Assembly (NCBI RefSeq): GCF_022133705.1
Contig: NZ_JAKNHJ010000002.1
Span: forward strand, 1-64,000
From: Varibaculum cambriense
GTDB lineage: Bacteria > Actinomycetota > Actinomycetes > Actinomycetales > Actinomycetaceae
Length of the DNA stretch: 64,000 nt
Direction of reading: 5' to 3'
Shown here one piece after another: positions 1 through 64,000 of the stretch. The notes beneath the pieces are model-generated. The model was not told the origin of the DNA. It was given only the letters and a program-made list of their open reading frames with translations, and ran no database searches. The stretch's first letter is position 1; every line of letters begins with the position of its first letter. The position numbers were made by a program, and so were the translations under genes.

Positions 1-55
<55 letters not shown>

Positions 56-81
56 TTGTCTATCCATTTTGGGGTGCATGC

Positions 82-150
82 GGGCTAATGCCCATTTCCG
101 GCTCCATATTCGGGTTAATACCCAAGTTAACCCGCGGTTAGGTATTAACC
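82..150. terminator. Cluster of three small hairpins 3' of the WXG100 gene
   Basis: Two related palindromes, GGGCTAATGCCC (82-93) and GGGTTAATACCC (112-123), differ at two positions that change together so pairing is kept. A third, GGTTA-ggtat-TAACC, lies at 136-150. They fill the region just downstream of the minus-strand WXG100 gene and may end its transcript, but there is no clear T-run, so the terminator role is inferred. Confidence 0.4.
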
Positions 151-435
151 GGCGAACATGGCGGCCGCCCCACTTTCAGCTTCTTCGTAACTTACAGAGG
201 CAGCCTGCAAGGCCTGACCAATAGAATCTAAAGCCGCCTCCATCTGGGCTTGCGCCGCGCGCCAGCGAGTTGCGCAATCCGCAAAGGAGCTAGCAGCTGC
301 CCCGGTCCAAGATCCTTGCAGAGCCTGCACTTGCGCCATCATGGCAGCGGCATCGGTGCGCAGTTGCCCGGCGATTGCTGCTGCCTGAGCTCCGGCTGCC
401 GATACTTGCCCGGAATCTACATTGAACTGTGCCAT
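145..435 (-). CDS. WXG100-family secreted protein (EsxA/EsxB-like)
   Basis: A 96-residue helical protein with the family hallmarks. The W-x-G turn is Trp43-Thr44-Gly45 in the middle, between two Ala/Gln-rich helices, and a YxxxE motif (Tyr83, Glu87) near the C terminus matches the type VII secretion signal YxxxD/E. Such proteins form helical-hairpin dimers exported by an EccC ATPase machine. The ATG is preceded by AAGGAG at 9 bases, supporting this start. No esx/ecc/ess gene is visible nearby, and the next gene upstream is unrelated, so this is an orphan effector or carrier as far as the window shows. Family assignment is firm; the partner and role are unknown. Confidence 0.88.
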   Translation of the reverse strand: MAQFNVDSGQVSAAGAQAAAIAGQLRTDAAAMMAQVQALQGSWTGAAASSFADCATRWRAAQAQMEAALDSIGQALQAASVSYEEAESGAAAMFAG

Positions 436-652
436 CTTGGTTTCTCCTTAAAATAACTGATTGATTGGCTATCGCCCTCAATCTAGAACCTGACTAGCCC
501 CGCTCAAACCTGCCCGATAATAGTTTCAGAAAACTAAATCCTTAGCTGATCCTGGGGACAAAATAATAGCCAGGGGCAGGGCTCATAAAGGTTGCCATCG
601 GAAGATCGAATCATCTGGTGCCGGTAATTTTGGACGACCAGAAAAGTAATCC

Positions 653-1786
653 CTAAAATTCGGTCAGCGAATCCTCGTCATCAGCGGAAGAATACATGGT
701 CTCTTCTACATCTTCATCTGTGGAGACGGTCGGTGTTTCTTCCTCTTCAAATTCTTCTTTCTCGGGTTCGGTGCGGCGATAATCGTCATTTTTAATAGTG
801 ACTTTCCGCATCGTAAAAGTGGAAAACTGGTCAGCCACATTTTCCATTGAAGAAAGACCATTTTCGCTATCATTATCGACATTTTCAGCTTGTAAGCGGG
901 CGCTGCGCGCTTCCAGGTCTTTTCTCTCGGTCGCCGAAATCTTTCTTAGGGGAGTCGTTAAAGAACTCGGGTTTTCTCCCCCGTTTAGAATAGGTCGTCG
1001 CGCAACTGTCCGCGGGGATGCCCTCTTGATAACCACAGTCTCGGAAGTATCTGCGCTGCGGGTTTTTTCTTTACTGCGAGGACGCAGGCCGGAACGCTCT
1101 TTCCCGGAAGTATTCCCGGGGATCAACGTCGATAGCTTCGCGTATTCGCCCTCTAGATTTTGCCGGGCGGCATTTTCGTTACCGCTGCCCAAAGGAGAAA
1201 GAAAAATAGCATCGCGCGCCAATAACTTTGAGATTAGTGACCGGCGTAACCGCGCATAGCGCAGCGGTTCCATAGTGTCCATTTCCGCTTGCATTAACTG
1301 GCAATAGCCTCGGTAATCCTGAGGAGAAGCTCCCAGATACGACATGGAGGCGTCAACGAATACACAGGCGTCCAGATCATCGGGCGGTGGCTGGCGCCCT
1401 TCCAGCATTAAAATCAATTCCCCGACCCGGGTAGCCAGCTCTTTTGGTAGTCCCATTTCTGCGAGGCGGGTAAGCGCAAAATCAGCCGAGGCGGGATAGT
1501 TTTCGTAGTTAGTAGTGTTTTTTGCGCGTGTTTGCGACTGGGTAATTACTCCGTGATACCAGGCGGCAACCGTTAATACCGCTGGCTGTTGGGAAGTGTT
1601 CGTATAATGATCCAAACAGGTAAGCAGACGGATTAAATGGTTCTTGGTATGGAATTGGCGCCCGGCAGACTGCCACATTTGCAGCAGCTTATCCGCTTCT
1701 TTGCGCAATAGGGTATCGTCGGTGATCCCCAGCTCTCGCATAGCTTTGACGAATCCCGTCTGCAGCCAAGATGGCGCACCTGGCAT
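653..1786 (-). CDS. HD-superfamily-like protein (COG4339 type) with long acidic tail
   Basis: A 377-residue protein. Residues 1-215 resemble the predicted metal-dependent HD phosphohydrolases of COG4339: a histidine pair in the RQFHTKNH region, AAWYHG, a later FVDASMSYLG segment, and an ARQNLEGEY helix. The HD dyad that gives the family its name reads His-Gly here, and the usual NEE helix is altered, so the metal site may be lost. Residues about 220-377 are low complexity, first basic and Ser/Thr-rich, then strongly acidic with runs of Glu and Asp, and probably disordered. It stands alone on the minus strand between the WXG100 gene and a two-component system. Function unknown; hydrolase activity is doubtful. 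Confidence 0.7.
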   Translation of the reverse strand: MPGAPSWLQTGFVKAMRELGITDDTLLRKEADKLLQMWQSAGRQFHTKNHLIRLLTCLDHYTNTSQQPAVLTVAAWYHGVITQSQTRAKNTTNYENYPASADFALTRLAEMGLPKELATRVGELILMLEGRQPPPDDLDACVFVDASMSYLGASPQDYRGYCQLMQAEMDTMEPLRYARLRRSLISKLLARDAIFLSPLGSGNENAARQNLEGEYAKLSTLIPGNTSGKERSGLRPRSKEKTRSADTSETVVIKRASPRTVARRPILNGGENPSSLTTPLRKISATERKDLEARSARLQAENVDNDSENGLSSMENVADQFSTFTMRKVTIKNDDYRRTEPEKEEFEEEETPTVSTDEDVEETMYSSADDEDSLTEF

Positions 1787-1884
1787 AGCCTTCGTACCCC
1801 CGACGATTGAGTGTTGCAGTGGTTATCCTACGGCTAAAATCGCTTTAGAGAAAATACAATCAAAAACAGCCCCCGCAGCTGCAA

Positions 1885-3525
1885 CTATGCTTCGATATTT
1901 TTCGGCATATCGGGCTGTGTGCTTCGCGTAGCTTTCTTTCCCGCGCCTTTCTTAAAAACTTTTGCGATTTTCTTACTCGCTTTTTTCTGGACGGCAGGAG
2001 GAGGTAGCGCCGGGAAAGACATTCGTATCGTTAGCCCCCCGCCGGCAGTGGGCAGCGCCTGGGCAGTTCCGCCATGCACCGCGGCGATAGCCGCCACGAT
2101 CGAGAGACCCAGACCGGTACCGCCGGTTTGCCGCGAACGCGAACCGTCACGGCGGTAAAAGCGTCCAAAAATCTCCTCAAGTTCTTCTTCGGGAACTCCC
2201 TCGCCGTGATCACGTACTTCTAATACTGCTTCACCAGAGTTAATCCCGGCCAAGATTTCTACCGGTACCTGGGGGTTGGTGTAGCGTTCCACATTGCCGA
2301 TTAGATTGGTCATCACTTGGGTTAGTTGATCGCGATCGGCTAACACCAGGGCGCTTTCCCCCTCATCTAACTCCAATGCGGAGCCATCTAGATGGAGTAA
2401 ACTAATGTCTCGCTCTGGCGAAAGTGCCGATAAATCTAATGCTCCTGCCGCCGCTATCCGGTAAAGATCTACCGCCTCCATTTTTATTTTCCGTCCTTCG
2501 TCCAGACGCGCAAGCTTTAGTAGATCCTCTACCAGAAGTCCCATCCGGGTGGCTTCTGACTCGATTCGCCCCATAACTTCTTCCACCCGCTCGGGGGGTA
2601 CCCCGCCCATTCTGTACAGTTCCCCGTATCCGCGGATGGCTGCTAAGGGGGTGCGTAACTCGTGAGAAGCATCAGAAACAAACTGGCGGACTTTTTGCTC
2701 GTTACGCTTTTGAGTAACAATAGTTTCTTCAATCCGAGAAAGCATAAAGTTGAGCGCAGAAGCCAGCGAAAGCACTTCTCCGGCACGCACCTGGGATAAA
2801 TCAATACGTTCGTGCAGGTCCCCCGAGGCGATTTTCCCGGCAACCTCCTCCATTTGCCGCAGAGGGCGCAGGGAGACTTGCACTAATACATAGGCTAAAA
2901 CCCCGCCGACCAAAATAATGATGAGCGAAGTGCCCAGAACGTTAATCCCGGTAGCGGTAACTGTTTGGGTAACGGTTTGCAGCGGCAGCGCCACTATTAA
3001 GGTCCCGGTGATCTTGGGGGTTTGGTCGCTACGAATTGGCAGCATAATGGCGCGCCAAGATGAAGAGGATTCGCCTGCGATCGTAAAGGGCTTTTCCCAC
3101 TTGATGTCGCGGGAACGCTCTGCCAGCTCTAGAGCTTTAGAGTCTGGGCGTCCTCTATCTACCGCCGCGGCAGAAGAGGTAGCTTCGGCTACCTGTCCGG
3201 CGTAGTTGACTCTCACAAAATAATTGGTGGGCTGATTGCCTTGGAAAGTCCCTTTATCTAGTAGATCTACTAAATCGTTAGTTTTTATCCGCGAGGCGGT
3301 AGCCTTCAGATTGGAATCTATCTGCGCGGTCAAATGCGAATGCAAGATCCCGAGCATGGCGGCTCCAGTTCCGCCCAGCCCGCCAGCCAGCAGTGCCATG
3401 ATAACCAGCACTAAACGCCAGGTGAGCGGGATTCGTTGCCAATAGGTACGGTGCTGCTTGCTGTCTTTTGGCGCCGGATTATCCGCAGAAAACTGCTCTG
3501 CTTTACCGGGGACTTCTGGGGTCAT
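1885..3525 (-). CDS. Two-component sensor histidine kinase (PhoR/TcrY-like)
   Basis: A 546-residue membrane kinase. Order: short cytoplasmic N terminus, TM1 (about 36-60), an extracytoplasmic sensor region to about 195, TM2 (about 195-217), HAMP, a dimerisation helix with the phospho-acceptor motif FVSDASHELRTPLA, then an HATPase domain with an N-box, DHGEG and GGTGLGL. The C terminus is Lys/Ala-rich and probably disordered. A longer reading from 3672 is open but would overlap the response regulator by 148 bases; I prefer the ATG at 3525, which overlaps the regulator stop as TAATG and implies translational coupling. It should phosphorylate the response regulator just upstream. The signal is not evident. 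PhoR-like by architecture. Confidence 0.87.
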   Translation of the reverse strand: MTPEVPGKAEQFSADNPAPKDSKQHRTYWQRIPLTWRLVLVIMALLAGGLGGTGAAMLGILHSHLTAQIDSNLKATASRIKTNDLVDLLDKGTFQGNQPTNYFVRVNYAGQVAEATSSAAAVDRGRPDSKALELAERSRDIKWEKPFTIAGESSSSWRAIMLPIRSDQTPKITGTLIVALPLQTVTQTVTATGINVLGTSLIIILVGGVLAYVLVQVSLRPLRQMEEVAGKIASGDLHERIDLSQVRAGEVLSLASALNFMLSRIEETIVTQKRNEQKVRQFVSDASHELRTPLAAIRGYGELYRMGGVPPERVEEVMGRIESEATRMGLLVEDLLKLARLDEGRKIKMEAVDLYRIAAAGALDLSALSPERDISLLHLDGSALELDEGESALVLADRDQLTQVMTNLIGNVERYTNPQVPVEILAGINSGEAVLEVRDHGEGVPEEELEEIFGRFYRRDGSRSRQTGGTGLGLSIVAAIAAVHGGTAQALPTAGGGLTIRMSFPALPPPAVQKKASKKIAKVFKKGAGKKATRSTQPDMPKNIEA

Positions 3526-4229
3526 TAGTGCTTTCCGGTGCGAATCATGTAGCCGATGCCCCGGCGGGTGGTGATGATATCTCCACATGACCCCGGCACA
3601 TCTAGTTTGCGTCGCAGATAGGAAATATACGATTCCACAATCGCCGCTTCGCCGTTCCAGTCGTATTCCCACACGTGGTCGAGGATTTGGGCTTTCGAAA
3701 CTACTCGCCCTTCGTTAATCATTAGGTAGCGTAGCAATTTGAATTCGGTAGGGGAGAGGTCGATTACTTGGCCGGCACGCCGGACTTCATGAGCGTCCTC
3801 GTCTAAAGCAATATCGGCCACCCGGATGACCGCGTCTTCACCCGCAAGCCCCCGGGTGCGTCGGAGGATTGCGTTAATCCGTGCCACCACTTCCTCGAGG
3901 CCGAAAGGTTTGGTTACGTAATCGTCCCCACCTACGGTCAGACCCTGAACTTTATCACTCATGTCGTCTTTTGCGGTCAGGAAAAGAATGGGGGTGGTGA
4001 AGCCATTTTCGCGCAGGCGGCGAGTGACAGTGAAGCCGTCCACGTCGGGCAACATTACGTCTAATACGATCAAATCCGGATCGGTAGATTCGGCCTGTTT
4101 TATCGCTTCGGAGCCGTCAGCAGCCGTGAAAACTTCGAATCCGGTATAGCGCAAGGAAGAGGCTAACAAATCGCGGATATTGGGTTCATCGTCTACTACT
4201 AGTAGGCGAGCAGTGTCATTAGCAGTCAT
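3525..4229 (-). CDS. OmpR-family response regulator (PhoP/TcrX-like)
   Basis: A 234-residue regulator. The receiver domain (about 8-120) has the acidic pair DDE, the phosphorylation site in LIVLDVMLPD, and the conserved Lys in VTKPF. A winged-helix Trans_reg_C domain follows (about 135-232), ending in the family motif RRGIGYMIR. The receiver resembles mycobacterial PhoP in the GGDDYVTKPFGLEEVVARI segment. It is the first gene of a two-gene operon with the kinase at 1885-3525, the stop and start overlapping. Targets cannot be read from the sequence. Its promoter should lie in 4230-4377, shared divergently with the PanC-like gene. Confidence 0.9.
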   Translation of the reverse strand: MTANDTARLLVVDDEPNIRDLLASSLRYTGFEVFTAADGSEAIKQAESTDPDLIVLDVMLPDVDGFTVTRRLRENGFTTPILFLTAKDDMSDKVQGLTVGGDDYVTKPFGLEEVVARINAILRRTRGLAGEDAVIRVADIALDEDAHEVRRAGQVIDLSPTEFKLLRYLMINEGRVVSKAQILDHVWEYDWNGEAAIVESYISYLRRKLDVPGSCGDIITTRRGIGYMIRTGKH

Positions 4230-4377
4230 AGCAGGAATTATTACCGAGAAAACTGGATGATAGCTGAATAGACTCTGACAGCTAGGTGGGTAAAAGCTTA
4301 GGGCGGGCAGGTGTTAATCTCGGCTCTCGACAGGTAGAATCAAGCCAGCAACAACAAGATAACCTGAGGGAAATAGC

Positions 4378-5229
4378 GTGAATAAAGCGAAAGAACCGCT
4401 GGTAGTACATGATCGTCAAACCTTGGAGCGGGTAGAAAGAAATGCCGGAACCGTGGGGCTGGTGGTCACTCGCGGTAACTGGCATCCCGGGCATCAGGCT
4501 GCTTTTGCTGAGGCCAGCGGGCGGGTAGATACCCTGGTGGCCTCGGTTTATACCGATCCGGTAGGGCCAGCCTTTGAGACTACCTCCGATATGATTAGCG
4601 CTGCGGATTTAGAGTTAGCGGCGCGCAGTGGGGTAGATATTATTTTCGCGCCCTCAACTGAGGCTTTTTACCCTTTCGGGGCGGCACTAACGGTGTTAGA
4701 CCCCGGGCAGATTATCCGCCAATATGAAGGTGCGCACCACCCTGAGCAGGCACGCGATCGCCTAACCCAATTGGTGAAAATGTTGGGTATCGTCCGTCCT
4801 CATAAAGTATTTATCGGGCAATGCGATGCCCAGTTTTTAGCGGCGGTGCGCCTGGTGGTGCGGGATTTGGATATTCCGGTATCGGTAGAGGCGGTTCCTA
4901 CTTTCCGGGATTTAGATGGACTCACCGTTTCCCAGATCACCCAGGCTCTTTCCCCTACGCAGCGCGAGGATGCTACTTACTTCGCGAAAGCCCTATTTGC
5001 GGGAGTGCAGGAGGCAGCATCCTCAGGCTCTGGGGCGGCAGTGCTTGCGGCAACCCGGCAGGCTCTGGGGGAAAGCGGCGCCGAAATTGAGTATCTTGAT
5101 TTGGTCGATCCGATTTCCTTCGAATCCTGGCAGGCAGATGGCCCCAGCACTGCCTGCCTAATCGCAGCGGTAAAGCTAGGTGACATCCGTTTGAGCGATA
5201 ACCAGTTAGTGGTACTTTCCCGTCCTTAA
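4378..5229 (+). CDS. PanC-like protein (pantothenate synthetase fold) with altered catalytic motifs
   Basis: A 283-residue protein with the fold pattern of pantoate-beta-alanine ligase. The HIGH-type motif is kept (WHPGH, His36 and His39). The FGEKDYQQ loop reads FIGQCDAQF (145-153), replacing the catalytic Lys with Cys149, and the RDxDGLAxSSRN segment reads RDLDGLTVSQI (177-187), losing the Arg after the serine. In characterised PanC these Lys and Arg residues bind ATP and the adenylate. It lies directly before lysS, and panC-(panD)-(coaX)-lysS order is common in actinobacteria, so orthology is likely, but panD and coaX are absent. Start is GTG with GAGGG upstream. Either inactive, repurposed, or a diverged nucleotidyl-transfer enzyme. 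Confidence 0.7.
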   Translation: MNKAKEPLVVHDRQTLERVERNAGTVGLVVTRGNWHPGHQAAFAEASGRVDTLVASVYTDPVGPAFETTSDMISAADLELAARSGVDIIFAPSTEAFYPFGAALTVLDPGQIIRQYEGAHHPEQARDRLTQLVKMLGIVRPHKVFIGQCDAQFLAAVRLVVRDLDIPVSVEAVPTFRDLDGLTVSQITQALSPTQREDATYFAKALFAGVQEAASSGSGAAVLAATRQALGESGAEIEYLDLVDPISFESWQADGPSTACLIAAVKLGDIRLSDNQLVVLSRP

Positions 5230-5241
5230 ACCCGGGTTTAA
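5226..5241. terminator. 16-bp palindrome overlapping the PanC-like stop codon
   Basis: TTAAACCCGGGTTTAA is a perfect palindrome that includes the TAA stop of the preceding gene. There is no following T-run, so a terminator or regulatory role before lysS is only possible. Confidence 0.3.
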
Positions 5242-5279
5242 GCTAGCGAGATTGAACCGGTTAACCGCTCATAGCTAAC

Positions 5280-6821
5280 ATGGAATGCGTGAGTGAAGCT
5301 AATAACCAAAGTGTGCCGGAACAGATTCGTATTCGCGCTGACAAACGTCAGCGCCTGATTGATGATGGTCGCAACCCCTATCCCATCGCAGTACCTATTA
5401 CTCATACCCTGAGCCAGGTGCGGGAAAAATACCCGAACCTAGCAGCTGGGGAAGAAACTGAAGACTTCGTGGGGGTCGCCGGGAGGGTAGTGTTTTCCCG
5501 TAATACCGGTAAGCTCTGCTTCGTAACTTTGCAGCAAGGCGATGGCACTCGCTTGCAAGCTATGCTTTCTGCCGCCCAAGTGGGTAAAGATTCCCTCAGT
5601 GATTACAAAGCCGATGTAGATCTGGGGGATCACCTGTTTGTTTACGGACGGGTAATTGCCTCCAAACGCGGGGAGCTTTCGGTCATGGCACAGCCTGGTG
5701 AGGACGGACAACCCGCCTGGCAGCTCACTTCCAAGTCATTGCGTCCGCTGCCGAAAACTTTTAAGACCGAGGACGGGCAAGAGGTTTCTCTGTCTGAAGA
5801 CCAGCGAGTGCGTCACCGGGAAGTAGATATGATCACCCGGGAAGCTGCTCGCGAAATGGTGCGCACCCGCGCGAAGGTGGTGGCTTCCCTGCGCGAAACT
5901 TTATCCGGGCAGGACTTTATCGAAGTGGAAACCCCGATGCTGCAAACTCTGCACGGTGGGGCAGCTGCCCGCCCCTTCGTCACTCATATGAACGCCTATG
6001 ACACTGACCTGTATTTGCGGATCGCCCCGGAACTATTCTTAAAACGTTGCCTGGTAGGCGGGATTGATCGGGTTTTTGAAATCAACCGCAATTTCCGCAA
6101 CGAAGGTGCAGATTCCTCGCATTCTCCCGAGTTCACCATGCTAGAGGCTTACCAGGCCTACGGGAATTATCGCCAGATTGCCGAACTTACCCGCCAGCTG
6201 GTGCAAAATGCGGCGCAGGCTGCCCTGGGAACTACCGTCGCAACCTTGCCGAACGGAGAATCTTATGACCTGGGGGGACAGTGGGAATGGATTGACCTGT
6301 ATGGTTCCCTATCAGCGGCTTTGGGGCAAGAAATTACTCCGCGTACCCCTCGGGAAGAATTGGTGAAACTGGCTAAGGAGCGCGAGATTGAAGTCGAAAA
6401 GTTCTATTCTCCCGGCAAAATCGTGGAGCTGCTATGGGAAGAGGAAGTCGGGGACGCGCTCTATGCTCCCACTTTCGTAGCGGACTTCCCTGAAGACACC
6501 TCCCCACTGGTGAAATCACATCCCGAAAAACCCGGCCAGGTGCAAAAATGGGATCTGTATGTGCGCGGATTCGAGCTGGCTACCGGCTATTCGGAACTGA
6601 ATGATCCGGTGATTCAGCGTGAACGTTTTGAAGCGCAATCTCTTGATGCCGCCAACGGCGACCCGGAAGCTATGCAAGTAGATGAAGAATTCCTGCAAGC
6701 GATTGAAGCGGGAATGCCGCCAGCTGGGGGCATGGGAATGGGGCTTGACCGCCTGCTAATGGCGATTACTGGTCTGGGGATTCGCGAAACCATTACTTTC
6801 CCGCTGGTAAAGCGGATTTAA
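5280..6821 (+). CDS. lysS: Lysyl-tRNA synthetase, class II
   Basis: A 513-residue class II aminoacyl-tRNA synthetase that charges tRNA-Lys. The N-terminal OB-fold anticodon-binding domain covers about 60-165 (GVAGRVVFSRNTGKLCFVTLQ). The catalytic core from about 185 has the class II motifs: motif 1 around FIEVETPMLQ, motif 2 in FEINRNFRNEGADSSHSPEFTMLE, and motif 3 in PPAGGMGMGLDRLLMAITG. Length and order are typical for bacterial LysS. The ATG at 5280 is used here; a GTG nine bases later is a plausible alternative. It stands between the PanC-like gene and a MetE-like gene, with its own upstream region of about 50 bases. Confidence 0.95.
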   Translation: MECVSEANNQSVPEQIRIRADKRQRLIDDGRNPYPIAVPITHTLSQVREKYPNLAAGEETEDFVGVAGRVVFSRNTGKLCFVTLQQGDGTRLQAMLSAAQVGKDSLSDYKADVDLGDHLFVYGRVIASKRGELSVMAQPGEDGQPAWQLTSKSLRPLPKTFKTEDGQEVSLSEDQRVRHREVDMITREAAREMVRTRAKVVASLRETLSGQDFIEVETPMLQTLHGGAAARPFVTHMNAYDTDLYLRIAPELFLKRCLVGGIDRVFEINRNFRNEGADSSHSPEFTMLEAYQAYGNYRQIAELTRQLVQNAAQAALGTTVATLPNGESYDLGGQWEWIDLYGSLSAALGQEITPRTPREELVKLAKEREIEVEKFYSPGKIVELLWEEEVGDALYAPTFVADFPEDTSPLVKSHPEKPGQVQKWDLYVRGFELATGYSELNDPVIQRERFEAQSLDAANGDPEAMQVDEEFLQAIEAGMPPAGGMGMGLDRLLMAITGLGIRETITFPLVKRI

Positions 6822-6897
6822 ATAGTCTGGTTGCGGCGGAAATCCGCCGGCACCCTCCAAAAATCTTATTGTTAAGTAACTAGGGAAGGGGATAATA

Positions 6898-8085
6898 ATG
6901 CCCGTAAAAACTACCCATGTGGGGTCACTGCCGCGAACTCCGCAGCTGCTAGAAGCCAATAACCTGATGTCCGCTGGGAAAATCAGCCCCCAGCAGTTCG
7001 AAGAAATTATCGAACGCGCCTCCGCGGAAGTGGTAGCCAAGCAACGCGAAATCGGTATTGATATTGTCAATGAGGGCGAGTACGGACACGTTACCTCGGG
7101 GGCGGTCGACTATGGCGCCTGGTGGAACTATTCTTTCTCTCGCCTGGGGGGACTTACCCAAACCGATGAGGATCGTTGGGCAAAAACCGAGGTTATTCGC
7201 TCCGAGCCCGGCAATATCCGGCTTACTACTTTCACTGACCGGCGCGACCGCAACCTATTTCGCGAAGCCTATGAAGATCCGGACTCGGGAGTTCTCGGTA
7301 ATCGCAACTCCGTAGGTAACCCGGTGATTACTGGTCCGCTTAGCTATATCGGGGCTGACGCTGCTCGCCGGGATGTAAATCTGTTGCTCAAAGGGCTGCA
7401 AGCTAATGGCCTGGATGCTTCTTCCGGCTTTATCGCCGCTCTTTCGCCCGGATCTTGCGCGCGGGTAGATAACCGTTATTACCGCACCGATGAGGAAGTA
7501 GTCTGGGCATGTGCGGATGCGATGCGCCAAGAATATAAGATCATCACCGATGCCGGTCTCACGGTGCAGATTGATGATCCCTCTATCGCGGAATCCTGGG
7601 ATCAAATCAACCCGGAACCTTCGCTAGAGGACTACAAAAAGTTCATCGGGGTGCGCATCGAGGCTCTGAACTGGGCGTTAAAAGATATTCCTACTGAACT
7701 TACCCGTTTCCACGTGTGTTGGGGGTCTTGGCACGGTCCACACACTACCGATATTCCCTTCGCCGATATTGTGGAGGACGTGTTGCGGGTCGATGCGAGA
7801 GGCTACACTTTCGAGGCCTCTTCGCCGCGCCATGCCCATGAATGGCGTATTTGGCACGAATACCAGTTGCCGGCGGACAAGGTGCTCATCCCCGGCGTGG
7901 TATGTCATTCCACCAATATCGTGGAACATCCTCAGCTGGTAGCCGATAGGTTGTCGCGCTACGTGGCGGCAGTTGGCCCGGAGCGGGTAATCGCTTCTAC
8001 TGACTGCGGGCTAGGCGGGCGCCTGCATTCCTCAATCGCCTGGGCGAAATTAGAGTCCCTGGTGGCTGGGGCACAGCTGGTTTAA
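6898..8085 (+). CDS. MetE C-terminal-domain protein (cobalamin-independent methionine synthase family)
   Basis: A 395-residue TIM-barrel protein of the COG0620 family, equivalent to the C-terminal catalytic half of MetE. The zinc ligands are recognisable: His272 and Cys274 in RFHVCWGS, Glu306 in YTFEASS, and Cys370 in STDCGLGG. The N terminus (TTHVGSLPR) matches the substrate-binding start of the family. Without the N-terminal MetE domain it probably does not use the standard folate-dependent route; single-domain relatives include YxjG/YxjH-type proteins and other thiol methyltransferases. A good Shine-Dalgarno (AAGGGG) precedes the ATG. Fourteen bases or so separate it from manA, suggesting a joint transcript. 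Substrates are not known. Confidence 0.85.
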   Translation: MPVKTTHVGSLPRTPQLLEANNLMSAGKISPQQFEEIIERASAEVVAKQREIGIDIVNEGEYGHVTSGAVDYGAWWNYSFSRLGGLTQTDEDRWAKTEVIRSEPGNIRLTTFTDRRDRNLFREAYEDPDSGVLGNRNSVGNPVITGPLSYIGADAARRDVNLLLKGLQANGLDASSGFIAALSPGSCARVDNRYYRTDEEVVWACADAMRQEYKIITDAGLTVQIDDPSIAESWDQINPEPSLEDYKKFIGVRIEALNWALKDIPTELTRFHVCWGSWHGPHTTDIPFADIVEDVLRVDARGYTFEASSPRHAHEWRIWHEYQLPADKVLIPGVVCHSTNIVEHPQLVADRLSRYVAAVGPERVIASTDCGLGGRLHSSIAWAKLESLVAGAQLV

Positions 8086-8104
8086 GGCCGGGAGGGTTTC
8101 TACC

Positions 8105-9289
8105 TTGCTGAGGCTTTCCGGAGCGGTTAAAGATTACGCTTGGGGATCTCTCCGCGCTATCAGTGATTTCACGGGGATTGATTTTGAGGGTCGGCGAGTG
8201 GCCGAACTCTGGTTTGGTGCTCATAGAGGAGCGCAGACTCTGGCGGAAGCGAGTCCCCTTTCGGAAGTAATTGCCGCCGATCCTGCGGGGATGCTAGGGG
8301 AAGATGTTTCGGCGCGCTTTGATGGGCAGCTTCCCTTTCTGCTGAAGATAATTGCTCCCGAGCAGCCATTATCTTTACAAGTACATCCGGGAAAACAGCG
8401 GGCAGAGGCCGGTTTCCAAGCAGAAGAAGAAGCGGGAATTCCTCTAGATAGTCCGCGGCGAAACTATCGAGATCGTAACCATAAGCCGGAAATGATTTTC
8501 GCGCTTACCACTTTCGAGGCCTTCGCTGGGTTTCGCGCGCCGCGTCGGGCTAAAGAAGTCTTAGACAATTTGAATGCCCCGCTAGCACGGGAAATGCTAG
8601 AAACTTTGCGTGCCTATCCCGGTTATCGTGGTTTACGGGCAGTGGCGCGTAAACTTTTGGCGCCCTTAGATGAGGAACGCCGAATTCAAATAGAGGCGGT
8701 AATCACCGCTTGTCAAGATCGCTTAGATCGAGGCACTTCCCCCTCGCTGAGGGTAGACCGCCAGGCAGTAGCGCTCGCGCGTACCTATCCTGGTGATCCG
8801 GGAGCCGTCTTATCCTTGCTGCTTAACCCGGTTACTTTACGGGCGGGGGAGGCGCTTTTTATCCCTACCGGCGCGGTGCATGCCTATGTATCGGGATTGG
8901 GGATTGAGATCATGTCTGCTTCCGATAATGTGTTGCGTGCCGGGCTTACCCCTAAACATATTGATGCCGGTGAGGCCTTGCGGTGTATGGATTTTCACGG
9001 CGCGCCCCCGGTACGGATCGCTCCGGAAATGAATGGGCGAGGCACTGGGATCTACTATGCGCCAGTGGATGATTTCGAACTTTCAGTGTCCGAGATAACT
9101 GGTGGGGAATGGATTCCGATTCCCGGTTTCGGTCCGCGAATACTATTAGGGGTCTGCGGTGATTTAGAAGTCGGAGTTGGCGGGGAAGTAGAAACTATCT
9201 GTACCGGACAAGCAATTTTTGTTTCTGCAGCTGAGGGGACAGTGCGCGTGCGAGGAAACGGAAAACTAGTGCAGGCGGGAGTACCGTAA
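8105..9289 (+). CDS. manA: Mannose-6-phosphate isomerase, class I
   Basis: A 394-residue type I phosphomannose isomerase converting fructose-6-phosphate and mannose-6-phosphate, feeding GDP-mannose and envelope glycan synthesis. Zinc-site motifs are present: LSLQVHPGK with Gln and His, the Glu of RNHKPEM, and the His of IPTGAVHAYVSG. The N-terminal YAWGS motif is also typical. The start is TTG at 8105, with GGGAGG nine bases before. Its stop overlaps the next start (TAATG), so the two are translationally coupled. Its place just before the whiB2 block matches the mycobacterial manA neighbourhood. Confidence 0.93.
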   Translation: MLRLSGAVKDYAWGSLRAISDFTGIDFEGRRVAELWFGAHRGAQTLAEASPLSEVIAADPAGMLGEDVSARFDGQLPFLLKIIAPEQPLSLQVHPGKQRAEAGFQAEEEAGIPLDSPRRNYRDRNHKPEMIFALTTFEAFAGFRAPRRAKEVLDNLNAPLAREMLETLRAYPGYRGLRAVARKLLAPLDEERRIQIEAVITACQDRLDRGTSPSLRVDRQAVALARTYPGDPGAVLSLLLNPVTLRAGEALFIPTGAVHAYVSGLGIEIMSASDNVLRAGLTPKHIDAGEALRCMDFHGAPPVRIAPEMNGRGTGIYYAPVDDFELSVSEITGGEWIPIPGFGPRILLGVCGDLEVGVGGEVETICTGQAIFVSAAEGTVRVRGNGKLVQAGVP

Positions 9290-10065
9290 TGGAGATTAAA
9301 TCTTTTTGGGATAACTCTTGGGTCAGTGCCCTGTTGGGTTACTCTTCTCCTTGCCTTACCTGGTACGGACAGGATCGTATAGAGCTCTCGGGGCAGGTAG
9401 TCAATAACTGGGTTACGAAGACTCAAAATCTTTTGGCCGGTGACCTAGCAGCCGAACCTGGCGGGGTTTTAGCTCTGGGATTGGGGCTTTCCTGGCGTGA
9501 TCTCCTGTGGCGAATCGCCGGGTGGGGGTTAGGGCTCACGGTGAAGAATCTGACAGCTGATGCCCCTGGCAGTAAAGAGCTGGCAGATCTGATTGCAGAT
9601 CCGGATCTGGTTGCCTGTGCAATCAGCGACCCGGCGGCCGGCTCTGGCTTTGTGGAAAGCGGAATTGAAACCTATCTTGTCAGCCTGTCTCCGCTGGCTT
9701 GGCGTTACCCGGAGGCTTTGCCCGCCGGATTACTAGACGGTAACCGGGAAGTGCTCGCTCAAGCTGATCAACTACTGTTCCCTTTACCTAGTGAAAACTT
9801 TGCGTTGGCAGATACCGATTTTCGGGTAAGCGTAGACGGAAAAGCAATCGCAGATTTTTCCCGCTGGTGTGAACAAAAGGTTCCGGGGCGCCGAATCTTG
9901 ATCAAAGTAGCTGAGGATGCGACTCCACAATCCTTGGCGCTGGTGGTCGGGCAGATTTGGCGTTATCAGGGCGCAGCAGTAGTCCTAGAGCCAAATTGTG
10001 GGGAAATCGAGAAAATTTCTTCTGTGGAACATATTGCGGAATTTATTGAACTGAACTGCAGGTAG
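9289..10065 (+). CDS. TIGR03089-type protein (AMP-ligase-like N-terminal remnant family)
   Basis: A 258-residue protein resembling the actinobacterial TIGR03089 family. Typical are the opening LTWYGQDRIELSGQVVNNWVTKTQNLL, which is like the N-terminal subdomain of adenylate-forming ligases, and the length of about 230-260 residues without any C-terminal ligase domain or AMP-binding P-loop. It overlaps the manA stop by one base and ends 130 bases before the WhiB gene, a position the family also holds in other Actinomycetota. The function is unknown; coupling to manA hints at envelope sugar metabolism. Confidence 0.75.
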   Translation: MEIKSFWDNSWVSALLGYSSPCLTWYGQDRIELSGQVVNNWVTKTQNLLAGDLAAEPGGVLALGLGLSWRDLLWRIAGWGLGLTVKNLTADAPGSKELADLIADPDLVACAISDPAAGSGFVESGIETYLVSLSPLAWRYPEALPAGLLDGNREVLAQADQLLFPLPSENFALADTDFRVSVDGKAIADFSRWCEQKVPGRRILIKVAEDATPQSLALVVGQIWRYQGAAVVLEPNCGEIEKISSVEHIAEFIELNCR

Positions 10066-10194
10066 ATAAGATTTCTAATCTTTAATAAGCGCAGATGCTA
10101 CAAAAAATCTATACCATTTTTTTGGGTGACTTCCCCGAATGACACGCTTGTAGTTTATACTCTTATAGACACCTATTTTTGCGAGGAGATTAAT

Positions 10195-10488
10195 ATGTGG
10201 AACATTTTTGGCGAGGGACCCATCTCGTCTAATCCGCAATCCTGGCAAATTGGGCAGGATGACCAAGGCCCCCTCTCCTGGCAAGAACAAGCGTTATGTG
10301 CCCAAACCGACCCCGAGGCGTTTTTCCCCGAAAAAGGGGGTTCTACTCGGGAAGCCAAAGCGGTTTGTGAGCTCTGCGAGGTTCGCGATGAATGCCTCAG
10401 TTATGCCTTAGAAAATGATGAACGCTTCGGAATCTGGGGCGGTCTTTCAGAACGGGAACGGCGCAGATTGCGGCGCAATGTAGGGTAG
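10195..10488 (+). CDS. whiB2: WhiB-family iron-sulfur regulator (WhiB2/WhmD-like)
   Basis: A 97-residue WhiB protein. It has the four cysteines that hold a [4Fe-4S] cluster (ALCAQ, then C-x2-C-x5-C in VCELCEVRDEC), the GIWGG turn and a basic C-terminal tail (SERERRRLRRNVG). The DPEAFFPEKGGSTREAK segment is that of WhiB2/WhmD, an essential regulator of division and septation in mycobacteria. The ATG at 10195 is chosen over an upstream one because GAGGAG lies eight bases before it and the family starts here. The 129-base upstream region is AT-rich and should hold the promoter. Next to the large glycosyltransferase gene, with only four bases between them. Confidence 0.92.
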   Translation: MWNIFGEGPISSNPQSWQIGQDDQGPLSWQEQALCAQTDPEAFFPEKGGSTREAKAVCELCEVRDECLSYALENDERFGIWGGLSERERRRLRRNVG

Positions 10489-10492
10489 CCCA

Positions 10493-13400
10493 GTGGCCTG
10501 TGCCTCTGAACCAACCGCTTCCTACCAGCATCCCAGCGTTCAGGTTTTTATCGCCACGCGGGGTCTTACTCCCTACCTGAAACAAACTTTAACCGCGCTG
10601 CGTGCATGCCGTTACCCCATAACCTCCTTGGTAGTCGTAGATACTGCCGCTGATACTACCCTCACTCCCGCTCAGCTGCGTCCCTATGCGCCTCTACATT
10701 ATTCCCAGGTAAAAGCCAATAACTTGGGGCAGGCGGTACGCCTTGCCCGCGCCAACAATCTGGAGGCCGTCGACTATCTGTGGATGCTGCATGATGACTC
10801 TGCCCCTGACCCGGAATGTCTGGGGCAACTTGTCCAAGCGTTCGAGAACTCGACTACCTTGGGGATTGCCGGTCCGAAAGCCCTGGATTGGGATAAACCG
10901 GAAACGCTGGCCTCGGTAGGTATCCACGCTACTCGGGGCGGCGAGCGCCTTACTCCTTTCGATCCGGGCGAGGTTGACCAGGGGCAATATGACGGTATCA
11001 GTGATGTGCTGGCGGTAGGAACCGCAGGACTATTGATAAAAGCCCAGCTTTGGGATCGTTTGCGGGGTACTAACCCGCTGCTAGGAAAATTTACTGAAGG
11101 ATTAGAACTGGGACGGCGCGCGCGCATGGCTGGCTACCGCGTTTGCCTGGTGCCAGCAGCCCGTATTTACCACGCGCAAGCCGGACTCTTCGGGTTACGC
11201 GAATATCTGGAGCATCAAGACTCCGCTAGTGGGATTGCCGATACCAGGAACGAAGATACCGAGGAGAAGCAGGATACAAAGTCTCCCGGAGTAGGCAACC
11301 AGGTGGAAACGCCAGCGGATAAGTCCGCGCCGCTAACGGAAAACCTGTTGACAGCGCAGGCGCCCTCATCACCAATGGGGAGCAGGCAGGAGGATCGACA
11401 AAAAGAGCGTATCCAAGGGGAAGAGGAAAACGCCACTGAGGATTACGAACAGCTGGACACTGAAGAGGATGGGCAGCCGGCAGAACCGGATTCTCCCGTT
11501 CCTCACCAGCCAGTTTACGTTTATGATCCGGTTCCGGTTACCCCACTGGTTCTAGAGGCTCCCCGGGAAAAAGAAAACTCCTATCCGGAGCGGCGCGCCG
11601 ATAAGTACCTCTATCGTGCCCTAACTATCAGCTCGGTGCTTCTGCCATTATGGCTTTGTTTACTACCTCTAAAATCGCTGATGATAGCCCTGATGTGGGT
11701 GCTACGCTCTGCAGGTCAGCGAGCAGCAATAGAGCTCAAGGCGGCGAACCGAGTATGGGGATCGCTAGGGAAAATCCTGGCGGCGCGGCGGATTCAGCGG
11801 CGACAATCCCAGATCTCGCGGCGCGAACTTGCCCGCCTGGAAGTACCAGCTAGCAGGGTACGGGAAAACCGGCGTCTGATTCGGCGGGTAGACCGCGAAA
11901 GCGGACAGGAAGTGCTCAAACTAGGGACAGTAGCGAAATCCCAGTTGGACAAGGTAACTTGGCACGCCCAAATCATCGCGTGGCTACTCGCCCTCTTCTT
12001 CCTTAGTATTAGTCTTTTCGGGATGCGAGATTTCCTTGGTGGAATGCACGGAGGATTCTGGAGTGTTCTGCCCGGAAGCTGGCATGACTTTTGGATATTG
12101 GCAACCAACTCTTGGCGTACTTTTTCTACGGGGATTATCGGTCTCCCGGATCCGATTGCCTATCCGCTGCTGGCTATTACCGCGCCTTTCGCTATTTTCG
12201 GCATTGCTCCCACCACCGTATTGCGTTGGTTACTGGTTTTGTCCCCACTGGGCGCGGGAATGGGTGCCTGGCTGGCATCGGCAGCCCTAACCCGAGTAAA
12301 TTCGGTGCGTGCCCTGATCGCTCTTAGCTGGGGCGCAGCGCTGCCGTTCTTGGTTAGTGTGCAGGCAGGAAATATTGCTGCTGTCCTCGGCCATGTCTTC
12401 CTTCCTCTGGCAGTATGGGGAATTATTTCGTTCTTTGACCTGCGACGTCCCTACCTGCTGGCGGGAGTGCTGGGAACAGAGACTTATCTACCAAACTATT
12501 CGCGCCGCCTCCCCGCCGGCCTTGCAGCGCTATCCCTAGTAGCGGTGAGCGCCGCCGCCCCCTGGCTGTGGTTAGCTGCCTTAGTGTTCGTACTAGTTTG
12601 CAGCCTGAGCGTAACGGTAAAGAAGCATTTACCCTGGCGGCGTAGCTGTGCTTACCTGGGAGGCGGACTAGCGATACTGGTTCCCGCCTTGGTAACGCTC
12701 TTACCGTCTTTTATTTGGGCGTTACGTACCCATAGCATGCGAGCATATCTATTCCTGACGCCCTCGGCGCCTACCCCAATAGTAATTCGCTCTCAGCTGC
12801 AGCTTTGGGGGCAAATACTATCTGGCGTTCCGTTATATCTTGGAATAGCTGCTCTCAGTTGCGTGGCAATAGCCGCGGGCGGAGCTTTATTTACCGGACG
12901 AGAGTTACTGGCCACCCGTATAGCGTGGGCATTTACCCTGGCAAGCGTGGTAATCGGAATGCTTGCGCTGACACAAACAGTGGCTCCCGGACAAAGTCCC
13001 TGGCTGCTTTCGGTATTTTCGGTAGCGCTAATGGGACTACTGGTGTCCACCTCGCTGGGATGGAGTGCGATCCAGCCTCCCAAACGGCTGCGTTACCTGC
13101 TGGCAAGCTTAGTTACGCTGGCGCTGGTACTTCCTCTGGCTACCATAGCTACCTGGGCGCTGCCCTCGGCGAATACTCCCTTGCAGGCCGGTTCTGACCG
13201 CTCACCAGTCGCGTTTTCGATTTTATCGGCATCGGAGAAACGAACCCGGATGCTGCTGATAGATAAAGACGGGGATCGCTACCAGGTGGCGATGCGCCGG
13301 GAAGCCGGACCGGGACTACTGGCCACCAACTGGCAGATTCGAACCCAATCCCCTGCCCAACACACTTCCCCCGAAAGTGGGGTGCTGGCGGCGCTAGTAG

Positions 13401-13930
13401 CGGGAAATGACCGCCAAGCTGCAACCAAGTGCGCAGATTTAGCGGTAGAACAGTTACTGGTTACTAAGCAAGCCGCCGCTGACGGACTGGACTCCAAACT
13501 CATCTCTTCCAGCTATTTTCATCCGGTAGCTACCAATGATGATTACAGTGTGTGGCGTCTGGACACTTCCAGTTTTATTCCCGCTCGCTCCGATGCGCGA
13601 GTGAGAATCGGTGACGGAAAGCGCCAAGAAACGGTTCCGGCAGCAGTGCTAAGTGCAAAGAAGTCTCTCGCGCCCTCCTCGAAGAAACGTGAGCTTTTAC
13701 TGGCAGAATCAGCTTCGCCGGCCTGGAAAGCCCAAATAGCTGGGCGGGATCTTCAGGCTCGATCTAAGGGAGGGCTGCAAAGTTTTACTATTCCGGCCGG
13801 CGGGTCCGGAAATCTCCAAGTCTACTTCGCTAGTCCAGGACGTTATCTGGTGATAGGACTATTCCTGCTGGTTTACCTCGGTGCTGTAGCCACCTGCCTG
13901 CCGTTGGGGGACAGGAGGAAACAAAAATGA
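10493..13930 (+). CDS. Large membrane glycosyltransferase, family 2
   Basis: An 1145-residue protein. Residues about 15-240 form a GT-A domain with VFIATRG near the start and the acidic cluster HDDSAPDPE, the likely metal/nucleotide-sugar site. Residues 250-350 are Glu/Asp/Gln/Pro-rich and probably disordered. A membrane domain follows: one segment near 375-400, then many segments from about 495 to 905. A soluble part leads to a final membrane segment near 1118-1138. The start is GTG four bases after whiB2 and the stop overlaps the DUF5719 start (ATGA), so whiB2, this gene and the next form an operon. Homologues at this place in actinobacteria are thought to act in envelope glycan assembly; donor and acceptor are unknown. 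Confidence 0.85.
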   Translation: MACASEPTASYQHPSVQVFIATRGLTPYLKQTLTALRACRYPITSLVVVDTAADTTLTPAQLRPYAPLHYSQVKANNLGQAVRLARANNLEAVDYLWMLHDDSAPDPECLGQLVQAFENSTTLGIAGPKALDWDKPETLASVGIHATRGGERLTPFDPGEVDQGQYDGISDVLAVGTAGLLIKAQLWDRLRGTNPLLGKFTEGLELGRRARMAGYRVCLVPAARIYHAQAGLFGLREYLEHQDSASGIADTRNEDTEEKQDTKSPGVGNQVETPADKSAPLTENLLTAQAPSSPMGSRQEDRQKERIQGEEENATEDYEQLDTEEDGQPAEPDSPVPHQPVYVYDPVPVTPLVLEAPREKENSYPERRADKYLYRALTISSVLLPLWLCLLPLKSLMIALMWVLRSAGQRAAIELKAANRVWGSLGKILAARRIQRRQSQISRRELARLEVPASRVRENRRLIRRVDRESGQEVLKLGTVAKSQLDKVTWHAQIIAWLLALFFLSISLFGMRDFLGGMHGGFWSVLPGSWHDFWILATNSWRTFSTGIIGLPDPIAYPLLAITAPFAIFGIAPTTVLRWLLVLSPLGAGMGAWLASAALTRVNSVRALIALSWGAALPFLVSVQAGNIAAVLGHVFLPLAVWGIISFFDLRRPYLLAGVLGTETYLPNYSRRLPAGLAALSLVAVSAAAPWLWLAALVFVLVCSLSVTVKKHLPWRRSCAYLGGGLAILVPALVTLLPSFIWALRTHSMRAYLFLTPSAPTPIVIRSQLQLWGQILSGVPLYLGIAALSCVAIAAGGALFTGRELLATRIAWAFTLASVVIGMLALTQTVAPGQSPWLLSVFSVALMGLLVSTSLGWSAIQPPKRLRYLLASLVTLALVLPLATIATWALPSANTPLQAGSDRSPVAFSILSASEKRTRMLLIDKDGDRYQVAMRREAGPGLLATNWQIRTQSPAQHTSPESGVLAALVAGNDRQAATKCADLAVEQLLVTKQAAADGLDSKLISSSYFHPVATNDDYSVWRLDTSSFIPARSDARVRIGDGKRQETVPAAVLSAKKSLAPSSKKRELLLAESASPAWKAQIAGRDLQARSKGGLQSFTIPAGGSGNLQVYFASPGRYLVIGLFLLVYLGAVATCLPLGDRRKQK

Positions 13931-15255
13931 AAAAACCCGCCTTTAAATCTGTGGTTTCCCTGTTCTCGGCGCTAGCGATTCTGCTAGCTGCCTTGGCGCT
14001 TGCTTTGCTGATTCCCAAAACGCTTCCCGCCACCTCTAGTCCTAGTAATGGCGACCGCGAGGTGGCAGTTCCGGCAGGAATCCAGCAAGTTATCTGCCCG
14101 ACTTTGCCCGGAGAGGGCGCGAAGGCCTGGGTGGAAGGGATCTCGGAAACGGGATCTGCGCCGCTAACCGATGCATCCGGGAACGCGCTGGCAAAGGACG
14201 CTGCTCACTCAGTGGGTAAATCTGGGTTGACACTACAGGTGAAACCAGTAGCAGGTAAAAATGCCGCTGCCTTGGGATATGTTAGCAGCAACGGGAAAGA
14301 GGACGAGAACGGATTTTTCGCGGGCCTGTGCGCTGCCCCCACTAATCGCGCCTATTTTCTGACTCCCGGCACTACCACCGGAAATGCTTCTACTTTGCAT
14401 TTGCTTAACCCGTCCGGAGCGCCCCTTACTGCTCGGATTCAGATTTGGACGGAACAGGGTCCCTTGGCAGCTAAAGTCACGCAAAATATCCCTGCCCGCG
14501 CTAGCAGCTCTCTGGTTTTAGATGGGCAAGCTCCCGGGTATAACCGGCTCGGGGTGCTAGTAGAGGCCGAGGGGAAGGGGGTGAGCTCTTGGGTCAGTTC
14601 CACTTTGGCGACTGGAGCCCAAAAGGCTGGCGCTGTGCATTCGCCGGCTCTAGCCGCCCCTTCCCAAGAAGTACTGATTCCAGCAGCTAAAATTACTGGT
14701 AAATCCAGTTTGCGGGTGCTGAATCCCAGTAGGGAAGTGGCGAATTTGCAGGTATCCCTCCTGGATGTAAAAGGGGAAACCCCGGTGCCCGCCCCCAATA
14801 AGTTGCAGGTCGCTACAGGAGCAGTTTTCGATATTCCTCTGGCAGGAGTAAAAGACGGCCTGGCTGCGGTCAAGGTTAAATCAGATCAACCGGTAGTGGC
14901 CGCGGTCTTCGCCCCGGAGACCTATGCAAAGAAGGATACGCTGGCAGTTTATCCCTCTGTGTCGCCCAGTACTTCGGGAGCAGTGCTGAGTAATCAACAG
15001 GCGGCTAATCTGGCTTTCGAAAGCGGGAAAGAACAAAAAATTGTTTTATCTTCCGCCGGGAAAACCCAGGAGGTAGCGGTAAAACCGGGCGTGTTGACCT
15101 TAGTGAAAGTACCTGCGGGTGTTTGGCAATGGCAAAGTGAAAATGCGCTGCACGCCGGTCAGCTGGTGGGAGATCCTGCCGGAACTTTTCGAACTATTGG
15201 GGTCGGAAAAGCAGCTAGGGAAATAGCTGCGATTACAGTAAAAACTAACCCCTAG
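13927..15255 (+). CDS. DUF5719-family secreted/anchored protein
   Basis: A 442-residue protein with one N-terminal hydrophobic segment (about 8-35, rich in Ala and Leu), acting as signal anchor or uncleaved signal, and an extracytoplasmic beta-rich region with repeated Ala/Gly/Val strands and no cysteine-rich or catalytic motif. The position between the large glycosyltransferase and the metallopeptidase/DUF3499 pair is that of DUF5719 proteins in Actinomycetota. It overlaps the preceding gene by four bases, so coexpression is expected. It may help export or anchor the product of the glycosyltransferase; this is inference from context. Confidence 0.75.
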   Translation: MKKPAFKSVVSLFSALAILLAALALALLIPKTLPATSSPSNGDREVAVPAGIQQVICPTLPGEGAKAWVEGISETGSAPLTDASGNALAKDAAHSVGKSGLTLQVKPVAGKNAAALGYVSSNGKEDENGFFAGLCAAPTNRAYFLTPGTTTGNASTLHLLNPSGAPLTARIQIWTEQGPLAAKVTQNIPARASSSLVLDGQAPGYNRLGVLVEAEGKGVSSWVSSTLATGAQKAGAVHSPALAAPSQEVLIPAAKITGKSSLRVLNPSREVANLQVSLLDVKGETPVPAPNKLQVATGAVFDIPLAGVKDGLAAVKVKSDQPVVAAVFAPETYAKKDTLAVYPSVSPSTSGAVLSNQQAANLAFESGKEQKIVLSSAGKTQEVAVKPGVLTLVKVPAGVWQWQSENALHAGQLVGDPAGTFRTIGVGKAAREIAAITVKTNP

Positions 15256-15336
15256 CCGCTAATAAGGGTCGCAATTGGGTAAATCCTGGCTAAAAGTATC
15301 CCAAATATACTGTTCGAAAAATTCTTGCGCTAATAA

Positions 15337-15756
15337 CTAGAAGTATCCGGGGAATACCTCTTCGGGTAAACAGCCAATTTCAGTACTGAGGTGTTCCGCC
15401 AGCACCGCTTTAACTGCTTGTTCTAGTTCCTGACCGCTGCGACAACGCCACTGGATCGGCAAGCGGTAAACCACAATTCGAGTAGCCAGCTTCCCGCCCT
15501 TATCTGCGGGAAATAACCGTCCTAAGACCGCCTGTGGAGATTCCCAGTCAGCTGGATCCGAAGGAGGAATATCTTCCACCCCAAATTCGATACGGTTTAC
15601 TACCTCATGCTTGCGGGCAGCCTGGGTAGCCAAATCCACTACCAGCTGATCAAATTTTTCCCGCCGCGTCCTCCAAGCTGGGATCATCGGCAAGAAAGTC
15701 ACTCCTCGTGCTCCGCGCCCGTGGCGATCTCGCCTATTTCGTGTCAAACCCCTCAC
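15337..15756 (-). CDS. Metallopeptidase-family protein (COG3824-like) without HExxH
   Basis: A 139-residue protein matching the small actinobacterial metallopeptidase-like family in the basic start (RDRHGRGARG), FDQLVVDL, EFGVEDIPPSDP, LGRLFPADKGG and RIVVYRLPI. The proteins annotated as proteases in this family carry HExxH; here the corresponding helix reads AVLAEHLSTEIG, with no zinc-binding pair. To my knowledge this loss is common in actinobacterial members, so it is likely structural rather than a recent mutation. It is divergent from DUF3499 (15819), the same neighbour pair seen in other actinobacterial genomes. Function unknown. Confidence 0.72.
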   Translation of the reverse strand: MRGLTRNRRDRHGRGARGVTFLPMIPAWRTRREKFDQLVVDLATQAARKHEVVNRIEFGVEDIPPSDPADWESPQAVLGRLFPADKGGKLATRIVVYRLPIQWRCRSGQELEQAVKAVLAEHLSTEIGCLPEEVFPGYF

Positions 15757-15818
15757 GAGAACGCACCTTACCGCGAGTTAGACTTGGGTTTTATTTCCCG
15801 CGCCGCTAACGTGCAATT

Positions 15819-16286
15819 GTGCGGGTAACTAGATCTTGTTCAAAAAATGGCTGCAACCAGGTGGCAGCCGCTACTTTAACCTATGTGTATAAGGATTCCA
15901 CTGCTGTCCTTGGCCCCCTTGCTACCCAGGCAGAACCGCACGCCTATGATCTTTGCGCCGAACACGCAAACAATTTGACCGCTCCTCGGGGTTGGCAGGT
16001 TGTTCGGTTAGCCAGTGAGTTTACTCCTGCCGAGCCCAGTGATGACGATTTAGAGGCCTTGGCAAATGTGGTGCGGGAAGCTTCTAAGCGGCGACATCTT
16101 CCCACTGCGAAAGTAAATAAGAACTGGGATGGGCGGCTGAGCCCCGAAGCCACCAGCGGAGGCCGCGGACATGTAGGGCACGAGTACGATGCGAGCGTTA
16201 AACAGGGACTGACTGCGGAGCGTCGTAAAGTGCAAGAGCAGCGCCGCGGACATTTACGCCTCCTACCGGGAGGATTGCCGGATTAA
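15819..16286 (+). CDS. DUF3499-family protein
   Basis: A 155-residue protein. The N-terminal half has the DUF3499 pattern: CSKNGC near residues 7-12, a mid YDLCAEHA segment, and GWQVVRL. The conserved cysteines and histidine could bind a metal. The C-terminal third is basic, rich in Arg and Gly, and probably disordered. Start is GTG at 15819. It lies between the metallopeptidase-like gene (divergent) and mtrA, the usual position of the family in Actinomycetota. Role unknown. Confidence 0.85.
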   Translation: MRVTRSCSKNGCNQVAAATLTYVYKDSTAVLGPLATQAEPHAYDLCAEHANNLTAPRGWQVVRLASEFTPAEPSDDDLEALANVVREASKRRHLPTAKVNKNWDGRLSPEATSGGRGHVGHEYDASVKQGLTAERRKVQEQRRGHLRLLPGGLPD

Positions 16287-16390
16287 ACCAGCCAATAGGT
16301 TACACATAGATTCTACCGATCGAGCCTATAAATAAAGCAACAGTCTAGCAATAGCGCCAAAAAATGCATCGGCGTGGCACAATAGAATTC

Positions 16391-17074
16391 ATGACCGTGA
16401 AAATTTTGGTAGTGGACGACGATGAGGCACTTGCAGAGATGGTGGGCATTGTGATGTCAACCGAGGGCTATAAGTCAGTGTTTTGTCATCACGGTGATCA
16501 GGCTTTTGATATTTTTCAGGAAAGTCAACCGGATTTGGTGTTGTTAGACGTAATGCTGCCCGGCAAAGACGGAGTGGAAATCTGCCGACAGATTCGCACC
16601 GTATCCGATCTGCCGATTATCATGCTCACCGCTAAATCAGATACAGCCGATGTGGTGGCAGGGCTAGAAGCGGGAGCCGATGACTATATCCCCAAACCTT
16701 TTAAACCCAAAGAACTGGTAGCCAGGATTAAAGCGCGGTTGCGGGGACGTACTAGCGAGGGTCAGGACGAGGACGTAGATCTGGGGGATCTTCATATCAA
16801 CGTGGCGGCTCACGAAGTTTTCCGTGGCAATGAACGTATCGATCTGACTCCTTTAGAATTCGATTTATTGCTAACCTTGGCGCGCTCGCCGTGGAAAGCT
16901 TTTAGCCGGGAAGAATTATTAGAAGATATTTGGGGATACCGTCACGCGAATACTGATACTCGTTTAGTGAATGTGCACGTGCAGCGGCTGCGAGCCAAGA
17001 TTGAAGAAGACCCGGAACATCCCAAGATTGTGCGCACCGTGCGAGGAGTTGGCTACCGTGCTGGAGGCAACTAG
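16391..17074 (+). CDS. mtrA: Response regulator MtrA
   Basis: A 227-residue OmpR-type regulator. Its receiver starts MTVKILVVDDDE and carries the phosphorylatable Asp in LVLLDVMLPG and the Lys in IPKPFKPKEL; the winged-helix domain ends VRTVRGVGYRAG. The IPKPFKPKELVARIKARLR segment is diagnostic for MtrA, which controls division, wall hydrolases and chromosome replication in mycobacteria and osmotic/wall genes in corynebacteria. I use the ATG at 16391 because it fits the family start; one nine codons upstream is possible. No Shine-Dalgarno is visible before either, and the 16 bases before 16391 (CACAAT then AGAATTC) resemble those before hrpB, so a leaderless mRNA is likely. Followed six bases later by mtrB. 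Confidence 0.95.
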   Translation: MTVKILVVDDDEALAEMVGIVMSTEGYKSVFCHHGDQAFDIFQESQPDLVLLDVMLPGKDGVEICRQIRTVSDLPIIMLTAKSDTADVVAGLEAGADDYIPKPFKPKELVARIKARLRGRTSEGQDEDVDLGDLHINVAAHEVFRGNERIDLTPLEFDLLLTLARSPWKAFSREELLEDIWGYRHANTDTRLVNVHVQRLRAKIEEDPEHPKIVRTVRGVGYRAGGN

Positions 17075-17080
17075 GCGGCT

Positions 17081-19057
17081 ATGAGCAGCCAACCCCCAGC
17101 CCAGGAGGCAGCGGTCAAAGAATCATCCGGCAGCTTTTGGGGATTGCTGCGGGACAAACAATGGCGATCGGCTTTTAGCTACCTGGGAAACCAAGTCGCG
17201 AACTGGCCGATAGTGCGTTTTTTTCTGTCTTCGATTTCTGCGCGACTAACCGCACTAATGGCATTGGCCACCGCGATGATGATGATCATCTTGATTGTTT
17301 CCGTAACCTCGCATGTATCTAATGGGGTTTTTCAAAAACGTTTAAATATTGTGCTGCAAGATGCATCTTTGCGCACAGAAAGTTTGCAATCTGCTTTTGA
17401 TGCCACGGTGACCGATTCCGTCAGTGGGGTACAAGATGCGGCCTATACCTTAATGTCAGATCAACGAGATGCCTTGACCGGTGCAGGCGGGGTAGGAGCG
17501 ATGCTGCTGCGGGATCCAAATGAGACTCGCCCCCTAGCGATCAACGAAATTATTGACCCGGAACAACGCGTTTTAATCACTCCGCAGTTACGGAAAGCGG
17601 TTGAGCAAAAGGGCGGACTTCACTGGCAATCAGTGTCTTTGAAAAACTCGCAAGAGCAGAAAACTCCCGGTATCATTGTGGGTTCGCGAGTGTTTCTACC
17701 TGTGGTGGGTAGCTATGAATTCTATATGGTCTATTCCTTAGCCTATGAGCAACAAACCATTTATATGGTGAACCAGGTACTAATTTTTGGAACAGTGGTG
17801 CTGCTCGGGGTGTTAACAGTCCTGATGGCAGCGGTTTCTTATTCGACTATGGCGCCTGCGCGGCGAGCAGCAAAAGCAGCGCGCAAAGTCTCGGCCGGTA
17901 ATCTGCAGATTCACCTGCCGGTACGCGGTAGGGATGAGTTAGCACAGCTATCCCAAGCGTTAAACGATATGGCCAGCTATCTGCGAGAACAGATTAGCGA
18001 CTACGAAGAGCTGTCAACTTTACAGCAGCGATTTGTATCTGATGTTTCCCATGAGCTACGTACCCCGCTAGCCACTATTAGGATGGCGTCCGATTTGATT
18101 TATGATGAACGCGACCAGCTTTCGCCGACTAATGCCCGCTCCGCCACGATTCTGCACCGCCAAGTTGACCGTTTCGACAAAATGCTGGCGGATCTCATTG
18201 AGATTTCCCGAATTGATGCCTCCGTGGCCAAGCTTTCATTATCCGAGGTAAATCTGGGTTCTTTAGCGAGTGGAATTCTAGATTCTAATCGCACTCTCGC
18301 AGAAAACATGGGAGTAGAGGTAGTTTTAGAAACCTACGGGGATACCGTGGCGCAGGTAGATGAAACTCGCGTCAGCCGGATTGCCCAAAACTTGCTGGTG
18401 AACGCGATCGAGTTCGCGGAAGGTAAACCAGTGAAGGTTACAGTCGCCGGTTCAAAAACCGCAGTGGCTTTGCAGATCCGCGATCATGGTGCCGGTATGA
18501 CTGACGCGGTTGCGCAACATGTTTTCGATCGTTTTTACCGGGCGGATCCTTCCCGTAAACGTACCACTGGCGGTACCGGCCTGGGGCTCGCAATTTCTGC
18601 CGAGGACGCGGCTTTGCACTCCGGATTACTCACGGTTTTATCCTGCCCCCAGCAAGGTTCTGCTTTTACTCTGCTATTGCCCCGCCAGCAGGGAGAAGAA
18701 ATTGCGGATTTGCCAGAAGAAGTTGAAAACCAGGATTTGATTACCGCTCGCTCCCAGTGGGCTATCGACCATCCAGAAGACATTATTTTGTCGGAGGATC
18801 TAGAGGATACTGCTTTGGAAGTGCGCCACTTGGAGGCGAGTGACAGCCCTCAGCAGGAAATTCCCGTGAGTGCAGCAGACAGCCTACCCCGAATGCCGGC
18901 TGAGCTGCCTGCCGATATGAAAGAGTCAACTGCCGCTCAGCCATTGCCGCATATGCCAGCGCCCGACACGGTGATTGATGTTCAAGAGCGGATTAAGAAT
19001 CTGGAAGGTGATGACGCTGCGCAAACCAGCCCGGAGGGAAAGGCAGAGACTCAATGA
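17081..19057 (+). CDS. mtrB: Sensor histidine kinase MtrB
   Basis: A 658-residue sensor kinase. TM1 about 52-78, an extracytoplasmic sensor to about 225, TM2 about 228-252, HAMP, then the phospho-acceptor helix FVSDVSHELRTPLAT and an HATPase domain with DHGAGM and GGTGLGLAIS. Residues from about 550 onward are acidic and Pro/Gln-rich, probably disordered, longer than in many homologues. It lies six bases after mtrA and overlaps lpqB by four bases, giving the classical mtrA-mtrB-lpqB operon; LpqB is known to modulate MtrB in mycobacteria. Confidence 0.95.
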   Translation: MSSQPPAQEAAVKESSGSFWGLLRDKQWRSAFSYLGNQVANWPIVRFFLSSISARLTALMALATAMMMIILIVSVTSHVSNGVFQKRLNIVLQDASLRTESLQSAFDATVTDSVSGVQDAAYTLMSDQRDALTGAGGVGAMLLRDPNETRPLAINEIIDPEQRVLITPQLRKAVEQKGGLHWQSVSLKNSQEQKTPGIIVGSRVFLPVVGSYEFYMVYSLAYEQQTIYMVNQVLIFGTVVLLGVLTVLMAAVSYSTMAPARRAAKAARKVSAGNLQIHLPVRGRDELAQLSQALNDMASYLREQISDYEELSTLQQRFVSDVSHELRTPLATIRMASDLIYDERDQLSPTNARSATILHRQVDRFDKMLADLIEISRIDASVAKLSLSEVNLGSLASGILDSNRTLAENMGVEVVLETYGDTVAQVDETRVSRIAQNLLVNAIEFAEGKPVKVTVAGSKTAVALQIRDHGAGMTDAVAQHVFDRFYRADPSRKRTTGGTGLGLAISAEDAALHSGLLTVLSCPQQGSAFTLLLPRQQGEEIADLPEEVENQDLITARSQWAIDHPEDIILSEDLEDTALEVRHLEASDSPQQEIPVSAADSLPRMPAELPADMKESTAAQPLPHMPAPDTVIDVQERIKNLEGDDAAQTSPEGKAETQ

Positions 19058-20838
19058 ACTGGTTTAGTCGTGAGCTTCGGCATTGGGAAAAGCAATTGCT
19101 GCGGAGGTGGCGAAAAGATTTACCCGCGTCTTTGCGAAAGTCTGCTGCGTCCTCGAAAACCTTAAGAAATGGGAAAATCAGCGGGAGGAAGCGGCTTCGC
19201 TTGGGGATCCTGTGTACCTGCCTAGCTTTCACTTTGGCGGCTTGTGCATCCCTTCCTGACGCCGGGCCGGTGCATGAAGGCGAGGTGAATCCGGATTCTC
19301 GTAACCCGCTCGCCCAGTTGGCTACGGGACCGATTGATGGATCAACTCCCGAAAAACTACTGGCGGATTTCCAACAGGCCTGTGCCGCAGGTACTTACGA
19401 TGACTATGGAATTGCTAAACAGTTCCTAACCTCTGGTACTCGTCGCAGTTGGCAACCGAAAACTCAAGTAACCGTGCTGAAACCGAAGACGGAACTAAAA
19501 ATAGTTTTTGCTGATGGATCGAAATTGGCTACCGGAAGTGGACAACCGGTATTGCGGGTCAACAAAGTGGGAATGAGGCAGAGTTTCCGGCAAGAGGAAA
19601 CCGTTAAATACGAGTTGACGAAGGAGGGCGGACAGTGGCGGATCAGTTCGCTGCCTGACGGAGTGGTGTTAACCAATACGGCGTTTAAGAATGCTTATTC
19701 GAAGCGAAACGTTTACTACTGGTCGAGTGATCATCGCTTTTTAATTCCTGATCCCCGGTGGGTGCCGCGTAAGAACATTGCCCAATACTTGCTGACGGCA
19801 CTGTTTTCTGCCCCTACCATTGATCTTGAAGGTGCGGTGAGTGCGACAGAGCCGATCACCAAGATTCCTTCTAACTTGGTTACTATGCAAGGTCGCAAAG
19901 CCATGGTCGAACTGCCCGACACTTTGCGATTACGTTCTGAAACGGAAATGGCAAGGATATATCAGCAAGTAAATGCCACTTTATTGGGGATTGCTGGGAT
20001 TGATGAGGTTACAGTTTCGCAAAACGGTAAAGCTCTACCGGATCCTGCTGAGCAGTCAGCCCCGGTAAAGAAACAGATGATGCTGGGGGTTAAGAATGGG
20101 GCAGTAATCGAGGAATCCGATACCCGCTCCGGGGTATTTACAACGGCACAAGACCTGGGCGGGGAAATTACTTGGCCTACTCCCGGGCCAGTCGGCACTG
20201 ATTTCCAGGTAGCGATTCGCGGGGGCAAAGAACTGGTACGCTTGCAACGCGGAAAAGCCCCCCAGGTTCTTTACCGAGGCGAGAATCTGCGGGTTCCGCA
20301 AGTTGACCCTTGGGGCTGGGCATGGACTGGGGACGCTTCCAAACCCGGGGATATGGTGGCAGTAAATAGCCATTTTCAGGTGGCGCGAGTGAAAATCTCT
20401 GAGGGTGAAAACTGGAAAATCCCGTTTTTTGCGCTCAGTGCTCCCGGGGTACGCGGCCTAATCTTATGGCAGGTGGGATACAGTTTCCAAGGTAGAATGG
20501 CAACCGTGATCCGAGCAGAAGATGGCACCCCTACCCAGATAAAGGTGGGCAAGCTAGGTACCGATATCTTGTCTGAGGTAGCTTCGGCAGCTTGGATTGA
20601 TTCGGGCCAGGTAGCAGTTCTACAGTCCGGAGGTAACCCGAAAATACAGGTGCTGGCGGTGAACTCGTACGATGAAACCTTTGAGGCGGCGCCGAAGTCT
20701 CAATACTTGGTGCCCAATCCTTCCAACGGGAATGTGCAGGTAGTTAACGAGCTAGGAACGCGGCTGGGGCATATCCAACAGTCGTGGCGAGTACTCGGAA
20801 ATGGGGTTTCTTATCCCGCATTTGCGGCAAGCAGTTAG
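19054..20838 (+). CDS. lpqB: Lipoprotein LpqB
   Basis: A 594-residue lipoprotein. The lipobox LAAC puts the lipidated Cys at 64, after a hydrophobic stretch (50-63). A GerMN-like domain covers about 200-320, followed by a beta-propeller-like C-terminal part. The N-terminal extension of about 45 residues before the signal is longer and more basic than usual, so the true start may lie downstream, though the ATGA overlap with mtrB supports the assigned one. In mycobacteria LpqB interacts with the MtrB sensor domain and influences MtrA phosphorylation. The operon context makes the same role likely. Confidence 0.93.
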   Translation: MNWFSRELRHWEKQLLRRWRKDLPASLRKSAASSKTLRNGKISGRKRLRLGILCTCLAFTLAACASLPDAGPVHEGEVNPDSRNPLAQLATGPIDGSTPEKLLADFQQACAAGTYDDYGIAKQFLTSGTRRSWQPKTQVTVLKPKTELKIVFADGSKLATGSGQPVLRVNKVGMRQSFRQEETVKYELTKEGGQWRISSLPDGVVLTNTAFKNAYSKRNVYYWSSDHRFLIPDPRWVPRKNIAQYLLTALFSAPTIDLEGAVSATEPITKIPSNLVTMQGRKAMVELPDTLRLRSETEMARIYQQVNATLLGIAGIDEVTVSQNGKALPDPAEQSAPVKKQMMLGVKNGAVIEESDTRSGVFTTAQDLGGEITWPTPGPVGTDFQVAIRGGKELVRLQRGKAPQVLYRGENLRVPQVDPWGWAWTGDASKPGDMVAVNSHFQVARVKISEGENWKIPFFALSAPGVRGLILWQVGYSFQGRMATVIRAEDGTPTQIKVGKLGTDILSEVASAAWIDSGQVAVLQSGGNPKIQVLAVNSYDETFEAAPKSQYLVPNPSNGNVQVVNELGTRLGHIQQSWRVLGNGVSYPAFAASS

Positions 20839-20986
20839 CGTTAACATCAGTTCGCGTCTAGTTTCAGATTTTTCTTAGCTTTGATGGTTTCAGGTGCTTT
20901 GGTTCCCAAGGCCAAGCGCTCCAAGTTTTCCAGAGAGAATTTTTTTCTGAAAACATCACTGCAGTTGAAGCTAGCAAGCTGTATCT

Positions 20987-21736
20987 ATGGCAGACCATCT
21001 TCTTTCCAGCCATCCTCAAAAACTATCTACTCTAGTCGGAGCGCAGGTGGCTAAAACCTATCGAGATTTTTCTACCTTGATATTTCCGGAGAGTTGCCCC
21101 GGTTGTGGGCAGTTGGATACCCGGTTATGTGATCGGTGTAGAGGGATATTTTTGCGCGCTCCCATAACAGTTAGTGCAGCTATTCCCCTTGATGCAGGTA
21201 TAAATGAGATTTGGACTCTCAGCGTTTACCGGGGTTCAGCTCGCAAAGTTGTATTGGCGATGAAGCACTCGCGATCTGCCTATTACCAAGAGCTACCACT
21301 CTTTTTTGGAGCGGCAGCCGGTAAGAGCCTCGCTGCCAGTTTTCGGAGGCCGGTTATAGTATGTCCTGTGCCGTCAACTTTTCGGTTTGGCAAAACTGCG
21401 ATCTCTTCTACCGCTGGCAGGTTGGCTGCCGGAATTGCCTCCTCGTTGGAGGCCGAAGGGGTAGCAGTAGGGTTATCGGGCTTGTTAGAGCTCAAAGCAG
21501 GTAGTAAAAAGCAGGCGGGACGCAGTTTTGAGGAGCGGGTTCGCGGGCGGACAGGAAGTATGCGGCTGGCAGCGGGGGCAGATTTTGATTTTAGTAAGGA
21601 AGTGTTGCTAGTCGATGACGTGATTACCACGGGAGCGACCATTCGGGAGGCAGCTCGGGTAATAAATGGGGAACACGCACAGGTGAAAGCAGTGTTCTCA
21701 TTTAGCGTAGCGGAAGGCAGCCTCAAAACCCCTTAA
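20987..21736 (+). CDS. comF: ComF-family phosphoribosyltransferase-like protein
   Basis: A 249-residue protein. The N-terminal zinc-ribbon (CPGC about 37-40 and CDRC) is followed by a type I PRTase domain whose PRPP-binding motif is EVLLVDDVITTGATI (about 203-217). PVPST and the Arg-rich flexible loop (AGRSFEERVRGR) are as in ComF. The family is linked to DNA uptake in Gram-positive bacteria, but the biochemical role in actinobacteria is unclear. It sits in its usual place between lpqB and hpf, 148 bases after lpqB, so it may have its own promoter. Confidence 0.88.
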   Translation: MADHLLSSHPQKLSTLVGAQVAKTYRDFSTLIFPESCPGCGQLDTRLCDRCRGIFLRAPITVSAAIPLDAGINEIWTLSVYRGSARKVVLAMKHSRSAYYQELPLFFGAAAGKSLAASFRRPVIVCPVPSTFRFGKTAISSTAGRLAAGIASSLEAEGVAVGLSGLLELKAGSKKQAGRSFEERVRGRTGSMRLAAGADFDFSKEVLLVDDVITTGATIREAARVINGEHAQVKAVFSFSVAEGSLKTP

Positions 21737-21774
21737 TCATTCCCGGTAATGCGGTAAAATTTTGGTACTTGAAA

Positions 21775-21885
21775 AGCCCAAAGATGGGCGAAAGGGGGTG
21801 GTAGCTGCAATCACCGCGACCGGAATGATCCGGATCGCATCGATTCGGGATCTTTGATCCCCATACTGTGCCCTGGAGGACACCA
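21775..21885 (+). ncRNA. Structured 5' leader of hpf (candidate raiA-associated hairpins)
   Basis: The region before hpf contains closely spaced hairpins: GCCC-aaagat-GGGC (21777-21790), CCGG-aatgat-CCGG (about 21820-21833) and GGGATC-ttt-GATCCC (21848-21862), then CTGGAGG and the ATG. Conserved hairpin RNAs have been described upstream of raiA/hpf genes in other bacteria; whether this is the same motif needs a covariance-model search. Shown directly: the palindromes. The regulatory role is inferred. Confidence 0.4.
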
Positions 21886-22554
21886 ATGGAAATTATCGTT
21901 GAAGCACGAAATGCTGAAATCCACCCCAATTTCCGCCAATATGCCGAGGAAAAAGTCGCTAAGGTTGAACAGTTTTATCCGCGAGTACAGCGGGTAAATG
22001 TGGAACTCACTCACGAACCAAATCAGCGGCAAGCAGATACTTCCGAGAAAGTGGAACTGACAGTTTTCGGAAAGGGGCCGATTATTCGCGCTGAGGCCAG
22101 TTCTTCTGACCGTTACGCCTCAGTAGATATTGCTTGTGGCAAACTATATGAGCGGCTGCGTCGCGCCCGTGACCGGGCTAAGGATCATCGTCGCCACCGG
22201 GATTCGCACCGTCAAGAAGAGCCTTTAAAGATTGAGGAACTCAATTTGAAAGATGCGGCGAAGGCGGTCACCCCGAAAGATGATGAGTTTTCTCCCGATA
22301 TTGCGCGCGAGAGGAAAATCGGGGTAGCTGATGAAAGCCAATTAGGCGATTCTCCAGTGGTGGTGCGGCAAAAACTACACGAAGCATCAGTGATGACTGT
22401 TAGTGAGGCGCTCTACCAAATGGAACTGGTAGGACACCCGTTCTTCGTGTTCATCGATTCCGAAACCATGCAACCGTGCGCGGTCTATCACCGTCGTGGC
22501 TGGACTTATGGGGTTATTCGCCTGGATGCCACCGCGACTCCCCGGGAAAAATAG
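21886..22554 (+). CDS. hpf: Long-form ribosome hibernation promoting factor
   Basis: A 222-residue long HPF. The N-terminal S30AE domain (about 1-105; MEIIVEARNAEIHPNFRQYAEEKV) binds the decoding centre, and the C-terminal domain (about 160-220; VVVRQKLHEASVMTVSEALYQMELVGHPFFVFIDSETMQPCAVYHRRGWTYGVI in substance) mediates 100S dimer formation. A charged linker joins them. The ATG at 21886 is chosen because GGAGG precedes it by seven bases and the family begins MEI. It ends before a strong palindrome and converges with the ThrE gene. It closes the mtrAB-lpqB-comF-hpf block. Confidence 0.94.
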   Translation: MEIIVEARNAEIHPNFRQYAEEKVAKVEQFYPRVQRVNVELTHEPNQRQADTSEKVELTVFGKGPIIRAEASSSDRYASVDIACGKLYERLRRARDRAKDHRRHRDSHRQEEPLKIEELNLKDAAKAVTPKDDEFSPDIARERKIGVADESQLGDSPVVVRQKLHEASVMTVSEALYQMELVGHPFFVFIDSETMQPCAVYHRRGWTYGVIRLDATATPREK

Positions 22555-22671
22555 TCGCCGTAGTTGCCGATTATTTGCATTTAGTGACTAGTAGCTAGCT
22601 AGAACAGTTGGTTTTTAATCTATAGCCCGTGGCCTAGACACCTAGGAACAGGTAATAAATCCAGAAAATCA

Positions 22672-22707
22672 GGAGGGGGTCGCTGACGATCGTCAGCGAC
22701 CCCCTCC
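22672..22707 (-). terminator. 36-bp perfect palindrome between hpf and the ThrE gene
   Basis: A 36-base sequence whose 18-base halves are exact reverse complements, with no loop: it begins GGAGGGGGTCGC and centres on GATC. It lies between the convergent ends of hpf (22554) and the ThrE gene (22717). On the minus strand it is followed by TGATTTTC, a short T-run, so a terminator for the ThrE transcript is likely, perhaps acting both ways. Confidence 0.7.
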
Positions 22708-22716
22708 AACTATTAG

Positions 22717-24159
22717 TCAGCGCATCTGGAAACGGCGATTGCCGTCATTCCACCCAGTTTTTTCCAACAGCCGGGGCTGCGCGGTATCACGGTCAATGCG
22801 CCAGCCGGGATCAGTGAGCATTCTAGAAATCGCTAGCCCCACTCCGATGGATAAAACCACAAAAAACACTTGGACAAGAGCGGCGGTGGCTTGGGGAATA
22901 TCACCATTCGAAAGGTGAGTAATCGCGGCGTAGAGGGGCACTCCGGGAATCATAATCACCACTGCGGGCACTGTCAGTGAGGTACGGGAGAACCGGAAAC
23001 CGCTGAGGCGAGAAATAAAATGTGCCACGATCCCAATAGTTAAAGCCGCCAGACCTACAGCTGCCTGCGGTAGCATTCCCTGTGACACCAGAAACAGTCG
23101 TCCCACATTGGCAAATCCCGCAACCAGGGCAGCGCAAATTGCCACTTGCGGGCGGATGGAAAACAGCACGGCGAAACCAAAAGAAGCCACCACCGAACAG
23201 GTAAATTGCAGCAAGTATAGAGCTACTCCGGTGACCGGGAAAGCCGTGGGTGGGTCAATATGCCACTGAAATAAGGTGGCAATCATCCAAACCGATATTC
23301 CGGCTGAAATCACCAACATAATAACGTAGGTCATGCGGGAAATCCCGGCTAGGAAATCCATTCTTACCAAGTCTAATATCGCGGTTACCAGCGGGAATCC
23401 TGGAACCAGAAACAATACTGCGGAAATAATTCCTTGCGGGTGGCCAACCGAAACCAGCCCAGTCAACACCAATGCTTGACTAACTCCCATGTAGATCAAG
23501 GAAGCAAGCAGACCACAAAGCATCCACACTCCAAAATGGTTGGCGTGACGTTTTAGCATCGCGCGGCGCAATATCTGTCCGCAAAGAGCCGCAATCGCCA
23601 CCACTAAGCATTCGACCAGTCCGCCCCGGTTAAGGAAACAAAAGCCTGCGCAGGCAACCCCGGAGGCTAGGCAGTTAATAACGGCAGGATAAGGCGGCTT
23701 GCGGTGGACAATTTCGTCGATACGCTGTTGGGCGTCCTCCACTAGCAGCCCCGGTTTTAAAGCGCGTACAAACAGGCGTAAATCATCTAGTCGCGCAGCG
23801 TTAGTCCCGAATGTACGTTGCTCATGAGACTCAGTTCGGAAAGTTCCATGAGCATAAACCGAGGTGACTATCTCGGAAAAAGTTACTTGCGAGTGTTGCG
23901 CTTCAATCCCGACAGCGTTGGCCAGCCTGGCCATCGAAAATTTAACCAGATAGGCACTAGCACCCGCCGCTAACAGAGTGCGTCCCAGGTGGGTTACTAC
24001 TCCAGATTGGGCAGCTAGCCGGTCGCGTAAGGCGCGAAGCTCGTCATGCTCGCTACCGTGGGGATTAAGAGTATCCCCTTTGGACTGGCGTAAAGCGTCG
24101 TCTGAGGAAGATTCGTGTCTGTCAGCACTGATGTTGTTTTGGGCGGATTCTTGCTTCAT
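22717..24159 (-). CDS. ThrE-type threonine/serine exporter
   Basis: A 480-residue membrane protein of the ThrE family. The N-terminal part (about 40-200) is a soluble DUF1212-like domain (LGRTLLAAGASAYLVKFSMARLANAVGI) with a basic amphipathic end, and the C-terminal part has about ten membrane segments. The family exports threonine and serine in corynebacteria; substrates here are inferred. The ATG at 24159, seven codons inside the longest reading, has GGGGAG seven bases upstream and is preferred. The first 35 residues are polar and probably disordered. Lies alone between two palindromes. Confidence 0.85.
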   Translation of the reverse strand: MKQESAQNNISADRHESSSDDALRQSKGDTLNPHGSEHDELRALRDRLAAQSGVVTHLGRTLLAAGASAYLVKFSMARLANAVGIEAQHSQVTFSEIVTSVYAHGTFRTESHEQRTFGTNAARLDDLRLFVRALKPGLLVEDAQQRIDEIVHRKPPYPAVINCLASGVACAGFCFLNRGGLVECLVVAIAALCGQILRRAMLKRHANHFGVWMLCGLLASLIYMGVSQALVLTGLVSVGHPQGIISAVLFLVPGFPLVTAILDLVRMDFLAGISRMTYVIMLVISAGISVWMIATLFQWHIDPPTAFPVTGVALYLLQFTCSVVASFGFAVLFSIRPQVAICAALVAGFANVGRLFLVSQGMLPQAAVGLAALTIGIVAHFISRLSGFRFSRTSLTVPAVVIMIPGVPLYAAITHLSNGDIPQATAALVQVFFVVLSIGVGLAISRMLTDPGWRIDRDTAQPRLLEKTGWNDGNRRFQMR

Positions 24160-24229
24160 AAGATAATTATCTCCCCGCACCTCCGCAAGTATCCAGGACG
24201 AAAGAGTTAAATCAGGGGCGATAATTATT

Positions 24230-24264
24230 ACAATGCGCCAGCCCGGTTAGGGCTGACGCATTGT
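24230..24264 (-). terminator. Hairpin terminator of the AspT-type gene
   Basis: A 15-bp stem (ACAATGCG-cCAGCCC against GGGCTga-CGCATTGT, one wobble pair) with loop GGTTA lies 20 bases beyond the stop of the AspT-type gene and before the ThrE gene. The following bases on the minus strand are AT-rich without a long T-run. Confidence 0.6.
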
Positions 24265-24284
24265 AAAACTAAAGTATCGACAGG

Positions 24285-25883
24285 CTACAGACCACCGATG
24301 ATTTGGGCGATTAGGATCTTACCCACCATCGCCAAGGGGTAAACCAGGGAGTAACCAAGCGCCACTCGCGGATCAAAGTTAGTGCGGTTATTCGCATAGG
24401 CGAGGACGGCCGGCTGAGTTTGCGCCCCAGCCAATAGACCAGATAGGCGGGTTCCACCCATCTTGAACGCGTAGCGCATCACGAAATACAAACCGAAGCC
24501 TACGGTGAGGGTAACTGCCATACCTACCAGTAGAATCCCTAGCCAAGCCCCGGAGGTAAAGGCTTTCATAATCTGTCCGCCAGCGTTATACCCGGCTTGT
24601 GCCAAGAACACCAGCAGACCAAACTCGGCAAGCACCTGACAGGCGGTATAAGGCAAAGCGGTGGGGAAGGGGCCGATCCGTCCTACTCGGCCAAATACCA
24701 GCCCTACTAGCAGCGTTCCAGCTGCAGAACCAATCGTGAAGTATTCGCCACTAGGAGTAAGGATGGGGAACTCGCCGATTAGCAGTCCCAAAACCATACC
24801 AATACCTAAAGCTACCGGGTTAATAGAGGTCAAACCGGTAGTAGAGTCCCCAAAGTACTTAGATAGCTCTTTAAGGTTCTTGGTGGGCGCCACAACCCGA
24901 ACCCGGTCTCCCATCTGAAGTACCAGGTCAGCGCGCCCTAACATATCGGTGTCGCCACGCCGTACCCGCGACACAGTCGCTTGGTAACGTTCCTCCAGGC
25001 CAAGCTCCCCTAAAGTGCGTCCAGCCAGCTTCGGATCAGAAATAGTTATCCGGCGATAGTCCCAATCCCGCCGGTCGGCAGCAAGGGAAATAGAGGAATC
25101 ATGCCCCAACTCAGAAACCACTTCAACTACCAAATTCTGCGGACCAACCACGGTCACCAGGCAGCCTTTACCGAGTTTAGTGTCGGCAGTGGGGCGCACA
25201 ATCGGCCCGTCCTCGGTTTCCCGAAGCCGAGAAAACCGCACGTTTTCGCCAACATGGGCACGAATATCGCGCACCGAAGGGAGGTCATCCCGCTCAACTC
25301 GCACCGTGCGAGAAACCAAAGATGCGGGGCGGTCTTTATCGTTCTTGCCATAGTTGAGAGCTAAAGTAGCTACGATTAGCATTCCGAAAACGCCAAACAA
25401 GTAGGCAATGGAATAGGCAACTGTTGCCGACTGCTCATCACCTGAGGCCGCGCCGGCAGCAGCTAGAGCGGGGGTGTTAGTAATTGCGCCCGCAAAAGTA
25501 CCGCCGATAGTGGCCGCATCCATTCCCGCGATTTTGCCTAGCAGGCAGGCAACTACGCCCCCGCCGGCTAACACCGCGAAAGTAGCGGCCATAATCCCTA
25601 AAGATTTCTTCAGAGAAGCAAAGAAAGAATTACCCGAGTTAATCCCGATAGCAAAAGCAAATAGAGCCAGACCGAGCTTTCCGAACTCATGCGGGAATTT
25701 GGAAACCATATCCACGCCATAGGAAGTGCCCCAGGCAGAGATCCCGATCGCTAGGAAGAGGACGGCAGCCGCCCCCAAACCGATTCCTTTGATCCGGAAA
25801 TGACCCAGGTACATCCCGATCCCGATTAACCCGAAAAGTACAAGTACCGGCTGTTCTGCCAGGTATTGGAAGACTGTCTGCAC
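24285..25883 (-). CDS. AspT/YbjL-type transporter with two TrkA-C domains
   Basis: A 532-residue transporter of the aspartate:alanine exchanger family (TIGR01625 duplicated membrane domain). Five or so membrane segments, with the signature GGTFAGAITNTPALAAA, are followed by a cytoplasmic block (about 195-355) with two TrkA-C/RCK-like domains, then a second set of membrane segments with GAQTQPAVLAYANN as the counterpart motif. The start is set at GTG 25883, where AAGGAGG stands four bases upstream, not at the ATG seven codons earlier. Relatives exchange aspartate and alanine or carry other carboxylates; the substrate here is not determined. Confidence 0.85.
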   Translation of the reverse strand: MQTVFQYLAEQPVLVLFGLIGIGMYLGHFRIKGIGLGAAAVLFLAIGISAWGTSYGVDMVSKFPHEFGKLGLALFAFAIGINSGNSFFASLKKSLGIMAATFAVLAGGGVVACLLGKIAGMDAATIGGTFAGAITNTPALAAAGAASGDEQSATVAYSIAYLFGVFGMLIVATLALNYGKNDKDRPASLVSRTVRVERDDLPSVRDIRAHVGENVRFSRLRETEDGPIVRPTADTKLGKGCLVTVVGPQNLVVEVVSELGHDSSISLAADRRDWDYRRITISDPKLAGRTLGELGLEERYQATVSRVRRGDTDMLGRADLVLQMGDRVRVVAPTKNLKELSKYFGDSTTGLTSINPVALGIGMVLGLLIGEFPILTPSGEYFTIGSAAGTLLVGLVFGRVGRIGPFPTALPYTACQVLAEFGLLVFLAQAGYNAGGQIMKAFTSGAWLGILLVGMAVTLTVGFGLYFVMRYAFKMGGTRLSGLLAGAQTQPAVLAYANNRTNFDPRVALGYSLVYPLAMVGKILIAQIIGGL

Positions 25884-26099
25884 GGTTCCTCCTTGTAAAG
25901 CCATACGACAGTATCCATCTTGTCATAGCCTCTCCTAGGACTGTCAGACCAAAGTCCATTTAAGAGGTGAAAATAGGGAGGAGTGGGTCACCATTACGGT
26001 GAAAATCGATACTTGTCCGGTAGACGAACTTAGCTTCGCGTATCAAAACGTGAGACGAAGCCCAGTGCAGAGGGTGTGGGACGTAGAGTTTAGCCTGTT

Positions 26100-26168
26100 A
26101 TGACGAAACGAATTATTGAGCTAGTCGCCCTAGTACTGCTGGTACCAGGGAGGGCTAGACACGTCTAA
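26100..26168 (+). CDS. ilvBNC leader peptide
   Basis: A 22-codon reading frame, ATG to TAA, too short for usual gene finding. It begins MTKR and continues IIELVALVLLV, so 11 consecutive residues contain nine branched-chain amino acids (2 Ile, 4 Leu, 3 Val); another Val ends it. It stands about 95 bases before ilvB and just before overlapping RNA stems. This is the design of leader peptides in branched-chain attenuators: lack of charged tRNA stalls the ribosome in the Ile/Leu/Val run. It has no other likely function. Confidence 0.85.
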   Translation: MTKRIIELVALVLLVPGRARHV

Positions 26169-26219
26169 AATCGTTTCGAGACGTAGCAAGCCCTAGGTAA
26201 CAGCACCTAGGGCTTTTTT
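26120..26219 (+). promoter_or_regulatory. Transcription attenuator of the ilvBNC operon
   Basis: Three mutually exclusive stems are visible. A pause stem pairs TAG..GCCCT..GTAC (about 26124-26135) with GTACCAGGGAGGGCTA (26142-26157). The antiterminator pairs AGGGCT (26151-26156) with AGCCCT (26189-26194) and, inside it, ACGTCT (26161-26166) with AGACGT (26179-26184). The terminator is AGCCCTAGGT (26189-26198), loop AACAGC, ACCTAGGGCT (26205-26214), then six T (26214-26219). Ribosome stalling in the Ile/Leu/Val codons would free AGGGCT to form the antiterminator. The inference follows the well-known attenuation model. Confidence 0.85.
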
Positions 26220-26262
26220 ATTTATAAAAATCAAAGAAATATTTACCAGAACGGGGAAAACG

Positions 26263-28047
26263 ATGAGCAACAAGGAGCAATCACCGGGCGCGGCGCCTCC
26301 TCCCAAAAGGATGAGTGGAGCGCGGGCAGTGGTCGCTACCCTGGAACGCCTGGGAGTGACCGATGTGTTTGGTTTACCCGGCGGGGCAATCATGCCGGTT
26401 TTCGATGCGCTCTATGACTCGCAGATCAACCAGATCGTTGTGCGTCACGAACAAGCCGCGGGACATGCGGCGGAAGGTTATGCACTCTCGAGCGGGAAAA
26501 CCGGAGTAGCAATCGTAACTTCGGGGCCAGGAGCCACCAATCTGATGACCGCTTTGGCGGATGCCCATATGGATTCGGTGCCGCTGCTGGCAATCTCGGG
26601 GCAGGTGGCTGCCAGTGCTATCGGTACTGACGCTTTCCAAGAATCTGACGTAGTCGGAGTGTCGATGCCGATTACCAAACACAATTATTTGGTAACCGAG
26701 CCGGAAGAGATTCCGGTTACTTTGGCTAAAGCTTTCCATTTGGCCTCCACTGGCCGTAAAGGCCCGGTGCTGGTAGATATTGCCAAAAATGCCCAAGTTG
26801 GCGAACTTGATTTTTCTTGGCCGGTAACAGTGGATTTACCCGGATACAAGGTGCCGAGTAAACCACACGCCAAGCAAATAAAAGCCGCTGCGAAGTTGAT
26901 GGCGCAGGCAGAGCGCCCCGTCCTCTATGTGGGTGGAGGAGCGCTGGCTGCCGAAGCGACGGCAGAGCTAAAGGAACTGGTGGAAGTTACCGATTTTCCG
27001 GTGGTGCTTACCTTGACCGCGCAGGGAGCCTTCCCGTCCTCGGATCCCCATTGTCTGGGAATGCCGGGAATGCACGGTTCGGTGCCGGCAGTGACCGCCT
27101 TGCAACGCGCCGACGTGATGGTGGCGCTAGGGACACGTTTCGATGACCGGGTAACTGGGTGCCTGGATGCTTTCGCTCCGGATGCGAAAGTGATACACGC
27201 CGATATTGACCCCGCCGAAATCTCGAAAAATCGAGTAGCGGATATACCGATAGTGGGAGACCTGCGGCAAACCCTACAGGGACTACTGCCGAAAGTTAAA
27301 GAGGAAATGCAGCGTAACCCGCGAGACATTTCCGGTTGGAAGCACCATTTGGATTACATCTGCGAGCGATACCCGCTTGCCTATGATGAACCAGATGACG
27401 GTCTCCTCCCCGCCCAATATGTGGTCAAACGGATCGGGGAAATGGTCGGTAAGGACGCCATTTATTGCACTGGCGTGGGGCAGCATCAGATGTGGTCACA
27501 GCAATTCTTGCCGCACGAAAACCCGCGCGGCTTCCTCACTTCCGCTGGTTTAGGGACGATGGGGGTAGCAATTCCCGAGGCGCTCGGAGCGCAAGTAGCT
27601 AACCCCGGGGCGCAAGTCTGGGCGATTGACGGGGACGGCTGTTTCCAGATGACCAATCAAGAACTCGCGGTCGCTACCTTAGAGAATCTACCGATTAAAG
27701 TGGCGATTATTAACAACTCGGTGCTGGGAATGGTGCATCAGTGGCAGGAACTATTCTTTGACTCGCGCTTTTCGGGCACCTTGCTACAAGACGGAGAGGG
27801 CGGAAAAGATATTCCCGACTTCGTGAAACTGGCAGAAGCCTACGGCGCGCTAGGTTTGCGGGCTCGCACCAAAGAACAAGTCGACCAGGTAATCGCGCAG
27901 GCCATGGAAACTAATGATCGCCCGGTGGTGATTGATTTTCGCGTCTCTACCGATTCCCAGGTCTGGCCGATGGTGCCGGCCGGGGAATCGAATAGCAATG
28001 TTATCTATGCAGGCGGGCAGGGCCCGGTCTGGGAAAATGAGGAGTGA
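26263..28047 (+). CDS. ilvB: Acetolactate synthase large subunit
   Basis: A 594-residue thiamine-diphosphate enzyme that joins two pyruvates, or pyruvate and 2-oxobutyrate, in the first common step to Val, Leu and Ile. Seen: the FGLPGG start of the N-terminal domain, catalytic Glu in VVRHEQAAGHAAEGYA, FAD-binding middle domain, and the ThDP/Mg motif GDGCFQMTNQELAVATLENLPIKVAIINN in the C-terminal domain. It is the first structural gene after the attenuator and overlaps ilvN. Feedback control should come from IlvN. Confidence 0.96.
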   Translation: MSNKEQSPGAAPPPKRMSGARAVVATLERLGVTDVFGLPGGAIMPVFDALYDSQINQIVVRHEQAAGHAAEGYALSSGKTGVAIVTSGPGATNLMTALADAHMDSVPLLAISGQVAASAIGTDAFQESDVVGVSMPITKHNYLVTEPEEIPVTLAKAFHLASTGRKGPVLVDIAKNAQVGELDFSWPVTVDLPGYKVPSKPHAKQIKAAAKLMAQAERPVLYVGGGALAAEATAELKELVEVTDFPVVLTLTAQGAFPSSDPHCLGMPGMHGSVPAVTALQRADVMVALGTRFDDRVTGCLDAFAPDAKVIHADIDPAEISKNRVADIPIVGDLRQTLQGLLPKVKEEMQRNPRDISGWKHHLDYICERYPLAYDEPDDGLLPAQYVVKRIGEMVGKDAIYCTGVGQHQMWSQQFLPHENPRGFLTSAGLGTMGVAIPEALGAQVANPGAQVWAIDGDGCFQMTNQELAVATLENLPIKVAIINNSVLGMVHQWQELFFDSRFSGTLLQDGEGGKDIPDFVKLAEAYGALGLRARTKEQVDQVIAQAMETNDRPVVIDFRVSTDSQVWPMVPAGESNSNVIYAGGQGPVWENEE

Positions 28048-28052
28048 TAGTG

Positions 28053-28565
28053 ATGGATAATCGCCACACCCTTTCCATCTTGGTAGAAAACCAGCCCGGC
28101 GTCCTCGCGCGGGTAGCTGCCCTGTTTACCAGGCGGGCTTTTAATATTCATTCCCTAGCGGTCGGAGAAACCGAAGAACCAGCGATTTCTCGGATAACCG
28201 TACAGGTAGATGCGGAAGATTTGCCTTTTGAGCAGGTAACTAAACAGTTAAATAAACTGATAAACGTGTTGAAAGTGGTGGAGCTACACCCCCAGGACTC
28301 GGTTACCCGCAAGTTTGTGCTGTTCAAAGTACAAGCGAATGCAGACAACCGTTCCCAAGTGCTACAGATAGTGGATCTATTCCGCGCTTCGGTAGTAGAC
28401 GTCCACCGCGAATCCCTGGTTATCCAAGCTGCCGGGGTGCAATCCAAACTGGAGGCACTGATGGAGACCTTAGCGCCTTACGGTATCAACGAAATCGTGC
28501 AATCGGGGGCGGTCGCCATTGGCCGTGGCCCGCGTTCAATCACAGATCAACTAAAGGAGAAGTAA
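28053..28565 (+). CDS. ilvN: Acetolactate synthase small (regulatory) subunit
   Basis: A 170-residue subunit. An N-terminal ACT domain (about 1-78; [28 protein letters not shown]) binds valine for feedback inhibition, and the C-terminal domain helps activate IlvB. I prefer the ATG at 28053, which has GAGGAG nine bases upstream and fits the family start; a GTG nine bases earlier overlaps the ilvB stop and is possible. Length is typical. Followed two bases later by ilvC. Confidence 0.95.
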
Positions 28566-28567
28566 CA

Positions 28568-29593
28568 ATGGCTGAAATCTTTTATGACACTGACGCGGAT
28601 ATGGCCGCACTTGCGGGTAAGAAAGTTGCCATTATCGGTTACGGCTCGCAAGGTCACGCCCACGCCCTCAACCTGCGGGACAGCGGGGTGGAGGTAGTCG
28701 TGGGGCTGCGGGAAGGCTCGTCCTCGGTAGCTAAAGCTAAAGAGCAGGGGCTAGAGGTCAAATCGATTGAGCAGGCAACCTCCGAAGGGGATATCGTGAT
28801 GATTCTTGCTCCCGACCAGGTGCAGCGGACGGTTTATGCGCAGCAGATTTCCCCGAATCTGAAACCGGATGCCGCGCTTTTCTTCGCCCACGGCTTCAAT
28901 ATCCGTTTCGGTTACATTCAACCCGGTGCTGGCCACGACGTATGTATGGTGGCTCCGAAAGGACCCGGTCACAAGGTACGTGCCTCCTACGAGGCTGGCT
29001 ACGGTACTCCGGCAGTTATCGCGGTGGAACAGGACGAATCCGGTAACGCCTGGCAAGTAACTAAAGCCTATGCTAAAGCTCTGGGGGCAACTCGGGCAGG
29101 GGTAATTCAGACTACCTTTACCGAGGAAACCGAAACTGATCTTTTCGGGGAACAGGCAGTGCTCTGTGGCGGGGTATCGCACCTGATTCAAGCCGGTTTC
29201 GAGACATTGACCGAGGCTGGTTATCAACCGGAGATTGCCTATTTTGAGGTTTGCCACGAAATGAAACAGATCGTGGATCTGATCAACGAGGGCGGAATCA
29301 CCAAGCAGCGTTGGTCCTGTTCGGATACCGCCGAATACGGTGACTACGTGTCGGGGCCGCGAGTGATTACCGATCAGACCCGCCAGGCTATGCGCGACAT
29401 TTTGTCCGGTATTCGCGATGGTTCATTCGCGCGGCGTTTCATCGATGACCAAAACAATGGAGCTCAGGAGTTTAAACAGATGCGTGCAGCAGAAGAAGCC
29501 CACCCCATCGAGAAAGTAGGACGCGAACTGCGTGCCATGTTCTCGTGGAATCAAAGTGATGATGACTACCAGGAAGGGCAGGCACAGCGCTAA
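28568..29593 (+). CDS. ilvC: Ketol-acid reductoisomerase, class I
   Basis: A 341-residue NADPH-dependent enzyme that isomerises and reduces acetolactate and acetohydroxybutyrate. The Rossmann motif is [13 protein letters not shown] near residues 25-37, metal-binding acids lie in the TETDLFGEQ and [14 protein letters not shown] segments, and the C terminus ends in the usual [11 protein letters not shown]. Length is that of class I enzymes. Third gene of ilvBNC. A family I nested hairpin element lies just downstream. Confidence 0.97.
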
Positions 29594-29627
29594 GGGCGGA
29601 CTTCGCATGATGACCGTAGCTGCTGTA

Positions 29628-29714
29628 GCCGGTTCCCGAAAAGTGTTCGGGGGACCCCGGTGAGCCTTGCTTCGCTCGGCTCAAGCCCCCTCTCACATCT
29701 TTTCGGGAACCGGC
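29628..29714. repeat. Family I nested-hairpin element, copy 1
   Basis: Outer arms GCCGGTTCCCGAAAAG (29628-29643) and CTTTTCGGGAACCGGC (29699-29714) pair perfectly over 16 bp. They enclose a 55-base core (29644-29698) that matches the core of copy 2 at 34162-34216 in 52 of 55 positions in the same orientation, although the arms of the two copies are unrelated. Within the core, CGGGG-ga-CCCCG (29648-29659) and GAGCC...GGCTC (29662-29682) can fold. It lies between ilvC and leuB. No T-run follows the arm, so it is not a standard terminator. Confidence 0.9.
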
Positions 29715-29816
29715 CAGTGGTAGCTCGGGAACCTTGTTTACTGGGATAAGCAGGTAAAGGGAAATCAATCAGACGGATAGTCCGCCGCGTAGCGTTGAGG
29801 AAGGTTAGTAAGAACT

Positions 29817-30872
29817 GTGGAGAAAACCATTAAGCTCGCGGTTATTCCCGGGGACGGGATTGGCAAAGAGGTAGTGGCCGAAGGGCTAAAGGTCATGGAC
29901 GCTGCCTTGACGGGTAGCGGAATCACGGTTGATAAAACCGAGTTTAATCTGGGGGCTGCTCGCTACCTGGAGACCGGAGAGATCCTGCCTGAGGCAGAGC
30001 TAGACAGGATTAAAAAGCATGACGCGATTTTGCTGGGGGCGGTCGGAGACCCCGCGGTTCCCTCGGGAGTGCTAGAACGCGGCTTGCTGCTCAAGCTACG
30101 TTTCAGTCTGGATCACTATGTGAATCTGCGTCCGGCTCGCTACTACCCAGGAGTCCCCACTCCACTGGCTAACCCCGGCGAGATTGACTTCGTGGTAGTG
30201 CGGGAAGGTACCGAGGGCTTGTACTGCGGTAACGGCGGGGCGATTCGGGTGGGTACCGATCAAGAAATCGCCACCGAAGTTTCCGTAAACACTGCCTTTG
30301 GAGTAGAGCGGGTGGTGCGTTTTGCCTTTTCCCAGGCTGCCAAGCGGCGCCAGCACGTTACCTTAGTGCATAAACATAATGTGCTGGTTCATGCCGGGCA
30401 TTTGTGGAGACGAATGGCAGAGCGGGTAGCGGAAGAATATCCTAAGGTTACCTGGGATTACGCGCACGTAGATGCCGCTACTATCTACCTGGTGCAAGAC
30501 CCGGGACGGTTTGACGTAATCGTTACCGACAACCTGTTCGGCGATATTTTAACCGACGAGGCAGGCGCGATTACCGGGGGAATTGGGCTGGCGGCCTCGG
30601 GAAATATCAACCCGGATCGTACCTTCCCCTCCATGTTTGAGCCGGTACATGGTTCTGCTCCCGATATCGCAGGTAAAGGGATTGCGGATCCCACGGCCAC
30701 GATTTCTTCGGTAGCAATGCTGCTAGAAAACGAGGGTGCAGGGCAGCAGGCAGACAATATCCGCGCCGCGATCGCTGCCGATATGGAGGAGCGCGCCCTC
30801 GCCGCCGAGCAAGGTCAGCCTTTGCAGCGCAGTACCAGCCAGATTGGAGATGCGATTGCTGCCCGCCTCTAG
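29817..30872 (+). CDS. leuB: 3-isopropylmalate dehydrogenase
   Basis: A 351-residue NAD-dependent beta-decarboxylating dehydrogenase of leucine synthesis. Seen: [12 protein letters not shown] near the start, substrate-binding Arg residues in [29 protein letters not shown], and the metal-binding acidic motif [17 protein letters not shown]. The length and [11 protein letters not shown] region fit actinobacterial LeuB better than isocitrate or tartrate dehydrogenase. GTG start, with GAGGAAGG about 20 bases before and no closer strong ribosome site. It is separated from ilvC by 223 bases that include a repeat element. Confidence 0.92.
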
Positions 30873-30909
30873 GGTGGAACGAAAATCCGTACTCTGTTGA
30901 GAAAAATTG

Positions 30910-30924
30910 GTCACCCAGTGACCT
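30910..30924. terminator. Small hairpin after leuB
   Basis: GGTCAC-cca-GTGACC between leuB and ilvE, flanked by A-rich and T-rich bases (AAAAATT before, TTGAAAAAAATTTT after). It could weakly end transcripts in either direction; no certain role. Confidence 0.35.
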
Positions 30925-30979
30925 TGAAAAAAATTTTAACCCCAGAATAGGCTTCCCAGGAGCCGGAAAGAACATAATC

Positions 30980-32137
30980 ATGAGCGAGAATGGTTTAACC
31001 CATGTGCCAACCAAGTTAGAGGAAGCATCGCAGGTACCGCTGCCGAGCGCGGATGAATTGGCGGGGCGCTTTACTTTGCAGCCCAACCAGCATCCAGCCA
31101 GCGACAAAGAATACCGCGCGATTATGGATTCCTTGTCTTTTGGCAGAAAGTTCGGCGACCATATGGCGGTTGCTGACTGGAAAGCAGGTGAAGGGTGGAG
31201 CGGACACCGCGTCCAGGCCTTCGAGAACTTGAGTCTGTCGCCAGGAGCTGTAGTGTTCCACTATGGTCAAGAAGTTTTTGAGGGTCTAAAAGCCTATCGC
31301 CATAAAGATGGCTCGATCTGGGCTTTCCGTCCTCGTTATAATGCTGCGCGCTTGAATGCATCGGCGCGGCGTCTGGCACTACCGGAAATCCCGGAAGAGG
31401 ACTTCGTAGCTTCGGTAGTTGATTTGGTGCGCGCCGATAAACGCTGGGTTCCCACCGCGCCAGGCACCTCTCTCTATCTGCGCCCCTTTATGATCGCAAC
31501 TGAGCCCTACCTGGGGGTACATTCTGCCAGTGAAGCGAAATATCTGGTGATTGGTTCTCCGTCTGGCTCCTATTTCTCGGGTGGGGAAGCCAAAGGAGTC
31601 TCCATTTGGGTTGACCGCCACTACCATCGGGCAGGTCCCGGCGGAACTGGGGAAGCGAAATGTGGAGGCAACTATGCGGCCTCGCTGCTGCCCCAAAATA
31701 TGGCGGCCGAAAAGGGTTATGAGCAGGTGTGTTTCTTAGATACCACCCACACCAACCTGGAAGAGCTAGGTGGCATGAACGTGTTCGTGGTGCGTAAAGA
31801 CGGCTCGGTACATACTCCGCGCCTGACTGGCGTAATCCTGGAGGGTGGGACTCGCTCGGCAATCTGCCGGTTGCTGCGTGATAGTGGCACTCCGGTTTTT
31901 GAACGCGATATCTCCCTAGAGTCGCTGGTAGCAGATATTCGCTCCGGTGAAGTCAGCGAAGTATTCGCCTGCGGGACCGCGGCGGTAGTAACCCCGATTG
32001 GCCGGCTCGGCTCCGATGATTTCGAGGTGGAAGTGCCCTGCGGACCGGTCACCGCCAGCATTCATCAGCGCCTGGTAGACATTCAAAATGGGGAAGCGCC
32101 CGATCCTTACGGTTGGACGTATCAGCTTTGCGACTAG
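30980..32137 (+). CDS. ilvE: Branched-chain amino acid aminotransferase
   Basis: A 385-residue fold-type IV PLP aminotransferase carrying out the last step of Val, Leu and Ile synthesis and the first step of their breakdown. Class-IV signatures are present: [26 protein letters not shown], the PLP lysine in [15 protein letters not shown] (about residue 230), and [15 protein letters not shown]. Length fits the group II BCAT found in actinobacteria. It is followed 98 bases later by ilvD. Confidence 0.95.
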
Positions 32138-32235
32138 TTGCAGTGAGGGCGCCGGTTCCGCTGGTAGCAGCGGGATTGCGTACTCGTCCTCGTAACCATA
32201 TCCCCACACCTGTAGACAAAACCTTTGGGAGAAAA

Positions 32236-34107
32236 ATGGCTTATCCACTTCGTTCAAGAGCTTCCACTGCCGGTCGCAATATGGCAGGTGCCCGCTCACT
32301 GTGGCGCGCCACCGGCATGAGTGACAGTGATTTCGGGAAACCGATTATCGCCATTGCCAACTCTTTTACCCAATTTGTGCCGGGGCATGTACACCTAAAC
32401 CAGGTGTCGCCACTGGTAGCGCAGGCAATTAAAGATGCCGGTGGGGTGGCAAAAGAGTTCAACACCATTGCTATTGATGACGGAATTGCCATGGGGCATC
32501 AAGGGATGCTCTATTCTTTGCCTAGCCGGGAGATTATCGCGGACAGTGTGGAATATATGGTGAATGCTCACTGTGCGGACGCCCTAGTCTGTATCTCTAA
32601 CTGCGACAAGATTACGCCGGGAATGTTGATTGCCGCCATGCGGCTCAACATTCCGACGGTGTTTGTCTCCGGCGGTCCTATGGAGGCCGGGCGCGGAATC
32701 GACCCCAAAATGATTGTGGGACCGTCCCAAAACGGTCACGGCAACCTGATTACCGTAATGAATGCCACTGCTGACCAGGATATTTCCGACCAACAGCTGA
32801 GCGAGATTGAAAAAGCGGTTTGCCCCACCTGTGGTTCTTGTTCAGGAATGTTCACCGCTAACTCCATGAACTGCCTGACGGAGGCGCTGGGCTTGGCGCT
32901 GCCTGGAAACGGTTCTACCCTGGCGACGCATATTGCGCGCCGCGACCTGTTTACCCAGGCTGGCAAGCTCATCGTGCAGCTATGTGCGCGTTACTATGAC
33001 CAGGAGGAGGACGCGGTTTTGCCCCGGCAAATTGCCTCTCGCGAAGCCTTCCTTAACGCCATGAGCCTAGATATGGCAATGGGGGGTTCCTCTAACACGG
33101 TGTTGCACCTGTTGGCGGTTGCCCGCGAAGCCGGGGTGCGTTTTGACCTGGAAGATATTGCCCGCCTGGGGCGCAGTGTCCCTTGTCTGTGTAAAGCGGC
33201 ACCCAACCACAATGATTACCATATGGAGGACGTGCATCGTGCTGGAGGGATTCCGGCATTGCTGGGAGAACTTGACCGTGCCGGACTGTTAAACCGCGAG
33301 GTCACCTCGATCCATGCTCCCTCGTTAGAAAAATGGCTAGCCGATTGGGATGTGCGCGGCGGGTCTGCCACCGACCGGGCTGAAAAATTGTTTAAAGCGG
33401 CTCCCGGGGGAGTGCGCACCACCGAGCCATTCTCGACTACTAACCAGTGGAAAGACCTGGATACCGATGCGGTAAGTGGTTGTATCCGCGATACCGCTCA
33501 CGCCTATTCCGCCAATGGGGGACTGACGGTTTTGCGGGGAAATCTGGCAGAAAAAGGCGCCATTATTAAAGCCGCCGGAATCGACAGCGACCTGTACCAT
33601 TTCCGCGGTAACGCCATCGTGATGGAATCTCAGGAAGAGGCCATCGAGAAAATCCTAGACCATAGCGTTAAGCCTGGTCACGTGGTAGTGATTCGCTACG
33701 AAGGGCCAGCGGGTGGGCCGGGAATGCAGGAAATGCTGTACCCGACCTCCTTCCTAAAAGGGCGGGGTCTGGGCAAAAAATGCGCCCTCATCACTGATGG
33801 GCGTTTTTCGGGGGGCACCTCTGGGATCTCGGTGGGGCATATTTCTCCCGAGGCCGCTGATGGGGGCTTAATTGCCCTAATCGAGGACGGAGATGAAATC
33901 ATGATTGACGTCAATACCGAATCCTTGACCTTAGAGGTTCCGGAGGCGGAGCTTAATCGCCGCCGCGAACAGATGGAGCAGCGTCCTCGCCCCTATACGC
34001 CGCGTAGCCGCAAACGCACAGTCTCGGACGCCCTGAAACTCTACGCTGCCTGCGCTCTCAGTGCCGACCAGGGCGGCGCGCGTGATGTATCCAGAGTGAC
34101 CGGGTGA
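32236..34107 (+). CDS. ilvD: Dihydroxy-acid dehydratase
   Basis: A 623-residue iron-sulfur dehydratase, third common step of branched-chain synthesis. Cluster cysteines appear in [14 protein letters not shown] and [20 protein letters not shown], plus the Cys of the N-terminal region, and the carboxylated Lys/Mg site is near [11 protein letters not shown] longer frame from 32113 would overlap ilvE; the ATG at 32236 has GGGAGA six bases upstream and gives the usual family start ([20 protein letters not shown]). A family I repeat element follows the stop. Confidence 0.96.
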
Positions 34108-34143
34108 CGGTCTCAAGTACCAGTAAATCTAGTACGTAAATCC

Positions 34144-34234
34144 GGGCTGGCCGGCAAAAAGTACTCGGGGGACCCCGGTGAGCCTTGCTTCGCTCGGCTC
34201 AAGCCCCCTCTCGCATCTTTTTGCCGACCAGCCC
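34144..34234. repeat. Family I nested-hairpin element, copy 2
   Basis: Outer arms GGGCTGGCCGGCAAAAAG (34144-34161) and CTTTTTGCCGACCAGCCC (34217-34234) pair over 18 positions with one mismatch. They share no sequence with the arms of copy 1 apart from the A-run/T-run at the inner end, while the enclosed 55-base core (34162-34216) differs from copy 1 at three positions only. The element fills the gap between the convergent genes ilvD and the GtrA-family gene. Confidence 0.9.
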
Positions 34235-34247
34235 TGGTGTCGACGAG

Positions 34248-34742
34248 CTACTTACGTGCCAGGTCGTTAGTGTTTTCGGTGCCGCGGAACACTACCCACT
34301 TCCACCAGGCGAATTCGCCAATGAAATTAAGGATCATGGTTACGCCTTTGATGATGAAGTCGTTGACGCCTGCACTGGCAGCCAGCGCCCCGAGCCACAT
34401 AGTGATGGGGATAAAGAAGGCGTAGAAAACCGCGACTTTGACCATTGCAATCGGCACGTTATTGGCGGATTTGAAGGTGTAACGCCGGTTGAGGGTGAAG
34501 TTATAGATTACCGAGAGGGTAATGGAAATAAAGTGGGTCCAGGCGTAGGGCAGGGGAGTTAACCACTCTAAAAGGGCGAAGCTGGCCGCCTCCACCAGCC
34601 CGGCGGAGATCGACAGCAAGGTGAACTTTAGAGCTTGGATAGCTGCATCTTTGCCTTTAGCAGCCTCGCCAGGCAGAGGCGTTTTTGCGGTAGCTGCGGG
34701 TTCGCCTTCTGTCTCCGAGGGAAGATTTCCTTCTGAGTTCAT
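34248..34742 (-). CDS. GtrA-family membrane protein
   Basis: A 164-residue protein. After about 35 polar residues it has four membrane segments with the GtrA pattern: FTLLSISAGLVEAASFALL, HFISITLSVIYNFTLNRRYTFKS, a third Phe-rich segment, and the final GEFAWWKWVVF. GtrA proteins are thought to flip polyprenyl-linked sugars or serve as small partners in glycan assembly. It overlaps the FGGY kinase gene by four bases on the minus strand, so the two are coupled, an unusual pairing. Substrate unknown. Confidence 0.82.
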   Translation of the reverse strand: MNSEGNLPSETEGEPAATAKTPLPGEAAKGKDAAIQALKFTLLSISAGLVEAASFALLEWLTPLPYAWTHFISITLSVIYNFTLNRRYTFKSANNVPIAMVKVAVFYAFFIPITMWLGALAASAGVNDFIIKGVTMILNFIGEFAWWKWVVFRGTENTNDLARK

Positions 34743-36334
34743 CGAATCGCCTCCAATTGCGCGAAAATCTTTTTATTTGCCGGATAAATATCTTTAAAAG
34801 CCGCAAACATCTGGTCATAGCGGTCTTTAAATTCGGGATTCGGCTCATAGGAGGCGGTAATCGGAACTAGGGAAGAGGCCTCCGCTAACGAAGGTATTTC
34901 TCCTAATCCGGCGGCTATCACCAACGCTGCTCCTACCGCTCCTACATCTTGCGGATTGGCTACTGTATCCACGGGTTTTCCGGTAATATCCGCGAGAATC
35001 TGGCAGGTCACCGGGCTGAGTGCCCCGCCGCCTACAAACCGCAGTCGGGGAGCAGTCTTGACTTTCTTATCTTGGGTTTCCAGGAACCAGCGCACGTGGT
35101 AGCAAACGCCCTCCGCCACTGCGCGCAGCAGCTCAGTTTTCCCGGTTTCTAAACCAATTCCGATAAAGGTGCCACGAGCATTGGGGTCTTCGAAGGGGCA
35201 GCGGTTGCCGTGTAGCCAGGGCGCGAATAGCACCCCACCGGCTCCGGCGGGTGCGGAGTTGATTATGACTGACATGTACTCATAGAGGGAATGGAACTCG
35301 CTCTCGGGATCTTCCGCCACATCTCTCTGGTCCAGGTAAATATGGATTTCATCTTTAGCGAGGTGGTCACGCACCCACTCCAGGCATTTTCCGGCAGTTT
35401 CCATTTCTGCGAAATAGTTATAGTTTCCGCTGATAGCTCCTACCACGGTGGCGATCATGGCAGAAGTGTCAATCGTGATCTTGTCGGTGACGGTTTCCAC
35501 CCACCCGGAAGTACCCATATACACGTGGGTGTCGCCCTTCCTAGCAGCCCCCGCCCCTACCGGTATCAGGGAGGCGTCCCCTCCTCCCGAAAAGACCGGC
35601 ACCCCTGCTTTTAGCCCGAGTTCTCGGGCTTGCTGAGGGCGAAGCTGCCCCACAATATCGGTGGAGGCCACGATAGGCGGCATTAGCTGCGGGTCTACCT
35701 GCAGCATCTTCAGCATTGCGGGGCTGAAACGCTTTTCTGTTGAGCGAATATCGTACAGCAACGTAGAAAACGCGCTGTCTTCACTCATCGTAAATTCGCC
35801 GGTCATCCGGGCAATGATCGCATCTTTAACGTCTAGCCATTTGTGGGCTTTGGCTAGTTCCTGCGGACGGTTTTCTTTCATCCAATGGTATTTCCATACC
35901 GGGTCTTTCGCCGAGGCAGACACGGCGCCGGTATGGTAGAGGCTGCGCAGTAGTTTCACCAGGTTTATCCCAGCTATCCGGGGTGCCTGGCCAGCTATTT
36001 TTCGCAGCTGGGGGCCGCCGCGCTGATCCATATAAGACATTGAAGGGTGTACTGGACGAGCATTTTTATCTAGCAGTACCAGGGACTGCATTTGAGAACA
36101 GAAACTGATCCCTTTTATCTGTGCCAGCTCCGCCTCAGCCTGGGCTTTTATTTGCGCGGTAGCGTTAGCCATTGCCTGCCACCAGTCATCGGGGTTTTGC
36201 TCAATGCCGCCGCCGGGAACTACTTGCAAACCGTAGCCTTCACTGGCACTGGCTACGGGGCGAATCTGGTCGCTGACTTCAAATAAACAGGTTTTAACCC
36301 CGGTAGTTCCCACGTCATAGGTTAAGCAGTACAT
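34739..36334 (-). CDS. FGGY-family carbohydrate kinase
   Basis: A 531-residue kinase of the xylulokinase/gluconokinase superfamily. The N-terminal domain starts YCLTYDVGTTGVKTCLFE (phosphate-1 motif), with SYMDQRGG as likely substrate-site Asp region; the C-terminal domain has GGGALSPVTCQILADITGKPV and GAVGAALVIAAG, the adenosine-binding parts. The subfamily (xylulose, fuculose, erythritol or other polyol/ketose) cannot be fixed by eye. It overlaps the TetR gene stop (TAATG) and the GtrA start, giving an operon TetR-kinase-GtrA. Co-control with the aldolase operon through a shared operator suggests it phosphorylates the sugar that the aldolase later cleaves; this is inference. Confidence 0.85.
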   Translation of the reverse strand: MYCLTYDVGTTGVKTCLFEVSDQIRPVASASEGYGLQVVPGGGIEQNPDDWWQAMANATAQIKAQAEAELAQIKGISFCSQMQSLVLLDKNARPVHPSMSYMDQRGGPQLRKIAGQAPRIAGINLVKLLRSLYHTGAVSASAKDPVWKYHWMKENRPQELAKAHKWLDVKDAIIARMTGEFTMSEDSAFSTLLYDIRSTEKRFSPAMLKMLQVDPQLMPPIVASTDIVGQLRPQQARELGLKAGVPVFSGGGDASLIPVGAGAARKGDTHVYMGTSGWVETVTDKITIDTSAMIATVVGAISGNYNYFAEMETAGKCLEWVRDHLAKDEIHIYLDQRDVAEDPESEFHSLYEYMSVIINSAPAGAGGVLFAPWLHGNRCPFEDPNARGTFIGIGLETGKTELLRAVAEGVCYHVRWFLETQDKKVKTAPRLRFVGGGALSPVTCQILADITGKPVDTVANPQDVGAVGAALVIAAGLGEIPSLAEASSLVPITASYEPNPEFKDRYDQMFAAFKDIYPANKKIFAQLEAIR

Positions 36335-36972
36335 TATTGCCTCTTTTCTAGGGTGGACCAGAGGATTTCCGTCATCTGTTCGGCGAATTCTTTCGCTGGT
36401 GCCATCTGATATAGCTGGGCGCGTCCTTTGAAATAAGGGGTAGATAGCGAGTACTGCATCATCACCATAGTGTTATCCACGGTGAAAGCCAGGACTTCCG
36501 CGGGTAAATCCGTGCGGATCTCGCCCCGCTCTTGTCCTTGTTTAATTAACTTCACTAGCCCAGCTGCGCTATAGCTTTCTAATTCGCGAGCGATATCCAA
36601 GGTTAAGTCCCGATTCCCGGTAGCGGTGATCTCATGGTAAAGCTGCTGGTATTCGGGGTATTGTTCGCAGGAATTTACGGTTAGCAGCATCAGTTTATGG
36701 AGTTTTTCCCGCCCGCTGATCTCATCTTCTAGTATCTGGCCGATATCGGTTTCGATAATCCCGACTCCTAAATTAATCACATACCGGAACAGGTTTTCCT
36801 TAGTTTTGAAGTACTGAAACAGTGATCCGACGGAGATTCCGGCAGCTTTCGCAATCTGATTGGTGTTGGCCGCTTCATAGCCTTTCTCTGCGAACTCGCT
36901 GACGGCAGCGTCAATGATCCGCCTTGCTCTCTTAGGATCTAACTGCTGGAAGCGCTGCATTGCCCATTCCAT
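36334..36972 (-). CDS. TetR-family transcriptional regulator
   Basis: A 212-residue regulator. The N-terminal helix-turn-helix (about 10-58) reads RIIDAAVSEFAEKGYEAANTNQIAKAAGISVGSLFQYFKTKENLF, typical TetR. The C-terminal helical domain should bind the effector. The ATG at 36972 is preferred to the one 11 codons upstream because GAGGA precedes it at seven bases and the upstream start would lie inside the operator. A GTGAG-N6-CTCAC palindrome sits 18 bases before the start, and a second copy controls the aminotransferase operon 3 kb away. It probably represses itself and that operon. First gene of an operon with the FGGY kinase. Confidence 0.88.
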   Translation of the reverse strand: MEWAMQRFQQLDPKRARRIIDAAVSEFAEKGYEAANTNQIAKAAGISVGSLFQYFKTKENLFRYVINLGVGIIETDIGQILEDEISGREKLHKLMLLTVNSCEQYPEYQQLYHEITATGNRDLTLDIARELESYSAAGLVKLIKQGQERGEIRTDLPAEVLAFTVDNTMVMMQYSLSTPYFKGRAQLYQMAPAKEFAEQMTEILWSTLEKRQ

Positions 36973-36989
36973 TTGATTTCCTCTTTTCG

Positions 36990-37005
36990 GTGAGTGAGCT
37001 CTCAC
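36990..37005. promoter_or_regulatory. TetR operator copy 1
   Basis: GTGAG-tgagct-CTCAC, a perfect 5+5 palindrome with a 6-base spacer, lies between the TetR gene (start 36972) and the SPFH gene (start 37194). The same half-sites and spacing recur at 40040-40055, where the full 16-mers agree in 14 positions. This is typical of a TetR autoregulatory site. Confidence 0.75.
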
Positions 37006-37143
37006 ATATCTGGCGTGATAGTAACACGTCTTCCGTGTCCTAGGGGCTATTTCGCTAATTTTTCGTGCTATTTTTCTCCTGCCGCATCCCTTCGCGGAAT
37101 CGACCGCTGATCCCTATCTGTGGCGAGCTTCACCGCCGGCCCA

Positions 37144-37149
37144 TATAAT
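37144..37149 (+). promoter_or_regulatory. Probable -10 box of the SPFH gene
   Basis: A perfect TATAAT lies 45 bases before the GTG start. The sequence 17 bases upstream (TGGCGA) is a poor -35 match. The TetR operator lies over 100 bases upstream, so direct repression of this promoter is less likely than of the TetR promoter. Confidence 0.45.
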
Positions 37150-37193
37150 TTTTCTATAGGTTAGTCCCAACTCATTACCACTGGAGGTTCCAG

Positions 37194-38447
37194 GTGGGTT
37201 TCATTCAAGCGTTTACCGGCTCGATCGGCGGTTCCTTTGCGGATCAATGGCAAGACTTTTATGCTCCTCAACCGGGCATCTCTCCCACTGCAGGCATTTT
37301 TTCGGGCGTTCCCCTGGGCACGAACAATGCCCGTGGCTCCAACACTCGCGGCAGCGCCAATGTAATCACTAATGGTGCTCGAGTGATCGTTCCCGAAGGA
37401 ACCGCTCTGGTGACCATGCAAGAGGGGGCGATTACTGGGCTGATTACCCAAGCAGGCGGATATATATACTCCAATGACGACCCCAACTCGAAATCAATTT
37501 TTGTTGGTGACGGTGTAAAGGCTGCTCTAATCAAGCAGTCGTGGGAACGTTTTAAGTTTGGGGGAATACCCGCAGCTCAGCAGCTCTTCTTTTATGTGAA
37601 TCTGCGTGAAATTCCCAATAACAGGTTCGGTACCCAATCTCAGATTTATTGGGATGATGCCTACCTCGGTACCCAGGTAGGGGCGATAACCCGCGGCACC
37701 TATACCCTGAGAATCGTAGATCCGATTCTGTTTATCAAGAACTTTGTGCCCGTTAACTATCTGGTGGCGGGAGCGCCTCAGTTCGATTTTTCGGATATGG
37801 ATAATCCTGCGGGAGAACAGCTCTTTAACGAGGTTGTGAGTAGCTTATCGGCGGCATTCTCGCACTACACCAATGATCCCAGTCGCGGTAACCGTATGAG
37901 CGGCATTCAAGCTGATCAGATCGGTTTCGCTTCCTCCTTGTCGCAGGCGGTTGAATCGGGCTACCAGTGGAGCAGTGTGCGCGGCCTCGAAATCGTAAAA
38001 ACCGCGATTTTAGCAATCGAATATGACGAGGGTACGCGGGCGCTTCTTGAGGACGTGAAGAAGGCAGATGCTCTGGCAGGTTCGCGGGGTAATACCTTCT
38101 TCCAGCAATCCGCTGCGCGCGGTATCCAAGCTGGTGGCGAGAACGGTGGTGGTGCCGGGTTGGCGTTCATGGGTATGGGGATGGGCGCGGTGGGCGCGGC
38201 TTCGCAGGGAATGCAGCAGCCTACGGAGCCTAGTTCCTATCACCCTAACTTTGCGCAACCGTTGCCAGCGCAGCCGGTAACTGCAACGCCACCTGAGACA
38301 TCGGCTGCGGCAGGAACTTCTCAGCCAGGGAAGCAACCGGCAGAAGACCCCACTACCAGGCTGCTAAATCTGAAGAAACTCTTGGACGCGGGGGTCATTA
38401 GTCAAGAGGAGTTCGACCGAGCAAAATCAGACTATTTGGGATTCTAG
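37194..38447 (+). CDS. SPFH-domain protein with C-terminal SHOCT motif
   Basis: A 417-residue protein of the SPFH/virion-core-like group (YdjI type). The N-terminal region (about 10-240) has the beta-rich SPFH pattern around ARVIVPEGTALVTMQEGAITGLI and the YWDDAYLGTQVGAITRGTYTLRIVDP strand set. It is followed by a helical part, a Gly/Ala/Pro-rich linker (about 310-385), and a terminal SHOCT helix pair (TTRLLNLKKLLDAGVISQEEFDRAKSDYLGF in substance). There is no membrane anchor. GTG start with GGAGG eight bases upstream. The stop is three bases before the zinc-ribbon gene, so they form a pair, as is common for this family. A role in scaffold formation is inferred. Confidence 0.82.
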   Translation: MGFIQAFTGSIGGSFADQWQDFYAPQPGISPTAGIFSGVPLGTNNARGSNTRGSANVITNGARVIVPEGTALVTMQEGAITGLITQAGGYIYSNDDPNSKSIFVGDGVKAALIKQSWERFKFGGIPAAQQLFFYVNLREIPNNRFGTQSQIYWDDAYLGTQVGAITRGTYTLRIVDPILFIKNFVPVNYLVAGAPQFDFSDMDNPAGEQLFNEVVSSLSAAFSHYTNDPSRGNRMSGIQADQIGFASSLSQAVESGYQWSSVRGLEIVKTAILAIEYDEGTRALLEDVKKADALAGSRGNTFFQQSAARGIQAGGENGGGAGLAFMGMGMGAVGAASQGMQQPTEPSSYHPNFAQPLPAQPVTATPPETSAAAGTSQPGKQPAEDPTTRLLNLKKLLDAGVISQEEFDRAKSDYLGF

Positions 38448-38450
38448 GAT

Positions 38451-40001
38451 ATGGGTGACCCAGGCTACCTAGAGCCAGAGGGGAAGCCCGCAGCGTTTAG
38501 GGCTGACCCTAAGGCCAGGAATGGGCAGTTCAAATGCCCAAAATGCGGCGCAACCGACATTGTCACCAATTGTCAGACCGGCAGGTTGCGGTGTTGTTAT
38601 TGCCGCTACGAGTTTTCACCACAGTTGCTGCCCACCAATGAGGATATCGCGTCATTACGTGGGGTAACCACGGGGTTAGGGTCGCAAGACATTATCGTTA
38701 ACTCCTCTGAGGTGCTGACCCTCAAATGTGAAAGCTGCGGAGCAGAGGTGGTGATCAACACTGCCTACGCGATGCAGGCGCGCTGTCACTGGTGCCGCCA
38801 TAGGCTGTCGATTAATCAACAGGTGCCTAATGGGGCAGTTCCGGACGCGATTTTGCCTTTTACGGTTACCAGGGAGGAAGCGAAGAAACAGATCGCAGAG
38901 TTTGTGGAAAAACGAAAATTCTTCGCGCATCCCGCTTTCACCAGACAGTTCACTGCAGATAATATTTCCGCAGTCTATTTCCCTTACTTCATTTCCGACA
39001 TTAATGCCAACGATCGCCTGTCGGGAACCGGCGGGGTGGTGGTCAGGAAATATACCGTCAAGCGGGACAATCGCCGGGAAACCCGATATGACGTTGATGA
39101 ATATCAGGTAGAACGCGACTTTGATATCGCTATCGATGACCTCACCATAGAAGCCAGCGCCGATAAGTTAAATGTGACGGCCAAAGATAAAACCACAAAT
39201 GTCATTAACGCGATTATGCCCTATGACACCAAGAACTGTGTCAGGTACAACGCCAACTATTTAAGAGGATGCACCGCCGAAAAACGCGATATTGATATTA
39301 GGCAGGTGCGCCCTCTGGTTCGCACGCAAGCACAAGATATTGCCAGGTTGTCGGCAAATAAGACGCTACGCAGATACGACTATGGGGTATCTTGGAAAAA
39401 AGAGGATTTCGCAATCAATGGCGAGTCATGGTTATCTGCTTATTTTCCAGTCTGGCTTTACAGTTACCTGCAGGTAAGTGGTTCTAAACGGCAATTGCAT
39501 TATGTGGCAGTTAACGCTCGCACGAAAGAAACTATGGGTAGCGTACCTATAAACATGACCAAACTGATTGTTACTTCTTTCCTGTTCGAGTTTTTTAGTT
39601 TCTTCCTGGCACTGTTCTTAGGTAGTGACTTAGTTGGCTGGGATGATGATTTTCGCTGGCTGCTACTGATACCGGGGTTGTTCTTCTTTAGCTTCGTGTA
39701 TATGAAATACCGAAACGCGGGGGAGCGGCACGCCTATGAGGTGGAAACCAAACGAAGTGTGACCAACCTGCGGGTAGTGGATAAATTCTCCAGACACCGC
39801 TATGGCTTAAAGGGGTCTAGGATTGCTGGGGGTAACAACCAGGTGATATATGGACGCAGGAACCATAAAGGTTTAGAAAGCATCCCTTACGATCTGCTTA
39901 ATAGCAGCATAGATGTAAAGCAGTTACAAGAAAAAGCTGAGAAACTTGTACAGCAGGGGAAAAACCTGTACCAAAACCGCCCCGGGCAGTCTGATCATTG
40001 A
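38451..40001 (+). CDS. Zinc-ribbon membrane protein (TFIIB-type zinc ribbon family)
   Basis: A 516-residue protein. Two zinc ribbons stand near the N terminus: CPKC...CCYC (about 26-48) and CESC...CHWC (about 90-112). A large mixed region follows (KYTVKRDNRRETRYDVDEYQVERDFDIA and PYDTKNCVRYNANYL in substance), then two close membrane segments at about 365-415 and a C-terminal cytoplasmic tail ending in a helix. Such proteins are often paired with SPFH/YdjI proteins; the gene begins three bases after its partner. The true function is unknown. Its last codons overlap the -35 box of the downstream aminotransferase promoter. Confidence 0.75.
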   Translation: MGDPGYLEPEGKPAAFRADPKARNGQFKCPKCGATDIVTNCQTGRLRCCYCRYEFSPQLLPTNEDIASLRGVTTGLGSQDIIVNSSEVLTLKCESCGAEVVINTAYAMQARCHWCRHRLSINQQVPNGAVPDAILPFTVTREEAKKQIAEFVEKRKFFAHPAFTRQFTADNISAVYFPYFISDINANDRLSGTGGVVVRKYTVKRDNRRETRYDVDEYQVERDFDIAIDDLTIEASADKLNVTAKDKTTNVINAIMPYDTKNCVRYNANYLRGCTAEKRDIDIRQVRPLVRTQAQDIARLSANKTLRRYDYGVSWKKEDFAINGESWLSAYFPVWLYSYLQVSGSKRQLHYVAVNARTKETMGSVPINMTKLIVTSFLFEFFSFFLALFLGSDLVGWDDDFRWLLLIPGLFFFSFVYMKYRNAGERHAYEVETKRSVTNLRVVDKFSRHRYGLKGSRIAGGNNQVIYGRRNHKGLESIPYDLLNSSIDVKQLQEKAEKLVQQGKNLYQNRPGQSDH

Positions 40002-40026
40002 CAGAATTGTCTTTGAGGATTAATCT
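39998..40026 (+). promoter_or_regulatory. Promoter of the aminotransferase-aldolase operon
   Basis: A perfect -35 TTGACA (39998-40003) is followed, after 17 bases, by TAATCT (40021-40026). The expected transcript start near 40033 lies just before the TetR operator (40040-40055), so a bound repressor would block early elongation. It also shows that the aminotransferase must start after 40026. Confidence 0.7.
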
Positions 40027-40039
40027 AAATCACACTGTT

Positions 40040-40055
40040 GTGAGTAAGCGCTCAC
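40040..40055. promoter_or_regulatory. TetR operator copy 2
   Basis: GTGAG-taagcg-CTCAC, the same half-sites and 6-base spacer as the palindrome upstream of the TetR gene (36990-37005). It lies just downstream of the TTGACA/TAATCT promoter and 20 bases before the aminotransferase start. Confidence 0.78.
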
Positions 40056-40075
40056 ATTGTCTAATGGGGGTCAAA

Positions 40076-41533
40076 ATGGATATCAATCGTCCAGGAGCGC
40101 GACAGGTAACGCGCGAGCTAGATGAGCTAATCAAACAACCGGTTTACTCGATTTCTCCTTCTGCTTTACGTGAGTATGAGGACGAATATTTTGCAAAAAA
40201 GTGCACCAAATCGCGGACGATGATTCGGGAAGCACAGGAGGTTATCCCGGGCGGGGTGCAACATAATCTGGCGTTTAACCATCCCTTCCCCCTGGTATTT
40301 ACGGGCGCTAACGGCAATAAGCTGACTGATCTGGACGGTAATGAGTATCTGGATTTCCTGCAAGCGGGCGGACCCACCGTCCTGGGGTCTAACCCCCCGC
40401 AGGTGCGGGAAAAAGTTATTGACTTACTTAATACTTGCGGCCCCTCCACCGGGCTTTTCCATGAATATGAGTACCGTCTGGGCGCGCTAGTGCGGGATCT
40501 GATTCCCTCCGTGGATATGTTCCGCGCTTTCGGCTCCGGAACCGAGGCCTGTATGGCCTCCATCCGGGTGGCGCGCCTAGCCACTAAGCATCGCCACGTC
40601 CTAAAAATGGGCGGCGCCTACCATGGCTGGTCAGACCAGCTTGCCTACGGTATCCGAATTCCGGGGTCAAAGTTCACCCAGGCCAGCGGGATTCCCCTGC
40701 GGTGTATGTCGCTGACTGATGAGTTCTTCCCCGGTGACCTAGAAGATCTAGAACGCAAGTTAAAACATAAGAAACTCACTGGCGGCACCGCGGCGATTAT
40801 GATCGAGCCGATTGGACCGGAGTCCGGCACTCGCCCGATTACCCAAGAATTTTTACGAGGCGCGCGGACGCTGGCGAACAAATACGGGGCGCTACTTATT
40901 TTTGACGAGGTCGTGACCGCCTTCCGGATTTCTGAGCATGGGGCGCAGGGTTACTTTGGTGTAATGCCGGATCTAACCGTGTTCGGTAAAGTAATCGCCG
41001 GTGGCTATCCCTCTGCAGGGGGTCTGGGAGGACGCAAAGAGTATATGCGCTACCTCGCCGCGGGGATCCAAACCGGAGATAAAGTAAAGAAAGCCCTGGT
41101 CGGGGGAACCATGACCGCAAATCCGTTGTCTTCGCTGGCCGGTTACTACACCATTAAGGAGATCGCTGAGACCGCGGCGTGTGACCGCGCCGCCAAGATG
41201 GGGGATCGCTTAACCGATGGTCTGCGCGCCCTCATCAAGCAATATCGCCTGCCGTTTGTAGCGTTTAACCAGCGCAGCGTGTGTCACCTAGAGACCGTGG
41301 GGACTATGCATTTTGCGATCAACTGGAAGAAACCCTGGGAGATTCCGAATGTTTTGAAAGCGACCAGCCAGCGGAAGAAAGAAATGGAGCATATGGGCGC
41401 GGCCTATATGGCAGAAGGCATTGTGACTTTGGCCGGATCGCGTTTGTACACTTCCGCTGCCTATAACGAAGAGGATATCGACCGGGCGCTTGCCGCCTTC
41501 GAACGGGTATTCCAAAAGGTGGTAAAGCTGTGA
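40076..41533 (+). CDS. Class III aminotransferase (glutamate-1-semialdehyde aminomutase-like)
   Basis: A 485-residue PLP enzyme of fold type I, class III. Seen: VIPGGVQHNLAFNHPFPLVF near the start, which is as in GSA aminomutases, GSGTEACMASIRVARLAT, MGGAYHGWSD, the PLP-Asp motif LLIFDEVVTAFRI, and the Schiff-base Lys in LTVFGKVIAGGYPSAG. It is longer than HemL and not near haem genes. Together with the aldolase and aldehyde dehydrogenase that follow, it more likely acts in catabolism, but the substrate is unknown. The ATG at 40076 is chosen because the promoter and operator lie before it and GGGGG precedes it. Overlaps the aldolase start by four bases. Confidence 0.83.
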   Translation: MDINRPGARQVTRELDELIKQPVYSISPSALREYEDEYFAKKCTKSRTMIREAQEVIPGGVQHNLAFNHPFPLVFTGANGNKLTDLDGNEYLDFLQAGGPTVLGSNPPQVREKVIDLLNTCGPSTGLFHEYEYRLGALVRDLIPSVDMFRAFGSGTEACMASIRVARLATKHRHVLKMGGAYHGWSDQLAYGIRIPGSKFTQASGIPLRCMSLTDEFFPGDLEDLERKLKHKKLTGGTAAIMIEPIGPESGTRPITQEFLRGARTLANKYGALLIFDEVVTAFRISEHGAQGYFGVMPDLTVFGKVIAGGYPSAGGLGGRKEYMRYLAAGIQTGDKVKKALVGGTMTANPLSSLAGYYTIKEIAETAACDRAAKMGDRLTDGLRALIKQYRLPFVAFNQRSVCHLETVGTMHFAINWKKPWEIPNVLKATSQRKKEMEHMGAAYMAEGIVTLAGSRLYTSAAYNEEDIDRALAAFERVFQKVVKL

Positions 41534-42576
41534 ACTGCGACGAAGATACCAAGCGCGCGAAACTAGTTGAGCTTTCGCATCAGCTGCTTTCTGATGGGTT
41601 AGTGGTGCGCACCTGGGGTAATTTTTCGGTGCGCGGCAGCGCGGACGACTTTTTGATTACCCCCTCGGGGCGCCGTTACGAAACCATGACTGAGGAGGAG
41701 CTGCCTTTATGTACCGGCTCTAAAGATTGGTCTGGCCCGTATAAGCCTTCCTCGGAGTATCCGATGCACGCCCTCACCTATCGGTTATTTCCGCAGGCGC
41801 GGTGGGTGATTCATACCCACCAGCCCTATGCCTCTGCGCTGTCGCTGGCGAAAAAGGATTTCCCGCTGGACGAAGAAGCGCAAGCAGCATTGGGACAAGA
41901 GGTGCTGCCGGTGGCTCCCTACGGGTTGCCCTCGACGAAGAAGCTACACCGCGGGGTGGAAGAAACCCTGCAGCGCACCGGGGCGCAGGTGATTTTGATG
42001 AAAGCCCATGGCGCCATGATTTGGGCTGAAAGCGCTGAGGGGGCGCGGCGGCTCGCAAATGCTTTAGAAAAGGTAGCCAAGGATTTATATCAGCGCGAGC
42101 TCTCCTGCTTGCCGCCGCTGCCGGCGCGTTCGCTTACTTCCCGGCGTGAGGGGGAGGATGACGCCCTAGTCTGGGGTGATGACCAAGGCCGCCCTACCAC
42201 CCCCGATGCGGCCACGCAGACGAATCACTCGCGGATCTATCAGGAGCGCCCCGATGTCGGCGCCATTATTACCTGTCACCACGCAGAGGTAGCGGACTTT
42301 TTTGGAGGAAAACTACCTGCCTACCTGGATGATTTTGCTCAGATTATCGGGCTGAAAGCTGATGGAACTACCCGAGGGAATGCGGTGCTGACCAACACGG
42401 CGGCCTATTGCCTCGGCGCGGATCTGGATGCTGCTCATAGCGCCCAGATAGTGCTAGAAAAGAACGCCTTAGCGGCGCGTTACGCCCGCGTTTGCGGGGC
42501 AAAGCCGTTAAAAAAGGCGGAGGCGCTGTTGATGCGGGAAATCTATCGCCGTAAATATTCAAAACAGGCTAGTTGA
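41530..42576 (+). CDS. Class II aldolase/adducin-family protein with two domains
   Basis: A 348-residue protein. The first part (about 1-190) is an AraD/FucA-like aldolase domain: TWGNFSVRG, LITPSGRRYETMTEEEL, the zinc histidines in VIHTHQPYASAL, and KAHGAMIWAESAEGA. The second part (about 220-340) resembles a second copy: SRIYQERPDVGAIITCHHAEV, TRGNAVLTNTAAYCLGADLDAAHSA, with fewer metal ligands, so probably structural or regulatory. The common FucA/AraD proteins have one domain of about 215 residues. The GTG start overlaps the aminotransferase stop, implying a coupled operon. It may cleave a phosphorylated sugar produced by the FGGY kinase. Confidence 0.8.
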   Translation: MNCDEDTKRAKLVELSHQLLSDGLVVRTWGNFSVRGSADDFLITPSGRRYETMTEEELPLCTGSKDWSGPYKPSSEYPMHALTYRLFPQARWVIHTHQPYASALSLAKKDFPLDEEAQAALGQEVLPVAPYGLPSTKKLHRGVEETLQRTGAQVILMKAHGAMIWAESAEGARRLANALEKVAKDLYQRELSCLPPLPARSLTSRREGEDDALVWGDDQGRPTTPDAATQTNHSRIYQERPDVGAIITCHHAEVADFFGGKLPAYLDDFAQIIGLKADGTTRGNAVLTNTAAYCLGADLDAAHSAQIVLEKNALAARYARVCGAKPLKKAEALLMREIYRRKYSKQAS

Positions 42577-42635
42577 TAGCAAAATAATAGGGAACCGGAT
42601 AGGAAGTAGGTGTTAGGAAGTAGAAAGGGGCAGGC

Positions 42636-44045
42636 ATGAGCAGTTCGCAAGAGCAAGCCATTAGGCGGGCGGTCGAGAGTGCTCGTAGCTGTTTTAACGC
42701 CGGAACTACGATCCCGATATCCGGGCGGCAGAAAAATCTAACTGCCCTGTTACGGGAAATAGAAAAATCACGAACAGAGATTTATAGCGCCCTCAAGCAA
42801 GACTTGAACAAGAGTCGTACCGAAGCCTATATGAGCGAAATTTCCCTGGTGAAAGCAGAAATAAGACATCTGCGGCGTCGCCTACCTTGGCTGGCGATGC
42901 CTCGCTCGAAACTACCTGCCCTTTCCCAACTTCCCGGGTGGTTGCAGGTGCAACGCGAACCCTACGGGGTGGTGTTGGTGATGAGCCCTTGGAACTATCC
43001 TTTCCAACTCACGATGGAACCTATTGCTGCTGCTATCGCCGGCGGAAATACGGTGGTAGTCAAGCCCTCTGCCTATACCCCGCATACCTGTGAGGTGATT
43101 GAAAAAATCTTGCGCCGCGCCCTCCCGCCCGGAATGGCGAGCGTTATCCGTGGTGGTCGCGCCGAAAACACCGCTCTGTTAGAGCAACGCTTTGACCATA
43201 TTTTCTTCACCGGCTCCCCGGCGGTAGGACGGGTAGTAATGGAAGCCGCATCCCGATACTTGACCCCGGTAACGTTGGAGCTGGGCGGAAAATCTCCCTG
43301 TTTTGTGGATCGCACCGCCGATATCGAAAAAGCGGCACGCAGGATTCTGTTCGGAAAACTGCTTAACGCAGGGCAAACATGCGTCAGTGTCGATTATGTT
43401 TATGTACACGAGGACGTGCGGGAGCAGTTAATCGCTGCGTTGCAGGCGGGAATCGCCCGCGCTTTGCCGAGTGAGCAATACCGAAAATCTGCGTTTGTAA
43501 AAATCATTTCTCCCAAGCATTTTTCGCGCCTGTCGGGGCTGCTAGCGGAACAAAGACTATTGGGCGCGAAGGGAGGAGGCCACGCGGAAGATTTTCTTGA
43601 CCGACAAACCCAGCAGATCAAGCCGGTGATCGTGGATAATCCTTCCTGGGATTCTCCGGTGATGTCGGAAGAAATTTTTGGTCCGATTTTGCCGGTTCTT
43701 CCTTTTACGGATCTGGAAGCAACTTTGGCGGACTATGAAGAGCGCGAACACCCCCTGGCGCTGTATATCTTTACGAAAGATCGGGGCTTTGCCCGGCAAG
43801 TGATGAGTAAAGTGAACGCCGGGGGAGTATGTATCAATGACACTTTGCTCCATATGAGCTCTTCGAAGGCGCCTTTTGGGGGCGTAGGTAACTCGGGGAT
43901 GGGAAATTATCACGGAGACTGGTCGTTTAAGGCCATGACCCGGGAGCAAACGGTTCTCCGTAAATCTTGGCTTTTTGATATTCCGGTGCGTCACCACCCC
44001 TATGGAGAGAAATCTTTGAAAATCCTCCGTTCCCTGCTGCGTTAG
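42636..44045 (+). CDS. Aldehyde dehydrogenase (class 3-like)
   Basis: A 469-residue NAD(P)-dependent aldehyde dehydrogenase. Seen: the cofactor loop SPWNYPFQLTMEPIAAAIAGGNTVVVKPS, the general-base Glu in TLELGGKSPCFVD, and catalytic Cys249 in NAGQTCVSVDYVYV. The Cys-containing part and short length fit the class 3 / YwdH group, which oxidises medium-chain or aromatic aldehydes. It begins 60 bases after the aldolase and probably shares its operon, oxidising an aldehyde released by the aldolase or aminotransferase; the substrate is inferred only. Confidence 0.9.
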   Translation: MSSSQEQAIRRAVESARSCFNAGTTIPISGRQKNLTALLREIEKSRTEIYSALKQDLNKSRTEAYMSEISLVKAEIRHLRRRLPWLAMPRSKLPALSQLPGWLQVQREPYGVVLVMSPWNYPFQLTMEPIAAAIAGGNTVVVKPSAYTPHTCEVIEKILRRALPPGMASVIRGGRAENTALLEQRFDHIFFTGSPAVGRVVMEAASRYLTPVTLELGGKSPCFVDRTADIEKAARRILFGKLLNAGQTCVSVDYVYVHEDVREQLIAALQAGIARALPSEQYRKSAFVKIISPKHFSRLSGLLAEQRLLGAKGGGHAEDFLDRQTQQIKPVIVDNPSWDSPVMSEEIFGPILPVLPFTDLEATLADYEEREHPLALYIFTKDRGFARQVMSKVNAGGVCINDTLLHMSSSKAPFGGVGNSGMGNYHGDWSFKAMTREQTVLRKSWLFDIPVRHHPYGEKSLKILRSLLR

Positions 44046-44133
44046 CACCTAGAGGGCGGTGGAGCTAAGTGACGCTACCCTTTCATTACTGCAACAGGTA
44101 GTAATGGCAGCGTGCGGGAACATCTGTTCCGGT

Positions 44134-44619
44134 CTAGAGGGTTACTTCCTCTAGGCGTGCAGTCTTTACGTCGAGGACGAATCCGCGGACAGCGCCTCCT
44201 ACAAAGGGACTGTCTAGCAGTTTCTTCATATTGTTTCTAACTGATTCGCGCACGTCCTTGAAGCCTCCGGGTTTCCAGGTGGGACGCTGCCCGGTGTCTT
44301 TTTCGAGTTCGGCGAGGAATACTTCGTCATTGGTCTTCGACATTCCGCAATCGGTGTGTTGAATCAGCATCACGTACTTGGTTCCCAAGCTGCGCTGGGA
44401 GGCGGCGAGGGTGCGGATGGTGTCGGGGGTGACCAGGCCGCCGGCGTTGCGGATCACGTGGATTTGTCCGGGTTCCACCCCCAGCATAGTTTCCACGTCG
44501 ATCCGACAATCCATGCAGGTTACTACCGCTACCTTCATCTCGGGTAGGTGGGGGGCCTCTCCGGGAAACTTTTCGGCGTAGGCGGCTTCATTCTTTAATA
44601 ACTGCTCGATGGGATCCAT
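44134..44619 (-). CDS. Beta-class carbonic anhydrase
   Basis: A 161-residue beta-carbonic anhydrase interconverting CO2 and bicarbonate. The zinc ligands are seen as Cys35 in CMDCRID, His88 and Cys91 in HTDCGM, with the Asp37/Arg39 dyad present. The short length is typical of actinobacterial class D-like small beta-CAs. ATG start with AGGAG six bases before. It stands alone, convergent with the ALDH gene. Confidence 0.93.
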   Translation of the reverse strand: MDPIEQLLKNEAAYAEKFPGEAPHLPEMKVAVVTCMDCRIDVETMLGVEPGQIHVIRNAGGLVTPDTIRTLAASQRSLGTKYVMLIQHTDCGMSKTNDEVFLAELEKDTGQRPTWKPGGFKDVRESVRNNMKKLLDSPFVGGAVRGFVLDVKTARLEEVTL

Positions 44620-44770
44620 GGTTGCTCCTGTTTTTCTGATGGTTAGTTAAATGGTATTAAATCTGCCTGGTTGGCGGGGGCGTAACCAAGTCATTTTTCT
44701 TGAGCGCAATCCCACACCCTCATAGTTTGCAAATTTGTCTGTTACCAGCCTAGGCTTTTGAGAGTACCTA

Positions 44771-44843
44771 GGGGCTATGGCGCAGTTGGTAGCGCGTCTC
44801 GTTCGCAATGAGAAGGTCAGGGGTTCGAATCCCCTTAGCTCCA
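44771..44843 (+). tRNA. tRNA-Ala (anticodon CGC)
   Basis: A 73-base cloverleaf. Acceptor GGGGCTA pairs with TAGCTCC (one G-T), D-arm GCGC...GCGC, anticodon stem TCTCG/TGAGA with loop TTCGCAA giving anticodon CGC, T-arm AGGGG-TTCGAAT-CCCCT, and discriminator A. CCA is not fully encoded. It decodes GCG. A terminator hairpin follows. Confidence 0.97.
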
Positions 44844-44849
44844 CTGAAG

Positions 44850-44884
44850 GGACGCTCATTTTGATACAAAGTGGGCGTCCTTTT
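44850..44884 (+). terminator. Terminator of tRNA-Ala
   Basis: GGACGCTCA (44850-44858) pairs with TGGGCGTCC (44872-44880), one wobble pair, followed by TTTT. It stands seven bases after the tRNA. Confidence 0.75.
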
Positions 44885-45006
44885 GTATGCCCGAAATCTG
44901 AACGAAAAGCCAGGTCAGAGAGGATTTGGTTTCGTCTGGTCTGTTGGGCGGTGCCTGCAGGTAGGGGAGTAGGGCAGCCGAATTTCGGGTACTCGTGCTG
45001 CCTGGT

Positions 45007-45096
45007 GCGTGCCCGCAGGTCTGTCTTGGACATGCGGAAGGACTGCTTGACGTACCACAGGTCGTGGCAGGAACTGATCACCTCCCGACTTGCACA
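45007..45096 (-). pseudogene. Fragment of an IS1634/IS4-type transposase
   Basis: About 30 codons in the minus strand read ASREVISSCHDLWYVKQSF, then RMSKTDLRAR. This matches the segment near the conserved Tyr/Glu region of IS1634-like DDE transposases, whose members carry YHDLW-x-VE-SFRMSKSDLRARP. No flanking homology in the same frame remains: it runs straight into the IS3 fragment upstream and into non-coding sequence downstream. It is a small remnant, not a gene. Confidence 0.6.
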
Positions 45097-45138
45097 GTTT
45101 TTGTGTGTCATTTCGCCAGAGCATTGAGGATGTGACGC

Positions 45139-45411
45139 CAACTTCGAAATTTTATTCGTGCGCCGCAGCTCCGCGTTCTCCTGACGCAAACGCTTGAGTT
45201 CGGCGCTTTCCTCAGTGGAAACCCGAGGACGGACTCCGGCATCCACACGCGCTCGCATCACCCAGCGCCGAAGAGGTTCCCTCGACGTCCCCAACTTCAT
45301 CGCGGTATCGGCGATCACGCGGGTTTCAGACACTCCCAGATTATCCCGCAGACGATCCTCAACAAGCCTGACAGCCCGCTCCCCAAAAGCTTTTATATAG
45401 TTCCTTGGCAT
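45139..45411 (-). pseudogene. Truncated IS3-family OrfA (transposase helix-turn-helix)
   Basis: About 90 codons starting MPRNYIKAFGERAVRLVED have the IS3 OrfA pattern: a helix-turn-helix (VIADTAMKLGTSREPLRRWVMRARVD) followed by the leucine-zipper start ESAELKRLRQENAELRRTN. The usual continuation (EILKAASAFF) is replaced after TNKISK by unrelated sequence, and no OrfB exists. A reading frame stays open to 44647, but only by crossing the tRNA-Ala gene in antisense; it is not one protein. Confidence 0.75.
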
Positions 45412-45505
45412 ACGAAATCCTCTCACAAAAACCTCGGAACAAAACCCGGTATGCTTCAACGCCGAATCCTTGCTGTGCGGGGGGAACCTTGTGAGATACT
45501 AAATT

Positions 45506-45697
45506 ATGACTATCGCTGAATGGATTGTGCTCGCGGTTCTCGTGCTAGTTGGATTTGCCATTTGGTGGCATTTCTCTCTGCGAAGGAGAATTGACAAGAG
45601 AATGCATGAAGCTCCGCCCGAAGAGCGTGAAGCTTTGATGAAAGTTCAACGAGATATTGATCGTGGCAAGGCGGCGCGCCAGGGATTCTTCTTCTAG
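45506..45697 (+). CDS. Small single-pass membrane protein
   Basis: A 63-residue protein with one N-terminal membrane segment (about 4-24, IAEWIVLAVLVLVGFAIWW) and a charged cytoplasmic tail with RRRIDKRMHEAPPEEREALMKVQRDIDRGKAARQGFFF pattern. Not recognised. The codon use and single clean TM make it a credible gene, although it lies beside mobile-element fragments and its Shine-Dalgarno is weak. Confidence 0.5.
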   Translation: MTIAEWIVLAVLVLVGFAIWWHFSLRRRIDKRMHEAPPEEREALMKVQRDIDRGKAARQGFFF

Positions 45698-46262
45698 GTA
45701 CCGTAGGCTGCGACTCGTCTACAAGGAATGTCTGATGACTGGGCTTGGCCAGGATCGCGCTAACCAGAGACCTGTTGCAGCCAAATTAGTTGATCCGTCT
45801 GTGTGAGTATTCGGTAGTCACGATAGGGCGCCCAACGCATGAACTTTGGGTTCGGACACGAGAGTTCTTCTCGGAGGTCTCTTGATACCCTAGTCTGCGC
45901 TCTGTGGGGCTACTCGTTCGAGAACGAGATCCGGGTCAACGCCGGACGCACTCACTTCGATGAGTCTTTCACCACCCTCTCAGCACAATTGAATCGAGTA
46001 GTTCTTAGTGAGTGCTGGGATCTGTGCAGAGTATGAAGAAATCCAGAACATAAGAATAGACCTGCAAGGAGACCCCATAGGAGTTCTTGAAGGAGCGATT
46101 GCAACTATGGGAAGAATTGGGACTATCCCGGAAGAAATCTCGCAACGGTATCAAAAGTACATAGACCTGGAAATCTTACAACCCTAAACCTAGAGTCAAT
46201 AAGATAACCTGCGGACTATCACCAGTAATAATCCTAACTAGGTTTTGGGCTAGGGTTGAGGG
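45698..46262. other. Gene-poor region with fragments
   Basis: Over 560 bases with lower GC than the flanks and no convincing complete gene. It holds a weak 65-codon frame (45839-46036) and, in another frame, a 59-codon piece (46008-46187). The patch next to the tRNA and the transposase remnants looks like decayed acquired DNA. Confidence 0.55.
46008..46187 (+). pseudogene. Possible C-terminal remnant of an unknown protein
   Basis: A 59-codon frame, GTG to TAA, reads EYEEIQNIRIDLQGDPIGVL near its start and ends KYIDLEILQP. Its composition is protein-like (amphipathic helices, few rare codons), but no ribosome site or recognisable family is seen. It overlaps the end of another frame at 46036, so a frameshifted older gene is possible. 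Confidence 0.3.
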
Positions 46263-46943
46263 GTGCAGATCGAGTATCAAAACCACCTGGAACCGGGGCA
46301 GGAAGAAATCCTAGTTCGTGAACTTTTGGAACAGGCTTTTGGCCCTGAAGAACTGGGGGAGCCGGAAGATTTAATCGCCCAGCTGCAGACGGGGCAGTTT
46401 CAGACTTTATCCGCGTGGGAGGGGACGCGCCCGCTAGGGGCAGCGATAGCATGGCCGGCAACCAGCGAAGTGACCTTGCTGAGCTGGCTGGCGGTTAGTC
46501 CCCGCACTCGCGGTCACGGGGTGGGCTCTAAACTCTTCCGTCAAGCGATTTCCGCTCTGGAATCTAGCAATAACCCCCTGTTGATCCTGGGAGAAATTGA
46601 GGATCCGCAGCTCCACGCGCCCTCGGAAGATAGAGGGGATCCGCAGCGGCGTTGGGCTTTCTACCAGCGCCTGGGAGCAAAACACCTGGACTTTCCTTTC
46701 GTAATGCCGCGCCTTAGCGCGGATGTGCCAGTGGGGGAGGATATGTGGCTTATCAGTTTCGGAGGACGCGCTCACGCGAGGATCGAGGATAGTACCGGCA
46801 GTCTTGCGGGGCAAGGCTTGGGTCGTCCTCTAGAAAAATTCTTGAAAACCTACCTAGCAGATAGCGGCGAAATCCGGAACGCCGACGGAAAATACCGCGA
46901 AGAGATTGAAAAAATGCTGGCAGCCGCCGCCAATCTAGATTAA
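46263..46943 (+). CDS. GNAT-family N-acetyltransferase
   Basis: A 226-residue protein whose central part has the GNAT core: SWLAVSPRTRGHGVGSKLFRQAI (beta4 and the acetyl-CoA pyrophosphate loop R-x-R-G-H-G-V-G) and a later WAFYQRLGAKHLDFPFVMP (motif B region). The N terminus is acidic and the C terminus has an extra helical region. Substrate unknown. GTG start. It lies alone after the fragment region. Confidence 0.82.
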   Translation: MQIEYQNHLEPGQEEILVRELLEQAFGPEELGEPEDLIAQLQTGQFQTLSAWEGTRPLGAAIAWPATSEVTLLSWLAVSPRTRGHGVGSKLFRQAISALESSNNPLLILGEIEDPQLHAPSEDRGDPQRRWAFYQRLGAKHLDFPFVMPRLSADVPVGEDMWLISFGGRAHARIEDSTGSLAGQGLGRPLEKFLKTYLADSGEIRNADGKYREEIEKMLAAAANLD

Positions 46944-47096
46944 TCCTCTGGAGAAAATCTAATGCTAACGCCCCAACGTTACCTGTAGTGATTTGACGCG
47001 GTTTTCGCTTGCTCGGAAATAAGGTTTTCCTGGAGGGCGCGGGCGGGCTAGGCTGGTTTAGGGAAGATGGTTTTCTTTTGGTAGTGGGGTGAATCA

Positions 47097-47594
47097 GTGG
47101 AAGAACAGTCCGTGCAAGTGGGTGCGCCGATTCCCGGGCGCATAGTGAGCTTGCGGCAGGTACCGGATTTGGTGTTCTCCGGCATGATTGTGGGGGCGGG
47201 GGTAGCCTTGCGTCCGCTGCCGGGATCGAAAGAAGTCACTGCGGTAGCTCCCATTTCGGGGCGCTTAGTTAAGTTGTTTCCCCACGCCTTTATGATTACC
47301 AGCGGGGAACAAACGGTATTAGTGCATTTAGGGATCGACACGGTAAAGATGCGGGGGGATGGTTTTAGCTGTCACGCCCTCGAAAATGAAATGGTTAAAG
47401 CCGGAGAGCCCATAACCACTTTCTCGGTTAAACAAATTGAAAAGGCGCGCTACTCGCCGCTTTGCCCGGTGGTGGTATTGGATTCCACCCCCTCTGACCT
47501 GGAAAAGCTCCGTGCGGAAGGCAGTCAGGTCGAAGTTGGGGATTTACTGTTTGAAATTAGCGCTGCTCCTGCCGGAGATCCCAATCAGTGGTGA
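47097..47594 (+). CDS. PTS glucose-family IIA component (Crr-like)
   Basis: A 165-residue soluble EIIA of the glucose family. It has PIPGRIVSLRQVPDLVFSGMIVGAGVALRP, the first active-site His in KLFPHAFMI (His63), and the phosphorylated His in VLVHLGIDTVKMRGDGF (His77). No IIB/IIC domain is fused or adjacent, so it acts with a separate IIBC or in regulation, like Crr. GTG start. A strong terminator follows the stop by 30 bases. Confidence 0.92.
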   Translation: MEEQSVQVGAPIPGRIVSLRQVPDLVFSGMIVGAGVALRPLPGSKEVTAVAPISGRLVKLFPHAFMITSGEQTVLVHLGIDTVKMRGDGFSCHALENEMVKAGEPITTFSVKQIEKARYSPLCPVVVLDSTPSDLEKLRAEGSQVEVGDLLFEISAAPAGDPNQW

Positions 47595-47623
47595 CCCCTG
47601 CACCCTGGTTCCCGTAGACAGAG

Positions 47624-47661
47624 AGTGGGGGCGGATTCCTTTGGAATCCGCCCCCACTTTT
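47624..47661 (+). terminator. Strong intrinsic terminator after the PTS IIA gene
   Basis: AGTGGGGGCGGATTCC, loop TTT, then GGAATCCGCCCCCACT, a perfect 16-bp stem ending in TTTTG. It is the simplest example in the window of a G-rich palindrome closing on an A/T apex; family II arms have a similar plan. Confidence 0.85.
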
Positions 47662-47895
47662 GTTCCCCATCTCAAGCAAATAAGGAGATATCAATACGCT
47701 CAATCCTTATTGCTGGTATTAACTCTAAGCTACGTTCCTGGAAGGGAATATAAACGAACCTGGAAGTAGCCTCTACGTTTGGTAAAGACTGCAGATCAAA
47801 ACGGTTCCTGAACGATTTCTCTATTTTTCCCAAGAAGTTTCTGGAAGCTAAAAGCGCTGGTAGTGGCAATAAAATGTAAGTTATTGTTTGTTAAC
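47662..47895. other. Non-coding gap before the hydrolase gene
   Basis: AT-rich sequence with a 65-codon minus-strand frame (47672-47869) that has no ribosome site and no recognised family. I see nothing else convincing here. Confidence 0.4.
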
Positions 47896-47896
47896 T

Positions 47897-48717
47897 TAGT
47901 GATCTGCAGGTGGCACTAGGCGACTAACCCAAGCGACTATCTGGTCACGTAGAAAATCAACTTTTTCCGCATTCGCGAAACTGCCATCAGGTTTGCGGTA
48001 GTTGGCAGGAAGCTGTCCGTAAAGGCTGAGCTTTTCTAGGAACAGTAATTCGCAATTGGGAGGTAGCAGCGCTTGAGGATCCTCAATTAGGGGCGCAAAC
48101 CACTGGGAAGCCAAGGTTTGGGGGTCTACTACAAATAAAGCTGGGAGCGCAATATCGTGCAGTAACTTCTCGGTGTCGACCATGGTTAGTTCCGCCAGGG
48201 TACGTTTGCCGATTACAAAATAAGGCCGACCCTCACCTTGGTCATTAGGAATCCGAGTATGCCCTACCCGCTCTAATTCAGCTAGTTGGGAGGAAGAGAA
48301 CACGTCCTCCCAAGGAACCTCGGCGGGGCCAAGAATCGGGGCGGTTAATACTAGCGCCTGTACCTTATCTGGCACGGCGCGTAACGCTACCAAGGCACCC
48401 GACCCATCTGCATGCAGCACCTGTTGGTCAAAACCGCGTTCAGACAACCAGCCACAAGCTGCCTTTAGATCCTCGATCTGATTTTCCAAACTGATCACAT
48501 CATCCGAGCTATTTCCACAACCCGAAAAATCTAATTGCAAAGTGCTATACCCAGCAGCGCGATAGGATTTTGCGAAGGCATCAAACCATCCTAACCCGTG
48601 CCGATCAAGCAAAAACGAATGCGCGAAAATCACTGCGCGGTTACTGGCGTCCACTGGAACTACCAAGTCGGCCGCCAAAGTTACCCCTCGAGAAGTGGGG
48701 ATGCTGATTTCACTCAT
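47897..48717 (-). CDS. Alpha/beta-hydrolase-fold protein
   Basis: A 273-residue protein with the alpha/beta-hydrolase plan: VIFAHSFLLDRHGLGWFD (oxyanion region), STLQLDFSGCGNSS, then the nucleophile elbow position. The elbow reads LHADGSGALVAL (101-112) in place of G-x-S-x-G: either Ser106 is the nucleophile in a D-x-S-x-A context, or the serine has moved by one residue and activity is lost. Start MSEIS with no strong Shine-Dalgarno. It stands alone between AT-rich gaps. Substrate unknown; esterase/peptidase activity is uncertain. Confidence 0.75.
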
Positions 48718-48869
48718 ATATCCACCGTAAACGGTGAGGCATAAAAAATGTTGTGAAAAAATACAAAAAAGACTTAAGGGAAGCTTTTGCTATTTCCGCA
48801 TAAGACCGTGATAGATCCGTGAGATAGAATAGCTAACAGTTGGGCTAATCGACATGAAAGGTGTTGACC

Positions 48870-49193
48870 GTGGGGAAAAAACTGTTGACCGTCCTCGGTA
48901 TTGGTGCTGGTATTGCGCTAGTTTGCCGCGAAATTCGTGAGAATCCAGAGGGTGGGGTAGCTAAAACCGTTAACGCGGTGACTTCCAATCCCCAGGTACG
49001 CCGGGCAGGGGATGCCACCAAGCAAAAAGCTTCCGAGATTTTTCGCCGTCAAGGGGAAGCTGTTACCGACAAGATTGCGGATGCGGTCAAAGAACGAATC
49101 TTTGGAGTAACGCCGGCCAGTAAATCGGAACCGGAATTTGTAGATGTTGAGATTGAGGAAATAACCGTTGAAGGACCGGATTCCCGACTCTAA
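48870..49193 (+). CDS. Small protein with hydrophobic N terminus
   Basis: A 107-residue protein: a short hydrophobic stretch (KLLTVLGIGAGIALVC), then an amphipathic, Lys/Ala-rich helical part and a very acidic C terminus (EFVDVEIEEITVEG). This resembles small YtxH-like proteins, but I do not recognise the family. I choose the GTG at 48870 with AAAGGTG six bases upstream; a GTG three codons earlier is possible. The stop is one base before the VIT1-like gene, so the two probably form an operon. Confidence 0.6.
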   Translation: MGKKLLTVLGIGAGIALVCREIRENPEGGVAKTVNAVTSNPQVRRAGDATKQKASEIFRRQGEAVTDKIADAVKERIFGVTPASKSEPEFVDVEIEEITVEGPDSRL

Positions 49194-49194
49194 A

Positions 49195-50304
49195 ATGACT
49201 GACTCAGTTGTTAATAGTGCAGATACTGATTCAGGTAAAGTATCTGCAGTTTCCAAAAAACAACTGCGGCGGTGGCGCAAATATCTCGCGGAAGAACGTC
49301 TAGAGGCTGATACTTACCGCTACCTAGCACGGCGGCGGAGCGGAGATGAACGGGAAGTTCTCCAAGAATTATCAATCGCCGAAGAACGCCACGAGCAGTA
49401 TTGGTTAAATCTATTGGGAGAGGACGCGCTCCCTACCCCCCGGGCAAGCATGCGTTCGCGCCTCCTCAATTTTTTCACTCGGATTTTCGGAACCATCTTT
49501 ATGTTGGCGATGATGCAGCGGGCAGAGCAGCGTCACGACTATGAGGCTGACCTGGATGTTCCCAAAGAAATGGTCGCGGATGAAAAAATTCATTCCGAGG
49601 TGGTGCGAGGCTTAGCAGCCCGCCAGCGTGCCACAATTTCGGGTAGTTTCCGAGCAGCGGTTTTCGGCGTCAACGATGGCTTGGTGTCTACCTGTGCCCT
49701 CATTTTGGGTATTTTTGGTACTGGAGTTTCTAAAACCACCATTATCGCTACTGGTTTGGCCGGATTGCTTTCGGGAGCGTTGTCCATGGGGGCAGGGGAG
49801 TACGTTTCGGTACACTCCCAAACTGAACTTTTGGCTTCTTCTTCACCCGACCCTGAGTCCGAGCACGCCATCGATAAATTGAATATGAATGAAAACGAAT
49901 TGGCGTTAGTGTTTCGGGCACGGGGAGACGATGCCGAAACTGCAGACCGGAAGGCTGCTGCCGCTTTTTCCAAGATTAGAAAAGGTGGACATGCCTATTT
50001 AGAGTCGAATAGTCAGGAATACGAAGAAATCGGTACCGGTATGAAAGCGGCGATTTCTTCATTTACTTTTTTCGCTATCGGAGCGTTCATTCCGCTTTTC
50101 CCGTTTTTGCTGCCAATCTCGCCCCTGCAAGGTGCGGTAGTGGCCGTGATTTTAGTAGGTTTGGCGCTAGTGATCGTGGGCGGAATTGTGGGGCTATTGT
50201 CGGGAGTGAATCCGGCTCCGAAAGCATTGCGACAACTCTTGATTGGGTATGGAGCCGCGGGAGCCACCTATCTGTTGGGGTTAGGGATCGGCACCCAGCT
50301 CTAA
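49195..50304 (+). CDS. VIT1/CCC1-family iron/manganese transporter with ferritin-like domain
   Basis: A 369-residue protein. The N-terminal part (about 20-135) is a cytoplasmic ferritin-like helical domain with metal-type Glu/His (EERLEADTYRYLAR, EERHEQYWLNLL, EQRHDYEADLD, EKIHSEVVRGL). The C-terminal part is a VIT1/CCC1 membrane domain: FGVNDGLVSTCALILGI, SGALSMGAGEYVSVHSQTELL, and three further segments at the end. The family stores or exports Fe2+ or Mn2+. The ATG at 49195, one base after the preceding stop, fits better than a TTG nine codons upstream. Operon with the small protein. Confidence 0.9.
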   Translation: MTDSVVNSADTDSGKVSAVSKKQLRRWRKYLAEERLEADTYRYLARRRSGDEREVLQELSIAEERHEQYWLNLLGEDALPTPRASMRSRLLNFFTRIFGTIFMLAMMQRAEQRHDYEADLDVPKEMVADEKIHSEVVRGLAARQRATISGSFRAAVFGVNDGLVSTCALILGIFGTGVSKTTIIATGLAGLLSGALSMGAGEYVSVHSQTELLASSSPDPESEHAIDKLNMNENELALVFRARGDDAETADRKAAAAFSKIRKGGHAYLESNSQEYEEIGTGMKAAISSFTFFAIGAFIPLFPFLLPISPLQGAVVAVILVGLALVIVGGIVGLLSGVNPAPKALRQLLIGYGAAGATYLLGLGIGTQL

Positions 50305-50309
50305 GCAGC

Positions 50310-51119
50310 TTAAATCCCGCTGTCGGTAGCTGGACTGTTAGCCGAATTCTCCCGGGAGTCGGTGGCTTTAGGATATCCGTTCCCCTCACTGCTCAAGTCA
50401 TCGGCACCTGTAGTTTTTCGAGCGTTATTTTTATCGCGCCACCGTAAAATCTGCCGAAGCTGACGGGGAGTGAGGGTGATCCTAATGTCCGGAGCCTCGG
50501 GAAGTACCCAGCCTCGCCACTGAGATAAGAGCACGAACACCAGGGCGGTAATAATTGAAAGCGCCATTCCTAGTACTGGCATCCCCAGTTTAAAGAAGAC
50601 CACCATGATTACTGCGGAGGTCGCAGCAGGCGTGGCATAAAGGTTAGCTCCCCCAAAAATCTTGGGGATTTTTCCCACCATCACATCCCGGATGATGCTG
50701 CCGCCTACGGCCGTGGTTAGTCCCATCATTAGTGCAGGCATTATTCCAAGTCCGAGGGCGAGAGTTTTTTGAGCGCCGGTGGCCGCCCAGCATCCGAGGC
50801 AGAGGGCGTCAGCTACCGTTATCAGCCGGTTTGTCCATTTTGCTTCTAGGCGCCAAAAGAATGCCACAGTCGCCCCCAGGAGGGCTCCCCCTAGATAAAA
50901 AGGGTCGGTGAATGCCACCGGAATTTGTTGTAGCAGTACGTCTCGAGTCATCCCACCCCCTAGTGCGGAAATAACCGCGAGGGTAGCGAATCCGACCGCA
51001 TCGAAATGGCGTTCCCGTGCAAGTTTTGCTCCAATTATCGCGGCACAAAACACTCCGGTCACATCAACTGCCCGGAATGCGAGCTCGAGAACTTCGGGGC
51101 CAAAAGAACTTGTGGGCAT
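50310..51119 (-). CDS. TRIC-type (UPF0126) cation channel family protein
   Basis: A 269-residue membrane protein of the bacterial TRIC/UPF0126 family: two repeats of three membrane segments with GGGMTRDVLL (about 53-62) and GGSIIRDVM as paired Gly-rich kinks followed by Arg-Asp, plus a seventh segment. Such proteins form trimeric K+-permeable channels. The last 60 residues are polar and Asn/Ser-rich, probably disordered and longer than in E. coli YadS. Converges with the VIT1-like gene, six bases apart. Confidence 0.88.
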   Translation of the reverse strand: MPTSSFGPEVLELAFRAVDVTGVFCAAIIGAKLARERHFDAVGFATLAVISALGGGMTRDVLLQQIPVAFTDPFYLGGALLGATVAFFWRLEAKWTNRLITVADALCLGCWAATGAQKTLALGLGIMPALMMGLTTAVGGSIIRDVMVGKIPKIFGGANLYATPAATSAVIMVVFFKLGMPVLGMALSIITALVFVLLSQWRGWVLPEAPDIRITLTPRQLRQILRWRDKNNARKTTGADDLSSEGNGYPKATDSRENSANSPATDSGI

Positions 51120-51302
51120 ACCTATATTTTTGTCTTTTTCTCCCTAGTTTTTCCACTCCTGGATTTATCGCCGCACTGGCTCTCCCCATCTTGAGGTACG
51201 CAAATAAGCAGGAGGGGCTTTTACCGGAGTTTAGGCAGGCCGGCGAGCAGGCGCGATGGCTATGGGAAAGAGTGTGCGCGGAAGGCTTATTACCGCAGCG
51301 GG

Positions 51303-51330
51303 AGATTTTATCCGAGCAGGCACGGTGGGA
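51303..51330. repeat. Left half-copy of the family II element
   Basis: GATTTTATCCGAGCAGG followed by CACGGTGGG is the left flank of the family II core, differing from the full copy 30 bases on in a few positions. No hairpin or right flank follows; the full element begins at once. This suggests a duplication or a second insertion. Confidence 0.75.
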
Positions 51331-51331
51331 G

Positions 51332-51435
51332 CGTAGGGGTGGGTTTTATCCGAGTAGGTGCGGTGGGCATAAGAATTCAGGAAACGGCGCTACGTTTTCC
51401 GAATTCTTGGGCAGGAGGGAAAACCCACCCCTACG
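51332..51435. repeat. Family II nested-hairpin element, copy A
   Basis: Outer arms CGTAGGGGTGGGTTTT (51332-51347) and AAAACCCACCCCTACG (51420-51435) pair perfectly over 16 bp. The 72-base core (51348-51419) differs from copy B at four positions. Core: ATCCGAGTAGGTGCGGTGGG on the left, an inner hairpin AAGAATTCaGGAAA / TTTTCCGAATTCTT, then GGGCAGGAGGG. Located 3' of the MFS gene. Confidence 0.9.
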
Positions 51436-51457
51436 TGCCGAAATAACCGGAGTGTTT

Positions 51458-53437
51458 TTACCGAGCCAGACCCAAATCCGGATCGGGATTGATTATGGCA
51501 TCGATTTTGCGCTTCGAAGGTAGTCCCGCCAACAGTAATACCCCAGCTAAGGACAAGATAGTATAGAACCAGAACAGGCGAGAAAACCCTTCGTTTAACC
51601 CCATCTGGAACGCAGTCTCGATCTGTTCGCGGTGGGATTCAATATCTTGCAGATACCTAGCTCGCATCTGTTCCACAGTTGGAGGCACCGTTCCCATCTG
51701 GGCTTTTATCTTCGCTTCTTGTTGATCAAACATATAGTTCGCGATGTCTTTACTGCGATCTACTATGTTGGTGACGTCAGCGGTTTTGACCTTATCTTGG
51801 ACAGAAGCCGGCATATCGGACATCTTGAATTCCATATCTGTTTTCGCCTTAGGGTCGGCTGCTTTCGGGCTGGTTTTTTGTTCTGGGGTAGGTGCCTGCA
51901 CACTAGGGGGCATGGTCTTCTCCTTAGCTTGCCCCCGGGGAGGCATCCCTGAAGGCGTTTTTTCGCTAGTATTGGGGGCTGTCTGGGTCATTGCGGGCAT
52001 CGCGGGCATTTCCATAGCGGGCATGGCGTCCATGACTTTACCGGAAAGTCCTCCCATCGCGGTGGCGAGTAACCCTACTAAGATCGCGGGAGCCAAAGTG
52101 GTGCCCAGTGAGCGAATCAAAGACAGTGTTGCTTGTCCGGAATTAGCATCAGACTCGGGAATCAAATGCAAGATTAGGTAGGTTAGCGGTGCACCCATTA
52201 GGAATCCTAGTCCTAGCCCCATCACGAAAATGGAAACCGAGTTTGAAATAATACCGGGGTGAGCGCTTGCCCAGTAGATCAGCATGAAGCCGGCGATTTC
52301 CGAAATCAGTACGCCTACTCCGAGCACTGCTCGCGGGCCGAAGCGGTCAGTTAGCCGTCCACTTAATGGTGCCCCGATAGCTGAGGCCACGCCAATAATA
52401 ATCGTGGGGTAACCACCGGCTCCCGAGGGTAGTCGCAGGCAGTTTTCTGCGAATTGGGGGATGAACATGACGGTCATCATTAAGATGCCAGACACTGCCC
52501 CGAACATTAGGGTGCAGCCCACGTTGATCGTACCGAAATACTTGAAATCGATGAGGGGATCGCGGGCGCGTTTTTCTGCCACCCAAAATACTGGCAGTAA
52601 GATTACGAAAAACAGTAATCCCACCCAGACGTCACGATCCTGGATCGACTTGCTAATGTTGGTGAAGTCGAGATTCTGAAAAGCCCACAGTAGGGCAGTA
52701 ATCATTATTACCAGGATAAATACGCCTGGTAAGTCTAGTTTTCGATCTGAACTTTGATTCTCTTGCGGCAGTGCCCAAATTCCGAGGGCGACTACGATTA
52801 CCGCAATCGGAACGTTAATGTAGAAAATCCATTGCCAGTTTTCTTGTCCGGCGATATCCAAAACTAAAGAACCTGCGGAACCACCGAATACTGAGGCGAC
52901 GCCGTACACCATGCCGACTAGCCCCAGAGCCATTCCTCGTTTGGAGGGAGGAACAATGGTTCCTACTGCGGCCGTTGCCACCGGCATCATCCCGCCACCT
53001 CCGATTGCTTGAATCGCCCTAGAAGCGAGCAGCAGCCCTAAAGAGGAGAAATCTTGCGATAATCCACATCCGAGAGAACCTAGTCCAAATAGCCCGATAG
53101 CCAGTACGTATACCGGCTTGCGGCCAATAATATCCGCGATTTTTCCGATTACTGGAATCGCTGCCGCATATGCGAGGGTATAAATAGTAAAGACCCAAAC
53201 CCCAACCTTGTCATCTACCCCGAGCCCGTTTTGAATAACCGTGCGCGCCGGGTTCACGATCCCCATATCTAGGGCGCCCATGCCGATTCCTGCTAAGTAG
53301 AGGACGAGGACGAGTTTCCAGCGCTTAGGAGCGGTAAAGTCGGTGCTTGCGGCCTCGACTTTCCCCTTTACCGCTGCAGTGGTTTCTTTCGCTTCTGCTT
53401 TCCCTGCGGTTTTCGCGGGATTAAGTTCAGTGCTCAT
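51458..53437 (-). CDS. DHA2-type (EmrB/QacA) MFS efflux transporter with Met-rich loop
   Basis: A 659-residue drug:H+ antiporter-like protein with about 14 membrane segments, beginning near residue 40 (LVLVLYLAGIGMGALDMGIVNPA) with the MFS loop motif GKIADIIGRKPV. Between the second last and last segments (about 465-625) is a very long hydrophilic insertion. It starts MDAMPAMEMPAMPAM, a Met-x2-Met run that resembles soft-metal sites, followed by a Pro/Lys/Ser-rich stretch and a helical part. A last TM and GLPSKRKIDA end the protein. It is co-oriented with the MarR gene 41 bases upstream, probably its regulator. Substrate unknown; a cationic drug or metal is possible. Confidence 0.85.
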   Translation of the reverse strand: MSTELNPAKTAGKAEAKETTAAVKGKVEAASTDFTAPKRWKLVLVLYLAGIGMGALDMGIVNPARTVIQNGLGVDDKVGVWVFTIYTLAYAAAIPVIGKIADIIGRKPVYVLAIGLFGLGSLGCGLSQDFSSLGLLLASRAIQAIGGGGMMPVATAAVGTIVPPSKRGMALGLVGMVYGVASVFGGSAGSLVLDIAGQENWQWIFYINVPIAVIVVALGIWALPQENQSSDRKLDLPGVFILVIMITALLWAFQNLDFTNISKSIQDRDVWVGLLFFVILLPVFWVAEKRARDPLIDFKYFGTINVGCTLMFGAVSGILMMTVMFIPQFAENCLRLPSGAGGYPTIIIGVASAIGAPLSGRLTDRFGPRAVLGVGVLISEIAGFMLIYWASAHPGIISNSVSIFVMGLGLGFLMGAPLTYLILHLIPESDANSGQATLSLIRSLGTTLAPAILVGLLATAMGGLSGKVMDAMPAMEMPAMPAMTQTAPNTSEKTPSGMPPRGQAKEKTMPPSVQAPTPEQKTSPKAADPKAKTDMEFKMSDMPASVQDKVKTADVTNIVDRSKDIANYMFDQQEAKIKAQMGTVPPTVEQMRARYLQDIESHREQIETAFQMGLNEGFSRLFWFYTILSLAGVLLLAGLPSKRKIDAIINPDPDLGLAR

Positions 53438-53477
53438 TTCAGATCCTTAGTTTTGCCAGTGATTTCTGGCGATAGTC

Positions 53478-53963
53478 TTAATCTTCGAGGTCGTGGGAAG
53501 TGTCCAAGGATTCCACGAAGTCTCGGAGCATTTCGGTAAAGATGGCTAGTTCGTTCTGGCTGCGTTCGGCAAATAAACCGCTGAGACCGGCCTCCATGGG
53601 GGCGGTAAAATCGTGACCGATCTTTCCGCCTTTTTCCGAGATGCGCAGAACCGTCTTGCGCCGGTCGGCCTCATTACTTTCCCGGTTCACATAGCCTGAT
53701 TCCATAAGCCGATCGGTTAGGTAGCTAACTGCCGCCCGGGTGATATGCAATTGTTCAGCTAATTCCGAGGGGGAGAGGGGAGTTCCTGCCAGTTCCGCCT
53801 GCCAAATTTGTAATAACGCTTCCCCGTCTTTTCCATGTAGTCCCATTTTTGAGGAATACCGGTTAATCAGGTCATTTGAAGCAAACACCATTCTGTGCAG
53901 TTCGTAGAGGAGCTGGTCGATGAGTTCCTCGCGTCCCTTAGTAGAGTGTGCAGCACTATTCAT
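53478..53963 (-). CDS. MarR-family transcriptional regulator
   Basis: A 161-residue winged-helix regulator. The recognition region LSPSELAEQLHITRAAVSYLTDRLMESGYVNRESNEADRRKTVLRISEKGG is typical MarR, with the DRR wing. The 41-base distance and orientation make the MFS gene its likely target. There is no Shine-Dalgarno; TATACT lies seven bases before the ATG, so the mRNA is probably leaderless with transcription starting at the ATG. AT-rich inverted repeats overlap this promoter, as expected for autoregulation. Confidence 0.88.
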   Translation of the reverse strand: MNSAAHSTKGREELIDQLLYELHRMVFASNDLINRYSSKMGLHGKDGEALLQIWQAELAGTPLSPSELAEQLHITRAAVSYLTDRLMESGYVNRESNEADRRKTVLRISEKGGKIGHDFTAPMEAGLSGLFAERSQNELAIFTEMLRDFVESLDTSHDLED

Positions 53964-54000
53964 ATAGTTAAGTATATTAACAATTAAGAAACTTAAGTAA
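53964..54000. promoter_or_regulatory. Promoter and likely MarR operator
   Basis: On the minus strand, TATACT (53976-53971) stands seven bases before the MarR ATG. The region contains AGTTAAGT (53967-53974) and the self-complementary ACTTAAGT (53991-53998), imperfect inverted repeats overlapping the -10 box. This is consistent with a MarR autoregulatory site. Confidence 0.5.
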
Positions 54001-54097
54001 CTGGAATTTAAAATTACCTACCCCGCGCAGCCCCTGTCCCACTGGGGTTGCCTTTTTGGAAAGCAAGTATCATCGGGATTGTTGCTTGCGAGGACCG

Positions 54098-54123
54098 TTT
54101 TTATCCGAGTAGGTGCGGTGGGG
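54098..54123. repeat. Left half-copy of the family II element
   Basis: TTTTTATCCGAGTAGGTGCG followed by GTGGGG is the left flank of the core, then sequence diverges. It stands about 55 bases before full copy B in the same orientation. Confidence 0.75.
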
Positions 54124-54179
54124 ATGTGAGCCGCGGCCGGTAAAAGACACGAGAGGGGCTTGACTGGAATGTACGTTCG

Positions 54180-54279
54180 CAGGGGTAGATTTTATCCGAG
54201 CAGGTGCGGTGGGCATAAGAATTCGGGAAACGCCGCTACGTTTTCCGAATTCTTGGGCAGGAGGAAAAATCTACCCCTG
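54180..54279. repeat. Family II nested-hairpin element, copy B
   Basis: Outer arms CAGGGGTAGATTTT (54180-54193) and AAAATCTACCCCTG (54266-54279) pair perfectly over 14 bp. The 72-base core (54194-54265) is the same as copy A except four positions. The inner hairpin AAGAATTCGGGAAA / TTTTCCGAATTCTT is present. The arms are shorter and of different sequence than those of copies A and C. Confidence 0.9.
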
Positions 54280-54322
54280 GGGCATGGGGCTACCAACACT
54301 CGCTGATTATTACCGAACCAGG

Positions 54323-55144
54323 CTAATCAGCGGGAAGGGGCTGCGCGGGGCAGGAGGCTGCCACTGCCGCCATCGCCCGTTTTTCCTCCGGGGTAACCCA
54401 CAACTGCCATTTCTGTTTAATCGCAGTCTGTAAAGCCACATACTGGCATTGGAACCCTTTGTTAGGGGGCAGCCAACTTGCGGCATCTTTGTCTTGTTTA
54501 TCTTGATTGGAAGGGCCATCAACTGCCAGCAGATTCAAGGGGTCATTAGCGAACTGTTCGCGAGTCTTGGCATCCCACCGGCTAGCTCCGGTTTTCCATG
54601 CATTGGACAGGGCGACTACATGATCTATTTGCACCTTGCTGGAACTTTGGCCTCCCTTGCGAAACTGCTGGTAGTGACCGGTGTAGGGTTCGGTAAATTC
54701 CCCGGAAATCACCACGCAATCATGGGTTCCGGCCTTGGTCTGTACCTGAGAAAGGTCACGTTTTAAAATATCGTTTCGGGTATCGCAACCATTGCGATCA
54801 ATATCTGCCCAGCGGATCCCGAATTGGGAACGCTGATAGGGGGAGGCGCTTTCCCACTCGCCCTCAGGTAAGGAGGCAACTGCCTTGACTAAATCGGTTT
54901 GCACCGATTCGGAGAGGATTTGATCCGCGCTTTTTCCCCAATCTGGAAGCGTTAGTTTGGGGGCTCCCTTGGTGGAGAGTCCCGCTAAATCAGGGCCTAG
55001 ACCAGGAATAAAAGCCCAGGCTAGCAAGGCAAGAATAAAGGTGACGATGATGCGGTTTCCCCAGGAACCCTTGCTTGGCTGCCGCCAGCGTCTACCGTGC
55101 CTTCTATAACCCATATGTCTATTGTGCTGATGTTGGGTACGCAT
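54323..55144 (-). CDS. Secreted/anchored HNH endonuclease (DUF1524-like)
   Basis: A 273-residue protein: a basic N terminus, one membrane segment (about 32-48, IIVTFILALLAWAFIPGLG), then an extracytoplasmic nuclease domain. The active-site region VQIDHVVALSNAWKTGAS, NDPLNLLAVDGPSNQDKQDKDAASWLPPN and the final Cys-containing helix are the pattern of secreted HNH family proteins of actinobacteria (GmrSD C-terminal-like). It may degrade external DNA for nutrition or defence. The ATG at 55144 is assumed; its ribosome site is weak. Divergent from hrpB. Confidence 0.85.
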   Translation of the reverse strand: MRTQHQHNRHMGYRRHGRRWRQPSKGSWGNRIIVTFILALLAWAFIPGLGPDLAGLSTKGAPKLTLPDWGKSADQILSESVQTDLVKAVASLPEGEWESASPYQRSQFGIRWADIDRNGCDTRNDILKRDLSQVQTKAGTHDCVVISGEFTEPYTGHYQQFRKGGQSSSKVQIDHVVALSNAWKTGASRWDAKTREQFANDPLNLLAVDGPSNQDKQDKDAASWLPPNKGFQCQYVALQTAIKQKWQLWVTPEEKRAMAAVAASCPAQPLPAD

Positions 55145-55174
55145 TCCTACTTAACCGTACCGCTGTCGGAAGTA

Positions 55175-55202
55175 TTGGCTTTTTTCTCCCACGGTGCACA
55201 AT
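55175..55202 (+). promoter_or_regulatory. Leaderless promoter of hrpB
   Basis: -35 TTGGCT (55175-55180), 16-base spacer, -10 CACAAT (55197-55202), then AGAACC and the ATG at 55209. The transcript should start at or next to the ATG, and no Shine-Dalgarno exists. The -10 region and the next bases match those before mtrA. Confidence 0.5.
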
Positions 55203-55208
55203 AGAACC

Positions 55209-57869
55209 ATGTTCACGCTTTCCCAGGCAGGTGCCCTCGCTCCGGAGCTTCCGGCGACTAGTGTTTTGCCGGAGCTGAAAGGCGCCCTCGAAACCGTAGG
55301 AAAAGCAATTGTTACGGCAGCACCCGGATCTGGGAAAACTACTTTGGTTCCTCCTTTTTGCTGGGCTCTTGAGGACGCGCGGGCAAAAACTAGCGCCGAG
55401 GCAGCGGGGGTAATCGTGACTGAGCCGCGCCGGGTGGCTGCGCGAGCGGCGGCCAGTTACCTGCAGGCATTGCTGCCCAAAAATGAGGATAGATTAGCAG
55501 CTCAAGTCGCATTTTCAGTCAGAGGAGAATCTACTCGCGGTCGCAATACCCGCCTAGATTTTGCGACTGCCGGCCTGTTTTTGCGTCGTCTGCTGGCAGA
55601 TCCGGAAATCTCGGGCATCGGCTCCGTGATCATCGATGAGGTGCACGAACGATCTTTAGAGACTGATATTTTATTAGCTCTACTCTGCGAAGTGCGCCAG
55701 TTGCGCCCGGAGCTGCGGATAGTGGTGATGTCTGCGACTTTAAATAGCGATCTTTTCCGCCAGGTCTTAGGGGAAGATACCCCCGTTTTAGAGGCCGAAG
55801 GCAAGCTTTTCCCCTTGCAAGAAGTATTCGCACCGCCACCAGCGCGAGTGCGGCGGATTAGTGAGCGAGGTACCTCTTGGGAGTTTCGCGACTATTTGGC
55901 CGACCTGACGTTAAGCCATCGTATTCAAGCAGACACTTTAGTATTTGCCCCTGCAATCGCAGATGTAGAGGCGATTGCCAGTGCCTTGCGGTCGCGTGCC
56001 AGTCACCCGGAACGAATCCTGACCTTGCACGGGCAGTTATCTCCCCGCGAACAGGTAAAAGTACTCTCCCAGGGCGCTTCTGCTGCTAGTGAGGACGCCC
56101 TGAAACCCGGGGAAGGCAGGATAATTGTGGCCACTTCGGTGGCAGAATCGGCACTGACTGTTCCCGGGGTTCGCCAGGTGATTGACAGCGGATTATCGCG
56201 GGTTCCGAACCGGCGTTTGCGCGGAAATGCCGCCGGACTAAGCACCTTGAGTTGCTCACGAGCCGCGGCAGCTCAACGCGCAGGACGCGCCGCGCGCCTG
56301 GGACCTGGATATGTAATTCGTGCCTATGACCAGCAAACTTATGCGCGGATGGAACCCGATACTCAGCCGGAAATCTTGAGCAGTGATTTGACTCAGACCT
56401 ATTTGCAGCTGGCAGATTGGGGGCAAACTGACCTGGAAGTTCTGGCGCTGCCGACTCCCCCTCCGCCTGCTGCTTGGCAGCAGGCGGAGAAGGATTTGCA
56501 GGCTCTCGGCGCTTTAGATGCTGACTGCCGGATTACTGCTTTTGGGCGCCAGCTGGTGCAAATTCCCGCGCACCCGCGCCTGGCACGTGCCCTGATTTTG
56601 GGGGCGCGTCTGGTAGGTGAGCACCGCGCCGCCCAGGTGGTCGCGGCTTTACAGGCAGATTTGCGCATTCCAGACGGTGATTTGTGGGCAGCGATTCAGC
56701 GTGCGGAACGTCAAGGAGATAAAACTTACCGCACTGAGCGCAGCCGCTTTGAAAAATTGGCGCGGCGTTATCAAGGTATTGATACTGGTAATGGGGGTTT
56801 TGTCTCTTCGCTGTCAGATCGGGGCAAGCAGTTAGGGCAAGGCAACGCGAACAACCAAACTCCAAGTTCACCAGCTAATTTGCAAAAACTTGCAAGCGAT
56901 TTAAGCGTAGGGCTAGTGGTGGCGATGGCTTTCCCTGACCAAATAGGTCGGTTAACCAGTAAATCCGGAGCATATCAACTGTCTGGTTCGGGAGCGGCTC
57001 ACCTAGACAATGACAGTTCTTTATCCACCAGTAAGTGGTTGGCTATCGCCGAAATCGGGATGCGTAAAGGAGGGAACGATCAAATTCGTTTAGCCGCACC
57101 TTTGACTGAAGAATTGGTCTTAGAACTGGGTAAACATTTAGTGCAAGAGAAACTTGTTGCAGAATTTCGGGACGGAAAAATCGTTGCTTGGAAGCAACGG
57201 TCTCTAGGAGAAATCCCTCTGCAGCGTCAAAAAACGATAATCCGGGAACCTGAGCGCGTCCTCGAAGCCGAATATCAGCGGGTGGGGCTAGATTTTCTAT
57301 CTTGGAATCCTAAAGCCGCTCGCCTGCGTGCCCGCCTGCGCTGGGCGGCGCACTATTTGCCTGCTATCCCGACAGTTGGTGACCAGGATTTACACGACAA
57401 TCCCCGCTTTTGGCAGGTATTGATCAGTTATTTTGCAGATGGAAAAAGCGCTGCGAATGCCCCGGTAACTGCCTGGCTGGAGGGGGTGCTGGACTATGGC
57501 ACGCGGCGCACCTTGGAACAAGAGGCACCCAACGAATTCTTACTTCCCTCCGGCCGGCGTGCCGCTATTAGGTATCCCGAAGATATCACCAGCGGTCCGC
57601 CTCGGGTACAGGCGAAACTACAAGAGTTCTTTGGCCTGCAATCCACGCCGAGGATCCTGGGCGGAAAGGTGAACCTGGCGATGGAGATGCTATCGCCAGC
57701 TGGGCGTCCACTGGCGTTAGTTACCGACTTGGATCATTTCTGGGATGAAGTGTATCCGCAGGTGCGTGCGGAAATGCGCGGTAGATACCGCAAGCACCCT
57801 TGGCCGGAAGACCCCCGCGCCGCTATCGCGACTGCCGCCACTAACCGCCAACTTCGTTCCCGTCATTAA
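55209..57869 (+). CDS. hrpB: ATP-dependent helicase HrpB
   Basis: An 886-residue DEAH-type helicase. Order: Walker A in VTAAPGSGKTTLVPPF, TEPRRVAARAAASYL (Ia), IIDEVHERSLETD (motif II, Asp-Glu-Val-His), VMSATLN (III), a second RecA domain with TSVAESALTVPGVRQVIDSGLSR (V) and AAAQRAGRAARLGPG (VI), a winged-helix/HA2 part, and the HrpB C-terminal domain near 760-880. Length fits HrpB. The cellular role in bacteria is poorly known; RNA helicase activity is assumed. The ATG at 55209 is preferred to a GTG 15 bases upstream that would lie in the promoter. Confidence 0.93.
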   Translation: MFTLSQAGALAPELPATSVLPELKGALETVGKAIVTAAPGSGKTTLVPPFCWALEDARAKTSAEAAGVIVTEPRRVAARAAASYLQALLPKNEDRLAAQVAFSVRGESTRGRNTRLDFATAGLFLRRLLADPEISGIGSVIIDEVHERSLETDILLALLCEVRQLRPELRIVVMSATLNSDLFRQVLGEDTPVLEAEGKLFPLQEVFAPPPARVRRISERGTSWEFRDYLADLTLSHRIQADTLVFAPAIADVEAIASALRSRASHPERILTLHGQLSPREQVKVLSQGASAASEDALKPGEGRIIVATSVAESALTVPGVRQVIDSGLSRVPNRRLRGNAAGLSTLSCSRAAAAQRAGRAARLGPGYVIRAYDQQTYARMEPDTQPEILSSDLTQTYLQLADWGQTDLEVLALPTPPPPAAWQQAEKDLQALGALDADCRITAFGRQLVQIPAHPRLARALILGARLVGEHRAAQVVAALQADLRIPDGDLWAAIQRAERQGDKTYRTERSRFEKLARRYQGIDTGNGGFVSSLSDRGKQLGQGNANNQTPSSPANLQKLASDLSVGLVVAMAFPDQIGRLTSKSGAYQLSGSGAAHLDNDSSLSTSKWLAIAEIGMRKGGNDQIRLAAPLTEELVLELGKHLVQEKLVAEFRDGKIVAWKQRSLGEIPLQRQKTIIREPERVLEAEYQRVGLDFLSWNPKAARLRARLRWAAHYLPAIPTVGDQDLHDNPRFWQVLISYFADGKSAANAPVTAWLEGVLDYGTRRTLEQEAPNEFLLPSGRRAAIRYPEDITSGPPRVQAKLQEFFGLQSTPRILGGKVNLAMEMLSPAGRPLALVTDLDHFWDEVYPQVRAEMRGRYRKHPWPEDPRAAIATAATNRQLRSRH

Positions 57870-57870
57870 G

Positions 57871-57894
57871 GACGAGGATTACTTTTGTCTCCCG
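57871..57894. repeat. Duplicated arm of family II copy D
   Basis: The 24 bases GACGAGGATTACTTTTGTCT plus CCCG recur exactly at 57938-57961, where they form the left arm of copy D. This first instance lacks its hairpin and partner arm; 43 unrelated bases separate the two. Confidence 0.8.
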
Positions 57895-57939
57895 TTATAG
57901 GGGCGGGGGCTGGATATTCCTCCCGCTCCGCTAGGGGGA

Positions 57940-58041
57940 CGAGGATTACTTTTGTCTCCCGCCCAAAGAACTTGGGTAATACCTGAGGTATTACCCAAGT
58001 TCTTACGCCCGCCTAGCCTGATCGACAAAAAGTAATCCTCG
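57940..58041 (-). repeat. Family II nested-hairpin element, copy D (minus orientation)
   Basis: Outer arms CGAGGATTACTTTTGTC (57940-57956) and GACAAAAAGTAATCCTCG (58024-58041) pair with one bulged base. The inner hairpin, AAGAACTTGGGTAATACCT (57966-57984) and AGGTATTACCCAAGTTCTT (57986-58004), is a perfect 19-bp stem. On the minus strand the flanks of this hairpin read GGCGGGCGT before and TGGGCGGGAG after, matching the hairpin flanks of copy C, so it is the same family in reverse, with a diverged left flank. Confidence 0.8.
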
Positions 58042-58112
58042 CCCTTAGCGTTTTGCGGGAATACCAGCAAGTTCCAGCAGTAAATCAGGTGTATCCGCGC
58101 GGAGCTGTTGCG

Positions 58113-58223
58113 GGGTGGGGGGCTAGGTTTTATCCGAGTGGGTGCGGTGGGCATAAGAATCCGGTAAATACCTTTGGTACTTACCGGATTCTTGGGCGGG
58201 AGGAAAAACCTAGCCCCCCACCC
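58113..58223. repeat. Family II nested-hairpin element, copy C
   Basis: Outer arms GGGTGGGGGGCTAGGTTTT (58113-58131) and AAAACCTAGCCCCCCACCC (58205-58223) pair perfectly over 19 bp. The core (58132-58204) keeps the flanks ATCCGAGTGGGTGCGGTGGG and GGGCGGGAGG, while the inner hairpin is AAGAATCCGGTAA..TTACCGGATTCTT, changed on both sides relative to copies A and B so that pairing is kept. Confidence 0.9.
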
Positions 58224-58226
58224 TTA

Positions 58227-58291
58227 CTTGGGCGGGAGACGAAAGTAATCTCCGCCCACATTGTCGAGACAGGAGGAAAAACCTAGCCCCC
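58227..58291. repeat. Two right half-copies of family II elements
   Basis: CTTGGGCGGGAGACGAAAG continuing TAATCTCCGCCC (58228-58257) is a right half like copy D read on its own strand. CAGGAGGAAAAACCTAGCCC then CC (58270-58291) repeats the right arm of copy C. Neither has its left partner nearby. Confidence 0.7.
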
Positions 58292-58306
58292 TACTTATTA
58301 AGTGCT

Positions 58307-59977
58307 TTACGAGAGGGCAGCGCCTACTACCTCTTGCGCTTCGGAAATCACTTGATCCACGTGCTCATCACCCTGGAAGGATTCCGCGTAAATCTTGTAG
58401 ATATCTTCGGTACCCGAGGGGCGAGCCGCGAACCAGGCATCTTTAGTGACCACTTTCAGCCCGCCGATTTCGGCATCATTACCGGGGGCACGCACCAGTT
58501 TGTCGGTGATATCCTCCCCAGCTAGTTTCAGGGCAGTCACGTCCTCGGAAGAAAGCTTCTTGAGCTTGGCTTTCTGCTCTGGGGTGGCCGCGGCCTCGAA
58601 ACGCTTATAACTGGATGCTCCGAAACGTTCCACCTGCTGTTTATGTAGCTGCGAGGGAGAAGAACCAGTGACCGCCAGGATTTCCGAGGCGAGCAGCGCC
58701 AAAATAATGCCATCTTTATCGGTAGTCCAGACAGACCCATCTTTACGTAAGAAAGAGGCACCGGCGGATTCCTCGCCTCCGAAACCGATAGTTCCCGAAA
58801 GTAATCCCGGCACGAAATACTTAAAGCCCACTGGTACTTCCACCAGTTTGCGCCCCATATGGGCTACTACCCGGTCAATTAGCGAGGAAGAAACTAAGGT
58901 TTTACCAACTCCGCACCCCTCGCCCCACTGCGGGCGGTGCGTGTACAGGTATTCAATCGCCACCGCCAAGTAATGGTTGGGATTCATCAATCCATCTGGG
59001 GTAACAATCCCGTGGCGATCCGAATCCGCGTCGTTACCGGTAGCAATATCGAAAGGCGTAATCCCGTCCTCGTCAGGAGCCATCTTTTGCCGCAGGGAAG
59101 CCATTGCATAAGGCGAGGAGCAATCCATCCGGATCTTTCCATCCCAATCCAAAGTCATGAAGCTGAAAGCGGGATCCACATCCGGATTAACTACCGTCAG
59201 GTTCAGGTCGTGGCGTTCTGCAATCATGCCCCAATAATCGACTGAAGCGCCCCCAAGGGGATCGGCACCAATGCGCACGCCTGCAGAGCGAATCGCATCC
59301 AAGTCAATAACGCTGGGGAGCGCATCCACATATTCTCGCAGGTAGTCATGGGGGTGTACGCAATCTGCTCGGGATAAATCTGACAAAGTTGAGCGGGGAA
59401 CATTCCGCCAGCCATCCTCAAGAATCTGGTTAGCGCGGTCGGCAATCCAGCCGGTCGCGTCCACATCGGCGGGTCCACCGGTGGGGGGATTATATTTGAA
59501 GCCACCATCACGGGGAGGGTTGTGGGAAGGGGTGATTACGATCCCGTCTGCCACATCCGCACCCGAGGTGCGTACCTTGCCAGGCGCCCCATTGGCCTGC
59601 AAAATAGCCAAGGAAACCGCCGGGGTGGGGACGTAGGAGTTCCGCGAATCAATCCGTACGTCCACTCCGTTAGCTACCAGCACCTCTAGGGCGCTGCGGT
59701 GGGCAGGTTCGGAGAGGGCGTGAGTGTCGCGTCCGATAAATAACGGCCCGTTAATTCCCTGGTTGCGGCGATACTCTACGATTGCCTGGGTGATAGCTAC
59801 GATATGAGCTTCGTTAAATGCATGGTCGAAGGCACTGCCCCGGTGTCCCGAGGTGCCGAAACTTACCCGTTGGCTAGGTTCGGTAGGATCTGGCTCCAGG
59901 TCATAGTAGGCGGCTAGGAGGTCATCGACATTGATTAAATCTTCTGGTTTGGCTTTCTGCCCGGCTCTTTCAAACAT
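58307..59977 (-). CDS. pgm: Alpha-D-phosphohexomutase (phosphoglucomutase)
   Basis: A 556-residue phosphoglucomutase interconverting glucose-1- and glucose-6-phosphate. Seen: [16 protein letters not shown] at the start, the phosphoserine loop [12 protein letters not shown] with Ser151, the Mg loop [12 protein letters not shown] (about 314-325), the sugar-binding [11 protein letters not shown], and the phosphate-binding [11 protein letters not shown] near the C terminus. The length and motifs fit the alpha-D-glucose-specific bacterial Pgm. Convergent with hrpB across the repeat-filled gap. Confidence 0.95.
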
Positions 59978-60054
59978 ATATTTAGTCTCTCACTTATTTG
60001 GATTTCTGTCTGGAAAAGTCCATAGGTTTCAACCAGGTGGCGGTTCTCTATTAA

Positions 60055-60666
<612 letters not shown>

Positions 60667-61010
60667 AGGTTTATGTATTTACGTCATAATCTCTGACAGT
60701 TAGTATCTTTGCCCGCTGGCGCTAAGAGTTTTAGTCACCTGCGGCAAAGTTACTGTCCTCAGACCGGGTATTCGCGGGAGTTTTCTGCTGCGCCACCTAC
60801 GCCCTCTCCGGCGGGTTATTGTCTGCTGTCGGTTCGGATAAACCTGTGTCCTGCTACAACTTTGCACCGCACGTCCTCCTCATAATTCCCAATTCCGGCA
60901 AACAGGTGGATAACATTCCGGCAAATAGGAAGATAACTTTCCGACAAATAGGTGGATAGGCTAAATGAAAATAGGCTGAACTGCTTAAATGCTTTTACTC
61001 TGAACTGGCA
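60667..61010. other. Intergenic region with a short tandem repeat
   Basis: About 340 bases between the convergent tadA and amidase genes. Apart from the 23-bp tandem repeat at 60893-60961 I see no gene or strong hairpin. Confidence 0.6.
60893..60961. repeat. Three tandem copies of a 23-bp repeat
   Basis: Copies at 60893-60915, 60916-60938 and 60939-60961 share TTCCGRCAAAYAGGWRGATA followed by three variable bases. They could be binding sites or the multiple end repeats left by a vanished IS21-type element; neither is proven. Confidence 0.8.
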
Positions 61011-61883
61011 TTAACTGGCGGAAAGAAAACTAATGAGTCCTTTTGCTAAACCGGAAGCGTACTGTTGTTGCCCTTGAGGGCTGGATAATCTTTGAGCATC
61101 TTGCGGGTTACGCATTTCGCCAAGCTCCACCATTACTGCTGGTACTTTCGCAAAATTTAGGGTGGCGAGGTCGGAGCGAGGGGCGGGATCTGCCCCAAAA
61201 ATCGTGGAGGGGGTAAGCCCTGCGCCTCTAAGTCCTTCGGAAACCGCCCGTGCCAGCTTCCGGGACGGTTCGCCTTGTGCAGAGTTTAACGGAGGATTGG
61301 AAACCATTACGAAGAATCCGTGAGGGGCAGACGACTGGGAACCATTGGCGTGAATAGATAGGAACGCATCGGCGTGTTTCTCGTTCGGGATTTGTCCGCG
61401 GCGATCGACACAGACCTTATCTGCATGGTCATCTTTTTTGGTCAGATGAACAGTTGCCCCTTTTTCTTGCAGCTCAGCCTGTAGAATCAGGGCAACTTTC
61501 CAGTTGGCGGTATGTTCAGGGTATCCGCTGTTTGTTGCGGTTCCGGAGGTATTGCATATTTTGCTCCCTCCGCGTCCATCAGGGACTTTGTTGGTTAAAT
61601 GTTGCCCGTTAGAGTGCCCGGGATCTATTACGATAGTTTTTCCTGCCAGTATCTTTTTAGGTTCTGGACTGGGAGTCGAGGGCGAGGCGGAAGGGAGAGT
61701 CGGGCTAGGGGAAACCTTGTCGGTAGCGTTAGGGGTAACGCTGCTAGCGGTTGTGTCTTTTGCAGAGAAATCGTGGTGCTCGGTTGCGGGACTGCAAGCA
61801 GTAAGGGTTAAAGTTCCCGCGGTGATAGACGCCAATACTAAGGGCACGAGTTTGTCGAGACTGCCGGGATGATGGAGAAACAT
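61011..61883 (-). CDS. N-acetylmuramoyl-L-alanine amidase lipoprotein (Amidase_3)
   Basis: A 290-residue predicted lipoprotein. The signal (about 10-29) ends in the lipobox LTAC with Cys30; a Ser/Thr/Pro linker follows to about 78; then an Amidase_3 domain with zinc ligands His90 (DPGHS), Glu123 (PEHTANW) and His178 (SIHANG), and the catalytic Glu in VELGEM. Cys110 and Cys158 may form a disulfide, as in the mycobacterial homologue Rv3717. It cleaves the amide between MurNAc and L-Ala in peptidoglycan. Surface anchoring by lipid is unusual for the Rv3717 type, which is secreted. Confidence 0.9.
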   Translation of the reverse strand: MFLHHPGSLDKLVPLVLASITAGTLTLTACSPATEHHDFSAKDTTASSVTPNATDKVSPSPTLPSASPSTPSPEPKKILAGKTIVIDPGHSNGQHLTNKVPDGRGGSKICNTSGTATNSGYPEHTANWKVALILQAELQEKGATVHLTKKDDHADKVCVDRRGQIPNEKHADAFLSIHANGSQSSAPHGFFVMVSNPPLNSAQGEPSRKLARAVSEGLRGAGLTPSTIFGADPAPRSDLATLNFAKVPAVMVELGEMRNPQDAQRLSSPQGQQQYASGLAKGLISFLSAS

Positions 61884-62202
61884 GTTCTAACCCTAACCCC
61901 ATTTTTATTAGGCATTCCGCTAAACGCTAGCTGAGCACGTGCTTTTCAGGCTCTCTTAGGTTTCAACACTTGATTCCAATGATTGACCATCTGGCCTGGG
62001 AGAGCTTTAACCGCGCTACGACCACTGCGCACCCGGAGTGTCAAGGAGGTTTGTCTGCTCCTCTTGTGTCTGGGACTTAAGTCGATTAGAGTAGGCTTTG
62101 TAAGGACAATTAGGCCAGTCACGGTAATGCTAGTAGCGGTAATGCTAATAGCTTAGGCATGGCCGGCGATAAGGTCAGCGGAAATCGAAGGAGATACTGA
62201 CA
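61884..62202. other. Divergent promoter region of the amidase and mmsA
   Basis: About 320 bases. It contains a 15-bp direct duplication (62122-62151: CGGTAATGCTAGTAG then CGGTAATGCTAATAG) upstream of mmsA and GAAGGAG before the mmsA ATG. No gene. Confidence 0.6.
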
Positions 62203-63705
62203 ATGGTAAAACAGCTGCAACACTGGATTAACGGTGAATATGCGCAGGGTAAACCTGCCGGAGAAATTGAAATTGAAGATCCGGCGCTAGGTGAAGTAGT
62301 AGCTACTGTTCCCTCCGCATCAAGTGAAGATCTGGATCACGCAGTAGAAATTGCTAAAAAAGCTCAAAAAGAGTGGGCAAAACTCTCACTAGCCAAACGC
62401 GTGGACATTATGTTCAAGATGCGGCACCTGGTTTTGGAAAACCAGGACAAGATGGCACAACTAATCGTGCAGGAACACGGCAAGAACTACTCGGATGCGA
62501 TCGGGGAAATCCAGCGCGGCCGGGAAACCCTAGATTACGCCTGTGGAATTAACGCCAATATGAAGGGAGAACATTCCTACCAGATTTCTACCGGCGTTGA
62601 TATCTTCACCGTGCGGCAACCGGTGGGAGTAGTAGCGGGTATATGCCCGTTCAACTTCCCGGCAATGGTACCCATGTGGATGCACCCGCTAGCTATCGCT
62701 ACTGGTAACGCTATTATTATTAAGCCTGCCTCCTCCACTCCTTCCGCTGCCCTCTTGACCGGCGAACTATACAAACAAGCGGGACTGCCGGACGGTATTT
62801 ACCAGGTATTGACTGGAAACCGTAACCTAGTTACCTCGATTCTGGAGCACCCCGGAATTGACGCGATTTCGTTTGTGGGATCCACTCCAGTTGCCCATAT
62901 CGTGCAGGACACCGGGGTTGCTCATGGCAAACGCGTTCAGGCGCTGGGCGGGGCAAATAACCACGCGATTGTGATGCCGGATGCAGATATTGATTTCGCC
63001 GCCAAACATATTTCGGCTGCTGCTTTCGGTGCGGCTGGTGAACGCTGCATGGCGCTACCGGTGGTAGTCGCAGTTGGCAGCGCTGGGGAAAAACTAGCCG
63101 AGAAAGTTAAAGCTCACGCAGATCAGATCCATGTGGATCAGGGCATGGTCGAAGGCTGTGAGATGGGGCCGGTGATTGACAAGAAGGCTCAGGAACGTAT
63201 TGAAGGGCTCATTACTGATGCTGAGGAACGCGGGGCAACCATTGTGCGTGATGGTCGCGGCTTCCGACCGGAGGGCTACCCGAACGGTTACTTCGTAGGG
63301 CCGACCATTATCGATAACTGCCCCAAGGATGCGCCCGCATATTACGAGGAAATCTTTGGTCCGGTGCTGGTGATTACCCGCGCCGATACCTATGAAGAAG
63401 CCATCGAAATCGTTAACTCTTCGCCCTTCGGTAATGGCTCTGCCATCTTCACCAATGACGGCGGGGTAGCACGCAAGTTTACTCTCGAGGCAGAGGCCGG
63501 AATGGTGGGCGTCAACGTCCCGATCCCGACCCCGGTTGCCTACTACTCCTTCGGTGGCTGGAAAGACTCCCTGCTTGGTGATACTCATATCCACGGTCCT
63601 GAGGGCGTGAAATTCTACACCAAGGCCAAGGCGATTACTACCCGTTGGCCGAGCGAGTCCGGACACTATGAAGCCACGATGAGCTTCCAGCGCGAAGAAG
63701 GCTAA
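62203..63705 (+). CDS. mmsA: Methylmalonate-semialdehyde dehydrogenase (CoA-acylating)
   Basis: A 500-residue NAD- and CoA-dependent dehydrogenase converting methylmalonate- or malonate-semialdehyde to propionyl- or acetyl-CoA. Seen: NGEYAQGKPAGEIEIEDPALGEVVATVP at the start, GICPFNFPAMVPMWMHPLAIATGNAIIIKPAS, LGGANNHAIVMPDADID, and catalytic Cys282 in FGAAGERCMALPVVVAV, all diagnostic for MmsA/IolA. AAGGAG stands seven bases before the ATG. No iol or valine degradation genes are next to it; whether it serves inositol, valine or beta-alanine breakdown is open. Confidence 0.93.
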   Translation: MVKQLQHWINGEYAQGKPAGEIEIEDPALGEVVATVPSASSEDLDHAVEIAKKAQKEWAKLSLAKRVDIMFKMRHLVLENQDKMAQLIVQEHGKNYSDAIGEIQRGRETLDYACGINANMKGEHSYQISTGVDIFTVRQPVGVVAGICPFNFPAMVPMWMHPLAIATGNAIIIKPASSTPSAALLTGELYKQAGLPDGIYQVLTGNRNLVTSILEHPGIDAISFVGSTPVAHIVQDTGVAHGKRVQALGGANNHAIVMPDADIDFAAKHISAAAFGAAGERCMALPVVVAVGSAGEKLAEKVKAHADQIHVDQGMVEGCEMGPVIDKKAQERIEGLITDAEERGATIVRDGRGFRPEGYPNGYFVGPTIIDNCPKDAPAYYEEIFGPVLVITRADTYEEAIEIVNSSPFGNGSAIFTNDGGVARKFTLEAEAGMVGVNVPIPTPVAYYSFGGWKDSLLGDTHIHGPEGVKFYTKAKAITTRWPSESGHYEATMSFQREEG

Positions 63706-63719
63706 TAGTAGCTAAAAAA

Positions 63720-64000
63720 CTAAAGGTTCAAGAACATTTGATGTAGGCGCGGGTCGCCGGTCAGTTCGGGGTGAAAAGTGACCCCGATTTGGCCTCCGGC
63801 CCGCGCTCCTACAATTATCCCATCTACTCGTCCGAGTTCTTCTACGCCCGGGCCGAGCTTACTGATGCGAGGAGCGCGAATGAAGGTCATTGGCAGATCG
63901 TCCATCCCCGCAAAGGCAGCCCGGGTATTAAAGGAACCAAGCTGGCGTCCATAGGCATTACGTTCCACGGTCACGTCCAAGGTGCCGAGCGCCATGCGAT
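63720..64000 (-). CDS. pdxT: Pyridoxal 5'-phosphate synthase glutaminase subunit, partial
   Basis: The C-terminal 93 or so residues of PdxT; the 5' part lies beyond the window. Seen: TVERNAYGRQLGSFNTRA, FIRAPRISKLGPGVEELG, and the triad His and Glu in VTFHPELTGDPRLHQMFL. PdxT supplies ammonia from glutamine to PdxS in PLP synthesis; a pdxS gene should lie upstream on the minus strand. Converges with mmsA, 14 bases apart. The family is certain, the total length is not. Confidence 0.92.
   Translation of the reverse strand, partial: RMALGTLDVTVERNAYGRQLGSFNTRAAFAGMDDLPMTFIRAPRISKLGPGVEELGRVDGIIVGARAGGQIGVTFHPELTGDPRLHQMFLNL

Follow-up and report, generated by a model that had tools for sequence, protein, structure and literature searches.

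The DNA analyzed here (the window) is a 64,000-nucleotide stretch of a Varibaculum cambriense genome that carries two copies of a hairpin-forming repeat. The first copy resides between open reading frames (ORFs) at positions 28568-29593 and 29817-30872, which we take to be ilvC and leuB. The component parts of both copies are as follows.

29628..29638, + strand: left copy-specific arm of the first copy, GCCGGTTCCCG
29639..29643, + strand: AAAAG clamp of the first copy, which pairs with CTTTT
29644..29698, + strand: core of the first copy, 55 nt, with an apical stem and asymmetric internal loops
29699..29703, + strand: CTTTT clamp of the first copy
29704..29714, + strand: right copy-specific arm of the first copy, CGGGAACCGGC
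34144..34156, + strand: left arm of the second copy, located 3′ of an ORF ending at 34107
34157..34221, + strand: clamp, core, and clamp of the second copy, 65 nt
34222..34234, + strand: right arm of the second copy

Nucleotides 29628-29643 of the first copy are complementary to nucleotides 29699-29714 at 16 of 16 positions, and nucleotides 34144-34161 of the second are complementary to nucleotides 34217-34234 at 17 of 18 positions (94%), wherein 55 nucleotides are enclosed in each case. The two cores differ at three positions, and the two arm pairs exhibit no visible kinship except for AAAAG/CTTTT. These observations bear out a preliminary description of this DNA, which had claimed that the cores match at 52 of 55 positions, that the arms of each copy are complementary, and that the arms of the two copies are unrelated beyond inner A and T runs, which correspond to the clamp. 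Because the clamp is part of the element, only the outer 11 bp of the first arm pair (29628-29638) and the outer 13 bp of the second (34144-34156) are copy-specific.

When folded as single-stranded DNA, the two copies are more stable than shuffled sequence, with z values of -5.8 and -3.8 (200 dinucleotide shuffles each). No intrinsic terminator, wherein a GC-rich stem is directly followed by a T run, is present within 29628-29714 or 34144-34234, and an Rfam scan of the window yielded no family over its gathering threshold except for one tRNA. A run of C nucleotides at the very start of the window (positions 1-55) is probably an assembly artifact of the contig end.

A hairpin repeat family in Varibaculum

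A search with an 83-bp element returned 8 to 16 matches in each of six Varibaculum genomes (G000 to G005, of which G001 is Varibaculum vaginae and G002 is V. cambriense) and none in 33 other genomes. Likewise, a covariance model built from 73 copies identified at least 120 matches across all six genomes (at least 20 in G000, 17 in G001, 18 in G002, 22 each in G003 and G004, and 21 in G005), whereas 145 further genomes from the bacterial family gave no match. The model counts are lower bounds, since 28 candidates were scored per genome and stricter filters were applied, and therefore their similarity among genomes should not be over-read. The hairpin family to which both window copies belong has thus been observed in Varibaculum alone. 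A pattern scan of contigs found 29 stretches, 26 of which lie in three Varibaculum-type assemblies, and we take the other three for chance occurrences. The repeat is also carried by FQLW01000004-6, contigs titled Tissierella sp. Marseille-P2918 that are probably mislabeled Varibaculum. Three viral contigs yielded one unrelated sequence, an alpha element (see below) searched together with its flanks matched no plasmid or phage, and no paper on the Varibaculum hairpin repeat was noticed among the titles listed in literature searches.

The general layout of the unit is an arm, AAAAG, the core, CTTTT, and a complementary arm. Two subfamilies can be distinguished, called alpha (14-bp arms) and beta (12-bp arms), and both window copies belong to beta. 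Alpha arms are near GGG(T/G)CTGGCTCGGT/ACCGGCCGCG(A/C)CCC at many loci, with only 11 distinct 12-nt arm sets among 38 copies, and alpha offers the clearest case of spread as a complete unit. Most beta elements span 65 nt, clamps included, and have locus-specific arms. Cores are either short (~55 nt) or long (~110-120 nt), the long forms spanning 122 to 130 nt from clamp to clamp, and they share conserved asymmetric internal loops and an apical hairpin. Four of the five clamp pairs are the same in all 73 aligned copies and the fifth in 72. This alignment holds 73 of 91 copies found with a regular expression, from which long forms and duplicates were left out; the expression misses degraded copies and variants, and its 91 copies cover only part of the 120 model matches.

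Long cores (loci L031, L061, L143, L148, and L161) contain an extra folded stretch of ~70-100 nt that is partly conserved among copies, and no Rfam family exceeds its threshold at L143, L148, or L161. An Rfam scan of 10 loci gave only a tRNA over threshold, and the one sub-threshold match that overlaps an element (L064) scored 18.2 bits versus a threshold of 58.

Among 91 elements, 63 had a gene identified by a codon-score gene caller and 28 had no called gene nearby; a gene 3′ end occurs no more than 150 bp from the element on the left in 40 cases and on the right in 11, compared with 8 and 3 for 5′ ends. For the 31 elements with genes on both sides, tandem neighbors follow the plus strand five times and the minus strand ten times. 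No replication-strand bias is evident in G003 (11/11) or G004 (11/11). On contigs C1 of G003 and C4 of G004, the region around the point opposite dnaA is free of model matches for 261 kb and 319 kb, respectively, to either side. The widest gaps between matches (0.59 and 0.64 Mb) are centered 32 and 2 kb off this point (P = 0.0035 and 0.0009), values to be read with the understanding that G003 and G004 are not independent, that the copy lists are lower bounds, and that G004 was taken as one circle.

Other repeats occupy some of the same neighborhoods. The elements described here often have a hairpin of another family (GAATTCGGAAAACG...CGTTTTCCGAATTC) beside them, as near G000:C12:120304 and at L163 and L167, and at L163 the neighbor of this hairpin is half an alpha element. 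The outer arms of this second family also seem to differ among copies, and 13 distinct strings fit its strict pattern in the DNA around the copies. At L147 (G000:C73:43070-44200), a third family (AAATCCG...CGGATTT) is nested in the apex of a core.

Length, pairing, and covariation of the arms

Pairing in beta arms ranges from 0.83 to 0.98 at positions 1 to 12 and falls to 0.36, the control level, at position 13, and alpha pairing continues to position 14 and reaches background at position 15. The fact that pairing ends abruptly at a fixed arm length indicates that the arms belong to the unit and are not arbitrary palindromes. A scoring rule for arm length places 30 of 53 beta copies at 11 to 14 bp, with outliers that are both shorter and longer. 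Beta left arms are G-rich in 49 copies and C-rich in 4. In alpha, one outer pair, at position 11, covaries between T-A and G-C, wherein pairing is 0.97 with its own partner versus 0.55 when partners are swapped.

The arm covariation for which the preliminary description had proposed a check is present. Across the 73 aligned copies, 86.5% of cells are paired, compared with 73.1% when the 3′ letters are shuffled and 35-52% when partners are slid, and doubly changed cells number 306 versus 99.5 in shuffles (0 of 500 as high), wherein the shuffles treat related copies as independent. Changes on both sides are found in 22 of 33 pairs; inside the core, covariation is found at the two pairs adjoining the clamp and in the apical stem. 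Beta arms pair at 10.7 of 12 positions with their own partner and at 6.7 of 12 with that of another copy. The signal is weaker within orthologous loci, where 13 positions changed on both sides versus 5.0 expected (11 loci; 0 of 5000 permutations), or 5 versus 2.3 expected with stricter arm similarity (9 loci; 197 of 5000). Ortholog pairs with one to four arm differences show 44 one-sided changes versus 3 that are compensated. Arm pairing is thus preserved, yet it is not tightly at rest. Two observations that had been named in advance as evidence against such an element, namely copies with unpaired arms and the same arms at all copies, are each encountered in part: five of 53 beta copies have at most 7 Watson–Crick pairs of 12, and alpha copies draw on the small number of arm sets noted above, with beta arms remaining locus-specific.

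Covariation between stem arms is commonly taken as a sign of functional RNA, and selected RNA pairing should produce more G-U than A-C mismatches on the working strand. Among beta arms, excluding copies with fewer than 8 Watson–Crick pairs, mismatches are transition-rich and strand-symmetric: the 62 transition mismatches comprise 27 G-U and 35 A-C on the plus strand (p = 0.37), compared with 11 transversion mismatches, and locus-averaged values are 13.0 for G-U and 13.1 for A-C. Before that cut, the beta tally is 31 G-U, 41 A-C, and 28 other mismatches in 600 cells. The lack of a G-U excess on either strand argues against RNA-level selection on the arms. Of the preliminary proposal that selection maintains pairing, then, the covariation stands and selection at the level of RNA is not supported.

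This balance of G-U and A-C mismatches weighs against an explanation wherein the hairpin is a functional RNA (a 3′-end stabilizer or similar) whose arms covary through selection for RNA pairing. Such a role would fit the abundance of nearby gene 3′ ends, the better folding of the minus strand in 69 of 73 copies, the larger contribution of beta arms on the minus strand (34 copies, versus 10 on the plus strand), and the presence of conserved internal loops together with a covarying apical stem. However, alpha arms show the opposite tendency (larger contribution on the plus strand in 19 copies, versus 8 on the minus strand), core orientation is flipped between species at some loci, no Rfam family exceeds its threshold at an element, and small arm changes within loci are mainly one-sided. 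We consider an RNA function of this type to be quite improbable.

Histories of the core and the arms

Between loci, the mean identity of the arms is 9.5, 10.7, 10.4, and 7.9 of 24 positions where core identity is 65, 62-64, 58-61, and <58 of 65, respectively, such that more similar cores are not accompanied by more similar arms. Seven loci with unlike arms hold, in a total of eight copies, one identical 65-bp core, and 20 of 30 between-locus pairs with identical cores share at most 10 of 24 arm letters. Even so, the arms at identical-core loci resemble each other slightly more than expected for unrelated sequence, and some are recognizably alike (e.g., GGGTYGGG).

Orthologous loci permit the two parts to be followed separately. 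At one orthologous place, a long form (129 nt) in G000 and a short form (65 nt) in G004 have arms that are identical at 24 of 24 positions, and the place orthologous to 34157-34221 of the window holds a 129-nt version in G003. Sets of short, long, and hybrid cores occur at the L021, 34156, L023, and L077 loci, where 17 to 22 of 24 arm letters are the same. Because the short core has a stretch that is missing from the long core, the difference between them is not a simple deletion.

The core of the first window copy is inverted relative to its orthologs in G004 and V. cambriense G002, with both arms in place. The same orientation difference is found in comparison with V. vaginae, whose core is interrupted, and with G005, which retains half a copy. 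With the core inverted, the window and G004 agree at 65 of 65 core and 21 of 24 arm positions; the corresponding values are 65 of 65 and 19 of 24 for L050 versus L082, and 59 of 65 and 17 of 24 for 34156 versus L042. The window and G004 copies are identical across the 83-bp query. Among 20 ortholog loci, eight yield a comparison with the core inverted (beta-beta, 4 of 12; alpha-alpha, 1 of 6), although some of the eight compare alpha with beta and may represent replacement instead of inversion, and some ortholog pairs may be paralogous since their flanks hold other repeats. These comparisons show that the core behaves as a module that is inverted in place or swapped for another type in relatives while the arms remain at the locus, and they support separate histories for core and arms.

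The preliminary description had also offered insertion into pre-existing palindromes, by which the core would be a mobile sequence that enters a perfect palindrome, or replaces its loop, and the arms would be target DNA. This explanation is consistent with the mostly unlike arms of identical cores, with the occurrence of GGGTCGACCC in V. cambriense where G000 has GGGTCGGGCCGT-core-ACGGCTCGACCC, and with IS1272, which is described as targeting stem-loops without target-site duplications (TSDs) (PMC5678879). As originally worded, it conflicts with the fixed arm length (12 or 14 bp), with the G-richness common to left arms, and with alpha arms that are alike at many loci and travel with the element; what survives of it is the separate histories of core and arms.

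Empty sites were sought by comparing five C12 copies with V. cambriense and by scanning regex-found copies for closed flanks, wherein flanks of 60 bases or fewer were dropped and three matches were returned. No clean uninterrupted palindrome, which by the preliminary description would support insertion if present at orthologous loci without the core, was seen in these comparisons, and the one suggestive allele also fits a deletion scar. The observed empty alleles can also be read as the result of deletion between short repeats. Overall, we judge insertion into palindromes to be unlikely. About equally unlikely is a previously undescribed mode of mobile DNA by which a core of ~55-120 nt would enter the tips of resident hairpins as a copy, in either orientation, guided by the clamp and hairpin shape instead of the target sequence, with the locus-specific arms untouched and no TSD produced.

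A single cause for both inversion and exchange with the arms kept would be a site-specific recombinase that acts at inverted arm-clamp sites to invert cores and to exchange them between loci (cassette exchange). Six protein families were profile-searched in the six genomes (PF01797, NF033551, PF02371 in G003 only, PF13751, PF00589, and PF00239), and no shared, dedicated transposase or recombinase was found among them. PF01797 (Y1/HUH TnpA-REP) matched none of the six genomes (control positive in 5 of 14), NF033551 (IS1182-type) matched none over the cut-off, with one weak match in G003, and PF13751 matched none (control positive in only 1 of 14). Tyrosine recombinases (PF00589), among which an integron attC or similar site would call for a dedicated integrase common to the carriers, are found in all six genomes, as are serine recombinases. 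However, G005 has only two tyrosine recombinase matches, presumably the two Xer proteins, and G000 has a single serine recombinase match, with two to nine in the others. Moreover, because the arms are unlike between loci, the sole common recognition site would be the clamp and core ends. We regard such a recombinase as very unlikely.

An autonomous parent element was also sought in the six genomes by means of exact CTCGYATCTTTT ends, which exclude variants such as the CTCACATC of a window copy, and the ends inspected gave no parent. The candidates with an unmatched left end that were inspected in G000, G003, and G004 turned out to be long elements, alpha elements, an ortholog in decay (L034), the element with a nested hairpin at L147, or chance matches (L154 and L158).

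Proposed template switching and comparison with known systems

The reading we favor, with a probability of about one half, is that of a dispersed Varibaculum hairpin repeat with an invertible, exchangeable core, whose arms are complementary mainly through arm-to-arm copying by template switching. During replication, the paired arms would form a DNA hairpin by folding back on each other, and a switch of template from one arm to the other would copy one onto its partner, rendering them complementary whatever their sequence. The same event would flip the spacer, which here is the core. Template switching has been reported to homogenize arms and invert the spacer (PMC8604942), and stems kept paired by this process have also been reported (PMC8794818). 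Core exchange between loci, which template switching leaves unexplained, might more speculatively proceed by ectopic gene conversion or by IS1272-type transposition that replaces a loop or stem-loop, with machinery that is perhaps now absent or not recognized.

Two null results limit simple forms of the template-switching and conversion ideas. A pattern search of the DNA around the copies found no core turned into a perfect palindrome, and thus homogenization would have to halt at the clamp or be countered by selection. In addition, cores at different loci resemble each other no more closely when they share a genome than when they come from different genomes (beta, difference of 0.11 bases, 100 of 300 shuffles as high; alpha, 0.17, 76 of 300), which speaks against frequent gene conversion within genomes. 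The favored reading is also weakened by the residual likeness of arms at identical-core loci, by the mostly one-sided nature of small arm changes within loci, and by the fact that the families searched revealed no mobilizing enzyme.

The strong covariation observed here accompanies strand-symmetric mismatches, spacer inversions, and core exchange, and the family is thus a natural test case in which DNA-level processes may mimic RNA conservation. The separate histories of core and arms are explained by neither standard transposition nor gene conversion alone.

Several known systems share parts of this pattern. REP/REPIN sequences with TnpA-REP (RAYT) are described as short, multicopy palindromes, some of them imperfect with a bulge (PMC8266576, PMC3116915). 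The Varibaculum repeat differs in that no Y1 transposase match is present in the six genomes, the loop side is conserved and the beta arms are locus-specific, and there is no leading/lagging bias in G003 and G004. IS1272/IS1182 elements resemble it in the use of a structure as a possible target, with replacement in the same place and no TSD; however, no IS1182-type transposase exceeds the cut-off in the six Varibaculum genomes, and IS1272 is described as removing the target stem-loop (PMC5678879), whereas the stem of the Varibaculum repeat stays.

Template switching at quasipalindromes is reported to yield homogenized arms and an inverted spacer like those considered above (PMC8604942), but it is a mutational process and not an element, and it operates without spacer exchange between loci. 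Bacterial stem-loop repeat families are likewise intergenic and have a common secondary structure, and the abstract by which they are compared here makes no mention of separate core and arm histories (PMC2267715). Classical MITEs also carry terminal inverted repeats, to which the arms and AAAAG clamp correspond. No clear TSD is evident in alpha, the subfamily in which it was sought, where direct repeats of length 4 or more flank 11 of 38 copies versus 7.8 of 38 in the control. The Varibaculum repeat therefore works like a dispersed hairpin of the REP or MITE type, yet lacks tested hallmarks of both (no Y1 gene, no clear alpha TSD, and no IS1182-type enzyme). We file it as a variant of dispersed stem-loop repeats, one whose swappable core inside locus-bound, paired flanks represents an unusual form of evolution for repeated DNA.
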